A stretch of 64,000 bases of DNA from Chaetoceros tenuissimus (Eukaryota; Bacillariophyta; Thalassiosirophyceae; Chaetocerotales; Chaetocerotaceae): assembly GCA_021927905.1 (NCBI GenBank), contig BLLK01000062.1, forward strand, positions 1,054,001 to 1,118,000. The letters are read 5' to 3'. A program made the translations under genes and the position numbers. Every line of letters begins with the position of its first letter. The first letter of the stretch is position 1. The notes beneath the pieces are model-generated. The model saw only the letters and a list, made by a program, of their open reading frames with translations, was not told the DNA's origin and did no database searches. Below are positions 1 through 64,000 of this stretch, piece by piece.

Positions 1-1109
1 AACATATTCATCCTGAGTAACATCATCTGGCTTACGCATCCAAATTGGCTTCATGGAGTTGAGGTGCTCCCATTCATGGCTAACCTCCTTAATCTTCTTG
101 GTCTTCTTCTCCTTCTTTGACTCTTCCTCGTCAACTTCCTCAACCTTTGGCTTGTCATCGTCTTCGTCATCACTGTCATCATCATCGTCAGTTACTTCCT
201 TCTCGGTAGTCTTCTCAGTGTAAAGCTTGATTGGGAATCCAATGAATTCCGAGTGGGTCTTTACAAGATCCTTGACACGCTTTTCCTCAAGGTATTCAGA
301 CATATCCTCCTTCAAGTGAAGAATGATTCGGGTACCACGTCCAAGTCCAGAGTCTGTGGTAGGAGTGATGGTGAAGGATCCACCAGCCTCGGATACCCAG
401 GTGTTACATTCATCATCATTGTTCTTAGAAACTACCTCTACCTTATCAGCAACAAGGTATGCAGAATAGAAACCTACTCCGAATTGTCCAATCATGGAGA
501 TATCAGCTCCTGCGGAAAGAGCCTCCATGAATGCCTTGGTTCCAGACTTTGCAATGGTTCCTAGGTTATTGATAAGATCTGCCTTTGTCATACCAATTCC
601 AGAATCTTCAATGGTGAGAGTATTGTTTGCCTTGTCAGCAATGAGCTTGATTTGCATCTCTGGCTCAGAGTCAAGAACAGAGGAGTCAGTGAGAGACTGG
701 TAACGGATCTTATCGAGAGCATCACTAGCATTGGAGATGAGCTCACGAAGGAAAATTTCCTTGTTGGAGTAGAAGGTGTTGATAACTGCAAGAGTAAAAG
801 TTTCATTCGGTTAGTCTTGGTCAATGTGTAATTGTAACCATAGATGCATGTCGTACTTACTCAACGAAAGAAGCTGGTTGATATCAGCAGAGAATGCATA
901 GCTTTCAGCGTCGCCGGACTGCAGATGATAGGAATAGGAAAAGGTGTGAGTGACAATGCTTCGGAAGCTACCAAAGATTTTCAGGAATAGATTCAAGACT
1001 GCGAATCCTCTGCAACGTCCCGTCCCTTCCATCAGTAAACGCAGTGCGCATCTGATTGCAGGTATGGGAGGGAGTCGAGAGTGTCGGCATTGTTCGCATG
1101 ACTTACCAT
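1..1109 (-). CDS. HSP90: HSP90 molecular chaperone, cytosolic type (5' part, runs off window)
   Basis: ATP-dependent chaperone of the GHKL ATPase fold. The reverse strand encodes the N-terminal ATPase domain: [36 protein letters not shown], then the [19 protein letters not shown] nucleotide-pocket block. A highly charged linker (poly-D/E then K-rich) follows, and then the start of the middle domain ([18 protein letters not shown]). About 282 residues lie inside the window; the rest is beyond position 1. Proposed exons are 1109-1107, 918-861 and 785-1. The first coding exon is only the ATG, followed at once by GTAAGT; the second starts [15 protein letters not shown], giving [16 protein letters not shown], a normal cytosolic HSP90 start. 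Both introns (188 and 75 nt) have GT-AG ends and keep frame. No signal or transit peptide and no ER retention context is visible, so the cytosolic paralogue is favoured. Confidence 0.95.
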
Positions 1110-1913
1110 GGTTGTATTTCTAGTATTGCAAATGAAAAATTATGAACAATGAGGGTTTGGTTTTTCTTTTTGGAGAACAGACAAGAAGCAAGAAGCAGAG
1201 AGCAGCCAAAAAAGAAGACGAAAGAGTCTTCGTAGATTGGAAAAGATATCCTTTTGGATTTTTCTTTCACAGCCACTCAAAAATTGCGCGCCATTAGGAT
1301 CTCCAATATAATGAGGGACTCAATACAACGTGGAAAACATTAGCTAAAAAGGCTATTTTCATTGGTGTTTGATGATGATGTTTTTTGAGAACAGTGAAAA
1401 AGTCATTGCACAGCTGCTTTTGATAGCACCACGCACACAATATGCGTAGTATTGATGTACCATCGACGATGATGATCATGCAGTATGAGAAAGCTTCTGA
1501 TTCGAGTTCCCTCTCGTTGAAGCTTTGCGTTGCATGTTTGAAACTTAGGATTCAATGAGGTTTATTGAGTGAATACATAGAGATGAAAATAGGTGAGTGC
1601 AAAGACCTGCTAGAGTTTACAAAGGAACACACGAGAAAGATACGCAACTTTTGCTTTGGTCCTTCGTATTGCTTTTTGAAAGATTTCCATTTTTATAAAG
1701 CTAACGCGTTCTCAAATGTGAACTCTGTTTTTCCCTCTTGATTTCACTCTCACAGCAGCATACATTTAAATTGCTCCAGATTCATATTCAATCCAAGACC
1801 GTAACTTACATCAAGTCCTAATCAAGAATTTCAGAAAGAGTAGATATCAAATTCTTTCTCATCAAATCTACGTACATAATATCAATATCTGAAACATTCA
1901 TTCAACCATCATC
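1110..1913. other. Divergent intergenic region between HSP90 and the PX-like gene
   Basis: About 800 bp with no convincing gene. It must hold the promoters of both flanking genes. I looked for canonical heat-shock elements (alternating GAA/TTC units with 2-nt spacing) and found no clean array; the closest is a GAA-AGC-TTC palindrome near 1489 with the wrong spacing. The short open frame around 1294-1479 has no protein-like features. Confidence 0.4.
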
Positions 1914-3062
1914 ATGTCAGCCTATGCACTTCCGGGATCTTATTTCTTCCCAAAATCTACAAATAATACTGTAAAGCAAGAAAGTAAACCATCCTTGAAT
2001 TTAGATGTTTCTCAAGAGAAAAACTCAAATGTTGAAGGAAAAAGTAAAGAATCATCACCAAACTCATCATGGTATAGTAGTTCCAACGATCTACTGATAT
2101 CGATAAAGTCTGCAAGTATAGATCATATTCGGCTTATTCAAAGTTTCACAGCTTTTCGGCCTAGTGGAATAAGAGATCGAGTATCTTCTATTTCCAACAG
2201 TTTTGGGAATTTTGGTATAACCTCTACAGACTCAGATGAACAGTGGGGAGAATATGGCGATGACACTGTTGACGAGGAGGATAAAAATGAATATTGCATT
2301 GCAAGTGCTAGTCCTGATCAGCATGAAGTAGAGGAAAGTTCTAATCATGCTTTAACATATGATCAGCAAGCATGTTCACCAACGAACACAATGCATAGTC
2401 ATGCATTTCATTCGAATTCGTCATCAGAGACAAATTCTCATGATGATGCCATTCAATTTACACTTTCAATATCATTCAATGGCAGAAAGTATATAGCAAC
2501 TCGAGCGTTGCCTTTGTTTGTCAAACTAAGAACTGATTTGATGCAAGAAATAGCCCGCAGTAAAAAGAATAAAGTACGCTTCCATGACCCAACGACGCCT
2601 TCGCAACATAACCAAGATATATTTTATGAATCAAGAGAACACGAAGAAGAAGTAGTTATTCCTGAATTGCCAACGGATGGTAATATCGGAATGACTGGTT
2701 GTGGTTTTAGGGGATTGCAGGAAGCTGTCACAAAATATTGTCCTCCTATGGAGAGTTGGATACGCAATGTTGCTGCTCTTGTTCCTTCAAGTCCAACATT
2801 AGCAAACTTCTTATGGGAGCCTCTTCACAAAAGCAACAATTTTGATTCGATATCAAACTTTGGGAATGCTCACAATTCCACTAATTCCTTGGGTGGTCTT
2901 GGGTCTGTACGAGGATCTTCTCTTACTCTCAATTCCATTACTGAATCTACCGGAAATGAAGATTTAGATGAAAGCGACGAGTCTGATTCGGAAAATGAAG
3001 ATACTTTTGAATCTCAGAACACATTCACAACACCCAAATCCTCGTTCTCACAGTTTTATTAA
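1914..3062 (+). CDS. Putative PX-like domain protein, Ser-rich and acidic
   Basis: Single-exon protein of 382 residues; the ATG sits after CATC. The first ~175 residues are Ser/Asn-rich and look disordered. Residues ~180-305 read like a divergent phox-homology (PX) fold: a beta segment IQFTLSISFNGRKYIATRAL, an LFVKLRTDLMQEI helix as in the 'RRYSDF..L' region, an IPELP proline motif, then a final helix GLQEAVTKYCPPMESWIRN and SPTLANFLWEPL, which resembles the end of PX domains. If real, it would bind phosphoinositides at endomembranes. The tail is Ser/Asp/Glu-rich (DLDESDESDSENED). The PX assignment is inference from pattern and unverified; the canonical Arg of the RR[YF] motif is not clear. 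The gene is convergent with the downstream sulfotransferase-like gene. Confidence 0.55.
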   Translation: MSAYALPGSYFFPKSTNNTVKQESKPSLNLDVSQEKNSNVEGKSKESSPNSSWYSSSNDLLISIKSASIDHIRLIQSFTAFRPSGIRDRVSSISNSFGNFGITSTDSDEQWGEYGDDTVDEEDKNEYCIASASPDQHEVEESSNHALTYDQQACSPTNTMHSHAFHSNSSSETNSHDDAIQFTLSISFNGRKYIATRALPLFVKLRTDLMQEIARSKKNKVRFHDPTTPSQHNQDIFYESREHEEEVVIPELPTDGNIGMTGCGFRGLQEAVTKYCPPMESWIRNVAALVPSSPTLANFLWEPLHKSNNFDSISNFGNAHNSTNSLGGLGSVRGSSLTLNSITESTGNEDLDESDESDSENEDTFESQNTFTTPKSSFSQFY

Positions 3063-3169
3063 ATGTGATCAGAGGGGGACATTTAGTTTCCATAGTATCA
3101 ATTAGGATTTAAATATAGCTAAGTATTTGCACTCGTACACGTGGACGTAACTATTATTACAGAATTAAT

Positions 3170-4348
3170 TTACATATCCAATGGGATTGTGTAGTTGAAT
3201 GCTTCCAAAATGTCAGAATACAATGTTGCTTTAGCAAAGTCAAGGTCCAGTTTGGAAAAGGATTCCGATCTTCTGGAGACATTGCCGTACTTTAAAACAG
3301 AATCCAAGAAACCATTAGAACCTTTGTGCCCAAGACCTGTCTTGGCGCTACTCTTAATATACTGGAATGGTCTATCAAACATTTTTCCACCTGCACAGAG
3401 GCAAACCTTTTCAACAACATATTCTGTATGGAAAATTAAGTCCTCAAAACGGATGACAGCCTTTGGAAAATCAGCTTTCAACCATTCACCATAGTAATCA
3501 TTATAAAGATGTGCCAATGACTTATGGTGGGTGTAATTGTGATTTTTCTTGCTATATGCTATAGAAACATTGAATGATTTACGAGGCCAAATCATTTTTC
3601 TTTCCTTCTCGTTTATTGGAACAAGATTGGGGCAGTGTCCTGGTATTTCTCGCCAGAAAGCTTCATATCGATGCCTGCATATTGAGTCCATGAACGTAAG
3701 TGGATCTTTAATCATCAAAACTGGAAAGAAATTCTCTTGAATAGCTCCTTGAAATCGTTTAGCAACATGCTTCAAACGCCAGCTAAGTGGACTATGTTTT
3801 CCCCAAGGTACCTGGGCTTTCACAGCTCGATCTAGTACAAAAACAGTTTTACTTTTCGTAGCTTCTGATATTTTGAATTCGCAATTTTCAGTCAACAGAT
3901 CCTCCAAGAGGTTTGTGCCAGTGTTAAACATACCAGCAGGAGCAATGAAGCGATCTCCTTCTTTCACTTTCCCCTTGAATTTTTCACAAGTCCCCTCATC
4001 AAGTTGTACAATTGGCTTCGAGCCGTAAATATTTGTATATTTCTCTACAGATGGTATCTTTTGCCTTATTTCAGGAGTAACTTCGACCCCAGCCTTTAGT
4101 AATATATCTTCAAAAGATTTGATCTCAGGTAATGAATCTCCTCCATCTCTTTCGAACCACCGTCTGGCATTTTCATCAGAGTACTTTTTCATACCATATA
4201 TATCAGTATTAGGAGGGAACCTACTTTTCATAAACATTTCTATTCCAATTATTTGAAAAATTGTAATGAAAAGCATGAAACCAAGAACTGAGAAAATAAG
4301 CTTATGATGAAACTCACGACGATGCCAACTAGAGTTGTTTTCGTCCAT
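3170..4348 (-). CDS. Sulfotransferase-like type II membrane protein
   Basis: 392 residues in one exon, starting at the ATG at 4348. A short basic N-terminus (HRREFHHK) is followed by one membrane span (LIFSVLGFMLFITIFQIIGI, ~15-38), the topology of Golgi carbohydrate sulfotransferases. The lumenal part has APAGMFNTGTNLLEDLL (~136-152), which fits the 5'-phosphosulfate loop that binds PAPS. Near ~220, LMIKDPLTFMDSICRHRYEA is in the position of the 3'-phosphate-binding segment. The downstream IRFEDLIFHTEYVVEKVC is also typical of the family. Substrate cannot be told; sulfated polysaccharides or glycoproteins are plausible for an alga. It shares the ~435-bp upstream region with the divergent kinase gene. 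Confidence 0.7.
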   Translation of the reverse strand: MDENNSSWHRREFHHKLIFSVLGFMLFITIFQIIGIEMFMKSRFPPNTDIYGMKKYSDENARRWFERDGGDSLPEIKSFEDILLKAGVEVTPEIRQKIPSVEKYTNIYGSKPIVQLDEGTCEKFKGKVKEGDRFIAPAGMFNTGTNLLEDLLTENCEFKISEATKSKTVFVLDRAVKAQVPWGKHSPLSWRLKHVAKRFQGAIQENFFPVLMIKDPLTFMDSICRHRYEAFWREIPGHCPNLVPINEKERKMIWPRKSFNVSIAYSKKNHNYTHHKSLAHLYNDYYGEWLKADFPKAVIRFEDLIFHTEYVVEKVCLCAGGKMFDRPFQYIKSSAKTGLGHKGSNGFLDSVLKYGNVSRRSESFSKLDLDFAKATLYSDILEAFNYTIPLDM

Positions 4349-4474
4349 CTTCTGCTAGAATTTTTGACAAGCTTAACCAAGTGAATGCTGTAAAGGCTGC
4401 ACTAATTCGTATGTTCATATTGAGATAATTTTCTCTTCACTCTCTCCTCTCTCCCAAAACAAAAAGGCTTCGTC

Positions 4475-4540
4475 ATTGGTCATTGGTCGGGGGCGGCGGG
4501 CATTAGCCATGTAAAAAGATCCACTTCGGGCCAATTAGAT
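4475..4540. promoter_or_regulatory. CCAAT-box cluster in the shared divergent promoter
   Basis: The 435-bp gap between the sulfotransferase-like gene (minus) and the tandem kinase gene (plus) contains ATTGG at 4475-4479 and 4482-4486 (CCAAT on the minus strand), followed by a G/C-rich GGGGGCGGCGGG, and a forward CCAAT near 4530. This is unusually GC-rich for the neighbourhood. NF-Y-type binding is inference only. Confidence 0.3.
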
Positions 4541-4783
4541 GCACGACTGCTAGCAGCTGGCGGAAAAATTGATCACACTTTTACTTGAAACTGATGGTAC
4601 CATACGTACCCTAGCTAGTACTACACACTACACACCTACCACCTACCATAGCAGAAAGAAGGAATCATACATTAACAAACGATCAAGTGGAAGTTGACTT
4701 CGAAATACTTCTCGCTTTGCTTGTGCTCCATTGATTTTGTGTATATAAGTTTTCATTTATTTGTCTGGCCGTTTCGATAGAAG

Positions 4784-6999
4784 ATGGCAGCTACAACAAA
4801 ATTTTTATCCAAATATGATATGCAAGATATGCTTGGCAAGGGAGCTTTTGGCTCTGTCTGGAAGGCGATTGATCATGACACTGATGTTCCAGTCGCAGTT
4901 AAAGTTATAGATCGAAGGTAAGTTTGTCTAGATATATATTCATGTCTAATTTCCTGAAAGGAGGTTTTCTCACGGTTCATCTCGATATTGCTATTCCTAT
5001 TTGAAGAAAGTTGAAGCCTAAGGATGACAAGGCGGTATACGATGAAGTGGCAATCATGAAAGATCTTAGCGGCAATGATTCAATTGTACAACTCTTAAAT
5101 TTTTACGAATCGGAGAAAACATTTCATGTAGTTTTAGAATTAGCTATGGGAGGAGATGTATTTGAGCGTTTATCCAAAAGAAGGTACTACAAAGAAACTG
5201 ATGCAAGAGAACTTAGTTTCCATCTTTTGAATGCAGTATCTTTTATTCATTCGAAGGGTTATGTTCATAGAGATTTAAAGCCAGAAAATCTTTTGTTGAG
5301 AGATGAATCTGATGACTCGGATGGTTTGATGGTGGCAGATTTTGGATTTGCAGTAAGGAATACATCCGATCAACTAAAGACTCGTTGCGGTAAGTTCTTC
5401 CAGTTATAATTATTTCAATTTTGTACCTCGATTCTCACAACATTGGAATAAAGGTACTCCTGCATTTGTTGCACCGGAGATTTGTGTCGGGGTTCCATAT
5501 GGCAGTTCTGTCGATGTTTGGAGTTGCGGAGTTATTCTATATTTACTTCTTGGAGGCTATGCTCCTTTCCAACAAAGAGATATGAGAGAATTATTTCGAA
5601 AAATTCGTGCCGCTGATTATTCCTTCCATGAAAAGTATTGGGATCCTATTTCAATGCCTGCAAAACAGTTGATTGCAAGAATGTTGACCGTAGACCCTAC
5701 GAAAAGAATCACTGCAGAAGAAGCCTTGAAATCAAAGTGGATGACAATGCCAGACGAGGAGATGGGTCCTGCAATGAAGGAAAATCTTTCTGAGACAATT
5801 GCACAAATGAAAAAGTTCGTGGCTAGAAATAAACTTCGTGGTGCCATGATTGCAACAACATACGCAACTACAGCAAAGTTTTGGGCTGGGAACGCGGTCA
5901 GTTTTATGTCGAAGAACACCACGGTTGGATCAAGCGCTTTTGCTTCAAATAAAACTCTCACAAAAGGGAAAGTTGGTCAGAAGTTTGATAATATTTATCA
6001 ACTTGATCAAAAGCTAAGACAAGGTAGAATATCTGGTATATGGAAAGGAGCAAGACGAGAGGCCGAAAATGGCATGGAACTAGCGATTAAAGTCATCAGC
6101 GTTGATAAATGCAATTTGCAGGAAGAGTCAAGAATTATGAATGAGGTGGCGATTTTACAATCTTTGAATCACCCAAACATTTTGAGACTTCATGATTTCT
6201 TTGAAGAGTCACCTAATTTCTTTATTGTCATGGAGCTCATGGAAGGTGGTGACGTGTTTGATAAAATTGTTGAGAAGACACAATATACAGAGAAAGATGC
6301 AAAGGAACTTGTGCGATCTTTACTGAAAGGTGTTGAATACATCCACACTCGTCGTGTCGCACACAGAGATCTGAAACCCCAGAATCTACTGCTTGCGTCA
6401 TTAGAAAGCGATGTTTTGGTGAAAATAGCAGACTTTTCTTTTGCAAGGCGAGTTCACACTCCAAAAAGTCTATTTACAAGGTGTGGAACACCAACATATG
6501 TCGGTAAGCAGAAAAAAGTCGTCAAATACTGTGATTTTTCCAAGCTTTTTCTCACAAAAATATTTTTACAGCTCCTGAAATCTTGAAAAATCACCCTCAC
6601 GATGAAAGTGCCGATATGTGGAGTGTTGGAGTCATTGCTTTTGTTGCGTTAGTGGGATATCCCCCTTTCATAGAAGAAGATCAGAGGGTTTTATTTAGAA
6701 AGATAAGATTAGGTGAATATTGTTTTTACGACGAAGACTGGGAGGGAATATCAGCTGATGCACGGGACTTAATATCGAAACTATTGATAGTCGACCCAGA
6801 CCACAGATGTACAGCGAGTCAAGCGATTAATCACAAATGGATTACTGGCGACGATAGTGGACTTTCTACACGCGATATATCTGCAAGCTTGAAGAAATTG
6901 AAGACTTCTATGGGCTCAATAGACGAGGATAATCAGCCCGAAAACAAGAATTATCAATCTTTTGGAGAAATCCCAAACGAATCTGTATTGCCGATGTAG
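4784..6999 (+). CDS. Tandem CaMK-like protein kinase with two catalytic domains
   Basis: Predicted 664-residue Ser/Thr kinase from exons 4784-4917, 5007-5389, 5454-6503 and 6572-6999 (GT-AG, frame-consistent). Domain 1 (~10-268) has the Gly loop GKGAFGSVWKA, VAVKVI lysine, HRDLKPENLLL, ADFGFA and CGTPAFVAPE. It is followed by a CaMKII-like autoregulatory segment, ETIAQMKKFVARNKLRGAM (~286-304), with a Thr at residue 287. Domain 2 (~354-612) has LAIKVI lysine, HRDLKPQNLLL and CGTPTYVAPE, but its Gly loop is degenerate (RQGRISGIWKG) and DFG reads DFS. The intron between CG-TP and the APE block occurs at the same place in both domains, pointing to internal gene duplication. Substrates are unknown; Ca2+/calmodulin control is inferred from the linker. 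Confidence 0.85.
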
Positions 7000-7150
7000 G
7001 CTTCGGCATTTTTGTGAAGTGTTTTTACGAACCAGTCAGACTGATAACCTTGCATAGAAATAGTAAGCGTAATCAGCACAATATTTCTACGTTTACTTTA
7101 GAGGACATTTATGTAGGTGAATAAAGCATGTGCATTGTCTTTCAAAATTT

Positions 7151-8322
7151 TCATGGAAGAAATGTTTCAGTGGTATCATTAGATCCACCTTCAGTGGAAG
7201 CAGTAATGGACCCAAGTCCAAGAAAAGAATTCGAAGATGTGTCATCTGAGTCTAGTAGCGATTTCTTAAAAAGTGCTGATGTTGTAGACGCTTCAGATGA
7301 TTCAGATTTTGCAGGATATGTTTTCTCCAAAGGTCTCGACTTTTCATATGACTTTCTAAAAACTTTCGGCTTTACACTAAGCGAATTTCCATCAGTGTTT
7401 TTGTTTTTCTTAGAGGTTTTTGTCTTCCTCCTTGTACTAGCATTGCTTTCGACTGTAGAAGCTTCCAAATCAAACGAGTCATCTTCCTCCTTACTGCTAA
7501 ATAATTTTTTCATCCATCTGATAATTGCGATGATTGGAGCAATAGTGAAGAAGATAGATCCAACCAAAAAATAGTGAACAGCATGTGCAATGTTCCCTTC
7601 CTTGCCTTCGATATATTCTTCTAAATATGTCGCAGAAGCAATGATGAAGAATACTGCCCCAATGATGGTGCAACTGTGAAAACTCTGAGGTGAGAAATTA
7701 CAATAAAGGAAAGTCGAATCATTTTCGTGACGTCATAGAGAAACACTTACATGGATTGAATAATCTTTTCACGCAAAAGGAAAATGTTATAAAGAGCTGG
7801 AAAACAGAGGAAGTAGCATCCAAACATGAATGCATCACCTCCAAGATGGTCATGTTTACTGCATATCTTTGGCAGAAAGTAGAAAGCGCCAACAAGAAAC
7901 ACAATTGAAGCGATGACATTGATAATGGACATAAAAACTCTAGTTTCTGAAACTACAGCGCTTTGGTTTGTTCTCTTATTTTTCAGCTTTCGAGTATCCC
8001 ATGCATCCTGTAATGATCCCAATAAGAGAAGCAAACATCCACAGATGAATAATTTGGCACCAATTGCCATGGATTGTTTGGAGAGCTTGTGCATACTGGG
8101 ATAAAAGAAAATTGAACCTATCATAAACAGGATACCTGCGAATAGATAGCTGATGTGTTTCACCAATTTCCACTCAAAAGATTTGTGTACATCGCCTACG
8201 TTTGACTCCAATTCTTCCAAAAGTGGTACAATTGTTTCTTTGGCATTTTCATTTGCACTTTTACAACTTCTACAGCATCGACGGCAATCAGGTAAACTCA
8301 GCTCACATCTAATTTTTACCAT
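7151..8322 (-). CDS. YrhK-like multi-pass membrane protein
   Basis: 364 residues predicted from exons 8322-7751 and 7673-7151; the 77-nt intron has GTAAGT...TTTTCACAG ends and restores IIQSI-CTIIGAVFF. After a Cys/Arg-rich start (CRRCCRSCKS), paired hydrophobic hairpins occur at ~55-105 (SYLFAGILFMIGSIFFYP, LFICGCLLLLLGSLQD), ~130-185 and ~193-250. The pattern 'xxxGSIxFxP...G...lFxxGsxxxlxxxx' fits the YrhK-like domain, here about three times. The C-terminal ~110 residues are Lys/Ser-rich and probably cytosolic. Function is unknown. It is convergent with the tandem kinase gene, with about 150 bp between stop codons. Confidence 0.65.
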
Positions 8323-8689
8323 TGTTTAAAGTCGAACCTAATGGAATTGTAAGTTATTGCAAAGAAGGTAAAAAGGAGGTAGTGTGTGCTATTGTAGAAC
8401 ATGAATATGTGATGTTTTAGAAAACAATGCAATCTTCATATTTCATATCTTTTGCTCTGCCACGACACAAATTTTTTATTCTGTGCCACGGCACGACTAG
8501 TCTTCAAAAGTCGTAGACATGATCTACTTATTGCTACAGATATGTATGTACGAAAACCGATCAAAAAAAGAAATGGAGAGAAAACAATACTACGATACAT
8601 AAAAGTCATTAGTTTCACATACCATAGTTGGTTTGCCTATATCCACCAAGAATAATTTTTCAGAAAGTTTCTGTGCATTGTGCATACTC

Positions 8690-10045
8690 ATGATAGCATC
8701 ATTTTCCAAGGAATCATGTAGGCAGTTACTACAACTGTCCAAAAACGTGCCTGCGAGTATTTCATCTAGATCACTGCACTCTGAGGTGATTGGAGTTTGG
8801 ATCTTTCACAGACATGGCGATCGCACACCTAGTCATCCTTTGGTGGCTGACCAATTCATAGACCAAGAAATTGAATTTTGGACTACAAAAATCCCTTCGG
8901 CTGACAGAACACACTTCGACCTTTTGAGTCAAAGGTTTCCTGCATCCATACATGAATTGAACAATGGTGGAAAGTTTCTTGACGCTGATTCAGGAAGATT
9001 TCCTTATGGATTCCTGAGTTGGAAGGGGATGAATCAATTACACAAACTCGGCTTGGAATTATCTCAAAAGTATACAAATGGTAAAGACTCATTTCGAGAC
9101 TCGTGGAATATTAATGTCTTCAGCACAAATTACCTCAGAACTGTGAAAAGTGTACAGTGCCTACTTGATGGATTACTACATGGATATGAAAACCATGGGG
9201 ACTATGAGACAAGAAATGCAGAGAGTTTTGGGGGAGGAAGTGATAATTCCAATCAGATTATAATAAATGTACGACAGCCACTTGACGAAACTTTGAATGC
9301 ATTCGATACGAAACCAAATGAAATTAGACCAATTATCAAAAATATTATGGAGTCTACGGAATTTCGTGAACATGATGGTAAAGCAACCTCCTTAGCTGCA
9401 AGATTAACGAGCTACATACCAGGTTTAATGAATTACAAAGGTTCTGGACCTTCGGGTATCAATTGGGTCTTCGCTGCAGATCACTTTGTATGTCGAGATT
9501 CACATAATCTTAAATTTACTGCATTTTCAGAATTACAAGATAAACCGGAAGAAGAAGCTGTCTTGCAAGCTCTCTATACTGCCACAGTTTCACATCTTGC
9601 ATCAAGGTTTCAGTTTTGGTATCAGGGAGCGACTCTAGAGTATATGGCTAAGCCGGCATTGAACGAGGTCTATTCAAGCATGATGGACACTATAGAACAA
9701 GATGGGACTGGTCTTAAACCATTCACCATATTCAGTTGCCATGACGTTACAATTTTGGCTCTCCTTTATGGTCTCAAGGCTAAGTTTACTCTCGCATACG
9801 AAATATTGGCTTCGATTGGTATAGAGCATGGTCCAACAGAAAAAGATCGACGTTATTGGCCAGAGTATGCATCTCACTTGATATTTGAATTAGAAAAGGT
9901 GTATTGTAGCGAATCTAAATCAGAGAATTTTCGCATCAATATCTTACTCAATGGTAGTCACGTTGAAACTTATACAACATTGAAAGAAAATAGAACCATG
10001 GACATATCGGAATTCCAAAATATTCTGACCAATGTGAACGAATAA
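8690..10045 (+). CDS. Histidine acid phosphatase (branch 2 histidine phosphatase)
   Basis: Hydrolyses phosphomonoesters through a phospho-histidine. The catalytic RHGxRxP motif is explicit (VWIFHRHGDRTPSHPL, ~40-55), and the C-terminal HD proton-donor motif is FSCHDVTILALLYGL (~345). The ~451-residue length suits acid phosphatases of the ACP2/ACP6 type. The start is uncertain: the first in-frame ATG is at 8690, but a TTTTTCAG at 8657-8663 could be a splice acceptor for an unseen 5' exon carrying a targeting sequence. No signal peptide is clear in the chosen start, so the compartment is open. Lysophosphatidic acid phosphatase is one possibility. Confidence 0.85.
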   Translation: MIASFSKESCRQLLQLSKNVPASISSRSLHSEVIGVWIFHRHGDRTPSHPLVADQFIDQEIEFWTTKIPSADRTHFDLLSQRFPASIHELNNGGKFLDADSGRFPYGFLSWKGMNQLHKLGLELSQKYTNGKDSFRDSWNINVFSTNYLRTVKSVQCLLDGLLHGYENHGDYETRNAESFGGGSDNSNQIIINVRQPLDETLNAFDTKPNEIRPIIKNIMESTEFREHDGKATSLAARLTSYIPGLMNYKGSGPSGINWVFAADHFVCRDSHNLKFTAFSELQDKPEEEAVLQALYTATVSHLASRFQFWYQGATLEYMAKPALNEVYSSMMDTIEQDGTGLKPFTIFSCHDVTILALLYGLKAKFTLAYEILASIGIEHGPTEKDRRYWPEYASHLIFELEKVYCSESKSENFRINILLNGSHVETYTTLKENRTMDISEFQNILTNVNE

Positions 10046-10094
10046 AATATTTACTGATGTTATTAAAAAACAATCATATGAAAATTTGTAATAA

Positions 10095-11855
10095 CTAAAG
10101 TTCATCACTTTGTGATGTAGATTGAGACTGAATGAGATTGAATTGTCTAGCTACTAGTTTGGCCACCATTTTTGCCCCAATTGCTGAGATTTCGATGGCT
10201 GAAACAGCTGACTCCATAGCATTGGTATAATAGAGAGCTGCTCCATCTGCATAGGAACTTGCACCATGTCCTCCATCGTAAAGTTTGAATCGTGTAGAGA
10301 ATGATGCTTCTCCTGCTCCATTGAATGCGGGAGTTGCACCACCATTTTTTCCACCCCAGATTTTAACAATATCTATCTTCGCTTCTAATCCAAAAAGCTT
10401 CGTTACAGTGTCTCTCGATAATTCTTCAGAGCTAAAGATTTTGTATACATCGCCTGAAATTTGACCAATTGATGAAATCCCAAGAGATTCCCTACCAGTT
10501 TCAGTAAACAAAATTGACCCCGGAATCTGATCCTTCTCCAAAGAAATCTCTGAATGATTGAGTTTTGCATTTGAAATAATAGTTGTGACTACTTGCGTGT
10601 AAGGTCTCGTAGCACTACTTGGTAAATGAGATCCTAATGCAGCTTTATGGCCATGTTCATTAGCATCCGAATTTTCGCTATCAACCATTTCATTCAATGA
10701 GATAGAATGCAACACAGAAGAGTCAAACATACTACCTTTACCGAGAAAGTTGATACCGCTAAATTGTAATGGTGCAGCTAAAATGACAATATCAAAGGTC
10801 CCTATTGACTTTCCACCACCATCAAATAGTTCTGTACCGGCATCAAAGTTAGATACAAATGTTTTAATCCTTTTCATCTCTTTTCTAATCATACTTTCGC
10901 CATACATATCCTTTTTTCGGCAATAAGTATCGTGTTTCTCTTTTGCCTGGTTATATGCAGATTGCAATAATTTATCATTACCGCCCTTGATTGAGAACAG
11001 CTTTCCCATTGCTGCTGCTGAGTTGACAAGTCCTGCAAGGCCAGTCATTTGAGAGTTGAGTTGATTATTATTGCAAATATTCATTGCTGTATGAAGCTCA
11101 GAACGTAATATGCCTTGTTCCCCAAAGATTCTTTTCCACCAAGATACATGTCTCGACACTCCAAGGTAGTCAAGGTAATCATCATAAGACACACTAGCAG
11201 CGTGACTCAACCCAACAGCTCGCCAAATGTCATTTGGAGAATCGAAGAATGTAGCTTCATGATTAGAATCAAGTAAATCATAAATGAGGTTGAAGGATTC
11301 TAGTGCTTGATTTGTTGCCTTACGCACTTTATATAAATCAATATTGTATCGATATTTGAAAAGAGATATGATTTCATCTGATGCCATATTTGCAGTGTTG
11401 AATGCCCATTTCTTTTCTTTCTCTAGTCCCTGGAAGAGAGCCATACCTTTTCGAAGTTGACTTTTCTCTTCATTAGACAATGCTCGACCAGGAGAATGCG
11501 GTGTATCCTTTTCTAGATTCTCATCACCGGATGTCATTTCATTCACTAACTTATTCCCATCGTAAATAATACTTGCTCCTAATTCAACTATTGTACCATC
11601 TTCTAATACAGAAGACGCAACTCTAGAGCCTTGGTCGTGCACATCATCTGGAGGAGCTTCAAAGATTGTGATATCAAAAAGACATTTTGTGTCATAATCT
11701 GAAAGATACTTTGCTGCGAAGTTACCTGACACTCCTCCACCTATGATAGCAATTTTGATCTGTTCTTCCTTAGATGTAGACTTTGCTTCTTGACAATCAG
11801 CGTAGCAAAGTAAATTTGAAAACGCCAGAATAGATAGTATGGCCACTCTCGTCAT
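10095..11855 (-). CDS. Prenylcysteine oxidase / farnesylcysteine lyase-like flavoprotein
   Basis: FAD-dependent thioether oxidase that frees cysteine from prenylcysteine during turnover of prenylated proteins. 586 residues, single exon, ATG at 11855. A signal peptide is clear (MTRVAILSILAFSNLLCYADC). The Rossmann FAD motif IAIIGGGVSGNFAAKYL follows at ~35, then ITIFEA and the family block VELGASIIYDGNKLVNEM (~92). Downstream are SIKGGNDKLLQS and a C-terminal DGGHGASSYADGAALYYTNAMESAVSAIE, typical of the substrate half. Length is slightly above the ~500 of animal PCYOX1. It probably acts in the secretory or lysosome/vacuole system. It is convergent with the acid phosphatase gene, 50 bp apart. 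Confidence 0.88.
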   Translation of the reverse strand: MTRVAILSILAFSNLLCYADCQEAKSTSKEEQIKIAIIGGGVSGNFAAKYLSDYDTKCLFDITIFEAPPDDVHDQGSRVASSVLEDGTIVELGASIIYDGNKLVNEMTSGDENLEKDTPHSPGRALSNEEKSQLRKGMALFQGLEKEKKWAFNTANMASDEIISLFKYRYNIDLYKVRKATNQALESFNLIYDLLDSNHEATFFDSPNDIWRAVGLSHAASVSYDDYLDYLGVSRHVSWWKRIFGEQGILRSELHTAMNICNNNQLNSQMTGLAGLVNSAAAMGKLFSIKGGNDKLLQSAYNQAKEKHDTYCRKKDMYGESMIRKEMKRIKTFVSNFDAGTELFDGGGKSIGTFDIVILAAPLQFSGINFLGKGSMFDSSVLHSISLNEMVDSENSDANEHGHKAALGSHLPSSATRPYTQVVTTIISNAKLNHSEISLEKDQIPGSILFTETGRESLGISSIGQISGDVYKIFSSEELSRDTVTKLFGLEAKIDIVKIWGGKNGGATPAFNGAGEASFSTRFKLYDGGHGASSYADGAALYYTNAMESAVSAIEISAIGAKMVAKLVARQFNLIQSQSTSQSDEL

Positions 11856-12315
11856 GTCTACAATCTCAGTTCTGTAACTCTTTTCCCTATAGTGAGATCA
11901 GCGGTGATAATGTAGAACAAAGACTACAATATGCGAGTATATCTCAGTGGATATGAAGTGTACTTGATAAGAAGTGGATATATTGAATATGTGATGAGTG
12001 ATGAAATGGATGTCTTGATCTTCTAGTGAAAACAAGATACGGCCCGATTTTGGTGGTCGGCTAGTCGACCTTCTCATGATTTTGACTCCTACTTTATGTC
12101 ATAGTATGATTTCCAAAAAGCCTTCCTCAACAACGCTTCCGAAGCGAGGAGCGGACGAACCAAGCGATAGCGAACACAAAAGCACAAAAGATGCTACACG
12201 AGGCAGAGAGAACAATGTCACTATTTAATCACAACTTTACTACAGTAAATCCGTTTTGCATTTGTGATTAAAAGGGTCATTGAAATTTATCAATCCTACT
12301 ATACACTCTTGAATT
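11856..12315. other. Divergent intergenic region, prenylcysteine oxidase / alpha-SNAP
   Basis: 460 bp without a gene. It contains an AGCGAGGAGCGGACG-like GC-richer patch at ~12145-12165 upstream of alpha-SNAP, and otherwise AT-rich sequence. No repeat or RNA gene recognised. Confidence 0.4.
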
Positions 12316-13322
12316 ATGTCGGCAGTTTCAAAGCAGCAACGCGTGAAAGGAGATACCTTCTTGTCAGAGGCAAAAAGCACGCTTGAAAAAAAGACATGGT
12401 TCTCGTCATCCACAGAACAAAAATACGAAGATGCAGCAGAGTTGTTCCAAAAGGCAGCAAATGCTTACAAGGTTGGAGGGCTTAGTATGGAAGCAGGAGA
12501 TGCATATGCAAAGGCTGCTGATATTTTCCAAAATAAGCTGAAGAATAGTATGGAAGCGACAAAGGCTCTCACTGACTCTGGTAAGTAATTTTTCATATCC
12601 AATCATGAATACATATTATTCATCTTGCTCGTGTCTGACACGAGTTTTCAGGTCATTGCTACAAGGCTGTTGACCCTAAGAAGGCAATTGAGTCATTTCG
12701 TGAGTCTATTTCCATGATGTGCGATGCTGGTCGTCTTAGCCAAGCAGCAAGATTATCCAAAGAAACTGGTGAACTTTTTGAAAACGACGATGCAGAGGGA
12801 AGTGTTGCATTGGCGATTGAATCATACCAGCAAGCAGCTGATCTATATGAAATGGAGCAACAAAATAGTCAATCTAATCAATGTATTGTGAAAGTGGCGG
12901 AACTTTCAAGTGCAGCTCTAGACCCACCTGATTTTTTGCAGGCTGCTCAGCTTTACGAGAAAATGGGAAAGAGTTGTCTCGACTCCAACTTGCTCAAATA
13001 CAATGCAAAAGGATACTTTCTTCAAGCTATTCTCTGTCATTTGGCAAATCAGGATAGTGTAGGAGCTGAAAATGCAATGAGTATGTATTCTTCTCTCGAT
13101 TTTACCTTCAGAGAGAGTAGAGAGGGTAAATTTGCTGAAGAACTAGTTGAATGTGTAAATTCTTTTGACAGCGAAGGCTTTGCAACAGCATGTTTTGAAT
13201 ATGACCGCGTATCAAAATTAGATCCATGGAAGACTACAATTCTACTTTCCGTGAGAAAAGCACTTGATGGAGGAGCAGGAGATGGCGGTCTTGACGACGA
13301 CGATGAAGTCGATCTCACGTAA
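12316..13322 (+). CDS. Alpha-SNAP (soluble NSF attachment protein)
   Basis: Adaptor that recruits NSF to SNARE complexes so they can be disassembled after membrane fusion. Exons 12316-12580 and 12652-13322 (71-nt intron, GTAAGT...TTTTCAG) join as ALTDSG-HCYKAVDPKKAIESF and give 311 residues, near the usual ~290-300. TPR-like alpha-helical hairpins are seen: YEDAAELFQKAANAYKVGG, AGDAYAKAADIF, ALAIESYQQAADLYEME and FLQAAQLYEKMGKSCL. The C-terminus ends in the acidic DDDDEVDLT after AVRKALD-like sequence (SVRKALDGGAGD), matching the conserved tail needed to stimulate NSF. Cytosolic, membrane-associated. Confidence 0.93.
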
Positions 13323-13538
13323 TCAATGTAGTTTGAATACGACTTTACATTACCATCAAAAAAATAATAAACTTGTTAATTATATTTATAAAGGTGGGAG
13401 CTCTTTCTAAATCAAGAAGAAACCATTGAAGTGCCTGTTCGATTTGTTATTTTAAAGATCCCCAATACATTTCATCAAAACATAAATTATTGAAATTTGC
13501 AATATACTTCTCTCCAATATTTCAGAAGATTGTCCATG

Positions 13539-14204
13539 TTACTTATTCAATTGATCAAAAATGCTAACCTGATTCCCACTTGAAGATGGCTTGTTCTCGG
13601 TCGAATTCTGAAGGTATGGATTCTCATTGTAATTGGTGTTGTCCACAGGTGCGCTTGGTACAACGGGAGTAGCTGTTGGTAGTGACGCACTCACGTTTGG
13701 CATAGCCTGCTCTTCATCGTCATTGTACGCACTGATGAAGTATCTCCTTACATGTGGCTTATTGCAACCTCCCCAATGTTCGTTCTCCAACATATATCTG
13801 GACCCATTGACGGAAAATGTAGCACATACAGATGATACATCATCAAAACCACTCCTGACCATATTTCTAACATAGAAATATTGAAATATGAAAAGTGCGA
13901 AGCACGGAATGTAAAACATGATTGGAATAAAAACGTTTCCATCCTTCCAGATTCGAGTTTGAAGAATATTTGCAACCGCAACAAAACCAATCAAACACAC
14001 CCAGGCAAGCGTGCCAAAGATTTGCTGGAATTTCTTGGCTTTTTGTACCTTCATTAGTTTGATATTACATTCAGTACAGAAGCTTTCAAAATTGCGAGGC
14101 AGCGACATGGTCTGTGTCACATCTCTAGAAACTTCAACCTTTTCGCTGTTGAACGAACTTCCTACCCAATCAATGTTGAATTGTCCTTTGATTTCCACTC
14201 GCAT
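13539..14204 (-). CDS. Two-TM membrane protein of unknown family
   Basis: 221 residues, single exon. A short cysteine motif FESFCTECNIKLMK (~41-54) precedes two membrane spans: IFGTLAWVCLIGFVAVANIL and VFIPIMFYIPCFALFIFQYFY (~64-110). After these comes a soluble piece (SVCATFSVNGSRYMLENEHWGGCNKPHVRRYFI), then a Pro/Ser/Asn-rich tail ending SIFDQLNK. I do not recognise the family. The gene is divergent from the Ski2-like helicase gene (430 bp apart) and convergent with alpha-SNAP. Confidence 0.65.
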   Translation of the reverse strand: MRVEIKGQFNIDWVGSSFNSEKVEVSRDVTQTMSLPRNFESFCTECNIKLMKVQKAKKFQQIFGTLAWVCLIGFVAVANILQTRIWKDGNVFIPIMFYIPCFALFIFQYFYVRNMVRSGFDDVSSVCATFSVNGSRYMLENEHWGGCNKPHVRRYFISAYNDDEEQAMPNVSASLPTATPVVPSAPVDNTNYNENPYLQNSTENKPSSSGNQVSIFDQLNK

Positions 14205-14633
14205 CTTCAGTTAGGGTATAAGTTTTATGGTAGAGGAACTATGGACTGTTGTTGTAGTACTTGTACAAGTTGGTACACGATCAAATAATGGAATAGTATT
14301 TCAGTAGTAGTGGTGCCTTTTCTAGAGAAGAAAGTAAAAAGTAAAAAGGTAAAAAGTGTCCTTCAACGTCTTTGACACCTGTCTGATTTTGCAACAATGA
14401 CGAAGAAGAATGAATGGGTTGTAAGTATAAACACGTACGTACGAGTCATCTATCTATTGACGTCCACCACCACAGAAACAAAAAGAAACAATTTCAATTT
14501 ATTGTACAATAGTAGAGGGAAACATCAAGTCCACCAGAACTACATTGTGCGGTACAGCACGCCCATTGTTATAGTCGCATCCATAACGCGAGACGCCTAT
14601 AGATAAAGGTGCCTACTAATACACCACACCACC
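14205..14633. other. Divergent promoter region
   Basis: 429 bp between the two-TM protein gene (minus) and the helicase gene (plus). It contains an AGAAAGTAAAAAGTAAAAAGGTAA-like A-rich run near 14330-14355 and a short open frame (14397-14606) with no protein-like features. No RNA gene recognised. Confidence 0.35.
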
Positions 14634-17600
14634 ATGAGAATAACATCATTCCATTTGCCTGTTTTGGTGTTGAGCGTGGAGTCAGCATATGCTTTCTCCA
14701 CAGTAACCTCGTATATAACATCGAATAATCATAACTTCTTGAGAAAATCCGTGAATCCTAATCATTTATCATATTTGCAAGCAACGACATCAACACAAGA
14801 CTCTTTTGATGCTCAAATTGACCCTAGTGAGGCTTTGGGAAGAGAGAAACTTCAGGAATATTTTGACTTTCCAATTGATGGCTGGCAAGCCCAAGCTGGT
14901 GGTGAAATTCTTTCTGGAAATAATGTCATTGTATGTGCCCCAACAGGAGCCGGGAAAACTGTTGTAGGAGAAATGGCATTACAGCATGCTTTCCATTCCG
15001 ATCCTAATGGAGCAGCAATATATACCACGCCATTGAAAGCCTTGTCGAATCAGAAATTTACAGAGTTGAGAAAACTTTTTGGAGCTGAAAATTGTGGGTT
15101 GTCGACTGGAGATATGTCCATCAACCGCGGAGCTAGAATTATGGTCATGACTACTGAAGTTTATCGAAATATGGCATGGCGAGCAATGGACAGTAGCAAT
15201 GATGATGATCAAGAACATATTTTGTTGGATGATAATTTGAGTCAACGAGGAAGAAATGAGCTGAGTAATGTCAAGGTGGTCGTACTTGATGAATTTCATT
15301 ACATGGGTCAGCGAGGGAGAGGTGGAGTTTGGGAAGAATCGGTTATTACATCTCCCAAACATACACAGATTGTAGGTCTCAGTGCTACTTTACCGAATGC
15401 TGACAAGTTAGCATTGTGGATGGAAAAGGTAACTAATCGTAAGACAACACTTGTTGAAGCAGCTGGGGGGCGTCCAGTTCCACTTCGGTACTTATTTGCT
15501 ACAAGAGATGGATTAGAACCAATGTTTCGCAATGAAGATGCAGGACCAGGTGCACCATTAGGGTTATTGGGGTTGCGTGGGGATGGTTTTCCAGAGAAGA
15601 AACCAAAGAGAAAAGGGAAAAACAAAGATTTATTTGAAGAGGATGTTGAGTCTATACCGAAAGGTCTTGATTTGAATCCGAAGCTAAAATCTTGGCTTCA
15701 GAAAAGAACTGAGAAAGTAAATAGAATGGTTGCAAAAAAGGCCATGCGTTTGGAAAGAGAACGTGATGGGAGAGGTGACTATGGAGCTGCTAGAGGTAGA
15801 AACAAAGACCGAAGTACTTTGAGTCCACGAGAACAAAGAAAAGAAAAAGAAAGACTCTTGAAAAAAGAAATGAGGCAATCGGTGCCATCGCTGCATTTTC
15901 TTTTGAGAAAATTAGACCAGAGAGATCTTTTACCAGCAATATTTTTTCTTTTCAGTAGAGCTGGATGTGACGAGGCAGCGGAAAATGTATGCTATCAAAT
16001 GAAAAAGGGTGCTCAGGTCCTTAGTAAATCTGATGTTTCTAGCGATACGTATGAGGGCAAATCAAGAAGAGGTCGTCAAAGATCTGCAAGGAAGAAAGAT
16101 GCACTTTTAAAAGATACAAAGGGAAGGTCATTCCGGTCAAACAGTAACTACATTGACGAGGATACTTTCAGCAATATCTTTGATAATGTAGACTTTGATG
16201 CAAGTTTGGAAGTTGAAAATCCACTTGAAGAAAGCAGTCTCATTGATTATGCAGAACGTGGATTATTAACTTATGAGAAAGTTAAGGAGGTTGCAGCATT
16301 GGTTGCAGCTTTCAACGAAGAAAATGATGAAATTAAGTTCTCAGATGAACAAATTGACCGCTTTCTTCATGGTGTTGGAAGTCACCATGCTGCCATGATT
16401 CCTCATCACAAAGCTTTTGTGGAGAGATTATTCCGTAATCAGTTGATGAAAGTAATCTTCGCGACAGAAACTTTGGCTGCAGGATTGTAAGTCTTTATTG
16501 TCAATTTTCAATTTACCTTAATTCTTCATATTCACTCAACTTGCCAACGTAGAAATATGCCGGCAAGGACTACAGTCATTTGTTCCTTAGCAAAGAGAGG
16601 TGAAGGAGGAGCAATGAATCCGCTTGATACTGCAAATACACTTCAAATGGCTGGGCGTGCAGGGAGAAGAGGAATGGATACAGATGGAACATGTGTACTA
16701 GTGACAACACCTTTTGAAGGACCAGAAGAAGCTATTGATATACTCATTAGCGAAATTAATCCAGTAGAGTCCCAGTTCAGTCCAGGATACTCTTTAGCCG
16801 TAAATCTTATTGCTCGTGGAGAGGGAAAGCTCGATGTTGCAAAAACTTTAGTACAAAAGAGTTTCTCACAATGGACCAAACAGCAAGTTGAAAGTCAAGT
16901 TCAGACTGCAAAAGAAATACATGGAGAAGAATTCGATGAGATGATTGAAATCGCTGCTCATGAGAAATTTCTTGATGGTTTAAATGCTTCCCTTGACAAA
17001 AACAGGCACAAAAGAATGATTGAGGTACTAGAGGACAAGACTCTATTGAAGAAAGCTTCCAAAAGTTTCACTGGTGTATTACAGATTTTGAATCTGGAAG
17101 AAAGTACCCTATCATATTTACAAAAGGAGCTCGAGCAAATGTCCAACATTGAATCAGTAATGGACGAAGATGGACTTTCATCTCTCTTATCTGAAGATAA
17201 CAAGAATATTGAGGAGGAGATCGCAAGACAAAAACAAAGAATACGCAAATCCCGCGAAGATGTATCTAAACACATCATGACTGCATTGGCAGTGGAAGCT
17301 AACTCCATACTGACCATAGGGTCGTCACCATTTGCTGTCGAAATGCAATCAGCTTTATTTGTCGCAAGGAAATCTGACAAAGAGGTGAACATGAAAGACA
17401 AAATTACTCCATTCGAGCTTACAAGATTCGCCAAGAGTGCAGTCACGATGAACCGCAAGCGAAGAAAGCAAAAGAGTGCAACAAAGGATTCTGGTATTGA
17501 TGGATCTTCTCTCATTGATGTGTTGAATGTTGTTGACGAAGTAGATGATTCTTTAGATGATCTATTAGCTCTAGTAAATGTCCTTGTGGCTTTTGGATGT

Positions 17601-18548
17601 ATTAGAGCAATAGATGACATTGATGTCGAAGATGTTGAGAGTCAGTCCTTTCGAATCACAACTGGAGGAGAAAATGTAGGATTGTTAGGACTTGACAATG
17701 CTTTATGGTTCCTGACAGCGATGGGAGGGGCGTGGGATGTTACTGGAGCATCTGCTGAGCTAGACAAATTCAAGACCGAGATGAACAATATTGGTGTATA
17801 TGATGAAAATTCACTTTTCGATGATGATGCGTTTGATGTTGAGGATGATTACGGTCTATTTGAGAAACCGACATCCAACCAAGAAAGCTCTTCCAGAGAA
17901 GAAGAGAATGAAGAGGAGACCGACACAGTACCGCTTCCCCAAAGAGAGGCAAATGTATTGACAGAGCAGCTTTTGAACCTAACGCCTGCTGAAATAGCAG
18001 GTTATGTTTCGTGCTTGGTTTCTGAGGGAGGGAGAAGGGACGGTAACACATCTGTATTGTCAGCTTTCCAGCAATTGACCCCTTCTCAGCAGAGGGTCGT
18101 TCAAAGTTCACTCCTTGCAGTTGAACGCCTCACTGAAGTACAAAACAAATTCTCCGTCGATGAAAATACTAGCAAAGTAACACTTGAACTAGCAACATGT
18201 GAAGTTGTAACAGCCTGGACTGAAGGATGTTCATGGAACGAAGCACTTGAAATCTCTGGACAAGCTCCTGGAGACCTTATTCGTACTTTACACAGGGCTT
18301 TGGATGCTTTGCGCCAAATTGGAAACCTGCCAGTAAATGCAGTGAGAGCATTGGATGCTGGAAATGGCATTGTTCAGAAAGAAGCCCCTGGTATTCACCC
18401 AGACATTAGACGCATGTGTCGAGAAGCAGCAATCTCCATGGATAGATTCCCAGTTAAGGATCCACTCCAATTCGACGATGAAGATGAAGGTATAGAGGAC
18501 GAGACTGAGAAAGATGTCGACGAGCAGAATGAGAGTACTGAAGAATAA
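14634..18548 (+). CDS. Ski2-like DExH-box RNA helicase, probably plastid-targeted (ISE2-like)
   Basis: 1282 residues from exons 14634-16486 and 16553-18548; the 66-nt intron splits GL-NMPARTTV. Superfamily-2 motifs are seen: Q-like DFPIDGWQAQA, motif I APTGAGKT (~102), Ia TTPLKALSNQK, II LDEFHYMGQRGRGGVWEE (DEFH box), III LSATLPN, V/VI ATETLAAGLNMPARTTV and QMAGRAGRRGMD. A long basic insertion (~320-410) separates the RecA folds. The C-terminal half has Ski2/Mtr4-type helical sequence with coiled-coil and acidic stretches, ending with the DSHCT-like WTEGCSWNEALE...GDLIRTLHRALDAL. The N-terminus is hydrophobic and ends in a YAFST site, like the diatom plastid ASAFAP motif. By analogy with plant ISE2 it would act in plastid RNA maturation or surveillance; the targeting is inferred. 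Confidence 0.9.
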
Positions 18549-18888
18549 TTTGGTTCGATTCAGGATCGCTTTACATTAAAAATAAAAAATCCATCGAATG
18601 CATTTTCAAAAAAATCCCATCCAAACGAAACGTATGACGTATCGTATCTCCACTCATTATTAGCTACTCTGGTGGATAGCTAGATTGTTCAAAAAAATAA
18701 AAAACGTATGTCATACGTACGTACCACACAGTATCAACTCATTCATCCTGCTGCTGGAAGAATGGAAACATCTGGACATCTGTTTGGATTGGATTTTTCT
18801 CACTTTTTTCTTTGTTTCAATTGCTATGAAACATAACATAAAAGCTCTATGAAGAAGAGTTACTTTCCAAACTATTATATTGAGCAGC
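18549..18888. other. Intergenic region with TACG-type palindromes
   Basis: 340 bp between two plus-strand genes. It holds the 3' UTR of the helicase gene and the promoter of the SulP gene. CGTATG-T-CATACG (18705-18717) is a perfect inverted repeat, followed by GTACGTACC; a related ACGTATGACGTATCGTATC lies near 18630. They could be regulator sites; no factor is assigned. Confidence 0.3.
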
Positions 18889-21800
18889 ATGTACAATACT
18901 ATATCAGCAGGGCTCGATAGTTCTGTTGGAAACACGCCACCTTCAGTGCATTCATCACCAGGAAACTTACAGGCAAGAACGCACAGAAAATCAAGGACTT
19001 CATCGTTTGACGGTTTCAGTAATCAATTATCACGGCAATCAAGTGAAGGCTCTCACTCTCATACCCATAGTCATTCAGCAAGTCACCATTCTTCTGCACC
19101 TTTAGATATAAGGTATGGAAGTACAGCTCAAGATCCATATCATGGAAATTCACCATTTGCTGTAAAAATGCAAATGCAAAATCAGGGTTCGGACGAGGAG
19201 ATGCAGCCTTTGAAGTCAACATATTCTTTGAATCATGAAGAGAAGAGTATGAAAGAGAATGGAACAGACAGAGACAGTAAATCGAGTATTTTATTTTACT
19301 TTTTGTATGCGCTGCTTAATACAACGATGAGCGTACCTTCATTGTATGGTTATGCATCTGTAATATTTAACCATGATGCCTTTCAAAGTCACATAGCATC
19401 GTTATCGAAATTGGTAATTTGGTCTTCAGCAGTGCACCAGCTAGTTTTTGTTTTGTTTTCTACATTATCCTTTGCAAAAGCTGAAGTCCAAGATGCTGGG
19501 TTGTTATTTTTATCCTGTATGACGAATCATATTGCTACATCAATTACAGATGAAGGGGGTTCATTGCAAGAAATCCTGTCGACTTCGATTGTAACCTTGG
19601 GGATTGCAACAGCAAGCCTTGGTATTGTCTTGATGTTTTTTGGTAAATTCAATATGGCTCAAGTTGTCTCTTATCTACCATTGCCAGTAGTCGGAGGTTA
19701 TTTAGGTACGTAACTCTCTTGAATGAAATTGAAGTATATCCCACACATCTCAAACTTTCTTCTCCAAAAGCCTTCATTGGTTATTTCTGTGTTATTGCCG
19801 GTGTTGGTCTGTGTATCTCGAAAAGTATGATAGGTGGAGGTTTTGTGAGCGATATGCAACTGTTATCAGATCGACACGCCATTATGTTAGCTACACCTGG
19901 GTTATTAAGTGGTCTATTGATGATGTTGGTTGCCCGATTTGCTCAAAACGATGCTACACTACCTTTGACAATGGCTGCAATTCCAGCTTTATTTTATCTC
20001 ATTCTATATATTATGGGATACTCCTTAGAAGATGCTAGAAATGGACAATGGATTGGAGAAGTTCAACCTACTGCATCATTCTCCTCTCTAATTGAGATGA
20101 TTCAATTTGATTTAATTCGATGGGATCTTGTTTTCAGTACTAGATGCATCAGCGTTTGGGTTGGTATGGTTTTCGTAGTTTCTTTTTCATCGTGCTTAGA
20201 TGTAGCAGCTATTGCTATGGATATGTAAGTGTTGACTTTGTAGAACATCATTTCCTGACTTCGATAACTAGACTAAAAATTCTTGATATTTTCATGAAAG
20301 GGGAGAGCCATTGGATGTGAATAAAGAGCTGATTACTGTTGGCTTATCAAATTTAATAAGTGGTATATCCTTCGGTCAGGTAATCAAACTTTGATTGTAT
20401 CCATTGAAATTTTGAAAAAGCATCCCAACTCATATCTTCTTTCTTAACAGACTGGTTCGTATATTTTTTCACAAACTATATTGACATATCGCACAGGCTA
20501 CTTATCGAGATGGATTGGATTCATGAATGTTTTGATGTTTTTATCTGTTGTCCTCTCAAGTGTGAATTTGTTGGAGGTTGTCCCTCTCTATTTTCTAGGG
20601 TCGACATTGATATTTATTGGTATCGACTTACTCTATGAATGGATCTTTGAAGTATTTCACAAGCTTATTCCTTCAGAGTATGCTGTACTTTTCACAACAT
20701 TTGTAGCCATACAATTTGTCGGGATTGATGGTGGGATCATTTTTGGTGTGATTGTAGCAGTAGTCGAATACGTGGTATCAAATTCTAGACTTTCCTCACT
20801 TCGGAAAGTATCAAAACAATCTCGAGCAGTTTGGCAGCCACATCATCGTAAATTACTCCAGGAAGTTGTTTATGAAAGGCAAAATCCAAAAATTTTGACT
20901 TTGGAAATTAGAGAGACGATCTTCTTTGGTTCATCCCTGAATTTACTATCAAGAATATGCGATGAAATTGGAATCAATGCCTCTGCACACGATATATATG
21001 AATTGAGTATAGCCTCACCTCGTCATTTTAGCAAATCTCCAAACAGTCCTACAGCTTCTTCACTATCATCAATTAAAAGGAACCGTAAAGGCGGCGATGG
21101 CAAAAAACAAGCAAATATAAAAGAACGAAAGCGCCGTCCAAAATATGTTTTGCTTGACTTGTCCCAGGTTCCAAATGTGGATGCATCAGCGGCTCGTAGT
21201 TGCTTCCTTCAGCTTGCTAAAATGTGTCATAAAAATGGTATATTTATGATTGCAACTGGACCGAATACAAGAGTTGACTGGATTCTTCGTTCTCATGATG
21301 TTGCTTATTCTCTAGAAGAAGAAGTGGTCATAAAGAACGAACTCTTGTACCCTCACCGAGGCATTCAGACAAATATTCCAAGTGGAAAAGTCTTACTATT
21401 TGACTCTCTGAATATTGCCTTGGAGCACTGCGAGACAAAGCTTCTGTTTGACCTAGAACAACGAAAATCCAACACAATGTACATTGCTCCAGCCTCTGTC
21501 ATACCACATAGTTCTATGGAGTCTGGACATACGATGAAAACAAAGCTATCGACGATCATTGGAAGAATACTTGGTATAAAAGATGAAAAGGAAAAATCTT
21601 CTCTAAAACTTTTTGACAAGGGTGGGAAATATCAAGTGGAAGAGGCGGAATACTTTTACGGTGATGATGTATACACTGAAAACGAACACTCGGACTCATT
21701 TTATGTTGTATTGACTGGATGTGTTGATATGTGTAGGGATTCAGCTACAGAAAATTTGACTCACTCTGGCCGAAAACTTGCCGACACAAGCAGTACATCT

Positions 21801-22037
21801 TTTGGAGAAGTCATTTCATACATGCAAGTTGGATCTGTATTTGGTTATATTGACTTCTCGTTAGGAAGGAGAAGGCGTATCAACGCGGTCTGTTCCAAAG
21901 ACGATACTGTAGTGGCAAAGTTTACTAAAGATTTTATGAATGAACTAGAAAGGACGGAGCCAGATCTTCATCGTTGCTTGGAAAAGGTCTTGTTGCAGAC
22001 TAGTTTGATAGAGCTTGCAAATCACGATGTAGCATAA
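18889..22037 (+). CDS. SulP-family transporter with STAS and cyclic-nucleotide-binding domains
   Basis: 978 residues from exons 18889-19705, 19771-20224, 20301-20379 and 20451-22037, all with GT-AG ends and continuous frame. The long Ser/His-rich N-terminus (HSHTHSHSASHHSS) is cytosolic. Multiple membrane spans cover ~135-520 (SulP core; SVPSLYGYASVIF, GGYLAFIGYFCVIAGVG, FGQTGSYIFSQTILTYRTG). A STAS region follows (YVLLDLSQVPNVDASAARSC, ~740). The C-terminus has a cyclic-nucleotide-binding-like fold (SFYVVLTGCVDM, SVFGYIDFSLGRRRR). This order matches the fungal vacuolar YGR125W/Vsb1-type group rather than plasma-membrane sulfate carriers. The substrate is therefore uncertain: sulfate, another anion or basic amino acids. 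The ATG at 18889 is the first in frame. Confidence 0.87.
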
Positions 22038-22095
22038 TCAAGATAGAAGTAGGGAAGAACATATGTAATGTTAGTATCTATTCTTCTATATTTTC

Positions 22096-23202
22096 CTATG
22101 TCGTGTATTTATTGAAGAGACTAATTATATGCTCCACGACATCAAAATGCTTAGTGTCTATTCCATGCCCGAAGCAACCGCAAAACGGAAGGTCTGATGA
22201 TTGTGTATTAGCGTGTAACGAGGAAAGCGAAATATTATTTGATCCTCCAGAAGAAATGTTTTCAATTCGAAGCAAGTTACTCCTCGGCCTTTTTGATCTA
22301 GTATAAAACTTCGCATTCTGTTTGTATGTTCTCAGAAGCTCTTCATTAATTTTCCTATCCCATTTCCGATTTGTCACTGACAGTTTCGCACTATGAATGA
22401 AATAGAGTACTCCTTCCACCCATTTGCCACGATGAAACCACCCACAAAATGTGCATCCGTTGTCAGAGAAATGAAAAGACCCCCTACCATGAGGTTTACC
22501 ATTTTCATCTTGAGAAGCTATGTAAAATCCTTTCTTACCCGAATAGGGATCTTTTCCACATGTTATAGAACACATATCAGACCATGAAATGGCTTTGCAT
22601 ATGAGCCTCTTGACAGTAACATAGTCTTCTTCCACATCAACTTTCGTCTCTAGTTGATAAAAGTCTCCAGCTTCTGCCTCGGATACGATTTTTTCGTTCT
22701 CTTTCAACAAGCGAAACCCCCGTCGACCTGTCGAATGCAGCTTCCCAAAGAGATCAAGCCTTCTCTTCACTTTCCCATCACTTTTATAAAGTGTAAGGAT
22801 AAGTTTTGACGAAGACAGTGCCGACGACATCTGTATACATGATATGATTATGCCTTTGTATTTGTTTTGAATGGGTTCTGACTTCACAAGTATTTTGCAT
22901 GATCCACCTTGAATCTGACGATTGTTGAGCTCTGAAATGTACATAACACTTGAAAGATGCTCATGGGAATTTGGTGCTTTCATCATTGTGCTTCCTGCTT
23001 CGACATCTTTCGTTTCTTCGTCTTCTTGAATAGTCTGTAGTCTCCCTTGAAGCATAGAACCTGAATATTTTTGTTCATGAATGAAATCAGTTGATGTCTC
23101 TAGTCGAAAGCGCTGATCCACTTCGCCTTTTGCAACATGAACGAAATCAGATGATGAATGATAAAGTAGTGTGTCTACTTCATTTTCAATAAAAGGAGGC
23201 AT
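22096..23202 (-). CDS. Orphan protein with a MORN-like segment
   Basis: 368 residues, single exon, ATG at 23202. No membrane span. The N-terminal half is polar; ILVKSEPIQNKYKGIIISCIQMSS and ALSSSKLILTLYKSDGKVKRRLDL look like a beta-rich domain. Residues ~232-270 contain GKPHGRGSFHFSDNGCTFCG and WFHRGKWVEGVLYF, which read like one or two degenerate MORN repeats (GxGxxxxxxGxxYxGxWxxG). There are many Cys and Ser. Function unknown. It is convergent with the SulP gene (58 bp between stops). Confidence 0.6.
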   Translation of the reverse strand: MPPFIENEVDTLLYHSSSDFVHVAKGEVDQRFRLETSTDFIHEQKYSGSMLQGRLQTIQEDEETKDVEAGSTMMKAPNSHEHLSSVMYISELNNRQIQGGSCKILVKSEPIQNKYKGIIISCIQMSSALSSSKLILTLYKSDGKVKRRLDLFGKLHSTGRRGFRLLKENEKIVSEAEAGDFYQLETKVDVEEDYVTVKRLICKAISWSDMCSITCGKDPYSGKKGFYIASQDENGKPHGRGSFHFSDNGCTFCGWFHRGKWVEGVLYFIHSAKLSVTNRKWDRKINEELLRTYKQNAKFYTRSKRPRSNLLRIENISSGGSNNISLSSLHANTQSSDLPFCGCFGHGIDTKHFDVVEHIISLFNKYTT

Positions 23203-23419
23203 TTTATGAATAGGTAAGGTGGTTTGCAGAGAAAATCATACAATCAATACACTCGTAGAGAAGAGAGAAGAGACTGTCTGTTCTTCTGATGATCAGGGTC
23301 CTTCTTTCGGAGCTGTTCAAAGGATTCGTTGAGCACGAAAGTCTTACAAGATTAAAATCTACAACGGTCACAAAAGTCTATATACAGCTAAATTTAGCCA
23401 ATATTGAATAGAATTGTCC

Positions 23420-25381
23420 TTAGGTTGACTTTCGAGACAGCCTGACATCAAATCTCCTCCTTTTTTTGGGCTGGCGCGATCTAGAAAGTTGCAATGATTG
23501 ATTTCTACTACTGGTATGGCTTTCACTCCAAGCTAAATGGGATATATTCTCAGAATTGACACTAGTCTCATTCATCGAGTTTGATACTGGATTGAAAGGC
23601 ATGGTCGTTTCTGATACTTGAGGTTCAACATCCTTAACACCAATCTGTTTTGCAGCTGTTATAGCTATTGATATGGAATTTTTGCAATTAGTAAGGGAAC
23701 GAAGTGCAAGAGGTATCTTTCTACGAGCAGATTCAGGAAGGATCACAATGGAAACTGTCATATTCCTATTGTTTCTTTGACTTTCTCTAACTCTCTTCAC
23801 ATCAGTCATGTTGTCAGCAGCAAGGATTGCATCAATCCACAAAGAAATGCGATCCCTCCTTTTACTCAGTTTTTGAACGCATTTACCTAAAAGTTCGCGA
23901 TATTCTTGTAACTCTTCATCTTGTTTATGATGAATTCCATTTTGTTCTCTATCCATCGATATACCTATGGTACCATCATTTTGAAGAGCTCTAGTCTGCT
24001 TCATAACAGCTAGTGTTCTTTCCACTCGTACTTTATGTTCTTCATGATCATCTTCATTCAGTTGATTTTGACATGTTTCCTCTTTTACTCCTCCTTCTCT
24101 CTCTTTTTCAATCTCTTCACTTTTGTCTCCATCTTCCCAATCTACATCCTCCTCGTCATCATCACTGACTTCATCATAGTCTAGTACAAGCTCTTGATTT
24201 ACATCAATATCATCGTTTGTTGAATGCAATGTAGCTTCTAGCAGTAGCTTTGTCTTTGTTTGCTCCGATTCATGCCCAAATCTTGGAACTAAAACTTCGA
24301 AACATGCATCAACTTTCATCAACAGTTTTCTCACTTTTTCAACTTCTTTGTCTGTATTTAAAAGTGCTAAATCACGAATCCTTCTCAACTCGGCTAGTCC
24401 TGAATTTGATTTTCTTTTGAATGAGCTTTCTGCGCTCTCATTCCCTAGAGATATATGTTTTTGTTCTTCAAGATACCTTGCAGCAATCATCAATGTTGGT
24501 CTGATAGAAGGAAATCTCTGGGTGAGATCATTGATGAAAATTAATGCTTCCCTCTGAAACAAAACAACATGGGGAGGACTTCCTATTTTGGGGAATTTCC
24601 TCAAATGTTTATCGGCATCTCCAATAGCATCCGCAATAATTTTGATTTTGTTTGCAAACACAAGTCGGCAGTCATTTCGCTCTTCCACCAAACCACGACA
24701 AACCCGAAAAGCAGCGTTACGCAATATAATCTTTGTAGATTCATCAATTATTAGCCCTAAACAGAAGTCAAAACATCCTACACCACAACCTGTTGGCAAT
24801 TCTGTATCATCATATTCGTCATCATATACACTCCTTTTTGTAATTTTGGTCTGCTGCTGACATTGTTGCAGCAATGTGTTTATCGAAGTTGCTGCATTCT
24901 CCTGCAATTCATCAAGTTCAGAGTTTCTATCATTCATATCAATGGAAATAAAGTAGAGTTGAGAATCGTTGTATATGTGAACAAGATGTGCGCGTAGTTA
25001 AGATGTAATAACCTACCTAGATTGTTGTTGTATCCTTGCAAAGATTGCATCGTGTACATCATTACTGTCATGGGGTACATCTACATTTTCATTTCTGGTA
25101 TTGCCATCTCGGGATGCCAGTTGCTTGTGTTTGGCTGAAATCATTTTTTTATTTAATTTTATGGCTTCTAATCATATTGAATGGATGATATTAGAAAGAG
25201 TGATCTTGAGTACATGTTCAGTTGCGCTTTATGAAGACGTACCTATGAGGTAAGGCACTGTAATTGGAGGAACTTGCGCGATTTCAGGAAGGTCAGCACC
25301 TTTTCCTTCATTTTGACTGGTGACTTGTCTTTTCCTCCTTTTCGTTTGAGATGAAGCTGCCTTTGCCGTGTTAGATTTCAT
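23420..25381 (-). CDS. UVSSA-like protein (VHS-like N-terminal domain), acidic middle
   Basis: 587 residues from proposed exons 25381-25243, 25134-25017 and 24926-23420 (GT-AG, phases agree). The Lys/Arg-rich first exon suggests nuclear import. The folded part (~130-300) parallels human UVSSA. There is an ILRNAAFRVCRGLVEERNDC helix pair, RLVFANKIKIIADAIG, a PPHVVLFQREALIFINDLTQ segment and a MIAARYLEEQKH helix. After a gap comes LLMKVDACFEVLVPRF, very like the SCFRLLVPF block of UVSSA. UVSSA stabilises stalled RNA polymerase II complexes in transcription-coupled repair. An acidic stretch (DYDEVSDDDEEDVDWEDGD) and a basic C-terminus (PKKRRRF) follow. The Cys-rich C-terminal domain of UVSSA is not present. 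Assigned by motif spacing from memory, so moderate certainty. Confidence 0.55.
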
Positions 25382-25704
25382 TCCTATGAAAATGAAAATA
25401 CGAGATGCGTAAATTCGAATATCATCTCATTATCTCATCTTCATCTCAATAAAAAAGAGACCTGTGAACAGTACGTAGTGAACCTCTCTCTCATAAAAAT
25501 GGACAACTGAAGTCCATGATAGCTAAATCCCTTGTATTTAAAAATTGACATTACAATGACCACCCATTTAATGTGTGCTGCGCATCGGACGAAATGACAA
25601 GAAACAAAGCCACAAAAATGTTGTGCCATTTGAAAACATATTCATATATGTGTTTGTTGGACATATGAGTAAATATCATCAATACATTCAAAAGCAACTG
25701 AATC

Positions 25705-27444
25705 ATGAGTGGGTCAGAACCAGCATTCGATGAATCTCGTTACAACAAAAAGGATTTACTATTACAAGCTGCCATAAACATGCGAGTATGTAGAGACATG
25801 GAGATTCGTCAGGAAAAGAGGCTACAAGAGATAGCTGACAGAATATTTGCAAGTGATGATGAAGACGAAAGTAGTAGCCCCGTCCCACGTGAAGAAAAGA
25901 AAGAGGATGCTCCGCATGAAAGAGCAGAAAATGATGATCAATTCCACCAAATGAAATGTCAATCATATAGCCCATATTCCGACGACGATGATAGTGATGC
26001 TGAATCTAGAGCAACTGTCGATATTGATTACAATGATTTGCCTCCACAGGGGTTGTGCAACAGTACTGGAACGTTCTATTCTACACTAGACAATGACACT
26101 TGTGCCAAAATAGCAAAGATTGCTGGTTTCCGTTCATGGGAAGATGTTGCTTTTATTAAAGAAAATATCAAGAGATTTCCTATGATCAAAACTAAAGGCA
26201 TTCGGCTCAAAGCCGGTACTTATATATGTATTGTCCGTGATCCTCGTAGGCATTTGAGACGGAATAAAAGAGGTCGGTCGAGCAAAAGCTCACGATCCAA
26301 AAAAGGAAATAAGCGACAAAAAGTTAGTGGAAAGAAGATCATTGATACGAAAGCAAGTTCAGAGAAAAGTCCCAAGTCTAATGATAAGCCATGTGGTGAA
26401 GATCCGATTAATGAAAAAAGGAAGAGTTCTTCTGGTCAACCCAAGCCGGTAGTTGCAGTGCGTGAAAATCGAAGCAATGAAGAAGTTCATACACAGATTC
26501 CACTCTCGAGAAGCTCTGATCCATATGGTTATGACAAGGTGAAAGAATCCTATTTGAAATTTCTGGAAAATGGAGAAGATGATTCACACAATGCGTTCCG
26601 TGAAGCATATCCACACATTGTAAAGAAGTATTCGCGCAAAAGTTTAAGTCAAAAACTTAGCGATTGGAAAAGTGACTTCAATAAGAAGATGAAGTCGAAA
26701 AATAAAAATTCTAGCAGAATGTCACCATGTACAATAGAGACTGTAGCTCCGAAAGTATTGCCTTTAAAGCCATCTTTTTCGAGAATTGGAGAAAAATTAT
26801 CACCTGATCCAGCACGTCTGCCGAGAATGACAAAAGAGGAGAATGAACACAATACCAGTATTCCAAAGTGTGTGACAGAAATTGTATCTCCAAAAGGATC
26901 GTCGACACAAACTATATCAAGCATTCCAGAAAAATCACCATCTGACCCCATTCTTTTACCGAAATTTCTTGCGATATCGAATGATAAACACTATTTGAAT
27001 AAATTGCATCAATACGTTCGATCGGATCTATTGGAATTAGTCCAAGAATCATCAGGAAAGGTTGGTATACAATGTGTGTTTTGTAAAGGGAAGCCTGATA
27101 AAGCTCCCATGGCAATTTCATTCCCAACTGGGTTCGAAGGAAGTGCAGGATTATATCGTTCAGTTTGTACATGGCAACGTGTGCACTTCAAATCATGCAA
27201 ATACGTGCCAGACAATGTGAAGAAAACATATGATGAATTGAAGGTGAAAGATACAAGTAGAGGAAGAGTGCAATATTGGATTGATAGTGCCGAATTGATT
27301 GGATTGAATCAAAGGGAGAATGGTGGACTAGAATTCTCTCCAGATTCAAAATGTAGTGGTGTATCTAACACAGCTAAAGGAGATATAAAGAGCAGTAACT
27401 ACAACAGAAAAATGCCAGCCGTATTAGCAAATGTTGTTGAATAA
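25705..27444 (+). CDS. Orphan nuclear-type protein with C-terminal CxxC...H(x5)C domain
   Basis: 579 residues, one exon, ATG at 25705. The N-terminus is charged. A basic stretch at ~180-230 (RRHLRRNKRGRSSKSSRSKK) suggests nuclear localisation, and a Pro/Ser/Lys-rich linker follows. The C-terminal ~115 residues are compact and look conserved: DLLELVQESSGKVGIQCVFC, YRSVCTWQRVHFKSCKYVP and RVQYWIDSAELIGLNQ. CVFC plus the later C and HFKSC could coordinate zinc. I believe this module recurs in diatom proteins but cannot name a family. FRSWEDVAFIKENI...FPMIKTKGIRLKAGTYICIV (~140-180) is another possible small domain. Function unknown. Confidence 0.65.
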   Translation: MSGSEPAFDESRYNKKDLLLQAAINMRVCRDMEIRQEKRLQEIADRIFASDDEDESSSPVPREEKKEDAPHERAENDDQFHQMKCQSYSPYSDDDDSDAESRATVDIDYNDLPPQGLCNSTGTFYSTLDNDTCAKIAKIAGFRSWEDVAFIKENIKRFPMIKTKGIRLKAGTYICIVRDPRRHLRRNKRGRSSKSSRSKKGNKRQKVSGKKIIDTKASSEKSPKSNDKPCGEDPINEKRKSSSGQPKPVVAVRENRSNEEVHTQIPLSRSSDPYGYDKVKESYLKFLENGEDDSHNAFREAYPHIVKKYSRKSLSQKLSDWKSDFNKKMKSKNKNSSRMSPCTIETVAPKVLPLKPSFSRIGEKLSPDPARLPRMTKEENEHNTSIPKCVTEIVSPKGSSTQTISSIPEKSPSDPILLPKFLAISNDKHYLNKLHQYVRSDLLELVQESSGKVGIQCVFCKGKPDKAPMAISFPTGFEGSAGLYRSVCTWQRVHFKSCKYVPDNVKKTYDELKVKDTSRGRVQYWIDSAELIGLNQRENGGLEFSPDSKCSGVSNTAKGDIKSSNYNRKMPAVLANVVE

Positions 27445-27812
27445 GGATACCACGCCTTGATTTGTATGTATTATTCAGAATGCATGAAAAATACGGAATG
27501 GAGATGGGAGCAAAAAATGTATCTATAAGAAAACGTAATTTAGACAACGATTTAGCTTAAAATGTAACACATTCCAGCTCTAGCAACCGTAACTTCCAAC
27601 TGTTTTATTCGTATCAACTACGAAGTGCGATACCAATACATGACATCATTATAGTGAGCAAAACTGCAGCATTTCTAGCACGAAACCCCTTTTCGACTAA
27701 TCATACAGGTGTCCCTTGACCCTCCTCCATTTTTTCTATTCATGATGGAAAAGATTAAAGATTTTATGAGAAATGTGCGACACATTGAAAATGCTAAAAC
27801 TCTTACTCGTAT
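27445..27812. other. Convergent intergenic region (3' UTRs)
   Basis: 368 bp between the stop codons of the Cys/His-motif protein gene (plus) and the HSF gene (minus). AT-rich, no gene or repeat recognised. Confidence 0.4.
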
Positions 27813-29318
27813 TTACAAAGTCTCACCTCCTGGATTTTCGGCCTTCGGAATATTGATCGAAGGTGATTGTAATGATTGAGGATTGGCATCACGTTGATTC
27901 AATGTAGGCATCAGAGTGGCTTTACTTTTTGATTCGCTGGAAGATGAAAAATTCGCTGGTAGAGGAGGTAATGTCTGACTAAGGTTTCCTTGTGACATTC
28001 CCTTCAATAGATGTGCAGCTTGAACACCTGGGCTCATAGGGCCACCAGTAGACAATGTGGTTGTAGTAGTTGGCATTGTAGCTATCGTTTGGACTGGAAC
28101 CTTCATTGTGGCGACCGGCATAGTGCTGAAACCACAAGTAGGTCGAACAATAGGACTCGAAGGACTTGCACTTGGAGGAGGTTGTGCAAGATCTGCCAAA
28201 GAAGGCATCGTATAAAAGTTTGGTTCGCTCCCAACATCCGTTGGTTGCTTATGACCAGTCCCCTTCACTTTTTGACGTACCATTCTCATGCAAAGTTGCG
28301 GTCTACCTCTGAGAAAAAGCTCATGGTAGTAAGCCCCAGAATCTGCTCCTTGAGTGATTCGACGAAAACCGTAAAGATTGAGCTGTCTCTGGAAAGAAGT
28401 GAGCTTGGTCTGTCGAAAATATTTTGGCATTATTTCAGAGGTGAATTGTTTCGGCTTCCTCACAATGAAAGCGCGGCCATGAGGAATCCAAGAGACAATA
28501 CCATCAGGGCTGTCATCTGATTCACTTGCGAGCATTTCATACAACTTTTCAGGAAATGGCTGTGTCACACCTCCTGTCTTCTTCCTGACAAAACCAATGG
28601 TATCTGGGACGTTGGCATAATCATGATACACATGAGGGACATTGTGTTTCAGTGGTGGAGGTTTCAGACCAGTTCCGCTACTCTGTAACTTCGCTGTTTC
28701 AAATTGGGACAAGAGTTCAGGTTGACTAGGAGCTTTGAATGATGTCGATGATGAGTTGACTGTGACTTGCAAATTTCTACCCGAAAAAGTTGTGTTTGCC
28801 GGTGGAGGCAAAGGAATGCTTGCTGCTGCTACCTTTACTGTTGTCTTTTGAGTCGTTTGTGAAGTGCCATTGCCGTTGACAACCGCAGTTGCAGTTGGTG
28901 GAGTTACAATTGTTGTGTTGAAATCATTTCCAGCATCTGCCTGGACTTCAACAGGTGATGTTTCATCTCTTGAACCTCGTTGACTTTGCCCATTATTCTG
29001 TAAAGTAGCCTTCAATTCTGATTCAGGTAATTTTGCACTTGGTAATGGTTGTGCTATTACTGACCTACCAACACCACTAGAGTTTGAAAGAACCCTTCTA
29101 TGTTTTGGGGAAGTGTTACCCATCGTTTCAGCTAACTTTGCAGCTTCAAGAATAAGATCCGCTGAACCTCGTCTTTGAAGTTTAGAGGAAGCCGGACTTG
29201 GTTTCGTTTCTTTTCTTTGCTGAGCTTCGCTAGAAAGATTTGATATAGCGTCATCTTTCTTTGGACTAGTAGAGCTAAAAGCTGTCGGGGTCTGCTGTCT
29301 CAGTTCTGGATTTTCCAT
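27813..29318 (-). CDS. Heat shock factor-type transcription factor
   Basis: 501 residues, single exon, ATG at 29318. The HSF-type winged-helix DNA-binding domain lies at ~252-355: FPEKLYEMLASESDD, GIVSWIPHGRAFIVRKPKQF, MPKYFRQTKLTSFQRQLNLY and GFRRITQGADSGAYYHELF. The KYFRQTKLTSFQRQLN recognition helix and the LFLRGRP ending are diagnostic. Long Ser/Thr/Pro/Gln-rich flanks look disordered. A clear heptad oligomerisation domain is not seen after the DNA-binding domain, as in many diatom HSFs; this may bind DNA alone or through other contacts. The ending GGETL is followed by a possible GTGAGA splice donor, so a further 3' exon is not excluded. Its upstream region contains the 394-bp repeat. Confidence 0.9.
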   Translation of the reverse strand: MENPELRQQTPTAFSSTSPKKDDAISNLSSEAQQRKETKPSPASSKLQRRGSADLILEAAKLAETMGNTSPKHRRVLSNSSGVGRSVIAQPLPSAKLPESELKATLQNNGQSQRGSRDETSPVEVQADAGNDFNTTIVTPPTATAVVNGNGTSQTTQKTTVKVAAASIPLPPPANTTFSGRNLQVTVNSSSTSFKAPSQPELLSQFETAKLQSSGTGLKPPPLKHNVPHVYHDYANVPDTIGFVRKKTGGVTQPFPEKLYEMLASESDDSPDGIVSWIPHGRAFIVRKPKQFTSEIMPKYFRQTKLTSFQRQLNLYGFRRITQGADSGAYYHELFLRGRPQLCMRMVRQKVKGTGHKQPTDVGSEPNFYTMPSLADLAQPPPSASPSSPIVRPTCGFSTMPVATMKVPVQTIATMPTTTTTLSTGGPMSPGVQAAHLLKGMSQGNLSQTLPPLPANFSSSSESKSKATLMPTLNQRDANPQSLQSPSINIPKAENPGGETL

Positions 29319-29559
29319 ATTTTATTTTCAATTTGATGTATGTATACCGGTAGATGGAGTAGGTAGGAATAATTTTGTTATGTCAAGGATACGTGATATG
29401 AAATAGATGCAAAAAAGTCAAAGATATGATGGAATCTGATTGATCAAGGACTGATGGATTGTGTGAGGTATGATGTGTGGATTGGCTCTAGAATAAAGTT
29501 GTAGGGTATATTCCGGCAAATGCAAGAAAGTGTTGGAGTTGTTGATTTCCCTTTGATGC

Positions 29560-29953
29560 TTGACCAATAGTTTATTATTTGAATATTTGTTCTGTTACCA
29601 GCCAAAAGTGATAGAGTATGATTTCACAGAACTCCTTCTCTACTTGGTGTTCTCGTTGCCTCTTGATCGGAAGCCTAAATTTTGCTCGCTGGTAGATTGC
29701 AACTTTGGAAACTACACAACTTGAACCCTTTGGAAAACAAAAGATAAAAATTCAATTTCTCAAAATAGGATGAAGAAACTCGAAACAGGGCTTTGTATGC
29801 TTAGTATTAGAGCAGCATCAAGACAGTAGTTCTTCTGAATTGACTCTGTTACCATCACTTGACTCGTTTATCGCCACTCCTCGATACAATTGGTGGCTAT
29901 TAGGGTTCGCATAATTGAAGCGTTCTTTACACATTTTTTGGCGCGAAAAGGGA
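29560..29953. repeat. 394-bp direct repeat A, left copy
   Basis: Starts TTGACCAATAGTTTATTATT and ends GGCGCGAAAAGGGA. It matches 34497-34890 with only two substitutions seen by eye (T/G near 29586, A/G near 29853), so about 99.5% identical. It lies 240 bp upstream of the HSF start codon. The right copy is next to the M48 peptidase gene. See the findings for alternative origins. Confidence 0.9.
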
Positions 29954-31593
29954 GACGAGGTAGCTGAAAATTGCTAGATGAGGAAATACCTACGTATTTC
30001 TAACTGAAGTTTACAAAATAGGTTATAAAACTTGTATGTATTAGATTTTCATTCGTTCCACTTTTCGGGGAAATCTTATTGAATTTTATCAGCATGAACA
30101 CCTAGAAAGCCTTGCTAGCTCCCTTTGCTGTTGATTTGGTGTTTTCAATCTCACATGTAAATGATAAAAGCTTGTTTCAATTTAAAAAAGTTTTTATTAC
30201 CACTGGTGTGTAGTGTGCTTCGCACTTACTCAAAATGCAAAAGAAGATGAGAAGGAATTGCACATTTTTTGTATTTGTTGGGTTCTGCCACGCATACACA
30301 TTTCGGCAAGCGAAAGTGTAATGTGTGGTGGCTGATTCTTTTCAATAAAATAATGTTGCAAAAGCTAAGGAAATGAGTGATTCAAGTGATATGTATAATG
30401 AAGAAGAATCCAATCTAAAAACGTACGTACTCCTACTTAAACTAAAATAAATAGCCAATACAAATGCCTTTATCCATGATGACAAAATCAACAATTTTCA
30501 CTTCAACCATTATAAATATTTTCCCTGCTTGATAGATAGTAAATGCAGTTGAAATGACAACAGATGGTTTGTATTGAATTTGTCTTTTTTAGTGCTACTT
30601 TTCAGACAAATGTTTTCATCATCAAATTGAATCCGGGTTAGTTCCTATTTTTAAGGAAACATAGAATTTTTCAAGGATCTCAAGGTAGAGTCGAGTTGGT
30701 TGTTTTGAACAGCAGATAGGTGCAATCAACAATTGATAAGAGCGCAGCATTGAAAAGGATGACATACAGCTTGTGAGGTTGTGATGGCCGTGATTGTGTG
30801 CTCCAAAATATTTTGAGTAAAAATTGCTTTCTTCTCAACAATATGAAAAAAATATTCATTCTGACTACCTGTCTTTGTCTCGAGCACCACATGGATTGAA
30901 TGTACTAAGGAGATAGATCGCTTGACTATTCAATATACATGAAGTTGTTGATTGTTATATTCAATTGGAGATACCGTCCATTTTTTTCATAATCATTGTT
31001 GTACAAGCTGGTGTGAGTCTAAACTCCAAAGAACTGACAATTGTGAGTAGGAGTAGGTGAAGGTAAGCAAGTTTGGTGTCTAAGGTGGTACTCCTCTTAC
31101 ATGCTCATTCTTGTCCCTTAATTCTCAACATTGTAAAATACAGGGTTGATATGCTGTATGAAATACCGTCGTACCGGTCCTGATAAGTTATGGTATGGTT
31201 TGGTTAGTTATTGTGTTCTATTACGTATGTAGACTGTAGTTGGTTTTGTACATATTCATGTGTAAGGTATTTGTTCTTACTGTGTTGCTGTTATGTTCGT
31301 TCGTTGTTGTGTTGCGATAAATGCATGAAAGATAAAAGTTCAAGTAAAAGTATTATAAATAAAATAGCTATGATGATGTTTGGCTAGTAATTACATGAAT
31401 AGTTGATTAGCTGATTGACAGGTGTCATGTAATAACGGTGGTTTTTGGCAGGTGAATTCAAATCATACAGACCCCGAAATTGCAAGTTATGTAGTTTTTG
31501 ATATTTAGGTGCACAATCAGGACCCTCCCCCATCGCACGGGGTGTAATGATGGCGGTAATGCTGAGGCGCAGGCCGTGAAACCAGATGAAAGT
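29954..31593. other. 1.6-kb AT-rich segment between repeats A and B (left side)
   Basis: No convincing gene. Between the right-hand copies of A and B only 15 bp are present, so this segment is either an insertion on the left or a deletion on the right. It is AT-rich, with one GC-richer patch near 31527-31585 (CCCTCCCCCATCGCACGGGG). No terminal repeats, tRNA or transposase reading frame was recognised. It also forms part of the HSF upstream region. Confidence 0.4.
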
Positions 31594-31671
31594 ATGTACG
31601 CGATTTAACCTTCGATTAACCTCTATTCAAAACCTCATGAGATGAATTTGAACCTCAACAGGAGAACAGGC
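31594..31671. repeat. Direct repeat B, left copy
   Basis: 78 bp starting ATGTACGCGATTTAACC and ending GAGAACAGGC. It matches 34906-34977 with one substitution (CCTTCG versus CCCTCG) and a 6-nt length difference after TTTGAACC. The retroelement LTR starts only 4 bp after it. Confidence 0.85.
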
Positions 31672-31675
31672 AAAA

Positions 31676-31847
31676 TGTAACACACAAAAAGAGGGATGAT
31701 AGTATCTTATAATTAAAAGCTATTCTGAAAGATGTTGGATATGTTGTTGGATATCTCTTGGAAGAATTCTTTGGAATCTCGAGAATAATGAGACTCATCA
31801 TATAGTTGACATCAATCGTGGAGCTATATTAGTAAATGAGTGTTACA
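31676..31847 (-). repeat. Putative 3' LTR of a Ty3/gypsy-type element
   Basis: 172 bp with 8-bp perfect terminal inverted repeats: on the minus strand it starts TGTAACACTC and ends GTGTGTTACA (TG...CA ends). Immediately upstream on the minus strand (31862-31848) is a polypurine tract AAAGGGAGAACCGA, as expected before a 3' LTR. It follows the integrase reading frame in the right orientation. No matching 5' LTR was found in 34237-35057, so the element appears truncated at its 5' end. Confidence 0.65.
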
Positions 31848-31890
31848 TCGGTTCTCCCTTTAAAAATAAAACATTTGTTAAGATGTGAAT

Positions 31891-34236
31891 TCATGAAGAT
31901 GAAGATTTGCGCTTTTTCTTTCTTGATCTGGTGGTGGGAATTTCGGGTCCATTTCGAGGTCCAAAAGTTGGTGGTTCAAGGTATTCTGCAATACAGATAT
32001 CTTTGAAGGATCTCCAAATAGAAACAGGTACAAGATTCTTAGTGCGATTTGAGGAGTTTATTGGAAGAAAATTGAAAGGTCCAAGTAGCTGTATGGAAGG
32101 AAGGTGAAAAGATTCAGCCCATTGAACATATTTTTCTTCACTAGGAAGTTGATCAGGTCGGAACAGGATACGTTTCCCGTAAGTGATAATACTGTCATTG
32201 CCTGTAGTATACTCGTACCAAAGAGGCCACCAACGAGCAAGTTCATTGCTTTTCTTTTCATTGTTGACATGCTTTGCGTGAAAGACGCACCAATAGTTTT
32301 GTGTTTGAATAGGATCTAAGCCAGCATCTTCAGTGGATTCTAGATCAATTTGAATAAGGTACCAACGCTCTCTGATAGCTCCGGTTGGAGTATACTTGAT
32401 AAAGAATAACTTATCATGAGAAGCAAGGATAGATTCATGTAGAGATGGAGAAGTGGATGGGTTAAGTGTGGGTGTGGATGAGCTAGGTGTAGATGCCAAT
32501 GGTGGAGGGGTTGATGGAGGTGAAGGTGGAGTAGGAAGATGTGGTGCAATTGCTTCGATATCCAGATGATGTTCTGGTTGATCTTGCAAAGGTTGTTGTA
32601 TGATAGTTGGAGGAAAAAGAAATTGGTCCGCACGAGATTCTATACAGAGTGGTCGATGAAGAGGATTTTGGATTGGAGGATGATCGTAGTTGAGAAAACG
32701 TTGATCCAAAGTGTCAAGTGGGTTGGATGGGTAAAGGTTTGGAGGAAGTAAGTATAAATCACAAGCTTGATGCTTCTTGATTGCACCGTTTGGTTGACCA
32801 TATTCAATCTTTGGTTGACCATATCTTTGAATGTCGTAAGAATTGTTTCCATGGTCCTTGATGATTTGATAAGGGCCACGGATTTGATAGGAAAGTTTAC
32901 CAACTTTGTTGTTTTCAGCAGAGCTTTGGACTTGGACATGAACTTTGACTACATCGCCAACCTTGAAAGTTGGTAGAGTTTTAGAACTGTTGACGCGGTC
33001 ACGCATGGATTTGCGTCTTTCTTCAATTATAATTTTAGCAACTTTGGTTGCGAACTTGGAGTTGTTGGACATACTGCAAAGATATTCGTAGAGCTCTGAT
33101 TGGTTGGATTCATTCAGAGAAGGAAGAGGTCTAAGTTCCATGTCTAGAGGAAACATTAGATCTCTTCCAATAGCAATGAGGCTTCGGGAAATATCTGTGC
33201 CGTGCACAGGAGCAGAATTCCATGCGTACTGGGCCAACTTGTATACTTGATGGATGATGTGTAAAGTACCTTGTTCCTCAGCGGAAATAGTAACAACCTT
33301 GTTGAGAAAGCGGTGATAATGCTTGACTGATAATCCTTTATGATTACCACGAGCTAGAGGCCAAAAGTGCACCTTTAAAATCTTACACATAGCTTTGAAT
33401 GTACCATAAAAAGAGCTATCGGCGTCAACAACAATGACAGCACAAGTACCGAAGGTAAGTAGGACTTGCAAAATGAAAATATGTGCAAGGGTAGCAGCTG
33501 TAGTGTCAGAAGCAATGCTTGATACGACGAAGGTAGACAGATCACACATGCAGTTAAGGAGGTGGATATTTTTTGAGGATGACGAAGATAATTGACCTGG
33601 ACTCCAGAGGTCACAATGCATTATATAAAATGGTGAAGTGACAGGCCAAGAGAAATGTACTTCAAGCCGACGAGAACGCCAGGAGTTGTAAGCTTGACAG
33701 TGAGCACAAGTTTGTAACATGGACTTAATATCAGTCCGTAGCTGAGGCCATGTGAAACAGAGACGAATGCAAGAGAGAGTTTTATATTCTCCCATGTGAG
33801 CACCGAGAGGTCCAGAATGGTAGTAATCAAAAATGCGCTGGCGAAGGGACATTGGAACTATAATAAGGGCAATGTATTTTGTTTTCGGAAAAATACACTT
33901 GTTGTGAATCAGCTTTCCCTGAAAGAGTTTGATCTCACCATTACGTAGCTTCTGAGGGTAAAATTTGTCAATGTTGTTAAGTTCAAGAGTGGACCATTTG
34001 TTGTTATCGTGATTGGAGAGCCCAAGGATGATGGTATGAGTAGATGGATCATTGGAGTACGCTTCGGTCCAATTAAGAGTTGATGAGATTGGAGATGGAG
34101 CTGATTGATTTGTGTAGCATGGAAACGAGTCGCAGAAATCGGATGAAGCAAAAGGAAGATTATCCAAGAAGGATTTTGTAGAGTCTATCTGCTGCAATAG
34201 AGCAGATGCAAGTGGTGAAGGCATGGAGAAGGGCAA
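31891..34236 (-). pseudogene. Retrotransposon integrase remnant (Ty3/gypsy type)
   Basis: Open 781-codon frame. An H2C2 zinc module (YYHSGPLGAHMG with CAHC, ~135-180) precedes an integrase core: first Asp in MHCDLWSPG, second in VIVVDADSSF. At the third catalytic position, where Glu is expected, the sequence is HKGLSVKHYHRFL, i.e. Lys (AAG). An SH3-like integrase C-terminal part follows (FKVGDVVKVHV...IRGPYQIIKDHGNNSYDI). The Pro/Ser-rich linker and a longer C-terminal domain end in a Lys/Ser tail (RSRKKKRKSSSS). Because the polyprotein upstream is absent and the catalytic Glu is replaced, I treat it as inactive although the frame is open. The first codon is arbitrary. Confidence 0.75.
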
Positions 34237-34496
34237 TTATTCATCTAGAGTGGAGTTGGAGATGGTGGAATTAGATTGGAAACGTAGCATGACAGTAGCT
34301 CAGAGTTTGAGATGGTTCGAATGCAGTACAGCATGTCTGAATGACAAAAAGGAATACTGAAGCGTGATGATGGATGTAGATGGTTGTTTGAAGTTGGTTT
34401 AGGTTCCATACCAACTCCGCAAGGGTCAAGGATTGCCAGATGAGGAGTCGAAACTGATGGAGTAAGGATGAAGACAGAAGGGTCTTGAATCCTTGG

Positions 34497-34890
34497 TTGA
34501 CCAATAGTTTATTATTTGAATATGTGTTCTGTTACCAGCCAAAAGTGATAGAGTATGATTTCACAGAACTCCTTCTCTACTTGGTGTTCTCGTTGCCTCT
34601 TGATCGGAAGCCTAAATTTTGCTCGCTGGTAGATTGCAACTTTGGAAACTACACAACTTGAACCCTTTGGAAAACAAAAGATAAAAATTCAATTTCTCAA
34701 AATAGGATGAAGAAACTCGAAACAGGGCTTTGTATGCTTAGTATTAGAGCAGCATCAAGACAGTAGTTCTTCTGAATTGACTCTGTTGCCATCACTTGAC
34801 TCGTTTATCGCCACTCCTCGATACAATTGGTGGCTATTAGGGTTCGCATAATTGAAGCGTTCTTTACACATTTTTTGGCGCGAAAAGGGA
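34497..34890. repeat. 394-bp direct repeat A, right copy
   Basis: Near-identical to 29560-29953. The sequence left of it is truncated retroelement; to the right, after 15 bp, comes repeat B. Together A, spacer and B (34498-34974) start with TG and end with CA (TGACCAATAG...GAGAACA), so a 477-bp LTR is one reading, but flanking 5-bp sequences do not match as a target-site duplication. Confidence 0.9.
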
Positions 34891-34905
34891 TGTACACACG
34901 AAATG

Positions 34906-34977
34906 ATGTACGCGATTTAACCCTCGATTAACCTCTATTCAAAACCTCATGAGATGAATTTGAACCAGAGAACAGGC
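34906..34977. repeat. Direct repeat B, right copy
   Basis: 72 bp matching 31594-31671. It ends 80 bp before the ATG of the M48 peptidase gene and is followed by a short (GA)n run (34978-34990). Confidence 0.85.
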
Positions 34978-35057
34978 GAGAGAGAGAGAGAACAACAATA
35001 AACATTAACTCCGAGGAAAGAACTTAGCTATTCCTCCACTTACTATTTCAGATAGTC

Positions 35058-36008
35058 ATGCCTAAAAAATCAAGGATAAAACCAATATTTAATCCATTTT
35101 CTCCTTCTTCATCTCATGGAAAAAAGGAACAAAAGAAAACTGCTTTGTTTTGTTTGATAATTGTAGCAATGATTTGGTTCCTAACGCCAATATCGACACT
35201 AATTGCACAATTCATTCTCATGAATATTGACGTCCAAGATGACATAATACTAGGTGTTGAATCATATAGAGAAATTAGAAACACATATCCTATTGTTCAA
35301 GACACCTGGGGAGTTCGAGATATTGGTAAACAGCTAGTTGCAAGAACAACATTGTCAAATGCTTTTTGTGCCAGTACTGCTTTGGATGTCAAAAAATGTA
35401 CGGATCAAGTGCGACAATATCAGTGGTCTTTTGAAGTTGTCTCGTCGCCGGAAGTTAATGCATTTGCGTTGCCTGGAGGAATAATTAGAGTCACAAACTC
35501 TTTGCTAAATCAATTACAACTTACGAGAGGAGAGATTGCTGCATTGCTTGGACATGAAATCGGACATGTTTTACATAGGCACAGTCAAGCAAGATTGTTG
35601 AAAGGTCAGCTTGTACAAACTATACTAAAGGCATTGGTATACGAAGATGGAGATGACTACGAGGAAAGTTTTGGAGAAGCTGTGACAGAGATTTTGATAT
35701 CAAGCGCAAAATTCTTGGGAAATATGAGATTTTCAAGGCAGGACGAATATGAAGCAGATAATACTGCATTTGACATTCTTGTAAATAGTGACATGTATGA
35801 CCCTCGAGCTGTACAAACACTTTTGGAAAAGTTGTGGACATTGAGCGATGGTAATAGTGACAAAAACTCTAAGCAAAGTGTGTTGGAATTCATGAATGGA
35901 TGGGATAAGACACATCCGGGTACAGAGGATAGAATCAAAGAAATGCAGAAAAGATGGAGCAGCCTTGCAAAAAGCGAAAAAAGAAAATTCTACGGTTTGC
36001 AGCGTTAA
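35058..36008 (+). CDS. M48-family zinc metallopeptidase, membrane-anchored (OMA1-like)
   Basis: 316 residues, single exon. One N-terminal membrane span (ALFCLIIVAMIWFLTPIS, ~28-45) is followed by the soluble catalytic domain. The zinc site is complete: HEIGHVLHRHSQ supplies HExxH (~170), and EYEADNTAFDIL supplies the third ligand Glu. The preceding NAFALPGGIIRVTNSLL block is typical of M48 enzymes such as OMA1 and bacterial BepA/LoiP. Likely role is membrane-protein quality control, in mitochondrion or another organelle; targeting is not clear from the Lys/Arg-rich N-terminus (PKKSRIKP). The repeats A and B lie directly upstream and may form its promoter. Confidence 0.85.
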   Translation: MPKKSRIKPIFNPFSPSSSHGKKEQKKTALFCLIIVAMIWFLTPISTLIAQFILMNIDVQDDIILGVESYREIRNTYPIVQDTWGVRDIGKQLVARTTLSNAFCASTALDVKKCTDQVRQYQWSFEVVSSPEVNAFALPGGIIRVTNSLLNQLQLTRGEIAALLGHEIGHVLHRHSQARLLKGQLVQTILKALVYEDGDDYEESFGEAVTEILISSAKFLGNMRFSRQDEYEADNTAFDILVNSDMYDPRAVQTLLEKLWTLSDGNSDKNSKQSVLEFMNGWDKTHPGTEDRIKEMQKRWSSLAKSEKRKFYGLQR

Positions 36009-36387
36009 GTATTTCGTGTAATTCTAATTCATTCAAATGAAGAGGAAGGAGTGCTCTCCAAAAAGATTCTTGTAGAATAAAAAAAAATAATATCAGAATC
36101 ATGAGTGTAGTAACAGCGAATTGTCATTATCATCAACAATCTATTCGTAGTTTATGCGTTATTCCATTCCATTTTGTAAAAAAAGTCCCTTACATGACCT
36201 CTTCCAAATAATAGGTTCTGAGATTTCAGTCTGTCCATCGCCTCGAATCTCCAACCTACGTGGATTAATTCTGAGCCAATCAAACATGGTTTGTTTTGCA
36301 GCCTCCTACGTATTGTCATTTGTTCGTTCATTTTTTACGAACTCATTTAGACTCGAAGTTTTCTACACAAAACATTTCAAAAGCAAA
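36009..36387. other. Upstream region of the ABCF gene
   Basis: 379 bp between the M48 peptidase and ABCF genes. The coding frame of the ABCF gene is open upstream to an ATG at 36154, but the residues there are not ABCF-like and the context AAAATGG at 36388 is better, so this is taken as promoter and 5' UTR. Confidence 0.4.
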
Positions 36388-38585
36388 ATGGTTAGTGCTT
36401 GGACTTTGAAGCAGCAGAAGAAGGCAGAGTTCGCCGTCAACAAGGAACTCGATACTGGTGGAGATGCAATTGACTTTGAGGGGACTGTTGGACAGGATGT
36501 TCGTGATGCAGCTATGGGTAAGGGAGAAGACGAACTCTTTGAGAAAAAGCTTTCAAAGGAAGAAAAGAAAGCTCTAGCAAAAGCGAAGCGTGATGCAAAG
36601 AAAAAAGCCAAGGGTAAAGACAAGAAGAAGAGTGACTCCAAGGATGAAGAAAAGAAGGACGAAGCTGTGCCAGTAATTGATATGGCAAACCTTAGTTTAA
36701 AGGAGAGAAAGCGCGCAGAGGCACTTGACAACCTTTCCAAGAATGACATCAATGTGACCTATGAGGCAAAGTCCGGAAAGCTTCATGCAAACACAAAGGA
36801 TATTAATGTAGGTGGAGTTACCGTGACTTTCCATGGGAAACCTTTGATTGAAGAGACAGAGGTTGTTATCAACTATGGAAACCGCTATGGATTCATTGGA
36901 CCAAATGGATCCGGTAAGTCCACTATCATGAAGGCAATTGCGGCAAGATCTATTCCTATTCCAGATGCTATTGATATCTATTTCTTGGATCAGGAGTATG
37001 AGGCATGTGAGAAGACTGCGCTTCAAGCTGTATTCGAAGTTCAAGATGAAGTGAATGATCTCGAGAAACAGGCTGAAGCTTTGAACAACAAACTTGCCGA
37101 GGTCGCTGATGACGAAGAAGCTATGGAAGCTACTCAAATGCAACTTGAAATGGTGTACGAAAAGCTCGACGATCTTGATGTCAACACAGCGGAAGCAAGA
37201 GCATCTACCATCTTGTTCGGTTTAGGATTCACTACGAAAATGCAAGGTATGATGACCAAGGAATTTTCTGGAGGATGGCGTATGCGTATTGCTCTTGCAA
37301 GAGCACTATTTTTGAAGCCTGAGTTCCTTCTTCTAGACGAACCGACAAACCAGTAAGTTCGAAACCTGAAACTTTTTTATGTCTTCTTCATTTAGTTACT
37401 AACTGAATTATCTCTTAGTCTTGATATGGATGCAGTATTGTGGTTGGAAGATTACCTTTCTCAATGGACAAAGATCTTATTTTTTGTATGTCACTCACAA
37501 GATTTTATGAACAATGTTTGTACTGATATTGTACGTCTTGATCCAACATACAAAAAGCTGCGTTATTATTCTGGTAACTATGATACCTATGTGCAGACTA
37601 GACGTGATCAAGATATGGTTCAAATGCGTCAGTATGAAGCAGAACAAAGAGATATTGCTGAGATTAAGGACTTTATTGCTCGTTTCGGTCATGGTACAGT
37701 TAAGATGGTTCGTCAGGCACAATCTCGTGAGAAGTTACTGCAGAAGAAATTGGAAGCTGGACTTACTCCAAAACCAGAAGAAATTCCTGAATATGACTGG
37801 TCTTTCCCAGATGCTGGGCAGCTTCCAGTCCCAGTATTGGCCATCGAGAATGTTTCTTTTGCTTATCCAAACTCCAACCCTCTTTATAAAGATGTTGACT
37901 TTGGAATTGATCTCCAAACACGTGTTGCTCTTGTAGGGTAAGAATCGCAAAAGATAGTGTCTTTTTATATCCCTTAGAAGTTTGAGCTTGTACTCACCAC
38001 CTAACCTTTTTTAGACCAAATGGAGCGGGAAAGACTACGCTTTTCAAACTAATTTGTGAAGAGCTTATCCCTATCAAGGGGCTTATTAAGAGAAACTCTC
38101 ATCTCAAGATCTCAAGGTTTACTCAGCATTTTGAAGATAAATTGGATCTTGAGATGACTCCACTCGCCTTCTTCAAAGAGAAGCTTATGCCTAAGGAACC
38201 TGTTGACAAGATTCGTTCATTGCTTGGAAGATACGGATGTACAGGTGCAATGCAACAACAAGTTATGGGTCAACTCAGTGCAGGACAGAAAGCAAGAATT
38301 GTATTTGCAATTATCGCGTGGGAAAAACCGCATCTTCTTCTTCTTGATGAGCCAACTAACCCATTGGATATCGAGAGTATCGATGCTCTTGCTCGTTGCA
38401 TAAACAATTTCAAAGGAGGGGTGGTAATGATTTCCCATGACATGAGACTGATTTCTCAATGCGCGCAAGAGATTTACATTTGTGACCACAAGCAAATTAC
38501 CAGATACAATGGAGATATCATGAAATTTAAACTTACTCAGAAAAAGGAGAACAACAAGAGATTGGCTCAGCATATGAATGGATAA
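36388..38585 (+). CDS. ABC-F ATPase, ABCF2/ARB1 type
   Basis: Soluble twin-ATPase protein of ribosome biogenesis and translation. 684 residues from exons 36388-37352, 37419-37937 and 38015-38585; both introns interrupt motifs (EPTN-H-LD and LVG-PNGAGKTT). A Lys-rich N-terminus is followed by NBD1: GPNGSGKST, KEFSGGWRMRIALARAL, LLLDEPTNHLD. A charged ABC-F linker comes next, then NBD2: GPNGAGKTT, QLSAGQKARIVFA and LLLDEPTNPLDIESIDAL. The C-terminal VVMISHDMRLISQCAQEIYIC closely resembles ABCF2. In NBD2 the usual His of the EPTNHLD box is Pro. Start chosen at MVSAWTLKQQKK (36388), because upstream in-frame residues are not ABCF-like. No membrane spans, as expected. Confidence 0.92.
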
Positions 38586-38776
38586 TTTTGCTACTAACTT
38601 TGTATTGAAAACATTGTGATAGTTTTTCATAAAGATAAAATTCTGCACGTCTATTTATATACAAGAGTTACTTTCACGTCCATGTCTTTTCTTCTTAATT
38701 TTTGTTCAAAGAAAAGAAGTTCAGTGGGGGCTAGCAATAGCAACAAAAACAGTATATTTATTTTTTCATTTTTTGA

Positions 38777-40462
38777 CTATTGTTTAGCCTCGTCGTCGGA
38801 CTCGGAGTCACTCAATCCAGTTGGCTTATCAGGGAAGGTAGATTCAAGCGCCACCTTTGCAATAATTGGAACAATTTCCAATTGCTGTGTTATTCCTGGG
38901 CAAGAGCAATTGATCTCTCCTACGTACAACTCATCATCTGTATCGCCATAAATGTAGTCCGCCGTCCAGAGAAGAGGAAGTGGTCTTTCAGCCATATCAA
39001 AGGAGTCCATGATTCTAGGAACATCCTCTTTCAGGTGTGCAACTAAACTAGCAAATTTTGGGTCATCAGGTTCGTATTTCGTATAAATGGCACCAGAAGC
39101 GAGAGTTGCACTCAATCCACCCTCAGCTGGTTTCTTGTGGACGATTTCAACCAATTCTGAACCTACAAACAAGCAACGTACTTCACCTTCTACAATTCTA
39201 GGTAAGAAACGCTGATCTACCATCATAGAACCAGCGGCTAAACCTCCATCGAAGTATCTCCCATCTCCTGTAGAGGTCCACTCCCCACTGAAAGCAGTAC
39301 GTCCATGTACACAAAATTCAATGAATTCTCCCACGGTGTGATACTCAACATGATTGTCCCATGCCTCCATCAACTCTAATTCTGTGTCTAAAGAAACCAT
39401 GCACTCTCCATAGGTGTCGCAATATTGTCCATCCTTCAATTTGACTATCCAGATTCCTTCTCCTTGACTTCCTCTATTTTGTTTAACAACCCTCGGCTGG
39501 AATGCGATGCTCTTTCTGAAACCTTCTTTGAATGATTCTGGGTCGTAGTAAACCTCAGTGTCCTCGAGTCCACATTTCAAGTGCTTAATCTTTACAAGCG
39601 AGTCCTTGGCGCCGAGAGTGGACATAACATCTGGATGAGTCATGATCATCAATCCATTTTCTCCATCAGCCAATTCCCTCAACATGTCATCAAATTTCTT
39701 TTGACTAGTAGCACTGAGTGTTCCTGGATTATTACGAACAATAATCCCTTGTGCATTCATCTTCAAAAAGTTCTTAAGTGCCAAGTTACTCTTCACTGCA
39801 ACACGATCGTCTTCGTCTCTTTCCTCCAAAAATTGGAAGACAGCAGAGTGAGCCTTGATGGTTGTCTCGGTATGCTCGTCAACAGCTTTCGCAATTGGGA
39901 TGGTATCTCTCCTATGTCCAAATTCATCCTTGTCATTGTCATTGGTTCCTCTTGCTTCCAATACTGGGATAAATCTTTCTGGCTTCTCATGATCAAGAGG
40001 ATCATAATTTCCAACGTTGGTGGTGATGCGTTTGAGCAATTCATAGTCAGTTTCAGTTACCTCGTCTTCCTCGGCGTCCTTGAAATGTTCAATTTGTTGG
40101 ATGAGAGTTTCGTTTCCTGTTGGTTCGCCGGACAAAAGAACAGAAGTAGATTCGTTCATATCAACGTGTTCGATAGCGATAGGGATGGAAGTCTCAGTAA
40201 GAGGCTCCAGATCAGGGAGCTCTAGAGCAAGAGATGCATCTGCTAAAGATTCTTCATCCTTCTTTTCTTCTTCTTGTTCGCCTCCAAGGATAGGATGTAG
40301 AGTGGTCGTGGAGTCAATAATTTCCTCAAGAACTTCAGTATCAATTGGTAGAGCGGTCATGTTATTTGCTGGCATGTCAGTATCAATTGGTAGAGCGGTC
40401 ATGTTATTTGCTGGCACGTAAAATTGATGTATAGATATGGCAACAAATGCAATTTTCAACAT
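38777..40462 (-). CDS. ATP-grasp-like protein (Cj0069/DUF6815-type)
   Basis: 561 residues, single exon. The C-terminal ~330 residues have ATP-grasp-like blocks: GLMIMTHPDVMSTLGAKDSL, AFQPRVVKQNRGSQGEGIW (phosphate-binding loop), EFIEFCVHGRTAFSGEW, DGGLAAGSMMVDQRFLPRI, and the metal-site end DELYVGEINCSCPGITQQ. This is the pattern of the Cj0069-like family of putative ligases. The acidic N-terminal ~170 residues are low in complexity and start with two copies of PANNMTALPIDT. The first ~16 residues are hydrophobic (MLKIAFVAISIHQFYV), so a targeting sequence is possible. Substrate unknown. It is convergent with the ABCF gene. Confidence 0.72.
   Translation of the reverse strand: MLKIAFVAISIHQFYVPANNMTALPIDTDMPANNMTALPIDTEVLEEIIDSTTTLHPILGGEQEEEKKDEESLADASLALELPDLEPLTETSIPIAIEHVDMNESTSVLLSGEPTGNETLIQQIEHFKDAEEDEVTETDYELLKRITTNVGNYDPLDHEKPERFIPVLEARGTNDNDKDEFGHRRDTIPIAKAVDEHTETTIKAHSAVFQFLEERDEDDRVAVKSNLALKNFLKMNAQGIIVRNNPGTLSATSQKKFDDMLRELADGENGLMIMTHPDVMSTLGAKDSLVKIKHLKCGLEDTEVYYDPESFKEGFRKSIAFQPRVVKQNRGSQGEGIWIVKLKDGQYCDTYGECMVSLDTELELMEAWDNHVEYHTVGEFIEFCVHGRTAFSGEWTSTGDGRYFDGGLAAGSMMVDQRFLPRIVEGEVRCLFVGSELVEIVHKKPAEGGLSATLASGAIYTKYEPDDPKFASLVAHLKEDVPRIMDSFDMAERPLPLLWTADYIYGDTDDELYVGEINCSCPGITQQLEIVPIIAKVALESTFPDKPTGLSDSESDDEAKQ
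40333..40416. repeat. 42-bp perfect-looking tandem duplication in the ATP-grasp gene
   Basis: Two adjacent 42-bp units starting CAGTATCAATTGGTAGAGCG; the units differ by about one base (GGCATG versus GGCACG). They encode VPANNMTALPIDTD and MPANNMTALPIDTE, an in-frame 14-residue duplication near the N-terminus. Confidence 0.85.
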
Positions 40463-40514
40463 TATAAAAATTTATGGACGAGACGAGATAAAGGAATATG
40501 GTCTTCATGCTTTT

Positions 40515-40544
40515 GATGCAGTCTCTCTAGTCCCACTTTCGTCA
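40515..40544. repeat. 30-bp direct repeat, copy 1 (partner at 40625-40654)
   Basis: GATGCAGTCTCTCTAGTCCC followed by ACTTTCGTCA. An identical copy lies 110 bp away at 40625-40654. Both are in the 372-bp gap between the ATP-grasp and CG-1 genes, upstream of the former. No inverted repeats or reading frame accompany them. Confidence 0.85.
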
Positions 40545-40624
40545 GAGGTGTTCGTTGGATGCATATTTTACCCAATCTAGAGATTCTCGAGGGAATGAAT
40601 CATTCGAATCTTCCACGATGCTTC

Positions 40625-40654
40625 GATGCAGTCTCTCTAGTCCCACTTTCGTCA
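40625..40654. repeat. 30-bp direct repeat, copy 2
   Basis: Identical to 40515-40544. Sequence outside the 30 bp does not match well, apart from a short preceding pyrimidine/TGC context (ATGCTT). Confidence 0.85.
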
Positions 40655-40834
40655 TTGCTGCCAAACAAGTTTATCTAAATTAGTCATTTCTGAGATCGAC
40701 AATCTCCCATTTCCAAAATAAAAAATTTATGAGATATGTTTATTAGCACTACTATTGTGTTATTTTTTACATTCTTTGATACTATAATAATATATACGTA
40801 CATCTTGTATCCCCAACAATGATGCACCATCTAA

Positions 40835-43800
40835 TTATACTTGCACAATACCTGGCTCCCTAATTCTAATGTTGCATACAACTCCATTGATTCTAATACA
40901 ATCTACAATTGTATCACGATGAGTGACACCAGTTGCACCACCAACTCTAACTCTCCAGACAAAATCAACAATAATAATTTCATCTGAAAGTCGGAATTCA
41001 CGCAAGTTCGGCCAATTCTGTGGGGCTCGAGTCATTCGTTGTGTCTGATCGCATGAGAATTTGAAATGCATATAGAATATTGCCCCTGTGATAGGGTTTG
41101 TAATCAATCTTCTTTCTACTGCATTGGCCAGGCCATGTCGAGAGCACCGAAGATATGATGAAGTCCACCAAGAAAAATTGTGAGAGTCATTTGGTCCTAT
41201 CCCTGATGCAAATTGATCAATTGTTCCCCTTTGATCATTTTGTAAAACAAGCTGCTCATATTCAATATGTTCTAGATGCCTCTCTCCTCTAGTTTCCTCA
41301 TTCATCTGCATATAGGGTTTGATACATTCTTGACCTGTATCATCATGAACTTTTTCCATATTTCCAGGAGGAATTGGACAAAATGTACATTGATTACCTA
41401 CTACTCCCTGATTACGAAGGTTTTGATTCATTCCAAATTCATTCAAACCTGCAACATACATGTTTCTTTGGATCCTTTCTATAACTCTTTGATTGTTTTG
41501 ATTATTTCCAAAATCCCGCATCATTTCCCGCAGAGTTGGTCGCCCCCCTGGCGGAGCAGGAAATACCCTTTCCATATCAGCAATATGCCTACGAAGAGCC
41601 TCATTTTGTCTGTCCCTCTCTAATACAAGGTCGACTCTTTTGGTAGTAAGTACTATAATAGACTCTGTATCCTCAAGGGGATAATAGAGATTAATTGGAT
41701 CACCAAACTTTTTATCTTTCAACAAAAATCTGAACTTTCCCCCTAAAAGTGAATGTACAACGCGTCTTGCAATTTCAGCTGCTAGAATCTCTTGTTTGGC
41801 ATATTCCCTTATAAGTTCTAGTTGACGTTTCATCCCTTTGTATGGAGAAAAAATGATATTCACTCCTTGACCGAATATTACATCTGTGTCTGTGATATTT
41901 TCTTGTGCGATACCATTTGCAATGCTATCTCTACCATACACATGGTAGATGTATGAATCGACATTAGTGTACTTCAGTACTTCTTTATAGCAATTTTCAA
42001 CTTCAACATCGTCACGAGTCCCAACAATAGCTGCAATAGCTTCGCGCCTGGCTTCTGGAGATGGATATTCATTCTGATCGGTTATAAAGAGTGCATCTTT
42101 CAACTTCTCAAGTTCGGTTCTTGTCCAAATATCAGAAATCAGAGGCTGCTGTTGTAGTGGAAGTGGCAACGAATGAGGCTGCTGCTGTGGTGGAAGTGGC
42201 AACAAATGAGAAGGGGGGACAAGAACGGGCGGTTCTATAGAAATATTCTTTGAACTCAGAAGCAATCTTTGAACAAGAACGGGCGGTTCTATAGAAACAT
42301 TCTTTGAACTCAGAAGCAATCTTTGACGGGTTTTACTCTCGATATTCTTGCTGTCAACTTCATACCATAGTTTATCATTTTCATCTTGTTGTAAAAACTT
42401 TCCACCATCAGCTTTCACTTGCCGGATAATAGCAGAAACAATGTCGGTCTTTACAGTATGTTTTCTGGTATGAATGTATGCAGATGCGACAGTCTTGATC
42501 CTTTTACGATAGGTCACATTTCCATGATGGGGATGGGCAATTGGAACTCCTCTTAGACCTAAAAGTACATCAAATCTTCCTGGATTCTGAATACCTCCAG
42601 CCTTTGGCTGAATAGCGCCTGCCTTTGGCGTTGGTATGTTTGCCTCTAATACATTTGTTGGTGATCCAATCTCTTGTAGCAGGGGGGTGTTCGTTGCTAG
42701 AGATGCAGATGATGCTCCAGAGTTGATGCTTACTCGATCACCTTCAACCGATGCCGAAGCAGATGTAAAAGATACAGTCCCACCATTCGTGTCTGCACTT
42801 GTTCCACTCTCGCTCGCTGTAGATGATGCTCCAGAGTTGATGCTTACTCGATCGCCTTCAACCGATGCCGAAGCAGATGTAAAAGAAGCAGATGTAAAAG
42901 ATACAGTCCCACCATTCGTGTCTGCACTTGTTCCACTCTCGCTCGCTGTAGATGATGCTCCAGAGTTGATGCTTACTCGATCGCCTTCAACCGATGCCGA
43001 AGCAGATGTAAAAGATACAGTCCCACCATTCGTGTCTGCACTTGTTCCACTCTCGCTCGCTGCAGATCCTCCATTGTGAGTGCCATATAGAGTTGGTGAA
43101 TGTGTAACATCTGAATATGTAACATCATTGGATGTATCTGGAAGAGTAGTATCAAGATAATGAACTAAGACCAGACTTGGTGGAGGTGACCCATTCAAGA
43201 ATTCCTTTAAGAATTCCGACGTACTAACAACAGGATATAGAGCAGTTCCCTTTTCAGGATCGAGTAAATGATAGGCTCTTCTGTGAAAAGTGCCACAGGT
43301 ACTAGAGTGCACGTAGGTACCAGCGACACGATATTTTTTTTCCAAACGGAGCTTGACGTGATCTTCTCGAACTTTTTTGGAATTTTTCTTTCGGACCCAT
43401 TGATGCCCATCAGCCTTGTAATTTTTAGTAATAGATCTATTGTATAGCAACAACTGACCTGAAGTCGGCGGAGAAACAGGAGGATCAGTCGAGATACCAA
43501 GTATAGGTTTGGTGTGGTTCAAACATGCCTCGATTTCAGAAAGCTATAATGAACAGGGTTAGTGACAAATTGTTGTGAATTTTCGCGTGTTTCATTGAAA
43601 TTCTACTTACTTCCAACCATCTTCGCATAGCTACTGATTTTATTTGAGCAATAGAAACAGTATCACCAGAGTTGTGAGACTCCTCGCCTGTAGTCTCCAT
43701 TCTTTCATCAGCGTGTTCGCGAGCTCTAGGCCTTGTTCTTTCCAACACCTTTATTGCAGTAGCTGCCTGTACTTTGTTGTTTCTATTTTCATCGATAAAT

Positions 43801-45287
43801 GATGATATTGCAGTTCCATCTCCAATATTTGGGTTATTCTCTAACTGTAATGCTGGCATTTGAGGAAAAGAATTTTCAGAGTTGTGAGTATCGATACTAT
43901 CGCTAGGACTGTTCACGGTTGGCATGTATGTGGCAACATTAATTCCAGTATCATCACGAATAGTTTCATCAAAAAATGTGAATTGGTCCAGATTAGAAGG
44001 AAGAATGAGTTCGGACTGAGGTGAATTATGTCCATATGGATCCATTGGAGATAGTACAGTATTGTTTTCAGCTTGTTCAAACGTATTTTCCAGGAAACTA
44101 TCAACGAATCCTTCAAGCAAATTTTCAATGGTTTCACCAGTCAATGAATTGCTATCACTGATAGTATCACATGCTCTATCATGATGAGCCATCTTGCCTT
44201 TACGGGTTCTCTTCCAAAATGATGCTATCATTTCTCTATCCCCTTCTGTAAAGTCACTATCGGTTGAGGAATCGTCACCCTCGTGCATCTCCTTGAACTG
44301 CACACTGTCGGTATTCCTCTCCCTTTTTTTATCATCGTTCCTTTTTTCTTCAATCTAGAAATAATAAATTAATAAGTGTCAAGCCGTTTAAAGAGAGAAC
44401 TAACAGAAACAATGACAAAATGTGCAACTTACCTTGTTGGGTTCCTCCTCTTCATCTTCTTCGAATGATGCAGGGAAATCATCATTTGGAAAATTTGGCC
44501 CAAAGCCATTCTCTTCTTCCATTTCCTTTTCGCCATCATTGCCAAGGTTGAGAGAAAGGCGACCTCCATCTCCATCTGTGGAATCCGACTCTTCTTTTTC
44601 CTCATTGCATGTACCCTTCATTACTGAGCTTTTGTCCCTCAACTTGAAAGGAAGAGATTCCCCTCGAGCTCTAACCATTGTCCTTCCCCATACATTCAGA
44701 AGATCAGGATGACACATACCACTATCACCAATACTCGGACGGGCGAGCAATTCTCTCTTTGGAAGCGCAGCAATCATTTTCGCTCTTTCATTCTTCTTCA
44801 TTCTTTGTCTCTTGGAGCGCAAATGAAAAGGAGTAGCATCACAATCATCATCATTCCAATCAGCAGGATGAACACGGCTCTTTTTCACGATATCTGATGT
44901 ATCCGCAAGCATGTTCGTTATGTGATCATTTGATAATTGTGTTTTTGGATCGAATGTAGAATCATTGTCGAATGCAAAAGGATCCTCATCTCTATTTTGT
45001 CTTTGACGAAAGGTAACCGTAGCATGTGTTTGTATAGCTTCCAGGGTGTCAAGCTGTGCCAAAATCGAATTCTGAGGATCAAGTTTAGGAAAATCAAGTG
45101 AGGAGTCTGGTGGTGGATCCTCACTGAAGTCCAGTGGCGAGTCTGGTGGTGAGTCTGAGTCTGGGCTTTGGAGCTCTAGAACAGTTCTTGGACTATTTGC
45201 TTTTGTTCTTTTCTTCGTTTCAATTTGTTTGATATTTGCATCATGTACTGCTTCAGACGTAACAAACATGTGGTATAACCCAGTCAT
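40835..45287 (-). CDS. Putative regulator: CG-1 (CAMTA-type) domain with DUF6824 and SANT-like domains
   Basis: 1435 residues from exons 45287-44433, 44354-43611 and 43543-40835; introns have GTAAGT...CTAG/TATAG ends and keep frame. The acidic/basic N-terminus (~1-525) has nuclear-type stretches (LRSKRQRMKKNER). A CG-1 DNA-binding domain spans ~528-640 across the last intron: RRWLELSEIEACL, SGQLLLYNRSITKNYKADGH, KKNSKKVREDHVKLRL, TFHRRAYHLLDPE. A Ser/Thr repeat region (~690-815) follows. Then come DUF6824 (~855-942; DVLLGLRGVP...HHGNVTYRKRI...GGKFL...KTRQRLL), a SANT/Myb-like segment (~1004-1058; IWTRTELEKLKDALF, IAAIVGTRDD) and a second, diverged DUF6824-like block (~1087-1182; DTDVIFGQG, LLGGKFRFLL). 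No ankyrin or IQ motifs were seen, unlike animal and plant CAMTAs. Upstream exons cannot be excluded. Confidence 0.75.
42228..42326. repeat. Tandem duplication encoding an 18-residue repeat
   Basis: Two adjacent ~54-bp units containing GGGCGGTTCTATAGAAA and TTCTTTGAACTCAGAAGC differ at one visible base. On the coding strand they give QRLLLSSKNVSIEPPVLV and QRLLLSSKNISIEPPVLV, directly after the first DUF6824 domain. Confidence 0.8.
42700..43070. repeat. Three-copy coding minisatellite (~117-132 bp unit)
   Basis: Three units each containing GATGCTCCAGAGTTGATGCT, CCTTCAACCGATGCCGAAGC and CCACCATTCGTGTCTGCACT. The middle unit has an extra 15 bp (GCAGATGTAAAAGAA duplicated). Protein units read TASESGTSADTNGGTVSFTS then ASVEGDRVSINSGASS. 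Near-identity between copies suggests recent expansion. Confidence 0.88.
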
Positions 45288-45639
45288 TGTGTCATATTCT
45301 TTCACTACTATTGTTTTATTATGGCTGTAGCATTTTTATAATACTCTGTACGGTAGGTACCTAATATCTTACGTTTTCACAGCACATCTTTTTTTCTTTG
45401 GAATAATAATAGGCGGGGGCTTTTAGGTGGCTATGGATCCGATAGAAAAAAGAGAGAGATAAAAGAGGAGAGGGATCCCTCTTACCGGATTGATAACCGT
45501 CTCGAAAAAAGCGACACTTGCGCTTTGAACAATGAACAATAGAATACAGTCATTTTTGGAATCGCTTGTTGGAATCAATTTATTTTTACATATACATACT
45601 ACTAATCATACAAATCGAGGGTGTAGGTATGTATGTACT

Positions 45640-47008
45640 CTAAGCAGAATACTCACTTCGATTAGTTAAAGGTTCAAGATTCCGGTCCAACCCATTCCCA
45701 TGATCATGTCTCCCTTCTTCTTTATGAGTTACTACCTCAGCATCATTTTCTCTATTTGAAGAAACTTTTTGTGGTAGTAGAAGCCTCCTAATGCGTTCAT
45801 TCAAAATAGAAACTTCAGCTTGTTGCTGCTGTACTTGATAGTCGCTAACTAAATACACTCCCATCACAAAAAAGAGAAAAGTACATACATAGCCCCCTCT
45901 ATTTATAATTTTGTCATCCCAAACAACAAGACCTACGATGGCATTTAGAAGAATATTGATACTGAGTAAGAAAAGCAGATACTCTGTTTGATGTTCTATG
46001 ATGCTGATTCTCATAATACTTGTGAATGCGATTGATACCTTCGATATGAAGATCAGGGCCAAGTTATAGCCAAAGAATGAACCTTCTAAAATTGGTAGAA
46101 ATTTGCTTGAAGATGTTTCAATGCCCATGTGTATTGACTCTGTTAAAAGCAACATTAGAAATATTGCTCGATTTGATTCTTTGGTTTTACGAAATAAAAG
46201 ATAAAACTGAAATGGTACTGTCACAAACACAGCGATAAATACAACGACCCGGATAAAATTCAGTTTTCCATCGTGAGATAGAATCGTATCGTAGGCCTCA
46301 GTATCTTTCCTTAATTCTGGGCCGACAACCACTAGCATCGCGCCTGAGAAAAGTAAAATGTAATGTCCAAGACTTGTCTAGGATCATACAAATAAAAGTC
46401 AGAGAATTGCATCAAATGATCAATGAAGAAAGGATCATATTGGGCATGCTGTTTTCACTCACTTCTTTTGATGGAATTTCTTCTGTCTTCAAGACATATG
46501 AAAATGTAACCACTGAACACAGTATTTGCGCAATCTGCTTGACTGGTGAGAAGATTGAGACAGGACCAAACCAAGGGCCTATGATGCCTAGGAGTCCGGC
46601 GAGAAATGCAAATAAAAAGTTGAAAAAGTATGCCTGGTAAAAATCTCTGAGTTAAAGGTGTCATAGGTGCTTGAGGAGGAGAAATAACACTAGAACTTAC
46701 AATTATCCACCAAATCTTTTTCACTTTCTCTTGAGAAAATAATGTATTTTCGGGGCTTTGGGTGGGCGAAGATGACTCCTCATCTTCGCTATCAGATCTA
46801 TCTTTCATCATTTTTTCCAGCCTTTTTGGTAAGTGCGTCGAAGTTGCTGCAAGAGTCTGATCACAGAAAGAGAGCTATATGAGAGACGATGATTCTTCAA
46901 ATTCTTTTGGAAATAATGGGTAGACATACGCACCATACACAAACCAGATAAAACTGCAAAAGGTAACAAAAGTGCCAGCGACTCCGCTACTCGAAAGAAA
47001 AACACCAT
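45640..47008 (-). CDS. Multi-pass membrane protein of unknown family (four exons)
   Basis: 379 residues from exons 47008-46934, 46856-46701, 46633-46463 and 46377-45640; every junction is in phase 0 with GT-AG ends. Hydrophobic segments: start (FFFRVAESLALLLPFAVLSG), AYFFNFLFAFLAGLLGIIG, IAQILCSVVTFSYVLK, LGHYILLFSGAMLVVVG, FIRVVVFIAVFVTVPFQFYL, YNLALIFISKVSIAFTSIM, LLFLLSINILLNAIVGLVV and YVCTFLFFVMGVYLVS, about eight spans. Between the first and second is a ~45-residue Ser/Glu-rich loop (SDSEDEESSSPTQSPEN). The tail after the last span is a coiled-coil-like QVQQQQAEVSILNERIRRLL plus polar sequence. I do not recognise the family. It shares a 260-bp divergent promoter with the YVH1-like phosphatase gene. 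Confidence 0.7.
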
Positions 47009-47267
47009 ATTGATTGTAGGATTTAATCTGTTCTTGCTATGTACAGTACCTAATTGAATTCATGAAATTTTGTGGATAATAGCGTGATAGTGTGCATCAA
47101 GATGAACACAGTGTTGGGGTCAGTGTGTGGTACGTAGTGGTAAATAATATCCCAGCCTAAGGTACGTACTGGCGTATGTATTCGTAGAAATTCGGCTTGT
47201 ACTTTTTTAGAAATAATTGACGCCAGAGAATATCCTCATAGTAGATAAACGTACATAAAGGGGACAA

Positions 47268-48410
47268 ATGAAAATCTTCGGTCTTCGGTCAGCGGTCAGC
47301 CACAAATCAAAAAATCAGCATCACAAAAGGTTTTACGTCATGACTACATTTCATGTAGAGTCTGGTACTGATTGTTTTCAAAGAACATTTAATATGGGCA
47401 CGTTTGATAAGGTTGCAAAATCCCTGTATGTAGGAGATTACAAAACTGCCCAGAATAATCGCATACTTCAAAGTTTGGGAATCACACATATTGTCTCTTG
47501 TGGTTTCAACAAAGGTTACTTTCTTGATGAATTCAAATACTTTTGCATAGACATCAATGACACCCCAACTTCTATTTTATTGCCTTTTCTTCCTCGTGCT
47601 GTGAAATTTATAGAGATGGCAATTGAGAGTGGCGGTATAGTGTATGTCCACTGCGTCCACGGGCAGTCAAGAAGCTGCGCAGTATGTATTGCTTATTTGA
47701 TGAGTATGCACATTGAAAACCTGCAAGAATCTATTCGAGACGATGATGATGATTTATTATCCAAATACTATGAGAAAGTAATTCATGCAAGGAAGTGCAT
47801 GGCAATAAATCCAGGTTTTATGAAACAATTGGAGTTTTACAAAAGAATGAAACTGACACAACGGGAAGAGAACATACCTAGATCAGATCATATGAAAAGC
47901 TTGTCTAAAAGCCGTGCAACATTTAGATTATTCAGAGCGCACTTGGAGTTTTTCCTTCAAGGGAAAATATCCACCTTCATGTCTATAGACTCTGATAAGT
48001 CAAAAAAAGTTATACATTGTGCCAAATGCAACGAAGTCCTTTGTTTGGATGAAAATCTTCCTTTCATGCTTTCAGATGATGAGATTACCAGTTTGCCTTC
48101 ATCGGAGTATTGGATCAACAGTTGTGGTGGTATAGAATACAGAAACTCAATGTCTAGATCATCACCCAATTTCAACCAATTGTTAATGAAGGTCATTTCT
48201 AATAATGAAGGAATAGTGATAGAACCTATGAAATGGATGCGGGAGTCCATGAATGTTACAATGATAAATGGCGAAATATTTAATGTGAAGGGAAATCTTC
48301 AATGTCCTTCATGCTCAAGAGTTGTTGGGCTTTATGATTGGTCCCAAAAAGACACATTGACTTCACTATTACTGATGAAGTCTAAAATTGAATTGAGAGT
48401 CAAAAGATGA
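47268..48410 (+). CDS. Dual-specificity phosphatase, YVH1/DUSP12 family
   Basis: 380 residues, single exon. The phosphatase domain starts about residue 45 (FDKVAKSLYVGDYKTAQNN) and has the signature VHCVHGQSRSCAVCIAYLMS (HCx5R) near residue 127. The general-acid region is FKYFCIDINDTPTSI. The C-terminal zinc domain follows the YVH1 pattern: HCAKCNEVLCL, then IEPMKWM (the 'EPlxWM' motif) and LQCPSCSRVVGLYDWSQ. YVH1 proteins work in 60S ribosome maturation (release of Mrt4), often independently of phosphatase activity. The final CxxC-type pair of canonical YVH1 is not seen after YDWSQ. The ATG at 47268 is first in frame; 47341 or 47395 are alternatives nearer the domain. Confidence 0.87.
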   Translation: MKIFGLRSAVSHKSKNQHHKRFYVMTTFHVESGTDCFQRTFNMGTFDKVAKSLYVGDYKTAQNNRILQSLGITHIVSCGFNKGYFLDEFKYFCIDINDTPTSILLPFLPRAVKFIEMAIESGGIVYVHCVHGQSRSCAVCIAYLMSMHIENLQESIRDDDDDLLSKYYEKVIHARKCMAINPGFMKQLEFYKRMKLTQREENIPRSDHMKSLSKSRATFRLFRAHLEFFLQGKISTFMSIDSDKSKKVIHCAKCNEVLCLDENLPFMLSDDEITSLPSSEYWINSCGGIEYRNSMSRSSPNFNQLLMKVISNNEGIVIEPMKWMRESMNVTMINGEIFNVKGNLQCPSCSRVVGLYDWSQKDTLTSLLLMKSKIELRVKR

Positions 48411-48488
48411 ACAACTTATTATTGCTGATTTTTAAAATAAATAAAAATACACAAGATTATTCTCTTGTCATGCCTACAATGATTCTAT

Positions 48489-49613
48489 TTAGCGATTCTC
48501 TATCAAATCCTGCATTGTTTTCAATGTCAAATTTCGGTCCTTTAATTCTGGACGCAGGCTCACATTCATTCTACCTCCTTCGTCTTCGAGTAAATCATTA
48601 TTACGGAATGAAAAATAAAACAAAGACCGTCTCTTATTACTTTTATTAGCAGAGCCACAATGAAGAGTCATAGCAGAATACAGAGTACAATCCCCCGAAT
48701 CCAAAGTCCCTAGGACATTGTAAGACGTAGCTACTAAACCATTTGCATTTGGATCTAAATGTCTATTTCCCAAGTCGTCATGGTGTTCTTTGTTGGCAGA
48801 CTGAAGATGGATCGATTTTTAAGTTGTTAAATCTGATGATAATAAGAGAAGTATGTACTAATGTTTTTGCATAAAACTTACCTTTGGCATGAATACTGTT
48901 GGACCCATTTGCTCGTCAATGTCTTGAAGAGCAATGAAGCAAGTCAAAATTGGATGAATTGTATCCTGGTATAAGATATCAGGATGCAATGGTTGGGCAG
49001 AACTATTTGGATCGCTAATAAGTGTTGATAGCTCGTATAATTCTGCATCGCTTCCTAAGACAGATTCTATAGCTGTTGATATTGGACTTCCTTCACATAA
49101 AACTTCACTGAGACAATCCATTACGATTTCGCTAGCTTCTATTGGTAGCAACAAATCATATCTATTTTCCTTACAATATACATTTCCAAAAAGTGACAAC
49201 TCAGGAAAGATCCCTTTCTCTACAGCATATGATGTATCTTTCAGCAAGTTATTCGTGTAGTTTCTCATTCTCTCTGCATTCTTTTTCGAAAGAACATTAT
49301 CAATGCGAGCAACTCCGTCATCCATTAGTACACTTCCAAAACCATGTAGGTCAGAGGAACTATCAAAATCCGAGTCCTCAATATCATGTTTTGTTTTTGT
49401 TATAGATCTCTGCGATTCGGTTTTCATTTCCAAGTGGCCTTGATTCCGAGCCAGAATCTGCCCTTCGGTCATCCGAGAAACATCAGTTGCTTCTGTTTGT
49501 ACAGTTGACAGGAGGTGAGTAGAATGACTTCTAGTACTTCTCCCATTATGCATGAAGAATCCATTTGCAACAGAGAAGAAAACCTGAATAACTGCAAACT
49601 TTGATGCTTTCAT
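48489..49613 (-). CDS. PhyH-type Fe(II)/2-oxoglutarate dioxygenase, possibly organelle-targeted
   Basis: 347 residues from exons 49613-48882 and 48800-48489; the 81-nt intron joins TVFMPK-SANKEHHDD. The iron ligands are HPD in QPLHPDILYQDT and the distal His in MTLHCGSANKSNKRRSLF, whose Arg would hold 2-oxoglutarate. FIALQDIDEQMGPTVFMP between them is typical of the phytanoyl-CoA dioxygenase family. The N-terminus MKASKFAVIQVFFSVANGFF resembles a signal peptide with a following Phe, like a weak plastid-type presequence, but the motif is not canonical. The substrate is unknown. TGACGT lies about 85 bp upstream of the start codon. Confidence 0.82.
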
Positions 49614-50088
49614 TTTGATAGGTGCTTGATTATATCTGATATATTACGAAATTAAGCGAGAATGATATGTTGTGAGAGATTGGTCTGTAATTAGAAATGA
49701 CGTCGACGTAAAAACACAGAGTTGAAGTGCAAGTCAAGAAGAAAGGAACAAAATGTGACAAGAAAAGGCTCGAACGAAGACAGACGAACATTGTTGAAAG
49801 AGAAAGAAGTGAGAAGGGAAGGGAAGGGAAGGGAAGGAAAGGGAAGGAAAGGAAAGAACTTTTTCATCGTCATTGGAACAAGGAGTTTACTTTTATTTTC
49901 ATAAAGTTGTATGGTTGGAAAACGAATACGCTATGTAGACAAGGATAAAAATTCAAAGGATGTATTACCACTTATGACCAGTATCTGCAACCAAATCATT
50001 TGCCCATAAAAATAAAATAATCATTATTATAGAATACATTGAAAATATTGAACACTTTGTCCAGTGAGTATCTTATTGTACATAAATT
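49614..50088. other. Upstream region of the PhyH gene with purine tract and TGACGT
   Basis: 475 bp. TGACGTCGACGT (49698-49709) carries the TGACGT core described for CO2/cAMP-responsive elements of diatom promoters; here that function is only suggested. A GGGAA/GGAAA simple repeat lies at ~49814-49856. No gene seen. Confidence 0.35.
49814..49856 (+). repeat. GGGAA/GGAAA purine microsatellite
   Basis: About eight units of GGGAAG/GGAAAG type, all purine on the plus strand. Situated in the upstream region of the PhyH gene and downstream of the methyltransferase gene. Confidence 0.9.
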
Positions 50089-50832
50089 TCATTTCCTCCT
50101 GCGCCAAGAATAAAGATTTGCACCTAGATCAATTGTTACACCGCCATTTTCAGCAAAAGCTAGTCCTCCATCATGGATTGTTTCCCATTTGTTTTCATCA
50201 AATGCTTCGCTGATTACGTCTGAAGGAATGACGTTGGAAATACTAACCACTTTGCCTCCTGATACTGTGACCCTCTCTAATTCTGATATAGATTCTTTGA
50301 AAGCCTCAATTGAATGGATATAAATTGCATCTAACGTTCCTTTATCAAATGTAGTATCTATAGATCCATCATTCAAAGGTAAATCCCTTGCATCAGCCTG
50401 AAAAATATTCACATTTCTATCGGAGAATAAAGTCTTTGCCCTCTCAACTGCTGCATCAGAATAATCAAACGCGATCATATTATTCCAACCTTCGTCAAAC
50501 ATCTGAACAGGAACAATATCATTTCCAATTCCAGCTACCAAAATTTGTGAAGATTTATCAGGTACCAAATCAAGCCAAAATGGTTTTATTTCTTCCCATC
50601 CACTGTACCACGAGTATTTATCAGCGGGTCGATCACCATTCCCATTATACATATCATCCCAGTATTTCTTTATCCCAAACACACATTTTCCCGTGGAATC
50701 ATCAATATTAGATGTACGAGTAAGTGACATCTTTGTAGATTGCCTCCTTATTGATATTCTTGCTGCTTCATGATTTCGTTTGCTCCGAGTTTCAGATGTA
50801 AACGCAATGAGAAGGATATGTTTGAGAATCAT
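50089..50832 (-). CDS. SAM-dependent methyltransferase, EEF1AKMT4/METTL13-like
   Basis: 247 residues, single exon, first ATG at 50832. The family's leading motif KKYWDDMY and YSWYSGWEEIKPF come before motif I, ILVAGIGNDIVPVQM, which binds S-adenosylmethionine. VNIFQADARDLPLNDGSIDT and FDKGTLDAI are the post-I and catalytic-face motifs seen in the EEF1A lysine methyltransferase group. The N-terminal ~45 residues (MILKHILLIAF..., then Arg/Lys/Ser-rich) could be a mitochondrial or other transit sequence; MSLTRTSN is a possible internal start. Protein lysine methylation is likely but the substrate is inferred. Confidence 0.83.
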   Translation of the reverse strand: MILKHILLIAFTSETRSKRNHEAARISIRRQSTKMSLTRTSNIDDSTGKCVFGIKKYWDDMYNGNGDRPADKYSWYSGWEEIKPFWLDLVPDKSSQILVAGIGNDIVPVQMFDEGWNNMIAFDYSDAAVERAKTLFSDRNVNIFQADARDLPLNDGSIDTTFDKGTLDAIYIHSIEAFKESISELERVTVSGGKVVSISNVIPSDVISEAFDENKWETIHDGGLAFAENGGVTIDLGANLYSWRRRK

Positions 50833-50914
50833 CACTATTCAGGCCGTTCCAACTAATTTCAAGTACCGTCTTAAATGGTTAAAATTAAAAATGATGCAAA
50901 AAAGCAAAGAAAAC

Positions 50915-50919
50915 AAAAA
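50915..50919 (-). terminator. RNA polymerase III T5 terminator of the permuted tRNA-Cys gene
   Basis: Five T on the minus strand, 4 nt after the anticodon-loop end of the 5' half. It closes the transcription unit exactly where expected if the halves are transcribed in the permuted order. Confidence 0.7.
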
Positions 50920-50922
50920 GTA

Positions 50923-51001
50923 TCTGCAATCGAACGCTCTACCACTGAGCTATATGCGCGCAAGAAGCGCACAACCGGGATCGAACCAGTGACCATTCGA
51001 A
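50923..51001 (-). tRNA. Circularly permuted tRNA-Cys (GCA): 3' half precedes 5' half
   Basis: On the minus strand the order is 3' half (51001-50966), 6-nt link TCTTGC (50965-50960), 5' half (50959-50923), then ATAC and TTTTT (50919-50915), a Pol III terminator. 5' half: acceptor GCGCATA, D arm GCTC/GAGC with loop AGTGGTA, G26, stem TTCGA, loop TTGCAGA (anticodon GCA). 3' half: stem TCGAA, variable TGGTC, T arm ACTGG/CCGGT with loop TTCGATC, acceptor TGTGCGC, discriminator T. Acceptor pairs 7/7 (one G-U), D 4/4, anticodon 5/5, T 5/5 (one G-U). U73 and the GCA loop are Cys identity features. No CCA is encoded. GCAGAT occurs at both outer ends (51007-51002 and 50927-50922), so the exact exon ends in the anticodon loop are ambiguous. 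Processing by circularisation is inferred. Confidence 0.85.
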
Positions 51002-51206
51002 ATCTGCTAAGGAGAACAGTTGAAATCTAGTATATATATATGCAAATTATAGATGAAGTTCTTCATGACCACGCATTATTTTTTTTTGGAAAGAATGTTG
51101 TCGTCCATTCAAACAGCAAACAGCACTATCGATATGTCCATTGTGTAAAAACAAAGTTGAATTTTTGTTTTCAGGTTCAAACCTAGCTAGTATATTTTTT
51201 GAAACT

Positions 51207-52766
51207 ATGGGATCAAAGCAATCGAAACCTGTTCAGCAAACACAAACTTCAGTTGTTCAAGAACCTGTCGTGAAGACTGAACTTGAAAATGCTGATACTA
51301 TTGATGCAACTCCAAAGAAACTTCCTGTTGGACATCCAAAAATAGACGCAAAAGATGGAAATGGAACAGGCGAGTGCCCATACAAAAATCCTCTAAAGAG
51401 TATAGGTGGTCTATTTGGGAAAAAACGAGTCGCTGATGAGTCTCCAATAGCTCCAAAGAACAATGATTCAATTCAGAATGATGCATCTCAAAGTGGTGGT
51501 TGTCCAGTAAAGGCAAAGAGTGAAAGCAATCAATCTGGAGGAGGTTGCCCTGTAAAAGCTTCAGGATCCAAGACTGTGTACAATGTTTACTCTCAGCCAA
51601 TTGATCCAACAAATAATATGCCGTCAGTGGCGAATCAGCTTCCTGCGCCTATGCAAAATGAAGAATTGTCAACAGAACGTGTGAAATCAACTATTCCAAA
51701 AGGAGGCACAGATGGCGATACTTGGCAATATCCTTCTCCACAAATGTTTTACAACTCGCTTGCAAGAAAGAATAAATTGGGTGATACGGAAGAATCGGAT
51801 ATTGCATCAGTTGTAGCTATTCACAACAATATGAATGAGAAAACCTGGGCAAAAGTAATGGAATGGGAAGACGTCCTTTGTCCAGAAGCAAAGGTCAATG
51901 GCGGATCGAAGCTGCTAAAATTTTTGGGAAGGCCATCTGACTTATCACCAAAAGCTAGAATTAAGAACATGCTATTTGGCCACCCTCTGCCTTTTGATAG
52001 ACATGATTGGACTATTCAAAGACCTGATGGTACAGAGGTTAGATATGTCATTGATTACTATGTGGATGAGACCAAGGCAGATGACTCAGAGGGAAGTGGA
52101 TTTCCTGATATGAATGATCGTGATGCAATCAAGAGCATTTTGGTAGACGTTCGTCCAGCCGCAGATTCTGTAGAGAATGTAATGGGTAGAACTATGACCA
52201 TGCCATACGCAAGAAGAATTGAAAAAAGTACAAATTTTGAACCTTTACCTATGCTTCCTACAGAGGAAATGAAACAACAAATTGAAGAGAGTGAAAAGGT
52301 GTGGCAGAATATTCAACAGAGCGTTCAAGAGAGTAAGACAAAGAAAGAAAAGAGCATGATATTGAAACCTGAAGATATTCCTGATGACCAAAAGAAGGAT
52401 TTTGGACTTGACATAAGTGAAGAGGAGGCAAGAGAAATTGCACAGTCGTTCGCAACTATGCTGGGTAACTGTAAGAATATGCAAGAGGCAGTGAATAATT
52501 GCAAGGATGAAGCAGAGTGCTCCAAGGCTGCATTAGGACTCACTATGTGTCTTGCGAAAGTTGTTTGTCCACTTCAGCAAAATGCTGTGGCTCAAGCTTT
52601 AAATGCAGATGATTTTGATCATAATGATGAAAAAGCAGTTGAGGCATACAATGCTAAATTTGAGAAGGCTTTGGAAAATATGACTGTTTGTGTGACTGGT
52701 AAATCAGCGGCAGCTGCGGCAGCAAGACAAAAATATCCAGACTTGTTCCAAAATTTAGAGAAGTAA
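51207..52766 (+). CDS. Holocytochrome c synthase (heme lyase) with C-terminal twin-Cx9C extension
   Basis: 519 residues; ATG at 51207 gives MGSKQSKP, an N-myristoylation-type start. CP heme-regulatory motifs follow (GECPYKNP, GGCPVKA twice). The HCCS domain spans ~130-345: SPQMFYNSLARKNKL, NMNEKTWAKVMEWEDVLCP, KFLGRPSDLSPKARI, HPLPFDRHDWTIQRPDGTEV (with the heme-ligating His) and VRYVIDYYVDE, ending ILVDVRPAADSVENVMGR. It attaches heme to cytochrome c in the mitochondrial intermembrane space. After a charged linker, residues ~425-480 carry C-x9-C-x5-C-x9-C (NCKNMQEAVNNC, ECSKAALGLTMC), a CHCH-type twin Cx9C, absent from the ~270-residue animal and fungal enzymes as I know them. It is divergent from the methyltransferase gene, with the tRNA gene between. 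Confidence 0.92.
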   Translation: MGSKQSKPVQQTQTSVVQEPVVKTELENADTIDATPKKLPVGHPKIDAKDGNGTGECPYKNPLKSIGGLFGKKRVADESPIAPKNNDSIQNDASQSGGCPVKAKSESNQSGGGCPVKASGSKTVYNVYSQPIDPTNNMPSVANQLPAPMQNEELSTERVKSTIPKGGTDGDTWQYPSPQMFYNSLARKNKLGDTEESDIASVVAIHNNMNEKTWAKVMEWEDVLCPEAKVNGGSKLLKFLGRPSDLSPKARIKNMLFGHPLPFDRHDWTIQRPDGTEVRYVIDYYVDETKADDSEGSGFPDMNDRDAIKSILVDVRPAADSVENVMGRTMTMPYARRIEKSTNFEPLPMLPTEEMKQQIEESEKVWQNIQQSVQESKTKKEKSMILKPEDIPDDQKKDFGLDISEEEAREIAQSFATMLGNCKNMQEAVNNCKDEAECSKAALGLTMCLAKVVCPLQQNAVAQALNADDFDHNDEKAVEAYNAKFEKALENMTVCVTGKSAAAAAARQKYPDLFQNLEK

Positions 52767-53111
52767 TTGGAATGATAATGAAAAAATCTTTATTAATATT
52801 TTTGAATCTAGTCTAGTAATTATTCATAATCAACTGACACCTATTGTACATCTCTCCTACTACTATTATACTTTAATCTCAAACGTACCTTTGTCTGTCA
52901 AGCATCTTCTCATCATCCATCTCTACATCAGTGAAACCCGGAGAATGATCACGAGCGTCTCCGAGCGTCTGTCAGTCACATTCCACATTCAACTACAACC
53001 TTATAAGATACGTACGGTATTGTTACTACTTAGACTAGTGTGTTGTGCTGTTGTGGATTTTCATTTGTTTCTTTTTACTTGCTATCAGTTACATCCAAAT
53101 ATACTAATGAG
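52767..53111. other. Intergenic region upstream of the ceramidase gene
   Basis: 345 bp, AT-rich, with ACGAGCGTCTCCGAGCGTCT (a 9-bp direct repeat GAGCGTCT) near 52950. No gene recognised. Confidence 0.35.
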
Positions 53112-54107
53112 ATGAGTTGGTTACCTCATACATCCAGCATAGATTTCTGTAAGTGCACTGTTATCTTTCGTGATAAAATATTATCTTCACAAGGTGATGT
53201 TGTAAGACCTTCCTTTGTGGTCAAATCACTATTTGGTACATTGAGTGGTAGCTGTACACTAACACATTATTTGTCACTTCGGTACAGGCGAAGATAACTA
53301 CAAAGTTACAGATGCCATTGTAGAATTTCATAACTGTTGGTCGTCTTTGATTGGGATATCTTGTTTCGGCTTATTAGGTTTCATGAAAAATGATGTCACA
53401 AACGAAATGCGCAATAAATTGGCATACCTCATACTTTTTTTCATTGGAGTTGGAAGTGCCGGACTCCATGGCACATTGCACTGGGTATTTCAATCAAGTG
53501 ATGGTAAGTGATCTTCTTTCATTAGATCTGATTCGATTCTGAGATATAGTTGTGATGAATATTAACAAATTCACCATTTGTTTCAGAATTACCAATGATT
53601 TACATGGTCACAGTTATGAATTTTATGGCAATAGAGGCAAATTCAGCTCGAGGAGTATCGAAATATCCATATCTACCGACAATTCTGACGATTGTGATGA
53701 TTGCAGAAACTTTGATATACTACAAATTCCAACAATTCTACTCAGTATTTATTATCACCTACACCTTATTCACATTATTTCATTTCTATTTGATGTACAA
53801 TCTTGTCATAAGGGAGAAGAAAGGTGGTAGTGTATCAAATAAACTGTGGAAGTATCATCATATTGCATACACAGGATCTTTTCTTTTCTGTTGGCTTCCT
53901 GACATGTTGCATTGTGATGTTGTAAACGTTCTACCAACAGGCTTCACGTTGCATGTCTTCTGGCATATTGGAGCAGGATTTGGAGCATATTGTGGCGTCA
54001 TTATTTTAGAACTCATAAGATGCGAAGCTTTGGGCATTCCCATTGAGTTGTCGTCCCTGTTTGGTTGCATACCTTATTTACGGGGAGTAAAGAGCAAAAG
54101 TGACTAG
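53112..54107 (+). CDS. Alkaline ceramidase
   Basis: 257 residues from exons 53112-53148, 53288-53503 and 53587-54107; junctions give SIDFC-EDNYKVTDAIVEFH and QSSD-ELPMIYMV. Multi-pass ER/Golgi membrane hydrolase that splits ceramide into sphingosine and fatty acid. Family motifs are present: DFCEDNY and EFHNCWSS at the start (Glu of Ca site, conserved Ser), GVGSAGLHGTLHW (first zinc His), DELPMIY, and the C-terminal LHVFWHIGAGFGAY with HxxxH-type zinc ligands. About seven hydrophobic spans are seen. The length agrees with the 260-275 residues of ACER/YPC1 enzymes. The small 37-nt first exon supports the chosen start. Confidence 0.9.
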
Positions 54108-54665
54108 AAATAATGACTAGGAATTGTTTGAAGTATACGGTTTTTCATGGAGATTGATGAAGAAAGGAAGGAAAAGATAATCTGTCATTGGTGAGAAATG
54201 TGAAGTACCTATTGATGCCATTTCTTTTCTTCTACCAAACGTATGCTCCATCGCGCGGCAAAAACACACAGGCTGTTGCCCAAAGCGATGAATGCAGATG
54301 GAACGTGCTATGTACAATAAAAGTAAAGAATTGAATTTTGTTTATGGATATAACATGTCTGTATTCGTAATGAGGAAGACGCTAAGATACATTGGCTAGA
54401 TCAATCAGGCGTTATAAAAATAACCGCTTTTATCTTCCCATGATTTTTGGGAATTTTTCCACTTCATTTGATGTGTGTAAGTACTTGAGATACTTAAACT
54501 AGAGGATGGAAGCACACTTAACACAACAATACAAGCTGCTTCTTTCTATTACTCGTAGAGAACAAGTACAAACCTTCAAAAGACACGAAACAGAAGGAGT
54601 AGAATCTTGAATTTGCTGGGACGAAAGAAGGTCACAAAGAAGTGATATCTTTATAAGTGCGGAGG
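54108..54665. other. Intergenic region upstream of the GAF/finger gene
   Basis: 558 bp with no gene. Contains AT-rich sequence and GGGAATTTTTCC-like palindromic text near 54449. No RNA gene or repeat recognised. Confidence 0.35.
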
Positions 54666-57600
54666 ATGGACCCAGAGAGGATACATGCTTACCTTCAAGC
54701 TGCTTGTGCAGGTTTGGGGTTTGACATTGGAGAGGTCTGGTTTTCTTCGAACGAAACCGGAACTTCGACGTCGACAGTAGCTACAATAGGTAAGAATTCC
54801 ATATAGAAAAATATCTTTGATATGTATACGCAAAGTGCATGTGTGATTTTTTCCCTTGTGCTGTGGATTGAATCAAATCGATACTAATTATGTGTTCTTT
54901 GAAAATCACGCATATGAGTAGAATCTAGAGTTGGCACACGGCCGTCGAATTCTCTTTCGAATAAGAGAGATATCAAATTCTTGCAGCTTTACACATCAAA
55001 ATCATATAATAACAGGAGAAATGATCTACTCCGACCAGAATCAAATGCTGAAACAAAAAGTAATCTCAATGATGGCAAGAATGTGAATTCTAACTTGCAC
55101 AAGAGCAGTTCTGATGAAGAAATTAAAAGGCATGTTTTGTCACCCAAGCTTGTCAATGCAATTGCCAATTCTGCTCAAGTTGTATGGGCAAATTGTCAAG
55201 AACGAGAGGGATTACTAGGTCGATCAGATATGAGACTTCAGACGGGTAAGTGATTTATTCTATTAACGGATTTAAAAAAGATGAAAGTAAGAACTGACAA
55301 AATCTGTAAATATGATGTAGCTGTTGGTATGCCAGTGGCTATGGATGCAGATGGGAATATGTGTATTGTAGTCATGTTCAGTCCAAACAATGTACAAAGC
55401 AATACCGATGCAGTCGAATACTTGAAATGCTTATCAGAGGGGGCAACTAGCACGAGTATTCCATGTCTTTTGCCCGTGGTTGATCAAGGTACAAAAACTC
55501 TCACCTTTAATCCGAAAAGATTCAGTGACTTTGAAGAACACGAAGAGACAGTGAGGAAACGACTTGATAATGGTACTTTGCAACCTATGGAAGGCAACTC
55601 AGATGACCCACTTGATGACGAGGTATGTAAAATATGATTTAGCTCTACATTTCTTTTGCAGCGAAGCTAAGACTTGTCTGTACATAGTTGCCAGGTGATT
55701 TCTTTGGTATCCAAATGTTTGGTGAGATTGGTGACTCTCAAAATCCAGATGGGAGCTCTTTGTCGGGGGGTAGTGATGATGGAGCAGCAGCCAACGCTTT
55801 CGATCAGGCAACATATGGATTATGGTCCACTATCATGGACAACCCAGGCATTATTAATTCAGCTATGGACGATATCCCTGAAGAAACCACATCCGCAGCT
55901 GTTGCCATTTCAACTACCCAGACATCATCGATTTATGACCAAAACATGCTACACCCTGAGCAAAGAGAAAGATTGGAAGAATTTACTTCTGCATTTCTCG
56001 CAATGTCTGTATTTGATGCTGCTGACTTTTGGATGCCTACAATAGAGCCAAATGGCACCACTAGCAACTCACTTCGACATTACTTTTCTCTTACATCAAA
56101 TGACAACAACTCTTGCTTGAATTACTTCAAGATCGCATCCAATAATGTAATAATAGAGAGCTGGTCTGGAGCAGTCGGTAGAGCATTTTGTTCAGGCTGT
56201 CCAGTGTGGTCTACAAACACAGAAACCATCGTTGACACTCCTCGTGCAGAGGCTTTTGCCATAGCTAACGTGAAGACTTGTCTTGCTGTCCCAATTTTTT
56301 CAACGGGAGTATCAAAACCGTCTTGTGTATTAGCATTTTATTCCATGGTTCGAAGTGATTGTGTACCATTTGTTTTGAAGTTTGTTCAACGTGCTTTAAG
56401 GAGTTTATGGTTTGGACTGGAAAGTTTGAAACCTCATAAGAGTATTGGGAAAGATTTATGGAAGGATGTAGCTCCCGCTGACCTGGGTGAAATGGCTGCG
56501 GATCTAGAAATGCAAAAGGCTTTCTATCAAAGGAAACGGCCTTTTGGAGATATTTCGACCAAGCAGGTGAGTAGAGAGCAATGTAAAAGACTTTGTTTTC
56601 ACTCGTGATTCTAATAAGAATTTTACCTCTCATATTTTAAATTGTAAGGAACGTGCACCGTCGGATGATCCCAATGCAACTTTGATGTCGCAAATGCAGT
56701 CTATGACCACTCCTTCAGGTGAAGTTTCTGTTCCTCTCAATTCAGAAACAACCCAAATGCACCACTCTAATAGACAATTCCAGCACTCGAAAGAGCTACA
56801 AAATCATCTCCATGAAGCAATCAAATTAGCGGCAGATGCAAAACCTGTTAGTAATGAGAATACTGCAAAGAGAATGAATATTGGACATTCAACGTCCTAC
56901 TTCGTTTCTCAAAACCAAGCTCAGCATGCTGCACAGATGCAAAATAATCTGTCGAGTGAACAAAGTAACAATGCATCATCTCCAATGAACGATTTGTTGT
57001 ATCAACAACAAGATTTCAGCCAAGTATACAGTACACATATTTCACAGCCATGGCAGATACAGCATGGATTGCAACAACCGCCACCATTACAAATGGCGAC
57101 GATTCACCAAGGACCGCAACAATTACAGCAGGAGCAGATGAATAATCAGCAGATATATCACATCCAACAGAGTCAATTGCAACAGCATACACAACAATTT
57201 TCACAAAATGCTGCTGTGATACCTCCAACTCTCTCCAATGCACCTCCTTTCCCTCCTCTTTCTAGCCAACCAAGTCATGTAGCAAATACGTCAACAACTT
57301 CTCCTTTATACTGCCAAGTAGCAGCGACAACTTCTGCTCCGGTTCCTATTGTTAAAGCCCAAGCAAAAGGTTCAAAACAAATTTGCAAAATTCAAGGGTG
57401 TGACCAAGTCGCAGCAAGTAGAAGGCCATATTGTACGAAACATAGTGGAAATCGATTATGTGAGCACCAAGGATGCACTAAGTGCGCACAAGGTGCCACC
57501 CGTTTTTGTATCGGCCATGGGGGAGGCAGGCGATGTACATACCCAGGGTAAGTCCTTTGTTTCATCCTAATTCTTCTAATTCTAGTGACATTCATATTAA

Positions 57601-57995
57601 TCACCGCAACTATGTCCTTGTTTAGATGTGATAAAGGTGCCCGTGATAAGTTCTTCTGCGCAGCACATGGCGGCGGTAAAAGATGCAAACAAGCGGGGTG
57701 TAACAAATCCGCTGTTGGGGGGTCTAATCTATGCACCAGTCACGGTGGAGGACGTCGTTGTGCAGTAGAAGGTTGCCAGAAGTCAGCCCAATCATCGACA
57801 AAGTTTTGTGTCAAACATGGCGGAGGAAAAAAATGTGCACATGAAGGATGTGAAAAGGTCGCAAGAGGAAGAACCCAATTTTGTGCAGGTCACGGTGGAG
57901 GTGTCAGATGCAAACTCGATGGCTGTACTCGTATAGCAATCGGTAAGATGCAACTTTGTAGAACGCATGGTGGAGGCTCAAAGAGGAAATTATAG
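54666..57995 (+). CDS. GAF-domain protein with seven WRKY19-like Cys/His fingers
   Basis: 949 residues from exons 54666-54789, 54970-55245, 55321-55622, 55688-56566, 56649-57547 and 57626-57995. The N-terminus (MDPERIHAYLQAACAGLGFD, EVWF, KFLQLYTSKSYNNRR, AVGMPVAMDADGNMCIVVMF) looks like a GAF-type sensor split over three exons. A second GAF-like domain lies at ~330-420 (RAFCSGCPVWSTNTETIVDT, KTCLAVPIFSTG). A Gln/Asn-rich linker follows. The C-terminus has seven repeats of CxxxGCxKxAxxxxxFCxxHGGG, as in the WRKY19-like fingers of stramenopile proteins. Probably a nuclear regulator that senses a small ligand; DNA binding is inferred. The acceptor at 54970 is the least certain junction, chosen because an in-frame TAA precedes it. 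Confidence 0.82.
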
Positions 57996-58202
57996 AAATT
58001 TTGAGAACCCAATTTTTTAGAATCTGTTACATTACACAATCTTTTTCAAGTCGTAAATATAGCTGAAGAGTATCTCACTACTTTTAACCTTGTAACAAGT
58101 AAAATACATAAAAAAGATTGCTGGGTAAAATTGAAAATTTGTTATCATTGACATCATTCATCATAATTGCCAAATAAACATTAGAGGCATTGCTGATGGT
58201 TG

Positions 58203-58655
58203 TTACTTCTTTTGAGAACCGACTTCATGTTTGACATTCCTTTTATGCCTGAATGGAGCATGTCCAGAGGATATTGCCAATTCATCCACCACAAAATAAT
58301 GAATTGAGTCATCAGTTAAATTGGAAGTCTCAATCTGATCCTCCATAACTCCACTTTCTTTCGTGAATGCAATAGTTCCTTCATGTTTCTTTGCCGTGGG
58401 TGTTATGGATACTACCACTAGTTGCTTATGAAGTGTACTCATACTTCTCGCAAGTGTTTGAATTTGTAGCCAATTTACACTGGAATCTGGTCCAACCAGG
58501 CTAACGCAGAAATCAGAATGGACTTTATCTGGATCATCGGCATATAAAACTAATTCACATCCAAATTGTAAACCTGAATGTACACGATACCCCTTCCGCT
58601 GGAAATGTTTCCTCGCTATTGCGCATCTTTCTTCATGAGATAAACTGGTTTCCAT
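58203..58655 (-). CDS. tRNA-splicing endonuclease subunit, TSEN34-like catalytic domain
   Basis: 150 residues, single exon, ATG at 58655. The whole protein is the tRNA-intron endonuclease catalytic fold: ARKHFQRKGYRVHSGLQFG, CELVLYADDPDKVHSDFCV, VNWLQIQTLARSMSTLHKQL. The RNase-A-like triad is intact: Tyr38, His46 and Lys77. Spacing of 8 and 31 residues equals what I recall for human TSEN34 (Y247, H255, K286), while TSEN2 has a longer second gap. There is no N-terminal domain, so it is shorter than TSEN34 or TSEN2, similar in size to archaeal subunits and Sen15. It would cut introns, and the junctions of permuted pre-tRNAs, at the 3' or 5' site. Inferred from motifs; Sen15 is less likely because it lacks the triad. 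Confidence 0.75.
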   Translation of the reverse strand: METSLSHEERCAIARKHFQRKGYRVHSGLQFGCELVLYADDPDKVHSDFCVSLVGPDSSVNWLQIQTLARSMSTLHKQLVVVSITPTAKKHEGTIAFTKESGVMEDQIETSNLTDDSIHYFVVDELAISSGHAPFRHKRNVKHEVGSQKK

Positions 58656-61382
58656 TATCTTCCATAAAATCGTTATTCTGGATGCTTCAATTCGACAATC
58701 GACCTTGTTTCTTTAAGATGTAACGCTGATGTAGATTTTGGTCTTCTCAATTTAGATTATGGTGTATGGATGAGTATGTAAAATGATAGTAGAATGTCAA
58801 CTTAAAAGTATAGTGCTCCCAAAATATATAAAGAAACTATCATCGCTTGCTATCACTTTTGCGGTGAAAGAAAAGTGTTTTGATAGTAAGGTACATAAAA
58901 AGTACTCAAAGCTCAAGCAGATACAATGACGCGTGTTTACAATACTGTCAAAAATGAAATTAGTGTAATTTTGACCTCATATTTTAGGTTTTGTTTTTAA
59001 TTCGAATTCATTCCAAATACGTATAGGAGGCAAGCCTACAAAAAAAAGGGATGAATAACTTCAACCTTATGCAGAAATTACTTTGAATGCACGTCACATA
59101 GGTTTGGAACTGCTTACTAAACTCTTTTGTCTCTCAACCCCCAGAATTAAAAAAACTCAGTGTTACCTCTCATCTTAGATTGAATCCGGTCTGAAAGTGT
59201 ATATGATCAACAATTGACTGTGTATGAATCTTGACCATGATATTTGATGAGATTGATTGCTCAGTCTAACCATTATTGGATGAAGTTTTGAAGTACATGT
59301 TGCATAAGCTATGAAATCAAGTTATGCAGTACTATTCATAGGCAAGCCTCTATTCGGGATATGGGAGGAGCCCAAGCTCTGTTCCCTAGCTACGAGAAAG
59401 GAAGTCTCAACAGGATTGCAATGACAGAATAACAAAGTTTGTCATGGCTACAACTGTACGACCTATTGAAATATGACTTGTGTTATTGTTTCGTAGAGAG
59501 AAACCAGTACTCAGTGTGTATCGTCTGGGTGGTGGCATCATATCTTCAGTGGGCATAAAGATGGTGCCTACAAAAATGATTCATGTGGTTCTTAGATCAA
59601 TCTAACGAAAATGCATTGAGTGGGGTCGTGTGATAGTCTATGGTCTTCTCACAGCTTCCCATCGGATGGGGTTACTAGGAGTGTACTATCAGATCCTCAA
59701 TACTCTTTCCGTGAATCTGTTTATGGCTATGGGTATCATTGGATCGAGCAGGGACCCTTGTGAATGTAACCTTACACTTGCCTCTGTGCTTGTTCAGATC
59801 AGCAGTTGTTATATTTTAGTTGCTTTCTCTGTTTTAGATGTAATCACTGTCTTGACCTCAAGACTGATGATTTAAATTTTCGCAAAAAGTAGTGACTATT
59901 TCGTGATCTAATATGACTACATTTTCTTGCTAATTGTTATACCATCAAACCGCTTTGTACTGTGCAATTTGCAAGATCTTACGTGACCTTCGAGAACAAC
60001 GGTACAATCATAAATTTTGCCGACAGCATTAACATCTTCAGACTGTTGATACTCCTAATAGTTACCAGAGTACGGAGATACACAAAAGGAGGGAAAGAAA
60101 AGTACTGTAGTTGCTCGCAAACATCCACACATTGAAAGGATAAAACTTGGTAAAGTTATCTATAATGTAATCAAGCTGAATCTGGTCCTACTCTGACCAA
60201 TGAAATTATGTGAAGTACCATGGAATTTACTCCATCGAGATGCCTGCTTTTTGCATTCGTAGTCTGTGTTTGGTTCAGTAATTTCCAGTGTAATATTAAC
60301 CTTATTTGAATAACCAAAGTCACTCCATATCTTCGTTCAAGTTAGTTGACTCTTATGTTGGCAAGATAAATAACACAGTGCTTCTTTGTGGCAAATTTAC
60401 GGAAGTTTCCACTTGTTTTGCGCTACTTTGCATCACTCTTTAATTCTTCAGAGAGATCGTAGATGTCCTCTTGAACAAGCATATGCATCATCTTCATCTT
60501 ATAAATCGCAATGTGAGTATTTCACATGATTACATGTATAAATCCTAAAGAATGCTTCCTATATTCTAGAACTACGAGTTATATTACAACTTTCTTCTTT
60601 CATACAAGACTCTATTGTCGTTCCCGAATTTACTTCTCTAAAATATTTCTAAACCAAAGGTGAAAAGCCATTCATTTTCAGACTTACTCATAGCTGATGT
60701 CAGATCTACTGTTTAAGTTGCTATATATATATATAGAAACAAATATATCATCATATTCTCATACTCTTGAATGCTTCCCTGAGCTCCACTTTCCAAGGTT
60801 TCACACTTTTGATGAGCTCAGCCGTGTAAGTGACCAGAGTCTCGTTTCTTCTGCAAGACCTCTAGCTCATGGTATATCTAGCTCATGGTATAAAACATAT
60901 TTCTTCATTGAGTGACATAGCTCAAGACAACAATACAGCCCCTCATTTCGAAACATAGTTCTGAGAACCGAGTATCTTTTGTTTTAAAGGTATGGTACTG
61001 TTCGGTCGATTGAAATTGGACCTAGTTTCTTACAATACTATTTAGTCGGTTGACTAAGCATCAAAGTTCTTTTGAGGTTGCCATTCGGTCAAATGACCAA
61101 ATACAGAGTTGACAGAAGATGCTCATGTTATCTTAGCTCTTCAGATCATTGTCTGCTTTTTGAGTACAGAGTTTTGTACCTTCGACTTTTACTTTTAATA
61201 CAGAATATCGCATCTTATCTCCGGCCTTGTAGGTACCCACTATGTAGAACAGAGTTTTGCTTCTCCGTTTAACGAGCTTTCATATCTGGATTTCGAAAGT
61301 TGGGCTCTTATTGGGCTGTTTCCGTACTGAGTTTTGCACCTCTAATAGACAGAGGAGACTCGAAAATAAGCAGAGGAGAGAA
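58656..61382. other. Gene-poor region
   Basis: About 2.7 kb with no convincing gene. It contains a 17-bp tandem duplication (CTAGCTCATGGTATA twice, ~60860-60893), a (TA)n run at ~60722-60734, and degenerate copies of an (A)CAGAGTTTTG motif at ~61167, 61250 and 61327, about 80 bp apart. Several short open frames (e.g. 59630-59875) have no family features. It could be decayed mobile DNA or long regulatory sequence. Confidence 0.45.
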
Positions 61383-61715
61383 ATGCTGGGGATTGTTACT
61401 AATACTGGTAGACCTGGTAAAGGTAGACCTGTTGCTGACAAACCTGTCTACTATGCAAAGGATATAAAGACGTGGTTGAAGGTGAAGATTTTCCATGAAG
61501 TCACTGACTGGCCTGCCTTTTTGAGAAAGGAGTTCCCTCAGCAATTTGGTGGCAAGAACGACCAGGAGATCAGAAAAGGAGTCACTGACGCAATCTCTCA
61601 TTAGGGAAAAGTCTGCAAAGATGGATTCTTTGTTTCTTATAGTAATAGTGGCTTCGTGGACGTTCTCGAAGAAGAGACCGAGAAACAAACGCAGAAAAAA
61701 CGAGCAAAGAAGTAA
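61383..61715 (+). pseudogene. Possible broken small gene with in-frame TAG
   Basis: From ATG 61383 the frame runs 73 codons (MLGIVTNTGRPGKGRPVADK, KDIKTWLKVKIFHEVTDWPA, FLRKEFPQQFGG) to TAG at 61602. It stays protein-like in the same frame for 36 more codons (GKVCKDGFFVSYSNSGFVDV, LEEETEKQTQKKRAKK) to TAA at 61713. Composition is charged and unlike the surrounding AT-rich non-coding sequence. Either a nonsense mutation interrupts an old gene, or the CTCTCATTAG is a splice acceptor and an intron removes the stop. I do not recognise the family; it may be the end of a decayed mobile element. Confidence 0.35.
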
Positions 61716-62210
61716 GAGGAGAACAATAGTACCTGTAACTTACTAATTTTACTTTGAGTAATTCTTGATGTGAAGTAAGTACAACCATGAGAAGAGAAGG
61801 AGAAGGATCTTGTCCAAGCTGCAAGGGGGGATTCAAATCGAGTCTATCACAAAATCAAAAAAAGCAATGCTGATTAATACACATGCAACTCAACTCACTG
61901 TTGTGCTTAGAGCTATAGTGCATTGCTCTTGATTCGTCTCGAGGCAGTGCAGTGGAATTGAATCTAGGACGATAATTGCTAAACCTTACTAAACGTTCTT
62001 AGTTTAGAAGTGAAACGATGACGATTCAAAAGGTACAAAAAAATGCAGATTGATTGTGAAAGGGTTAGAAGAGTGTATTTGTTTCTTTCAATTTTGTTTT
62101 TATTTACTAACTATATGACATAAAAGTAACAAATTACTATTCCAAAATTAAAACTACCAGTTTTATCGACACGCCATCCCTTTTGACATAAGCCTCGCAT
62201 CGGTATGTCA
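61716..62210. other. Region between the broken small frame and the acidic orphan gene
   Basis: About 495 bp, AT-rich, no gene or repeat recognised; includes the 3' UTR of the minus-strand gene ending at 62211. Confidence 0.4.
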
Positions 62211-64000
62211 TTAAGTATTGGAAAAGATTCCTTTTGGGAAATACTTTCTCTTCCATTTGCTCTTGAAAAGGAAACTAGAATATTCATAATGGACTCTGCT
62301 CATTCTCTCTCCTGCTCTGTATCTTACAGCATGTATTTTACCAATAGTCTTGCTAGTGTCAAGACTTTCTTCAGTCTTGACATTGTCAAAGACAGACATT
62401 CTACTGAAAGCAACAGATCCAGCTCTAGTCATTCCATCGTCCATCATTGGTTTGTATCGTTTGTCCTTACTTTCCCGGCCAGCATTGGTTTTTCTCGTGA
62501 ACCAAGTGGTGTACCATTCTTCCTCCCATGGCTTTGGATATGCAATGTTCTTCATTTCCATCAAATGAGGTCTAGTTAATGATATAGCTTGTCTTTGTGT
62601 TACTCGTTCTCCGTTCATCGTTCCTGTAAAAATAAAATGAGCACGGTTAGAGCAGTTGAGAGATGTTTTGCAAAATAAAATCAGACTAAACTTACCAAAC
62701 CAGTTTGTAGCTGTACTCAAACTGCTTTTCCCTAGTAACTCCAGGCCTAGACTTTCCCAGTTCAAAACCTCAATGACATTTTCATTCTTTTGCTGAACTT
62801 TGCATCTTTGCAAAAGAGATTTTTTAGAAACAGCTTTGTATCCACTATGTTTCTTTGTTCTTTCCTTAGCTGGAAGTTTGTAAGCTGTAATTCTCTTGCC
62901 AATAGCAGAGGGGTAGCGACTAGGAACTCGGAACTTCAAATACTTCTTCATTACTGACGTTGCATTAATGACTGGAGCATCACTTGATCTGGATATAGAT
63001 TTTGATGATTTACTGAATTCCGATCTTCTTGCAACATTGTACTTGTAATAGAAGAACTTTGATGTGTCAACATTGAGTTTCTCCTCCAATTCCTTCTGTT
63101 CGAGTATTCTGAGATTTTCCATTTCAATTCTTGCAGCCTCAACAGCAGCGATTCCACCCTCGTATGGTACATGCTTCTCAGGATTATTGAAGATCGCTTG
63201 GATGAAAGCTGTCTCGACATCATCATCTTCAGCGTCCTCAAGTATTTCTTTTTTCTTGGCCATTGTAATCGCTTTCGATTCAACAAGTTTAGCTGCCTCT
63301 CGTATGTGATAGGTCAAACTCATCGCAACACAGTCATCATCTCCGCCCATGGCATCTTCGAAAACATCTAGGATAGGAACGATTGGAATCTTCTCTTTCC
63401 AGGTATTGAAAAGCAATGTTTCCAACTGCACTAATTTTTTATGATTCTCGCGATCTCTCTGCATGAGCATTCCAAGTTTGGTCGCTTTATCAGTGAACTC
63501 ATCGAATTTCATGAGATCATAATCTGGAAGAGTTTCAGACTCTACATTGCGGATTTCTTCAACTTCATCAGGAAACTCTTGTCCATCTTTGTTTTCCTCC
63601 ATTGGAGAATCTTTATCTTCAGTAGCAGCTTTTGGTTCTTCATCGCCTGGCTTTGGACCCTGGTTAAGACTATCAATGAATGCACTGATGCTAACTTTGG
63701 TAGTTTGAGGAACTGCAACATCCATTCCCATAGAAAAATCTGATAAATCTGAATCAGACAAGGAATCATCATCAATAGATTTATTTACTTTCTCGTTGGT
63801 ATTCATCTGGTCGATGATGTTTCCAATGCTAGCGAAATGCTGACTATTTCCTTCCTTACTATCAATGGTGCTATCATCATCAGCACTCTGTCTTTTCTCA
63901 TCAGGACTTCTTCCAGGATTCATGTAATCTCTAGCTACAAGATTACTTTTCTGTTTCATTGCAACACTGCGAGCCTGGATTGCAGCGATTGCAGCTTGTA
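62211..64000 (-). CDS. Acidic/basic orphan protein, 5' end beyond window
   Basis: Open from the right edge; an ATG exists at 63959 but upstream codons in frame (QAAIAAIQARSVA before MKQK) are protein-like and stop-free, so the gene probably starts outside. At least 558 residues from 64000-62696 and 62623-62211. The 72-nt intron (GTAAGT...TTTTTACAG) contains no stop in frame, so retention would insert 24 residues. The N-terminal part is rich in Asp/Ser/Glu. The middle has helices (DLMKFDEFTDKATKLGMLMQ, QLETLLFNTWKEKIPIVPIL, LVESKAITMAKKKEILED, IAAVEAARIEMENLRILEQK). The C-terminal part is Lys/Arg-rich (KRITAYKLPAKERTKKH). No family recognised; a nuclear scaffold-like role is a guess from composition. 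Confidence 0.6.
   Translation of the reverse strand, partial: QAAIAAIQARSVAMKQKSNLVARDYMNPGRSPDEKRQSADDDSTIDSKEGNSQHFASIGNIIDQMNTNEKVNKSIDDDSLSDSDLSDFSMGMDVAVPQTTKVSISAFIDSLNQGPKPGDEEPKAATEDKDSPMEENKDGQEFPDEVEEIRNVESETLPDYDLMKFDEFTDKATKLGMLMQRDRENHKKLVQLETLLFNTWKEKIPIVPILDVFEDAMGGDDDCVAMSLTYHIREAAKLVESKAITMAKKKEILEDAEDDDVETAFIQAIFNNPEKHVPYEGGIAAVEAARIEMENLRILEQKELEEKLNVDTSKFFYYKYNVARRSEFSKSSKSISRSSDAPVINATSVMKKYLKFRVPSRYPSAIGKRITAYKLPAKERTKKHSGYKAVSKKSLLQRCKVQQKNENVIEVLNWESLGLELLGKSSLSTATNWFGKFSLILFCKTSLNCSNRAHFIFTGTMNGERVTQRQAISLTRPHLMEMKNIAYPKPWEEEWYTTWFTRKTNAGRESKDKRYKPMMDDGMTRAGSVAFSRMSVFDNVKTEESLDTSKTIGKIHAVRYRAGERMSRVHYEYSSFLFKSKWKRKYFPKGIFSNT

Follow-up and report, generated by a model that had tools for sequence, protein, structure and literature searches.

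Evidence for circularly permuted tRNA-Cys(GCA) genes in the nuclear genome of the diatom Chaetoceros tenuissimus

Circularly permuted tRNA genes carry the 3' half of the tRNA ahead of its 5' half, and 34 of them have been tabulated in six algae and one archaeon, with linkers that span 1-74 bp (PMC3978253, Table 1). Their record is patchy, comprising a red alga, some green algae, a chlorarachniophyte nucleomorph and one archaeon (PMC3978253, PMC12633428), and a diatom would extend it to a distant line that has a red-type plastid, the stramenopiles. Among described genes, the closest come from Ostreococcus lucimarinus, O. tauri and Micromonas pusilla, whose tRNA-Cys(GCA) is permuted with a type II junction (Maruyama et al. 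2010, via PMC3978253); for green algae, the permuted junctions have been described as hBH motifs located at 37/38 (PMC3978253). In the open-access literature that we searched, no permuted tRNA gene is reported from a diatom or any other stramenopile, and a report in subscription papers remains possible. Here we describe a locus in a stretch of 64,000 nucleotides of the C. tenuissimus genome (GCA_021927905.1, contig BLLK01000062.1, positions 1,054,001 to 1,118,000; henceforth referred to as the window, in which positions without a contig name are numbered). We consider it very likely that this locus is a working, circularly permuted (type II, 37/38) nuclear tRNA-Cys(GCA) gene, one of three that probably supply, between them, all cytosolic tRNA-Cys; there is no RNA evidence, and transcription, circularisation and aminoacylation are inferred. 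The kind of gene is already known and, as far as the open-access literature goes, the diatom and stramenopile lineage is likely to be new for it. An earlier note on the window, made from sequence alone, had suggested that such a gene may be undescribed in diatoms, and this held within the same literature.

Architecture of the locus and its copies

The tRNA parts lie on the minus strand of the window. The leader upstream of the 3' half reads ...TTA GCAG AT, of which the last six bases (51002..51007) belong to a putative bulge-helix-bulge (BHB) motif. It is followed by the 3' half of tRNA-Cys (50966..51001), which comprises U38, the 3' strand of the anticodon stem, the variable loop, the T arm (B box at 50987-50977), the 3' strand of the acceptor stem and U73, and which is the same in two other loci of the genome. 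A linker, TCTTGC (50960..50965), then separates position 73 from position 1 and leads into the 5' half (50924..50959), made up of the 5' strand of the acceptor stem, U8 and A9, the D arm (A box at 50952-50942), the 5' strand of the anticodon stem, the anticodon GCA (50927-50925) and G37. The unit closes with a trailer, ATAC (50920..50923), and a run of five T residues (50915..50919) that is likely an RNA polymerase III terminator. The assignment of both halves rests on the sequence itself, on ARAGORN and on a permuted-tRNA model. With the 3' half preceding the 5' half on the same strand and only a short linker in between, the order of a type II permuted gene is met in all three copies (linkers of 6, 6 and 8 nt).

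When joined, the two halves form a tRNA of 72 nt in which 21 of 21 cloverleaf pairs are standard (7+4+5+5), and ARAGORN calls the joined halves plus CCA as tRNA-Cys(gca). Judged by eye, the eukaryotic consensus used here (U8, G18G19, U33, R15:Y48 and TTC; PMC3978253) is met by the window tRNA-Cys, which has U8, G15:C48, G18G19, U33 and U54U55C56. An acceptor register two bases upstream (GCGCGCA) is also readable in the window copy; it was rejected in favour of GCGCATA, which is preferred because of its U8-A9 spacing, the resulting length of 72 nt and the fact that this part is common to all three copies. The earlier note had claimed, for the minus strand, the order 3' half, 6-nt link, 5' half and T5 run, together with full pairing of all four stems and a tRNA-Cys(GCA) identity. 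All three claims held, the order letter by letter.

Linear ARAGORN and Rfam at its gathering score called no tRNA anywhere in the window, and this is the expected behaviour of linear tools, which are blind to the locus because the gene is permuted. Under circular topology, ARAGORN reported tRNA-Cys(gca) with a break after base 37 in six of six loci covering the three copies, as opposed to none of the six in linear mode. Detection in circular mode only is the behaviour expected of a permuted gene, and the ordinary or intron-bearing gene order, with the 5' half upstream of the 3' half, is not met at any of these loci. We then scored the locus with a permuted-tRNA model (R2) derived from 13 ordinary nuclear tRNAs of the same genome that were permuted in silico, with Cys left out. 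The search space consisted of the window and a choice of 22 of 83 loci, 23 sources in total (100,863 bases), within which the window locus scored 72.6 bits (E 9.8e-22) and the other two copies 72.6 bits (contig C32) and 66.4 bits (contig C20). This search, of a kind that the earlier note had suggested, recovered all three Cys copies; the next-best match (47.6 bits) was a pair of tRNA-Ala genes that stand in natural tandem, and all others, for the most part halves of ordinary tRNAs, reached no more than 30.9 bits. The match of the window locus to the Cys-free model is far beyond chance. An earlier permuted model that included the Cys gene gave 82.1 bits, which involves circular reasoning and is not independent support.

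To establish how often the gene occurs, the joined tRNA (a 74-nt query that included two linker bases at its 5' end) was compared by BLAST with the whole genome (41,027,912 bases in 68 contigs). The search returned six half-matches that make up three permuted genes and nothing else (3 candidates scored): the window copy on contig C48, C32:1986293-1986370 and C20:116599-116678. Both halves are letter-identical across the three copies, the linkers are TCTTGC in C48 and C32 and CATCGAGT in C20, and the flanks of 1.3-1.4 kb share just short, weak matches (best E 0.018) and are unrelated. The identity of the exons may reflect selection, and recent copying or gene conversion would also yield it; two of the three copies (C48 and C32) have the same linker.

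Intact outer halves, that is, a 5' half upstream or a 3' half downstream of the locus, were not found by BLAST with both halves, which returned just the two halves of each permuted gene. The absence of second half-copies nearby, claimed earlier, was thereby upheld, and a tandem tRNA pair with overlooked outer halves was rejected, in contrast to the real tandem pair of tRNA-Ala. The earlier note had also taken GCAGAT, repeated at both outer ends of the locus, as a mark of origin by tandem duplication. This claim failed as evidence: the leaders of the other two copies are GCATATT and TCAAATT, without GCAGAT. The GCAG of the window leader could be explained equally well by its pairing with UUGC in the splice motif, and a tandem-duplication origin is neither supported nor excluded.

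Three observations concern other parts of the genome. The tandem tRNA-Ala-like genes (C42:47086-47348; positions 1-263 of locus L068) are separated by about 34 nt and, judged by eye, the upstream member seems to be decaying; the pair illustrates in nature the tandem stage from which permuted tRNAs have been proposed to arise. In the window, the permuted tRNA lies between two divergent ORFs (50089-50832, minus strand, and 51207-52766, plus strand), which we take, as a guess from their sequence, to resemble a methyltransferase and a cytochrome c heme lyase. A short ORF on the plus strand (57612-57995) consists of repeated Cys-rich units ending in HGGG, which we take to resemble the zinc-binding repeats of WRKY19-like proteins.

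Transcription signals and predicted processing

A TATA-like element, TATATATATA (51031..51040, minus strand), precedes the first exon base of the window copy by 30-39 nt, and TATA starts at -37 to -33 in all three permuted copies. This result was reached by 0.08% of shuffles and is indicative only, since the interval was picked after the positions had been seen. In the flanks of ordinary tRNA genes (a sample of 20 of 39), TATA occurs at -40 to -25 in 8 of 20 (shuffle mean 3.7, P 0.02) and the region from -45 to -20 is AT-rich. On the downstream side, TTTT is present within 30 nt of all 20 ordinary genes (shuffle mean 9.8 of 20) and of all three permuted genes; TTTTTG follows 3/3 permuted and 6/20 ordinary genes, and TTTTGC follows 2/3 permuted and 11/20 ordinary genes (shuffle mean 0.6). 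Each permuted copy therefore has the upstream TATA-like element and the downstream T-stretch sought in such a gene, with no T-run in the linker, and these signals resemble those of the ordinary tRNA genes of the same genome. Dependence on the TATA-like box is inferred to be likely because the B box here precedes the A box, and the same argument has been made for Cyanidioschyzon merolae (PMC3978253). In this scheme RNA polymerase III, aided by the upstream box, would make a single RNA that contains leader, 3' half, linker, 5' half and trailer and ends in the T-run. As a separate observation, the TTTTGC found within 30 nt after ordinary tRNA genes (L064-L083) may be an extended form of the Pol III terminator used by this diatom.

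Beyond the anticodon stem, UUGC (tRNA positions 32-35; 50929-50926) can pair with the leader GCAG (51007-51004), leaving two 3-nt bulges: AGA on the 5' side, which is completed by the first A of the trailer, and AUU on the 3' side, formed by the AU of the leader and U38. In a standard BHB the cuts fall after the second base of each bulge. The cuts predicted here (AG^A, after G37, and AU^U, before U38) correspond to the canonical intron site (type II) and would result in a 7-nt loop, UUGCAGU. As a sequence motif, a BHB with 37/38 cut sites is thus met in the window copy with 4/4 central pairs, and cutting itself is inferred. The bulges are kept in the other two copies, which have 3/4 central pairs each (leaders GCAU and UCAA). 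In such AT-rich sequence, the chance per copy is ~0.17 for at least 3/4 pairs and ~0.016 for 4/4, and these values cannot be multiplied because the copies are related. The lowest-energy precursor folds given by RNAfold, which retain 10, 10 and 0 of the 21 cloverleaf pairs in the three copies, count against the model.

The motif seen in the sequence would allow the ends of the transcript to pair via the anticodon stem and the BHB. A splicing endonuclease would then cut both bulges and a ligase, probably RtcB, would join G37 to U38 to produce a circle, from which RNase P and tRNase Z, by analogy with C. merolae and green algae, would excise the linker at the acceptor end before CCA addition gives a normal 72-nt tRNA-Cys. 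The earlier proposal of end-joining to a circle followed by cutting at the termini is supported by the BHB motif, circularisation itself being inferred. A likely cutting enzyme is encoded in the window, outside the tRNA gene, by a gene with a tRNA-splicing endonuclease catalytic domain (tRNA_int_endo; 58203..58655, minus strand; PF01974, E 3.5e-15). It was the single match to this family in the genome search (2 candidates scored), and among PDB sequences it matched an EndA-like endonuclease best (E 1.2e-6) and Sen34 (0.0038) and Sen2 (0.26) more weakly. RtcB is encoded at C32:462167-463562. A search with PF09511 (Trl1-type ligase domain) gave no match and is uninformative, as its controls were silent too. 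The endonuclease gene lies ~7.2 kb from the permuted tRNA whose ends the enzyme would cut, and this closeness is probably due to chance.

Search for an ordinary tRNA-Cys gene and rival explanations

A normal tRNA-Cys(GCA) gene elsewhere in the genome had been named beforehand as a finding that would refute the permuted reading; it was looked for by BLAST and by sequence patterns and none was found, although the search is incomplete. A tRNA-Cys 5'-half pattern with up to 3 mismatches matched 3 sites in the genome, all of them the permuted genes (control 0). A contiguous anticodon-to-T-loop pattern with one mismatch matched 20 sites (control 12) without revealing an ordinary tRNA-Cys: three are tRNA-Trp genes, two nuclear and one in C67 (the latter judged by its letters and its place in the Rfam search), and neither ARAGORN nor cmscan recognised a tRNA at the other 17. 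Another 5'-half pattern, looser and with one mismatch allowed, also matched 20 sites (control 6): the permuted genes accounted for three, trnC of the plastid (C68) for one, and the remaining 16 are not tRNAs. Two candidates were rejected individually: L048 (C14:343639-343664), similar in its matched letters to the Cys 3' half, was recognised as a tRNA by neither ARAGORN nor cmscan, and L084, which matches the looser 5'-half pattern without mismatch, is not a tRNA. The trnC gene on C68, by which the plastid carries its own tRNA-Cys, was the sole tRNA among the newly examined pattern sites. We take the first 10 kb of C68, a plastid contig, to encode petB, petD, rps2, rpoC1 and rpoC2, and they also encode PsaD, which is identical at 138/139 positions to 6l4u_D of Chaetoceros gracilis photosystem I (PMC7235021); this near-identity marks the assembly, whose contig C48 carries the window, as that of a diatom.

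BLAST of the genome with human and yeast tRNA-Cys was empty. This is a weak test: when eight human tRNAs were submitted as one query, just 3/8 isotypes matched (Asp, Phe and Pro, at 15 sites, of which five were examined and all five proved to be ordinary genes), with no match for Gly, Glu, His, Gln or initiator Met. The Rfam tRNA family search of the genome scored 63 of 2036 candidates. It overlooked nuclear Asp, Phe and Pro genes and also the plastid trnC, which a direct scan puts at 62.2 bits. Outside C67 and C68 it gave 39 of its 63 matches, of which 32 were read and 31 typed by ARAGORN, none as Cys; the seven unread matches have the same bit scores as Ala, Lys, Ile and Asn genes. One locus (L038; C34:437149-437306) is a tRNA-Lys-like fragment, matched by Rfam over positions 8-63 only and not called by ARAGORN. 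An exact scan with a 22-nt core of the Cys 5' half found 0 matches in a prokaryote collection and 0 in a virus collection, which is uninformative on conservation among diatoms, and BLAST against phages was empty. Runs of N in the assembly may conceal further tRNA genes. Overall, the genome likely has no ordinary nuclear tRNA-Cys gene, which is unproven given the incomplete searches and the N runs.

The rival that survives best holds that the permuted copies are relics, or recent copies that do not work, and that the cell is served by an ordinary tRNA-Cys gene hidden where the sequence is unread or masked. In its favour are the incomplete genome search, in which known tRNAs were overlooked, the N runs that may conceal genes and the lack of expression data. 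Against it, the exons are letter-identical in three copies whereas linkers and flanks differ, and old relics would drift; the TATA-like and T-run signals are retained; and neither BLAST with the gene's own sequence nor the three patterns detected an ordinary nuclear tRNA-Cys. We regard this rival as unlikely. Less likely still is a split tRNA, in which the halves would be made as separate RNAs and joined in trans. The order of the halves alone is compatible with this and archaeal split tRNAs exist (PMC4033280), but the linker is just 6-8 nt long and without a T-run, and the TATA precedes the 3' half, with the T-run following the 5' half. A misjoining of halves from two tRNA genes during assembly, which the earlier note had named as a possible refutation and on which no read data bear, is very unlikely given three copies in the same order on three contigs (C48, C32 and C20), with different flanks and two different linkers.

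We therefore retain the reading of a working permuted gene with two sister copies. A bolder version of it, which we favour by a small margin only, is that all cytosolic tRNA-Cys comes from the three permuted genes, the ordinary gene having been displaced by the permuted form, which later reached new loci, apparently moving as a bare transcription unit. The permuted form may be shared across Chaetoceros or other diatoms, and may have arisen independently of the permuted prasinophyte tRNA-Cys or been exchanged with it.

Significance and comparison with known permuted tRNA genes

If the permuted genes are indeed the sole source, each nuclear-encoded cytosolic protein that contains cysteine would depend on RNA circularisation, and removing or blocking these genes would directly test whether RNA circularisation is essential. 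Three prasinophytes likewise have a permuted tRNA-Cys, and convergence versus gene transfer thereby becomes a testable matter. In related genomes where standard scanners detect no tRNA-Cys, it would be worth seeking in permuted form.

The tRNA-Cys genes of the prasinophytes and of the diatom are alike in isotype, anticodon, 37/38 junction, leading 3' half and short linker. The linkers differ in length, being 26, 38 and 12 bp in O. lucimarinus, O. tauri and M. pusilla compared to 6, 6 and 8 in the diatom; prasinophytes are green algae and not stramenopiles, and their tRNA-Cys may or may not share its descent with that of the diatom. C. merolae shares with the diatom a TATA-like box within 50 bp upstream, a downstream T-stretch, a BHB and a short linker (Soma et al. 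2007, via PMC3978253), and its two permuted genes for one Gly(CCC) indicate that multiple copies occur there too. Whereas C. merolae has 11 genes with four junction types, only type II tRNA-Cys was found in the diatom, in which the other isotypes read were ordinary (not all isotypes were read). The same architecture is found in the nucleomorph of Bigelowiella natans (Ser, type II; PMC3978253), in the archaeon Thermofilum pendens (iMet and Tyr, type IV; PMC3978253) and, according to a later report, in the green alga Auxenochlorella (PMC12633428).
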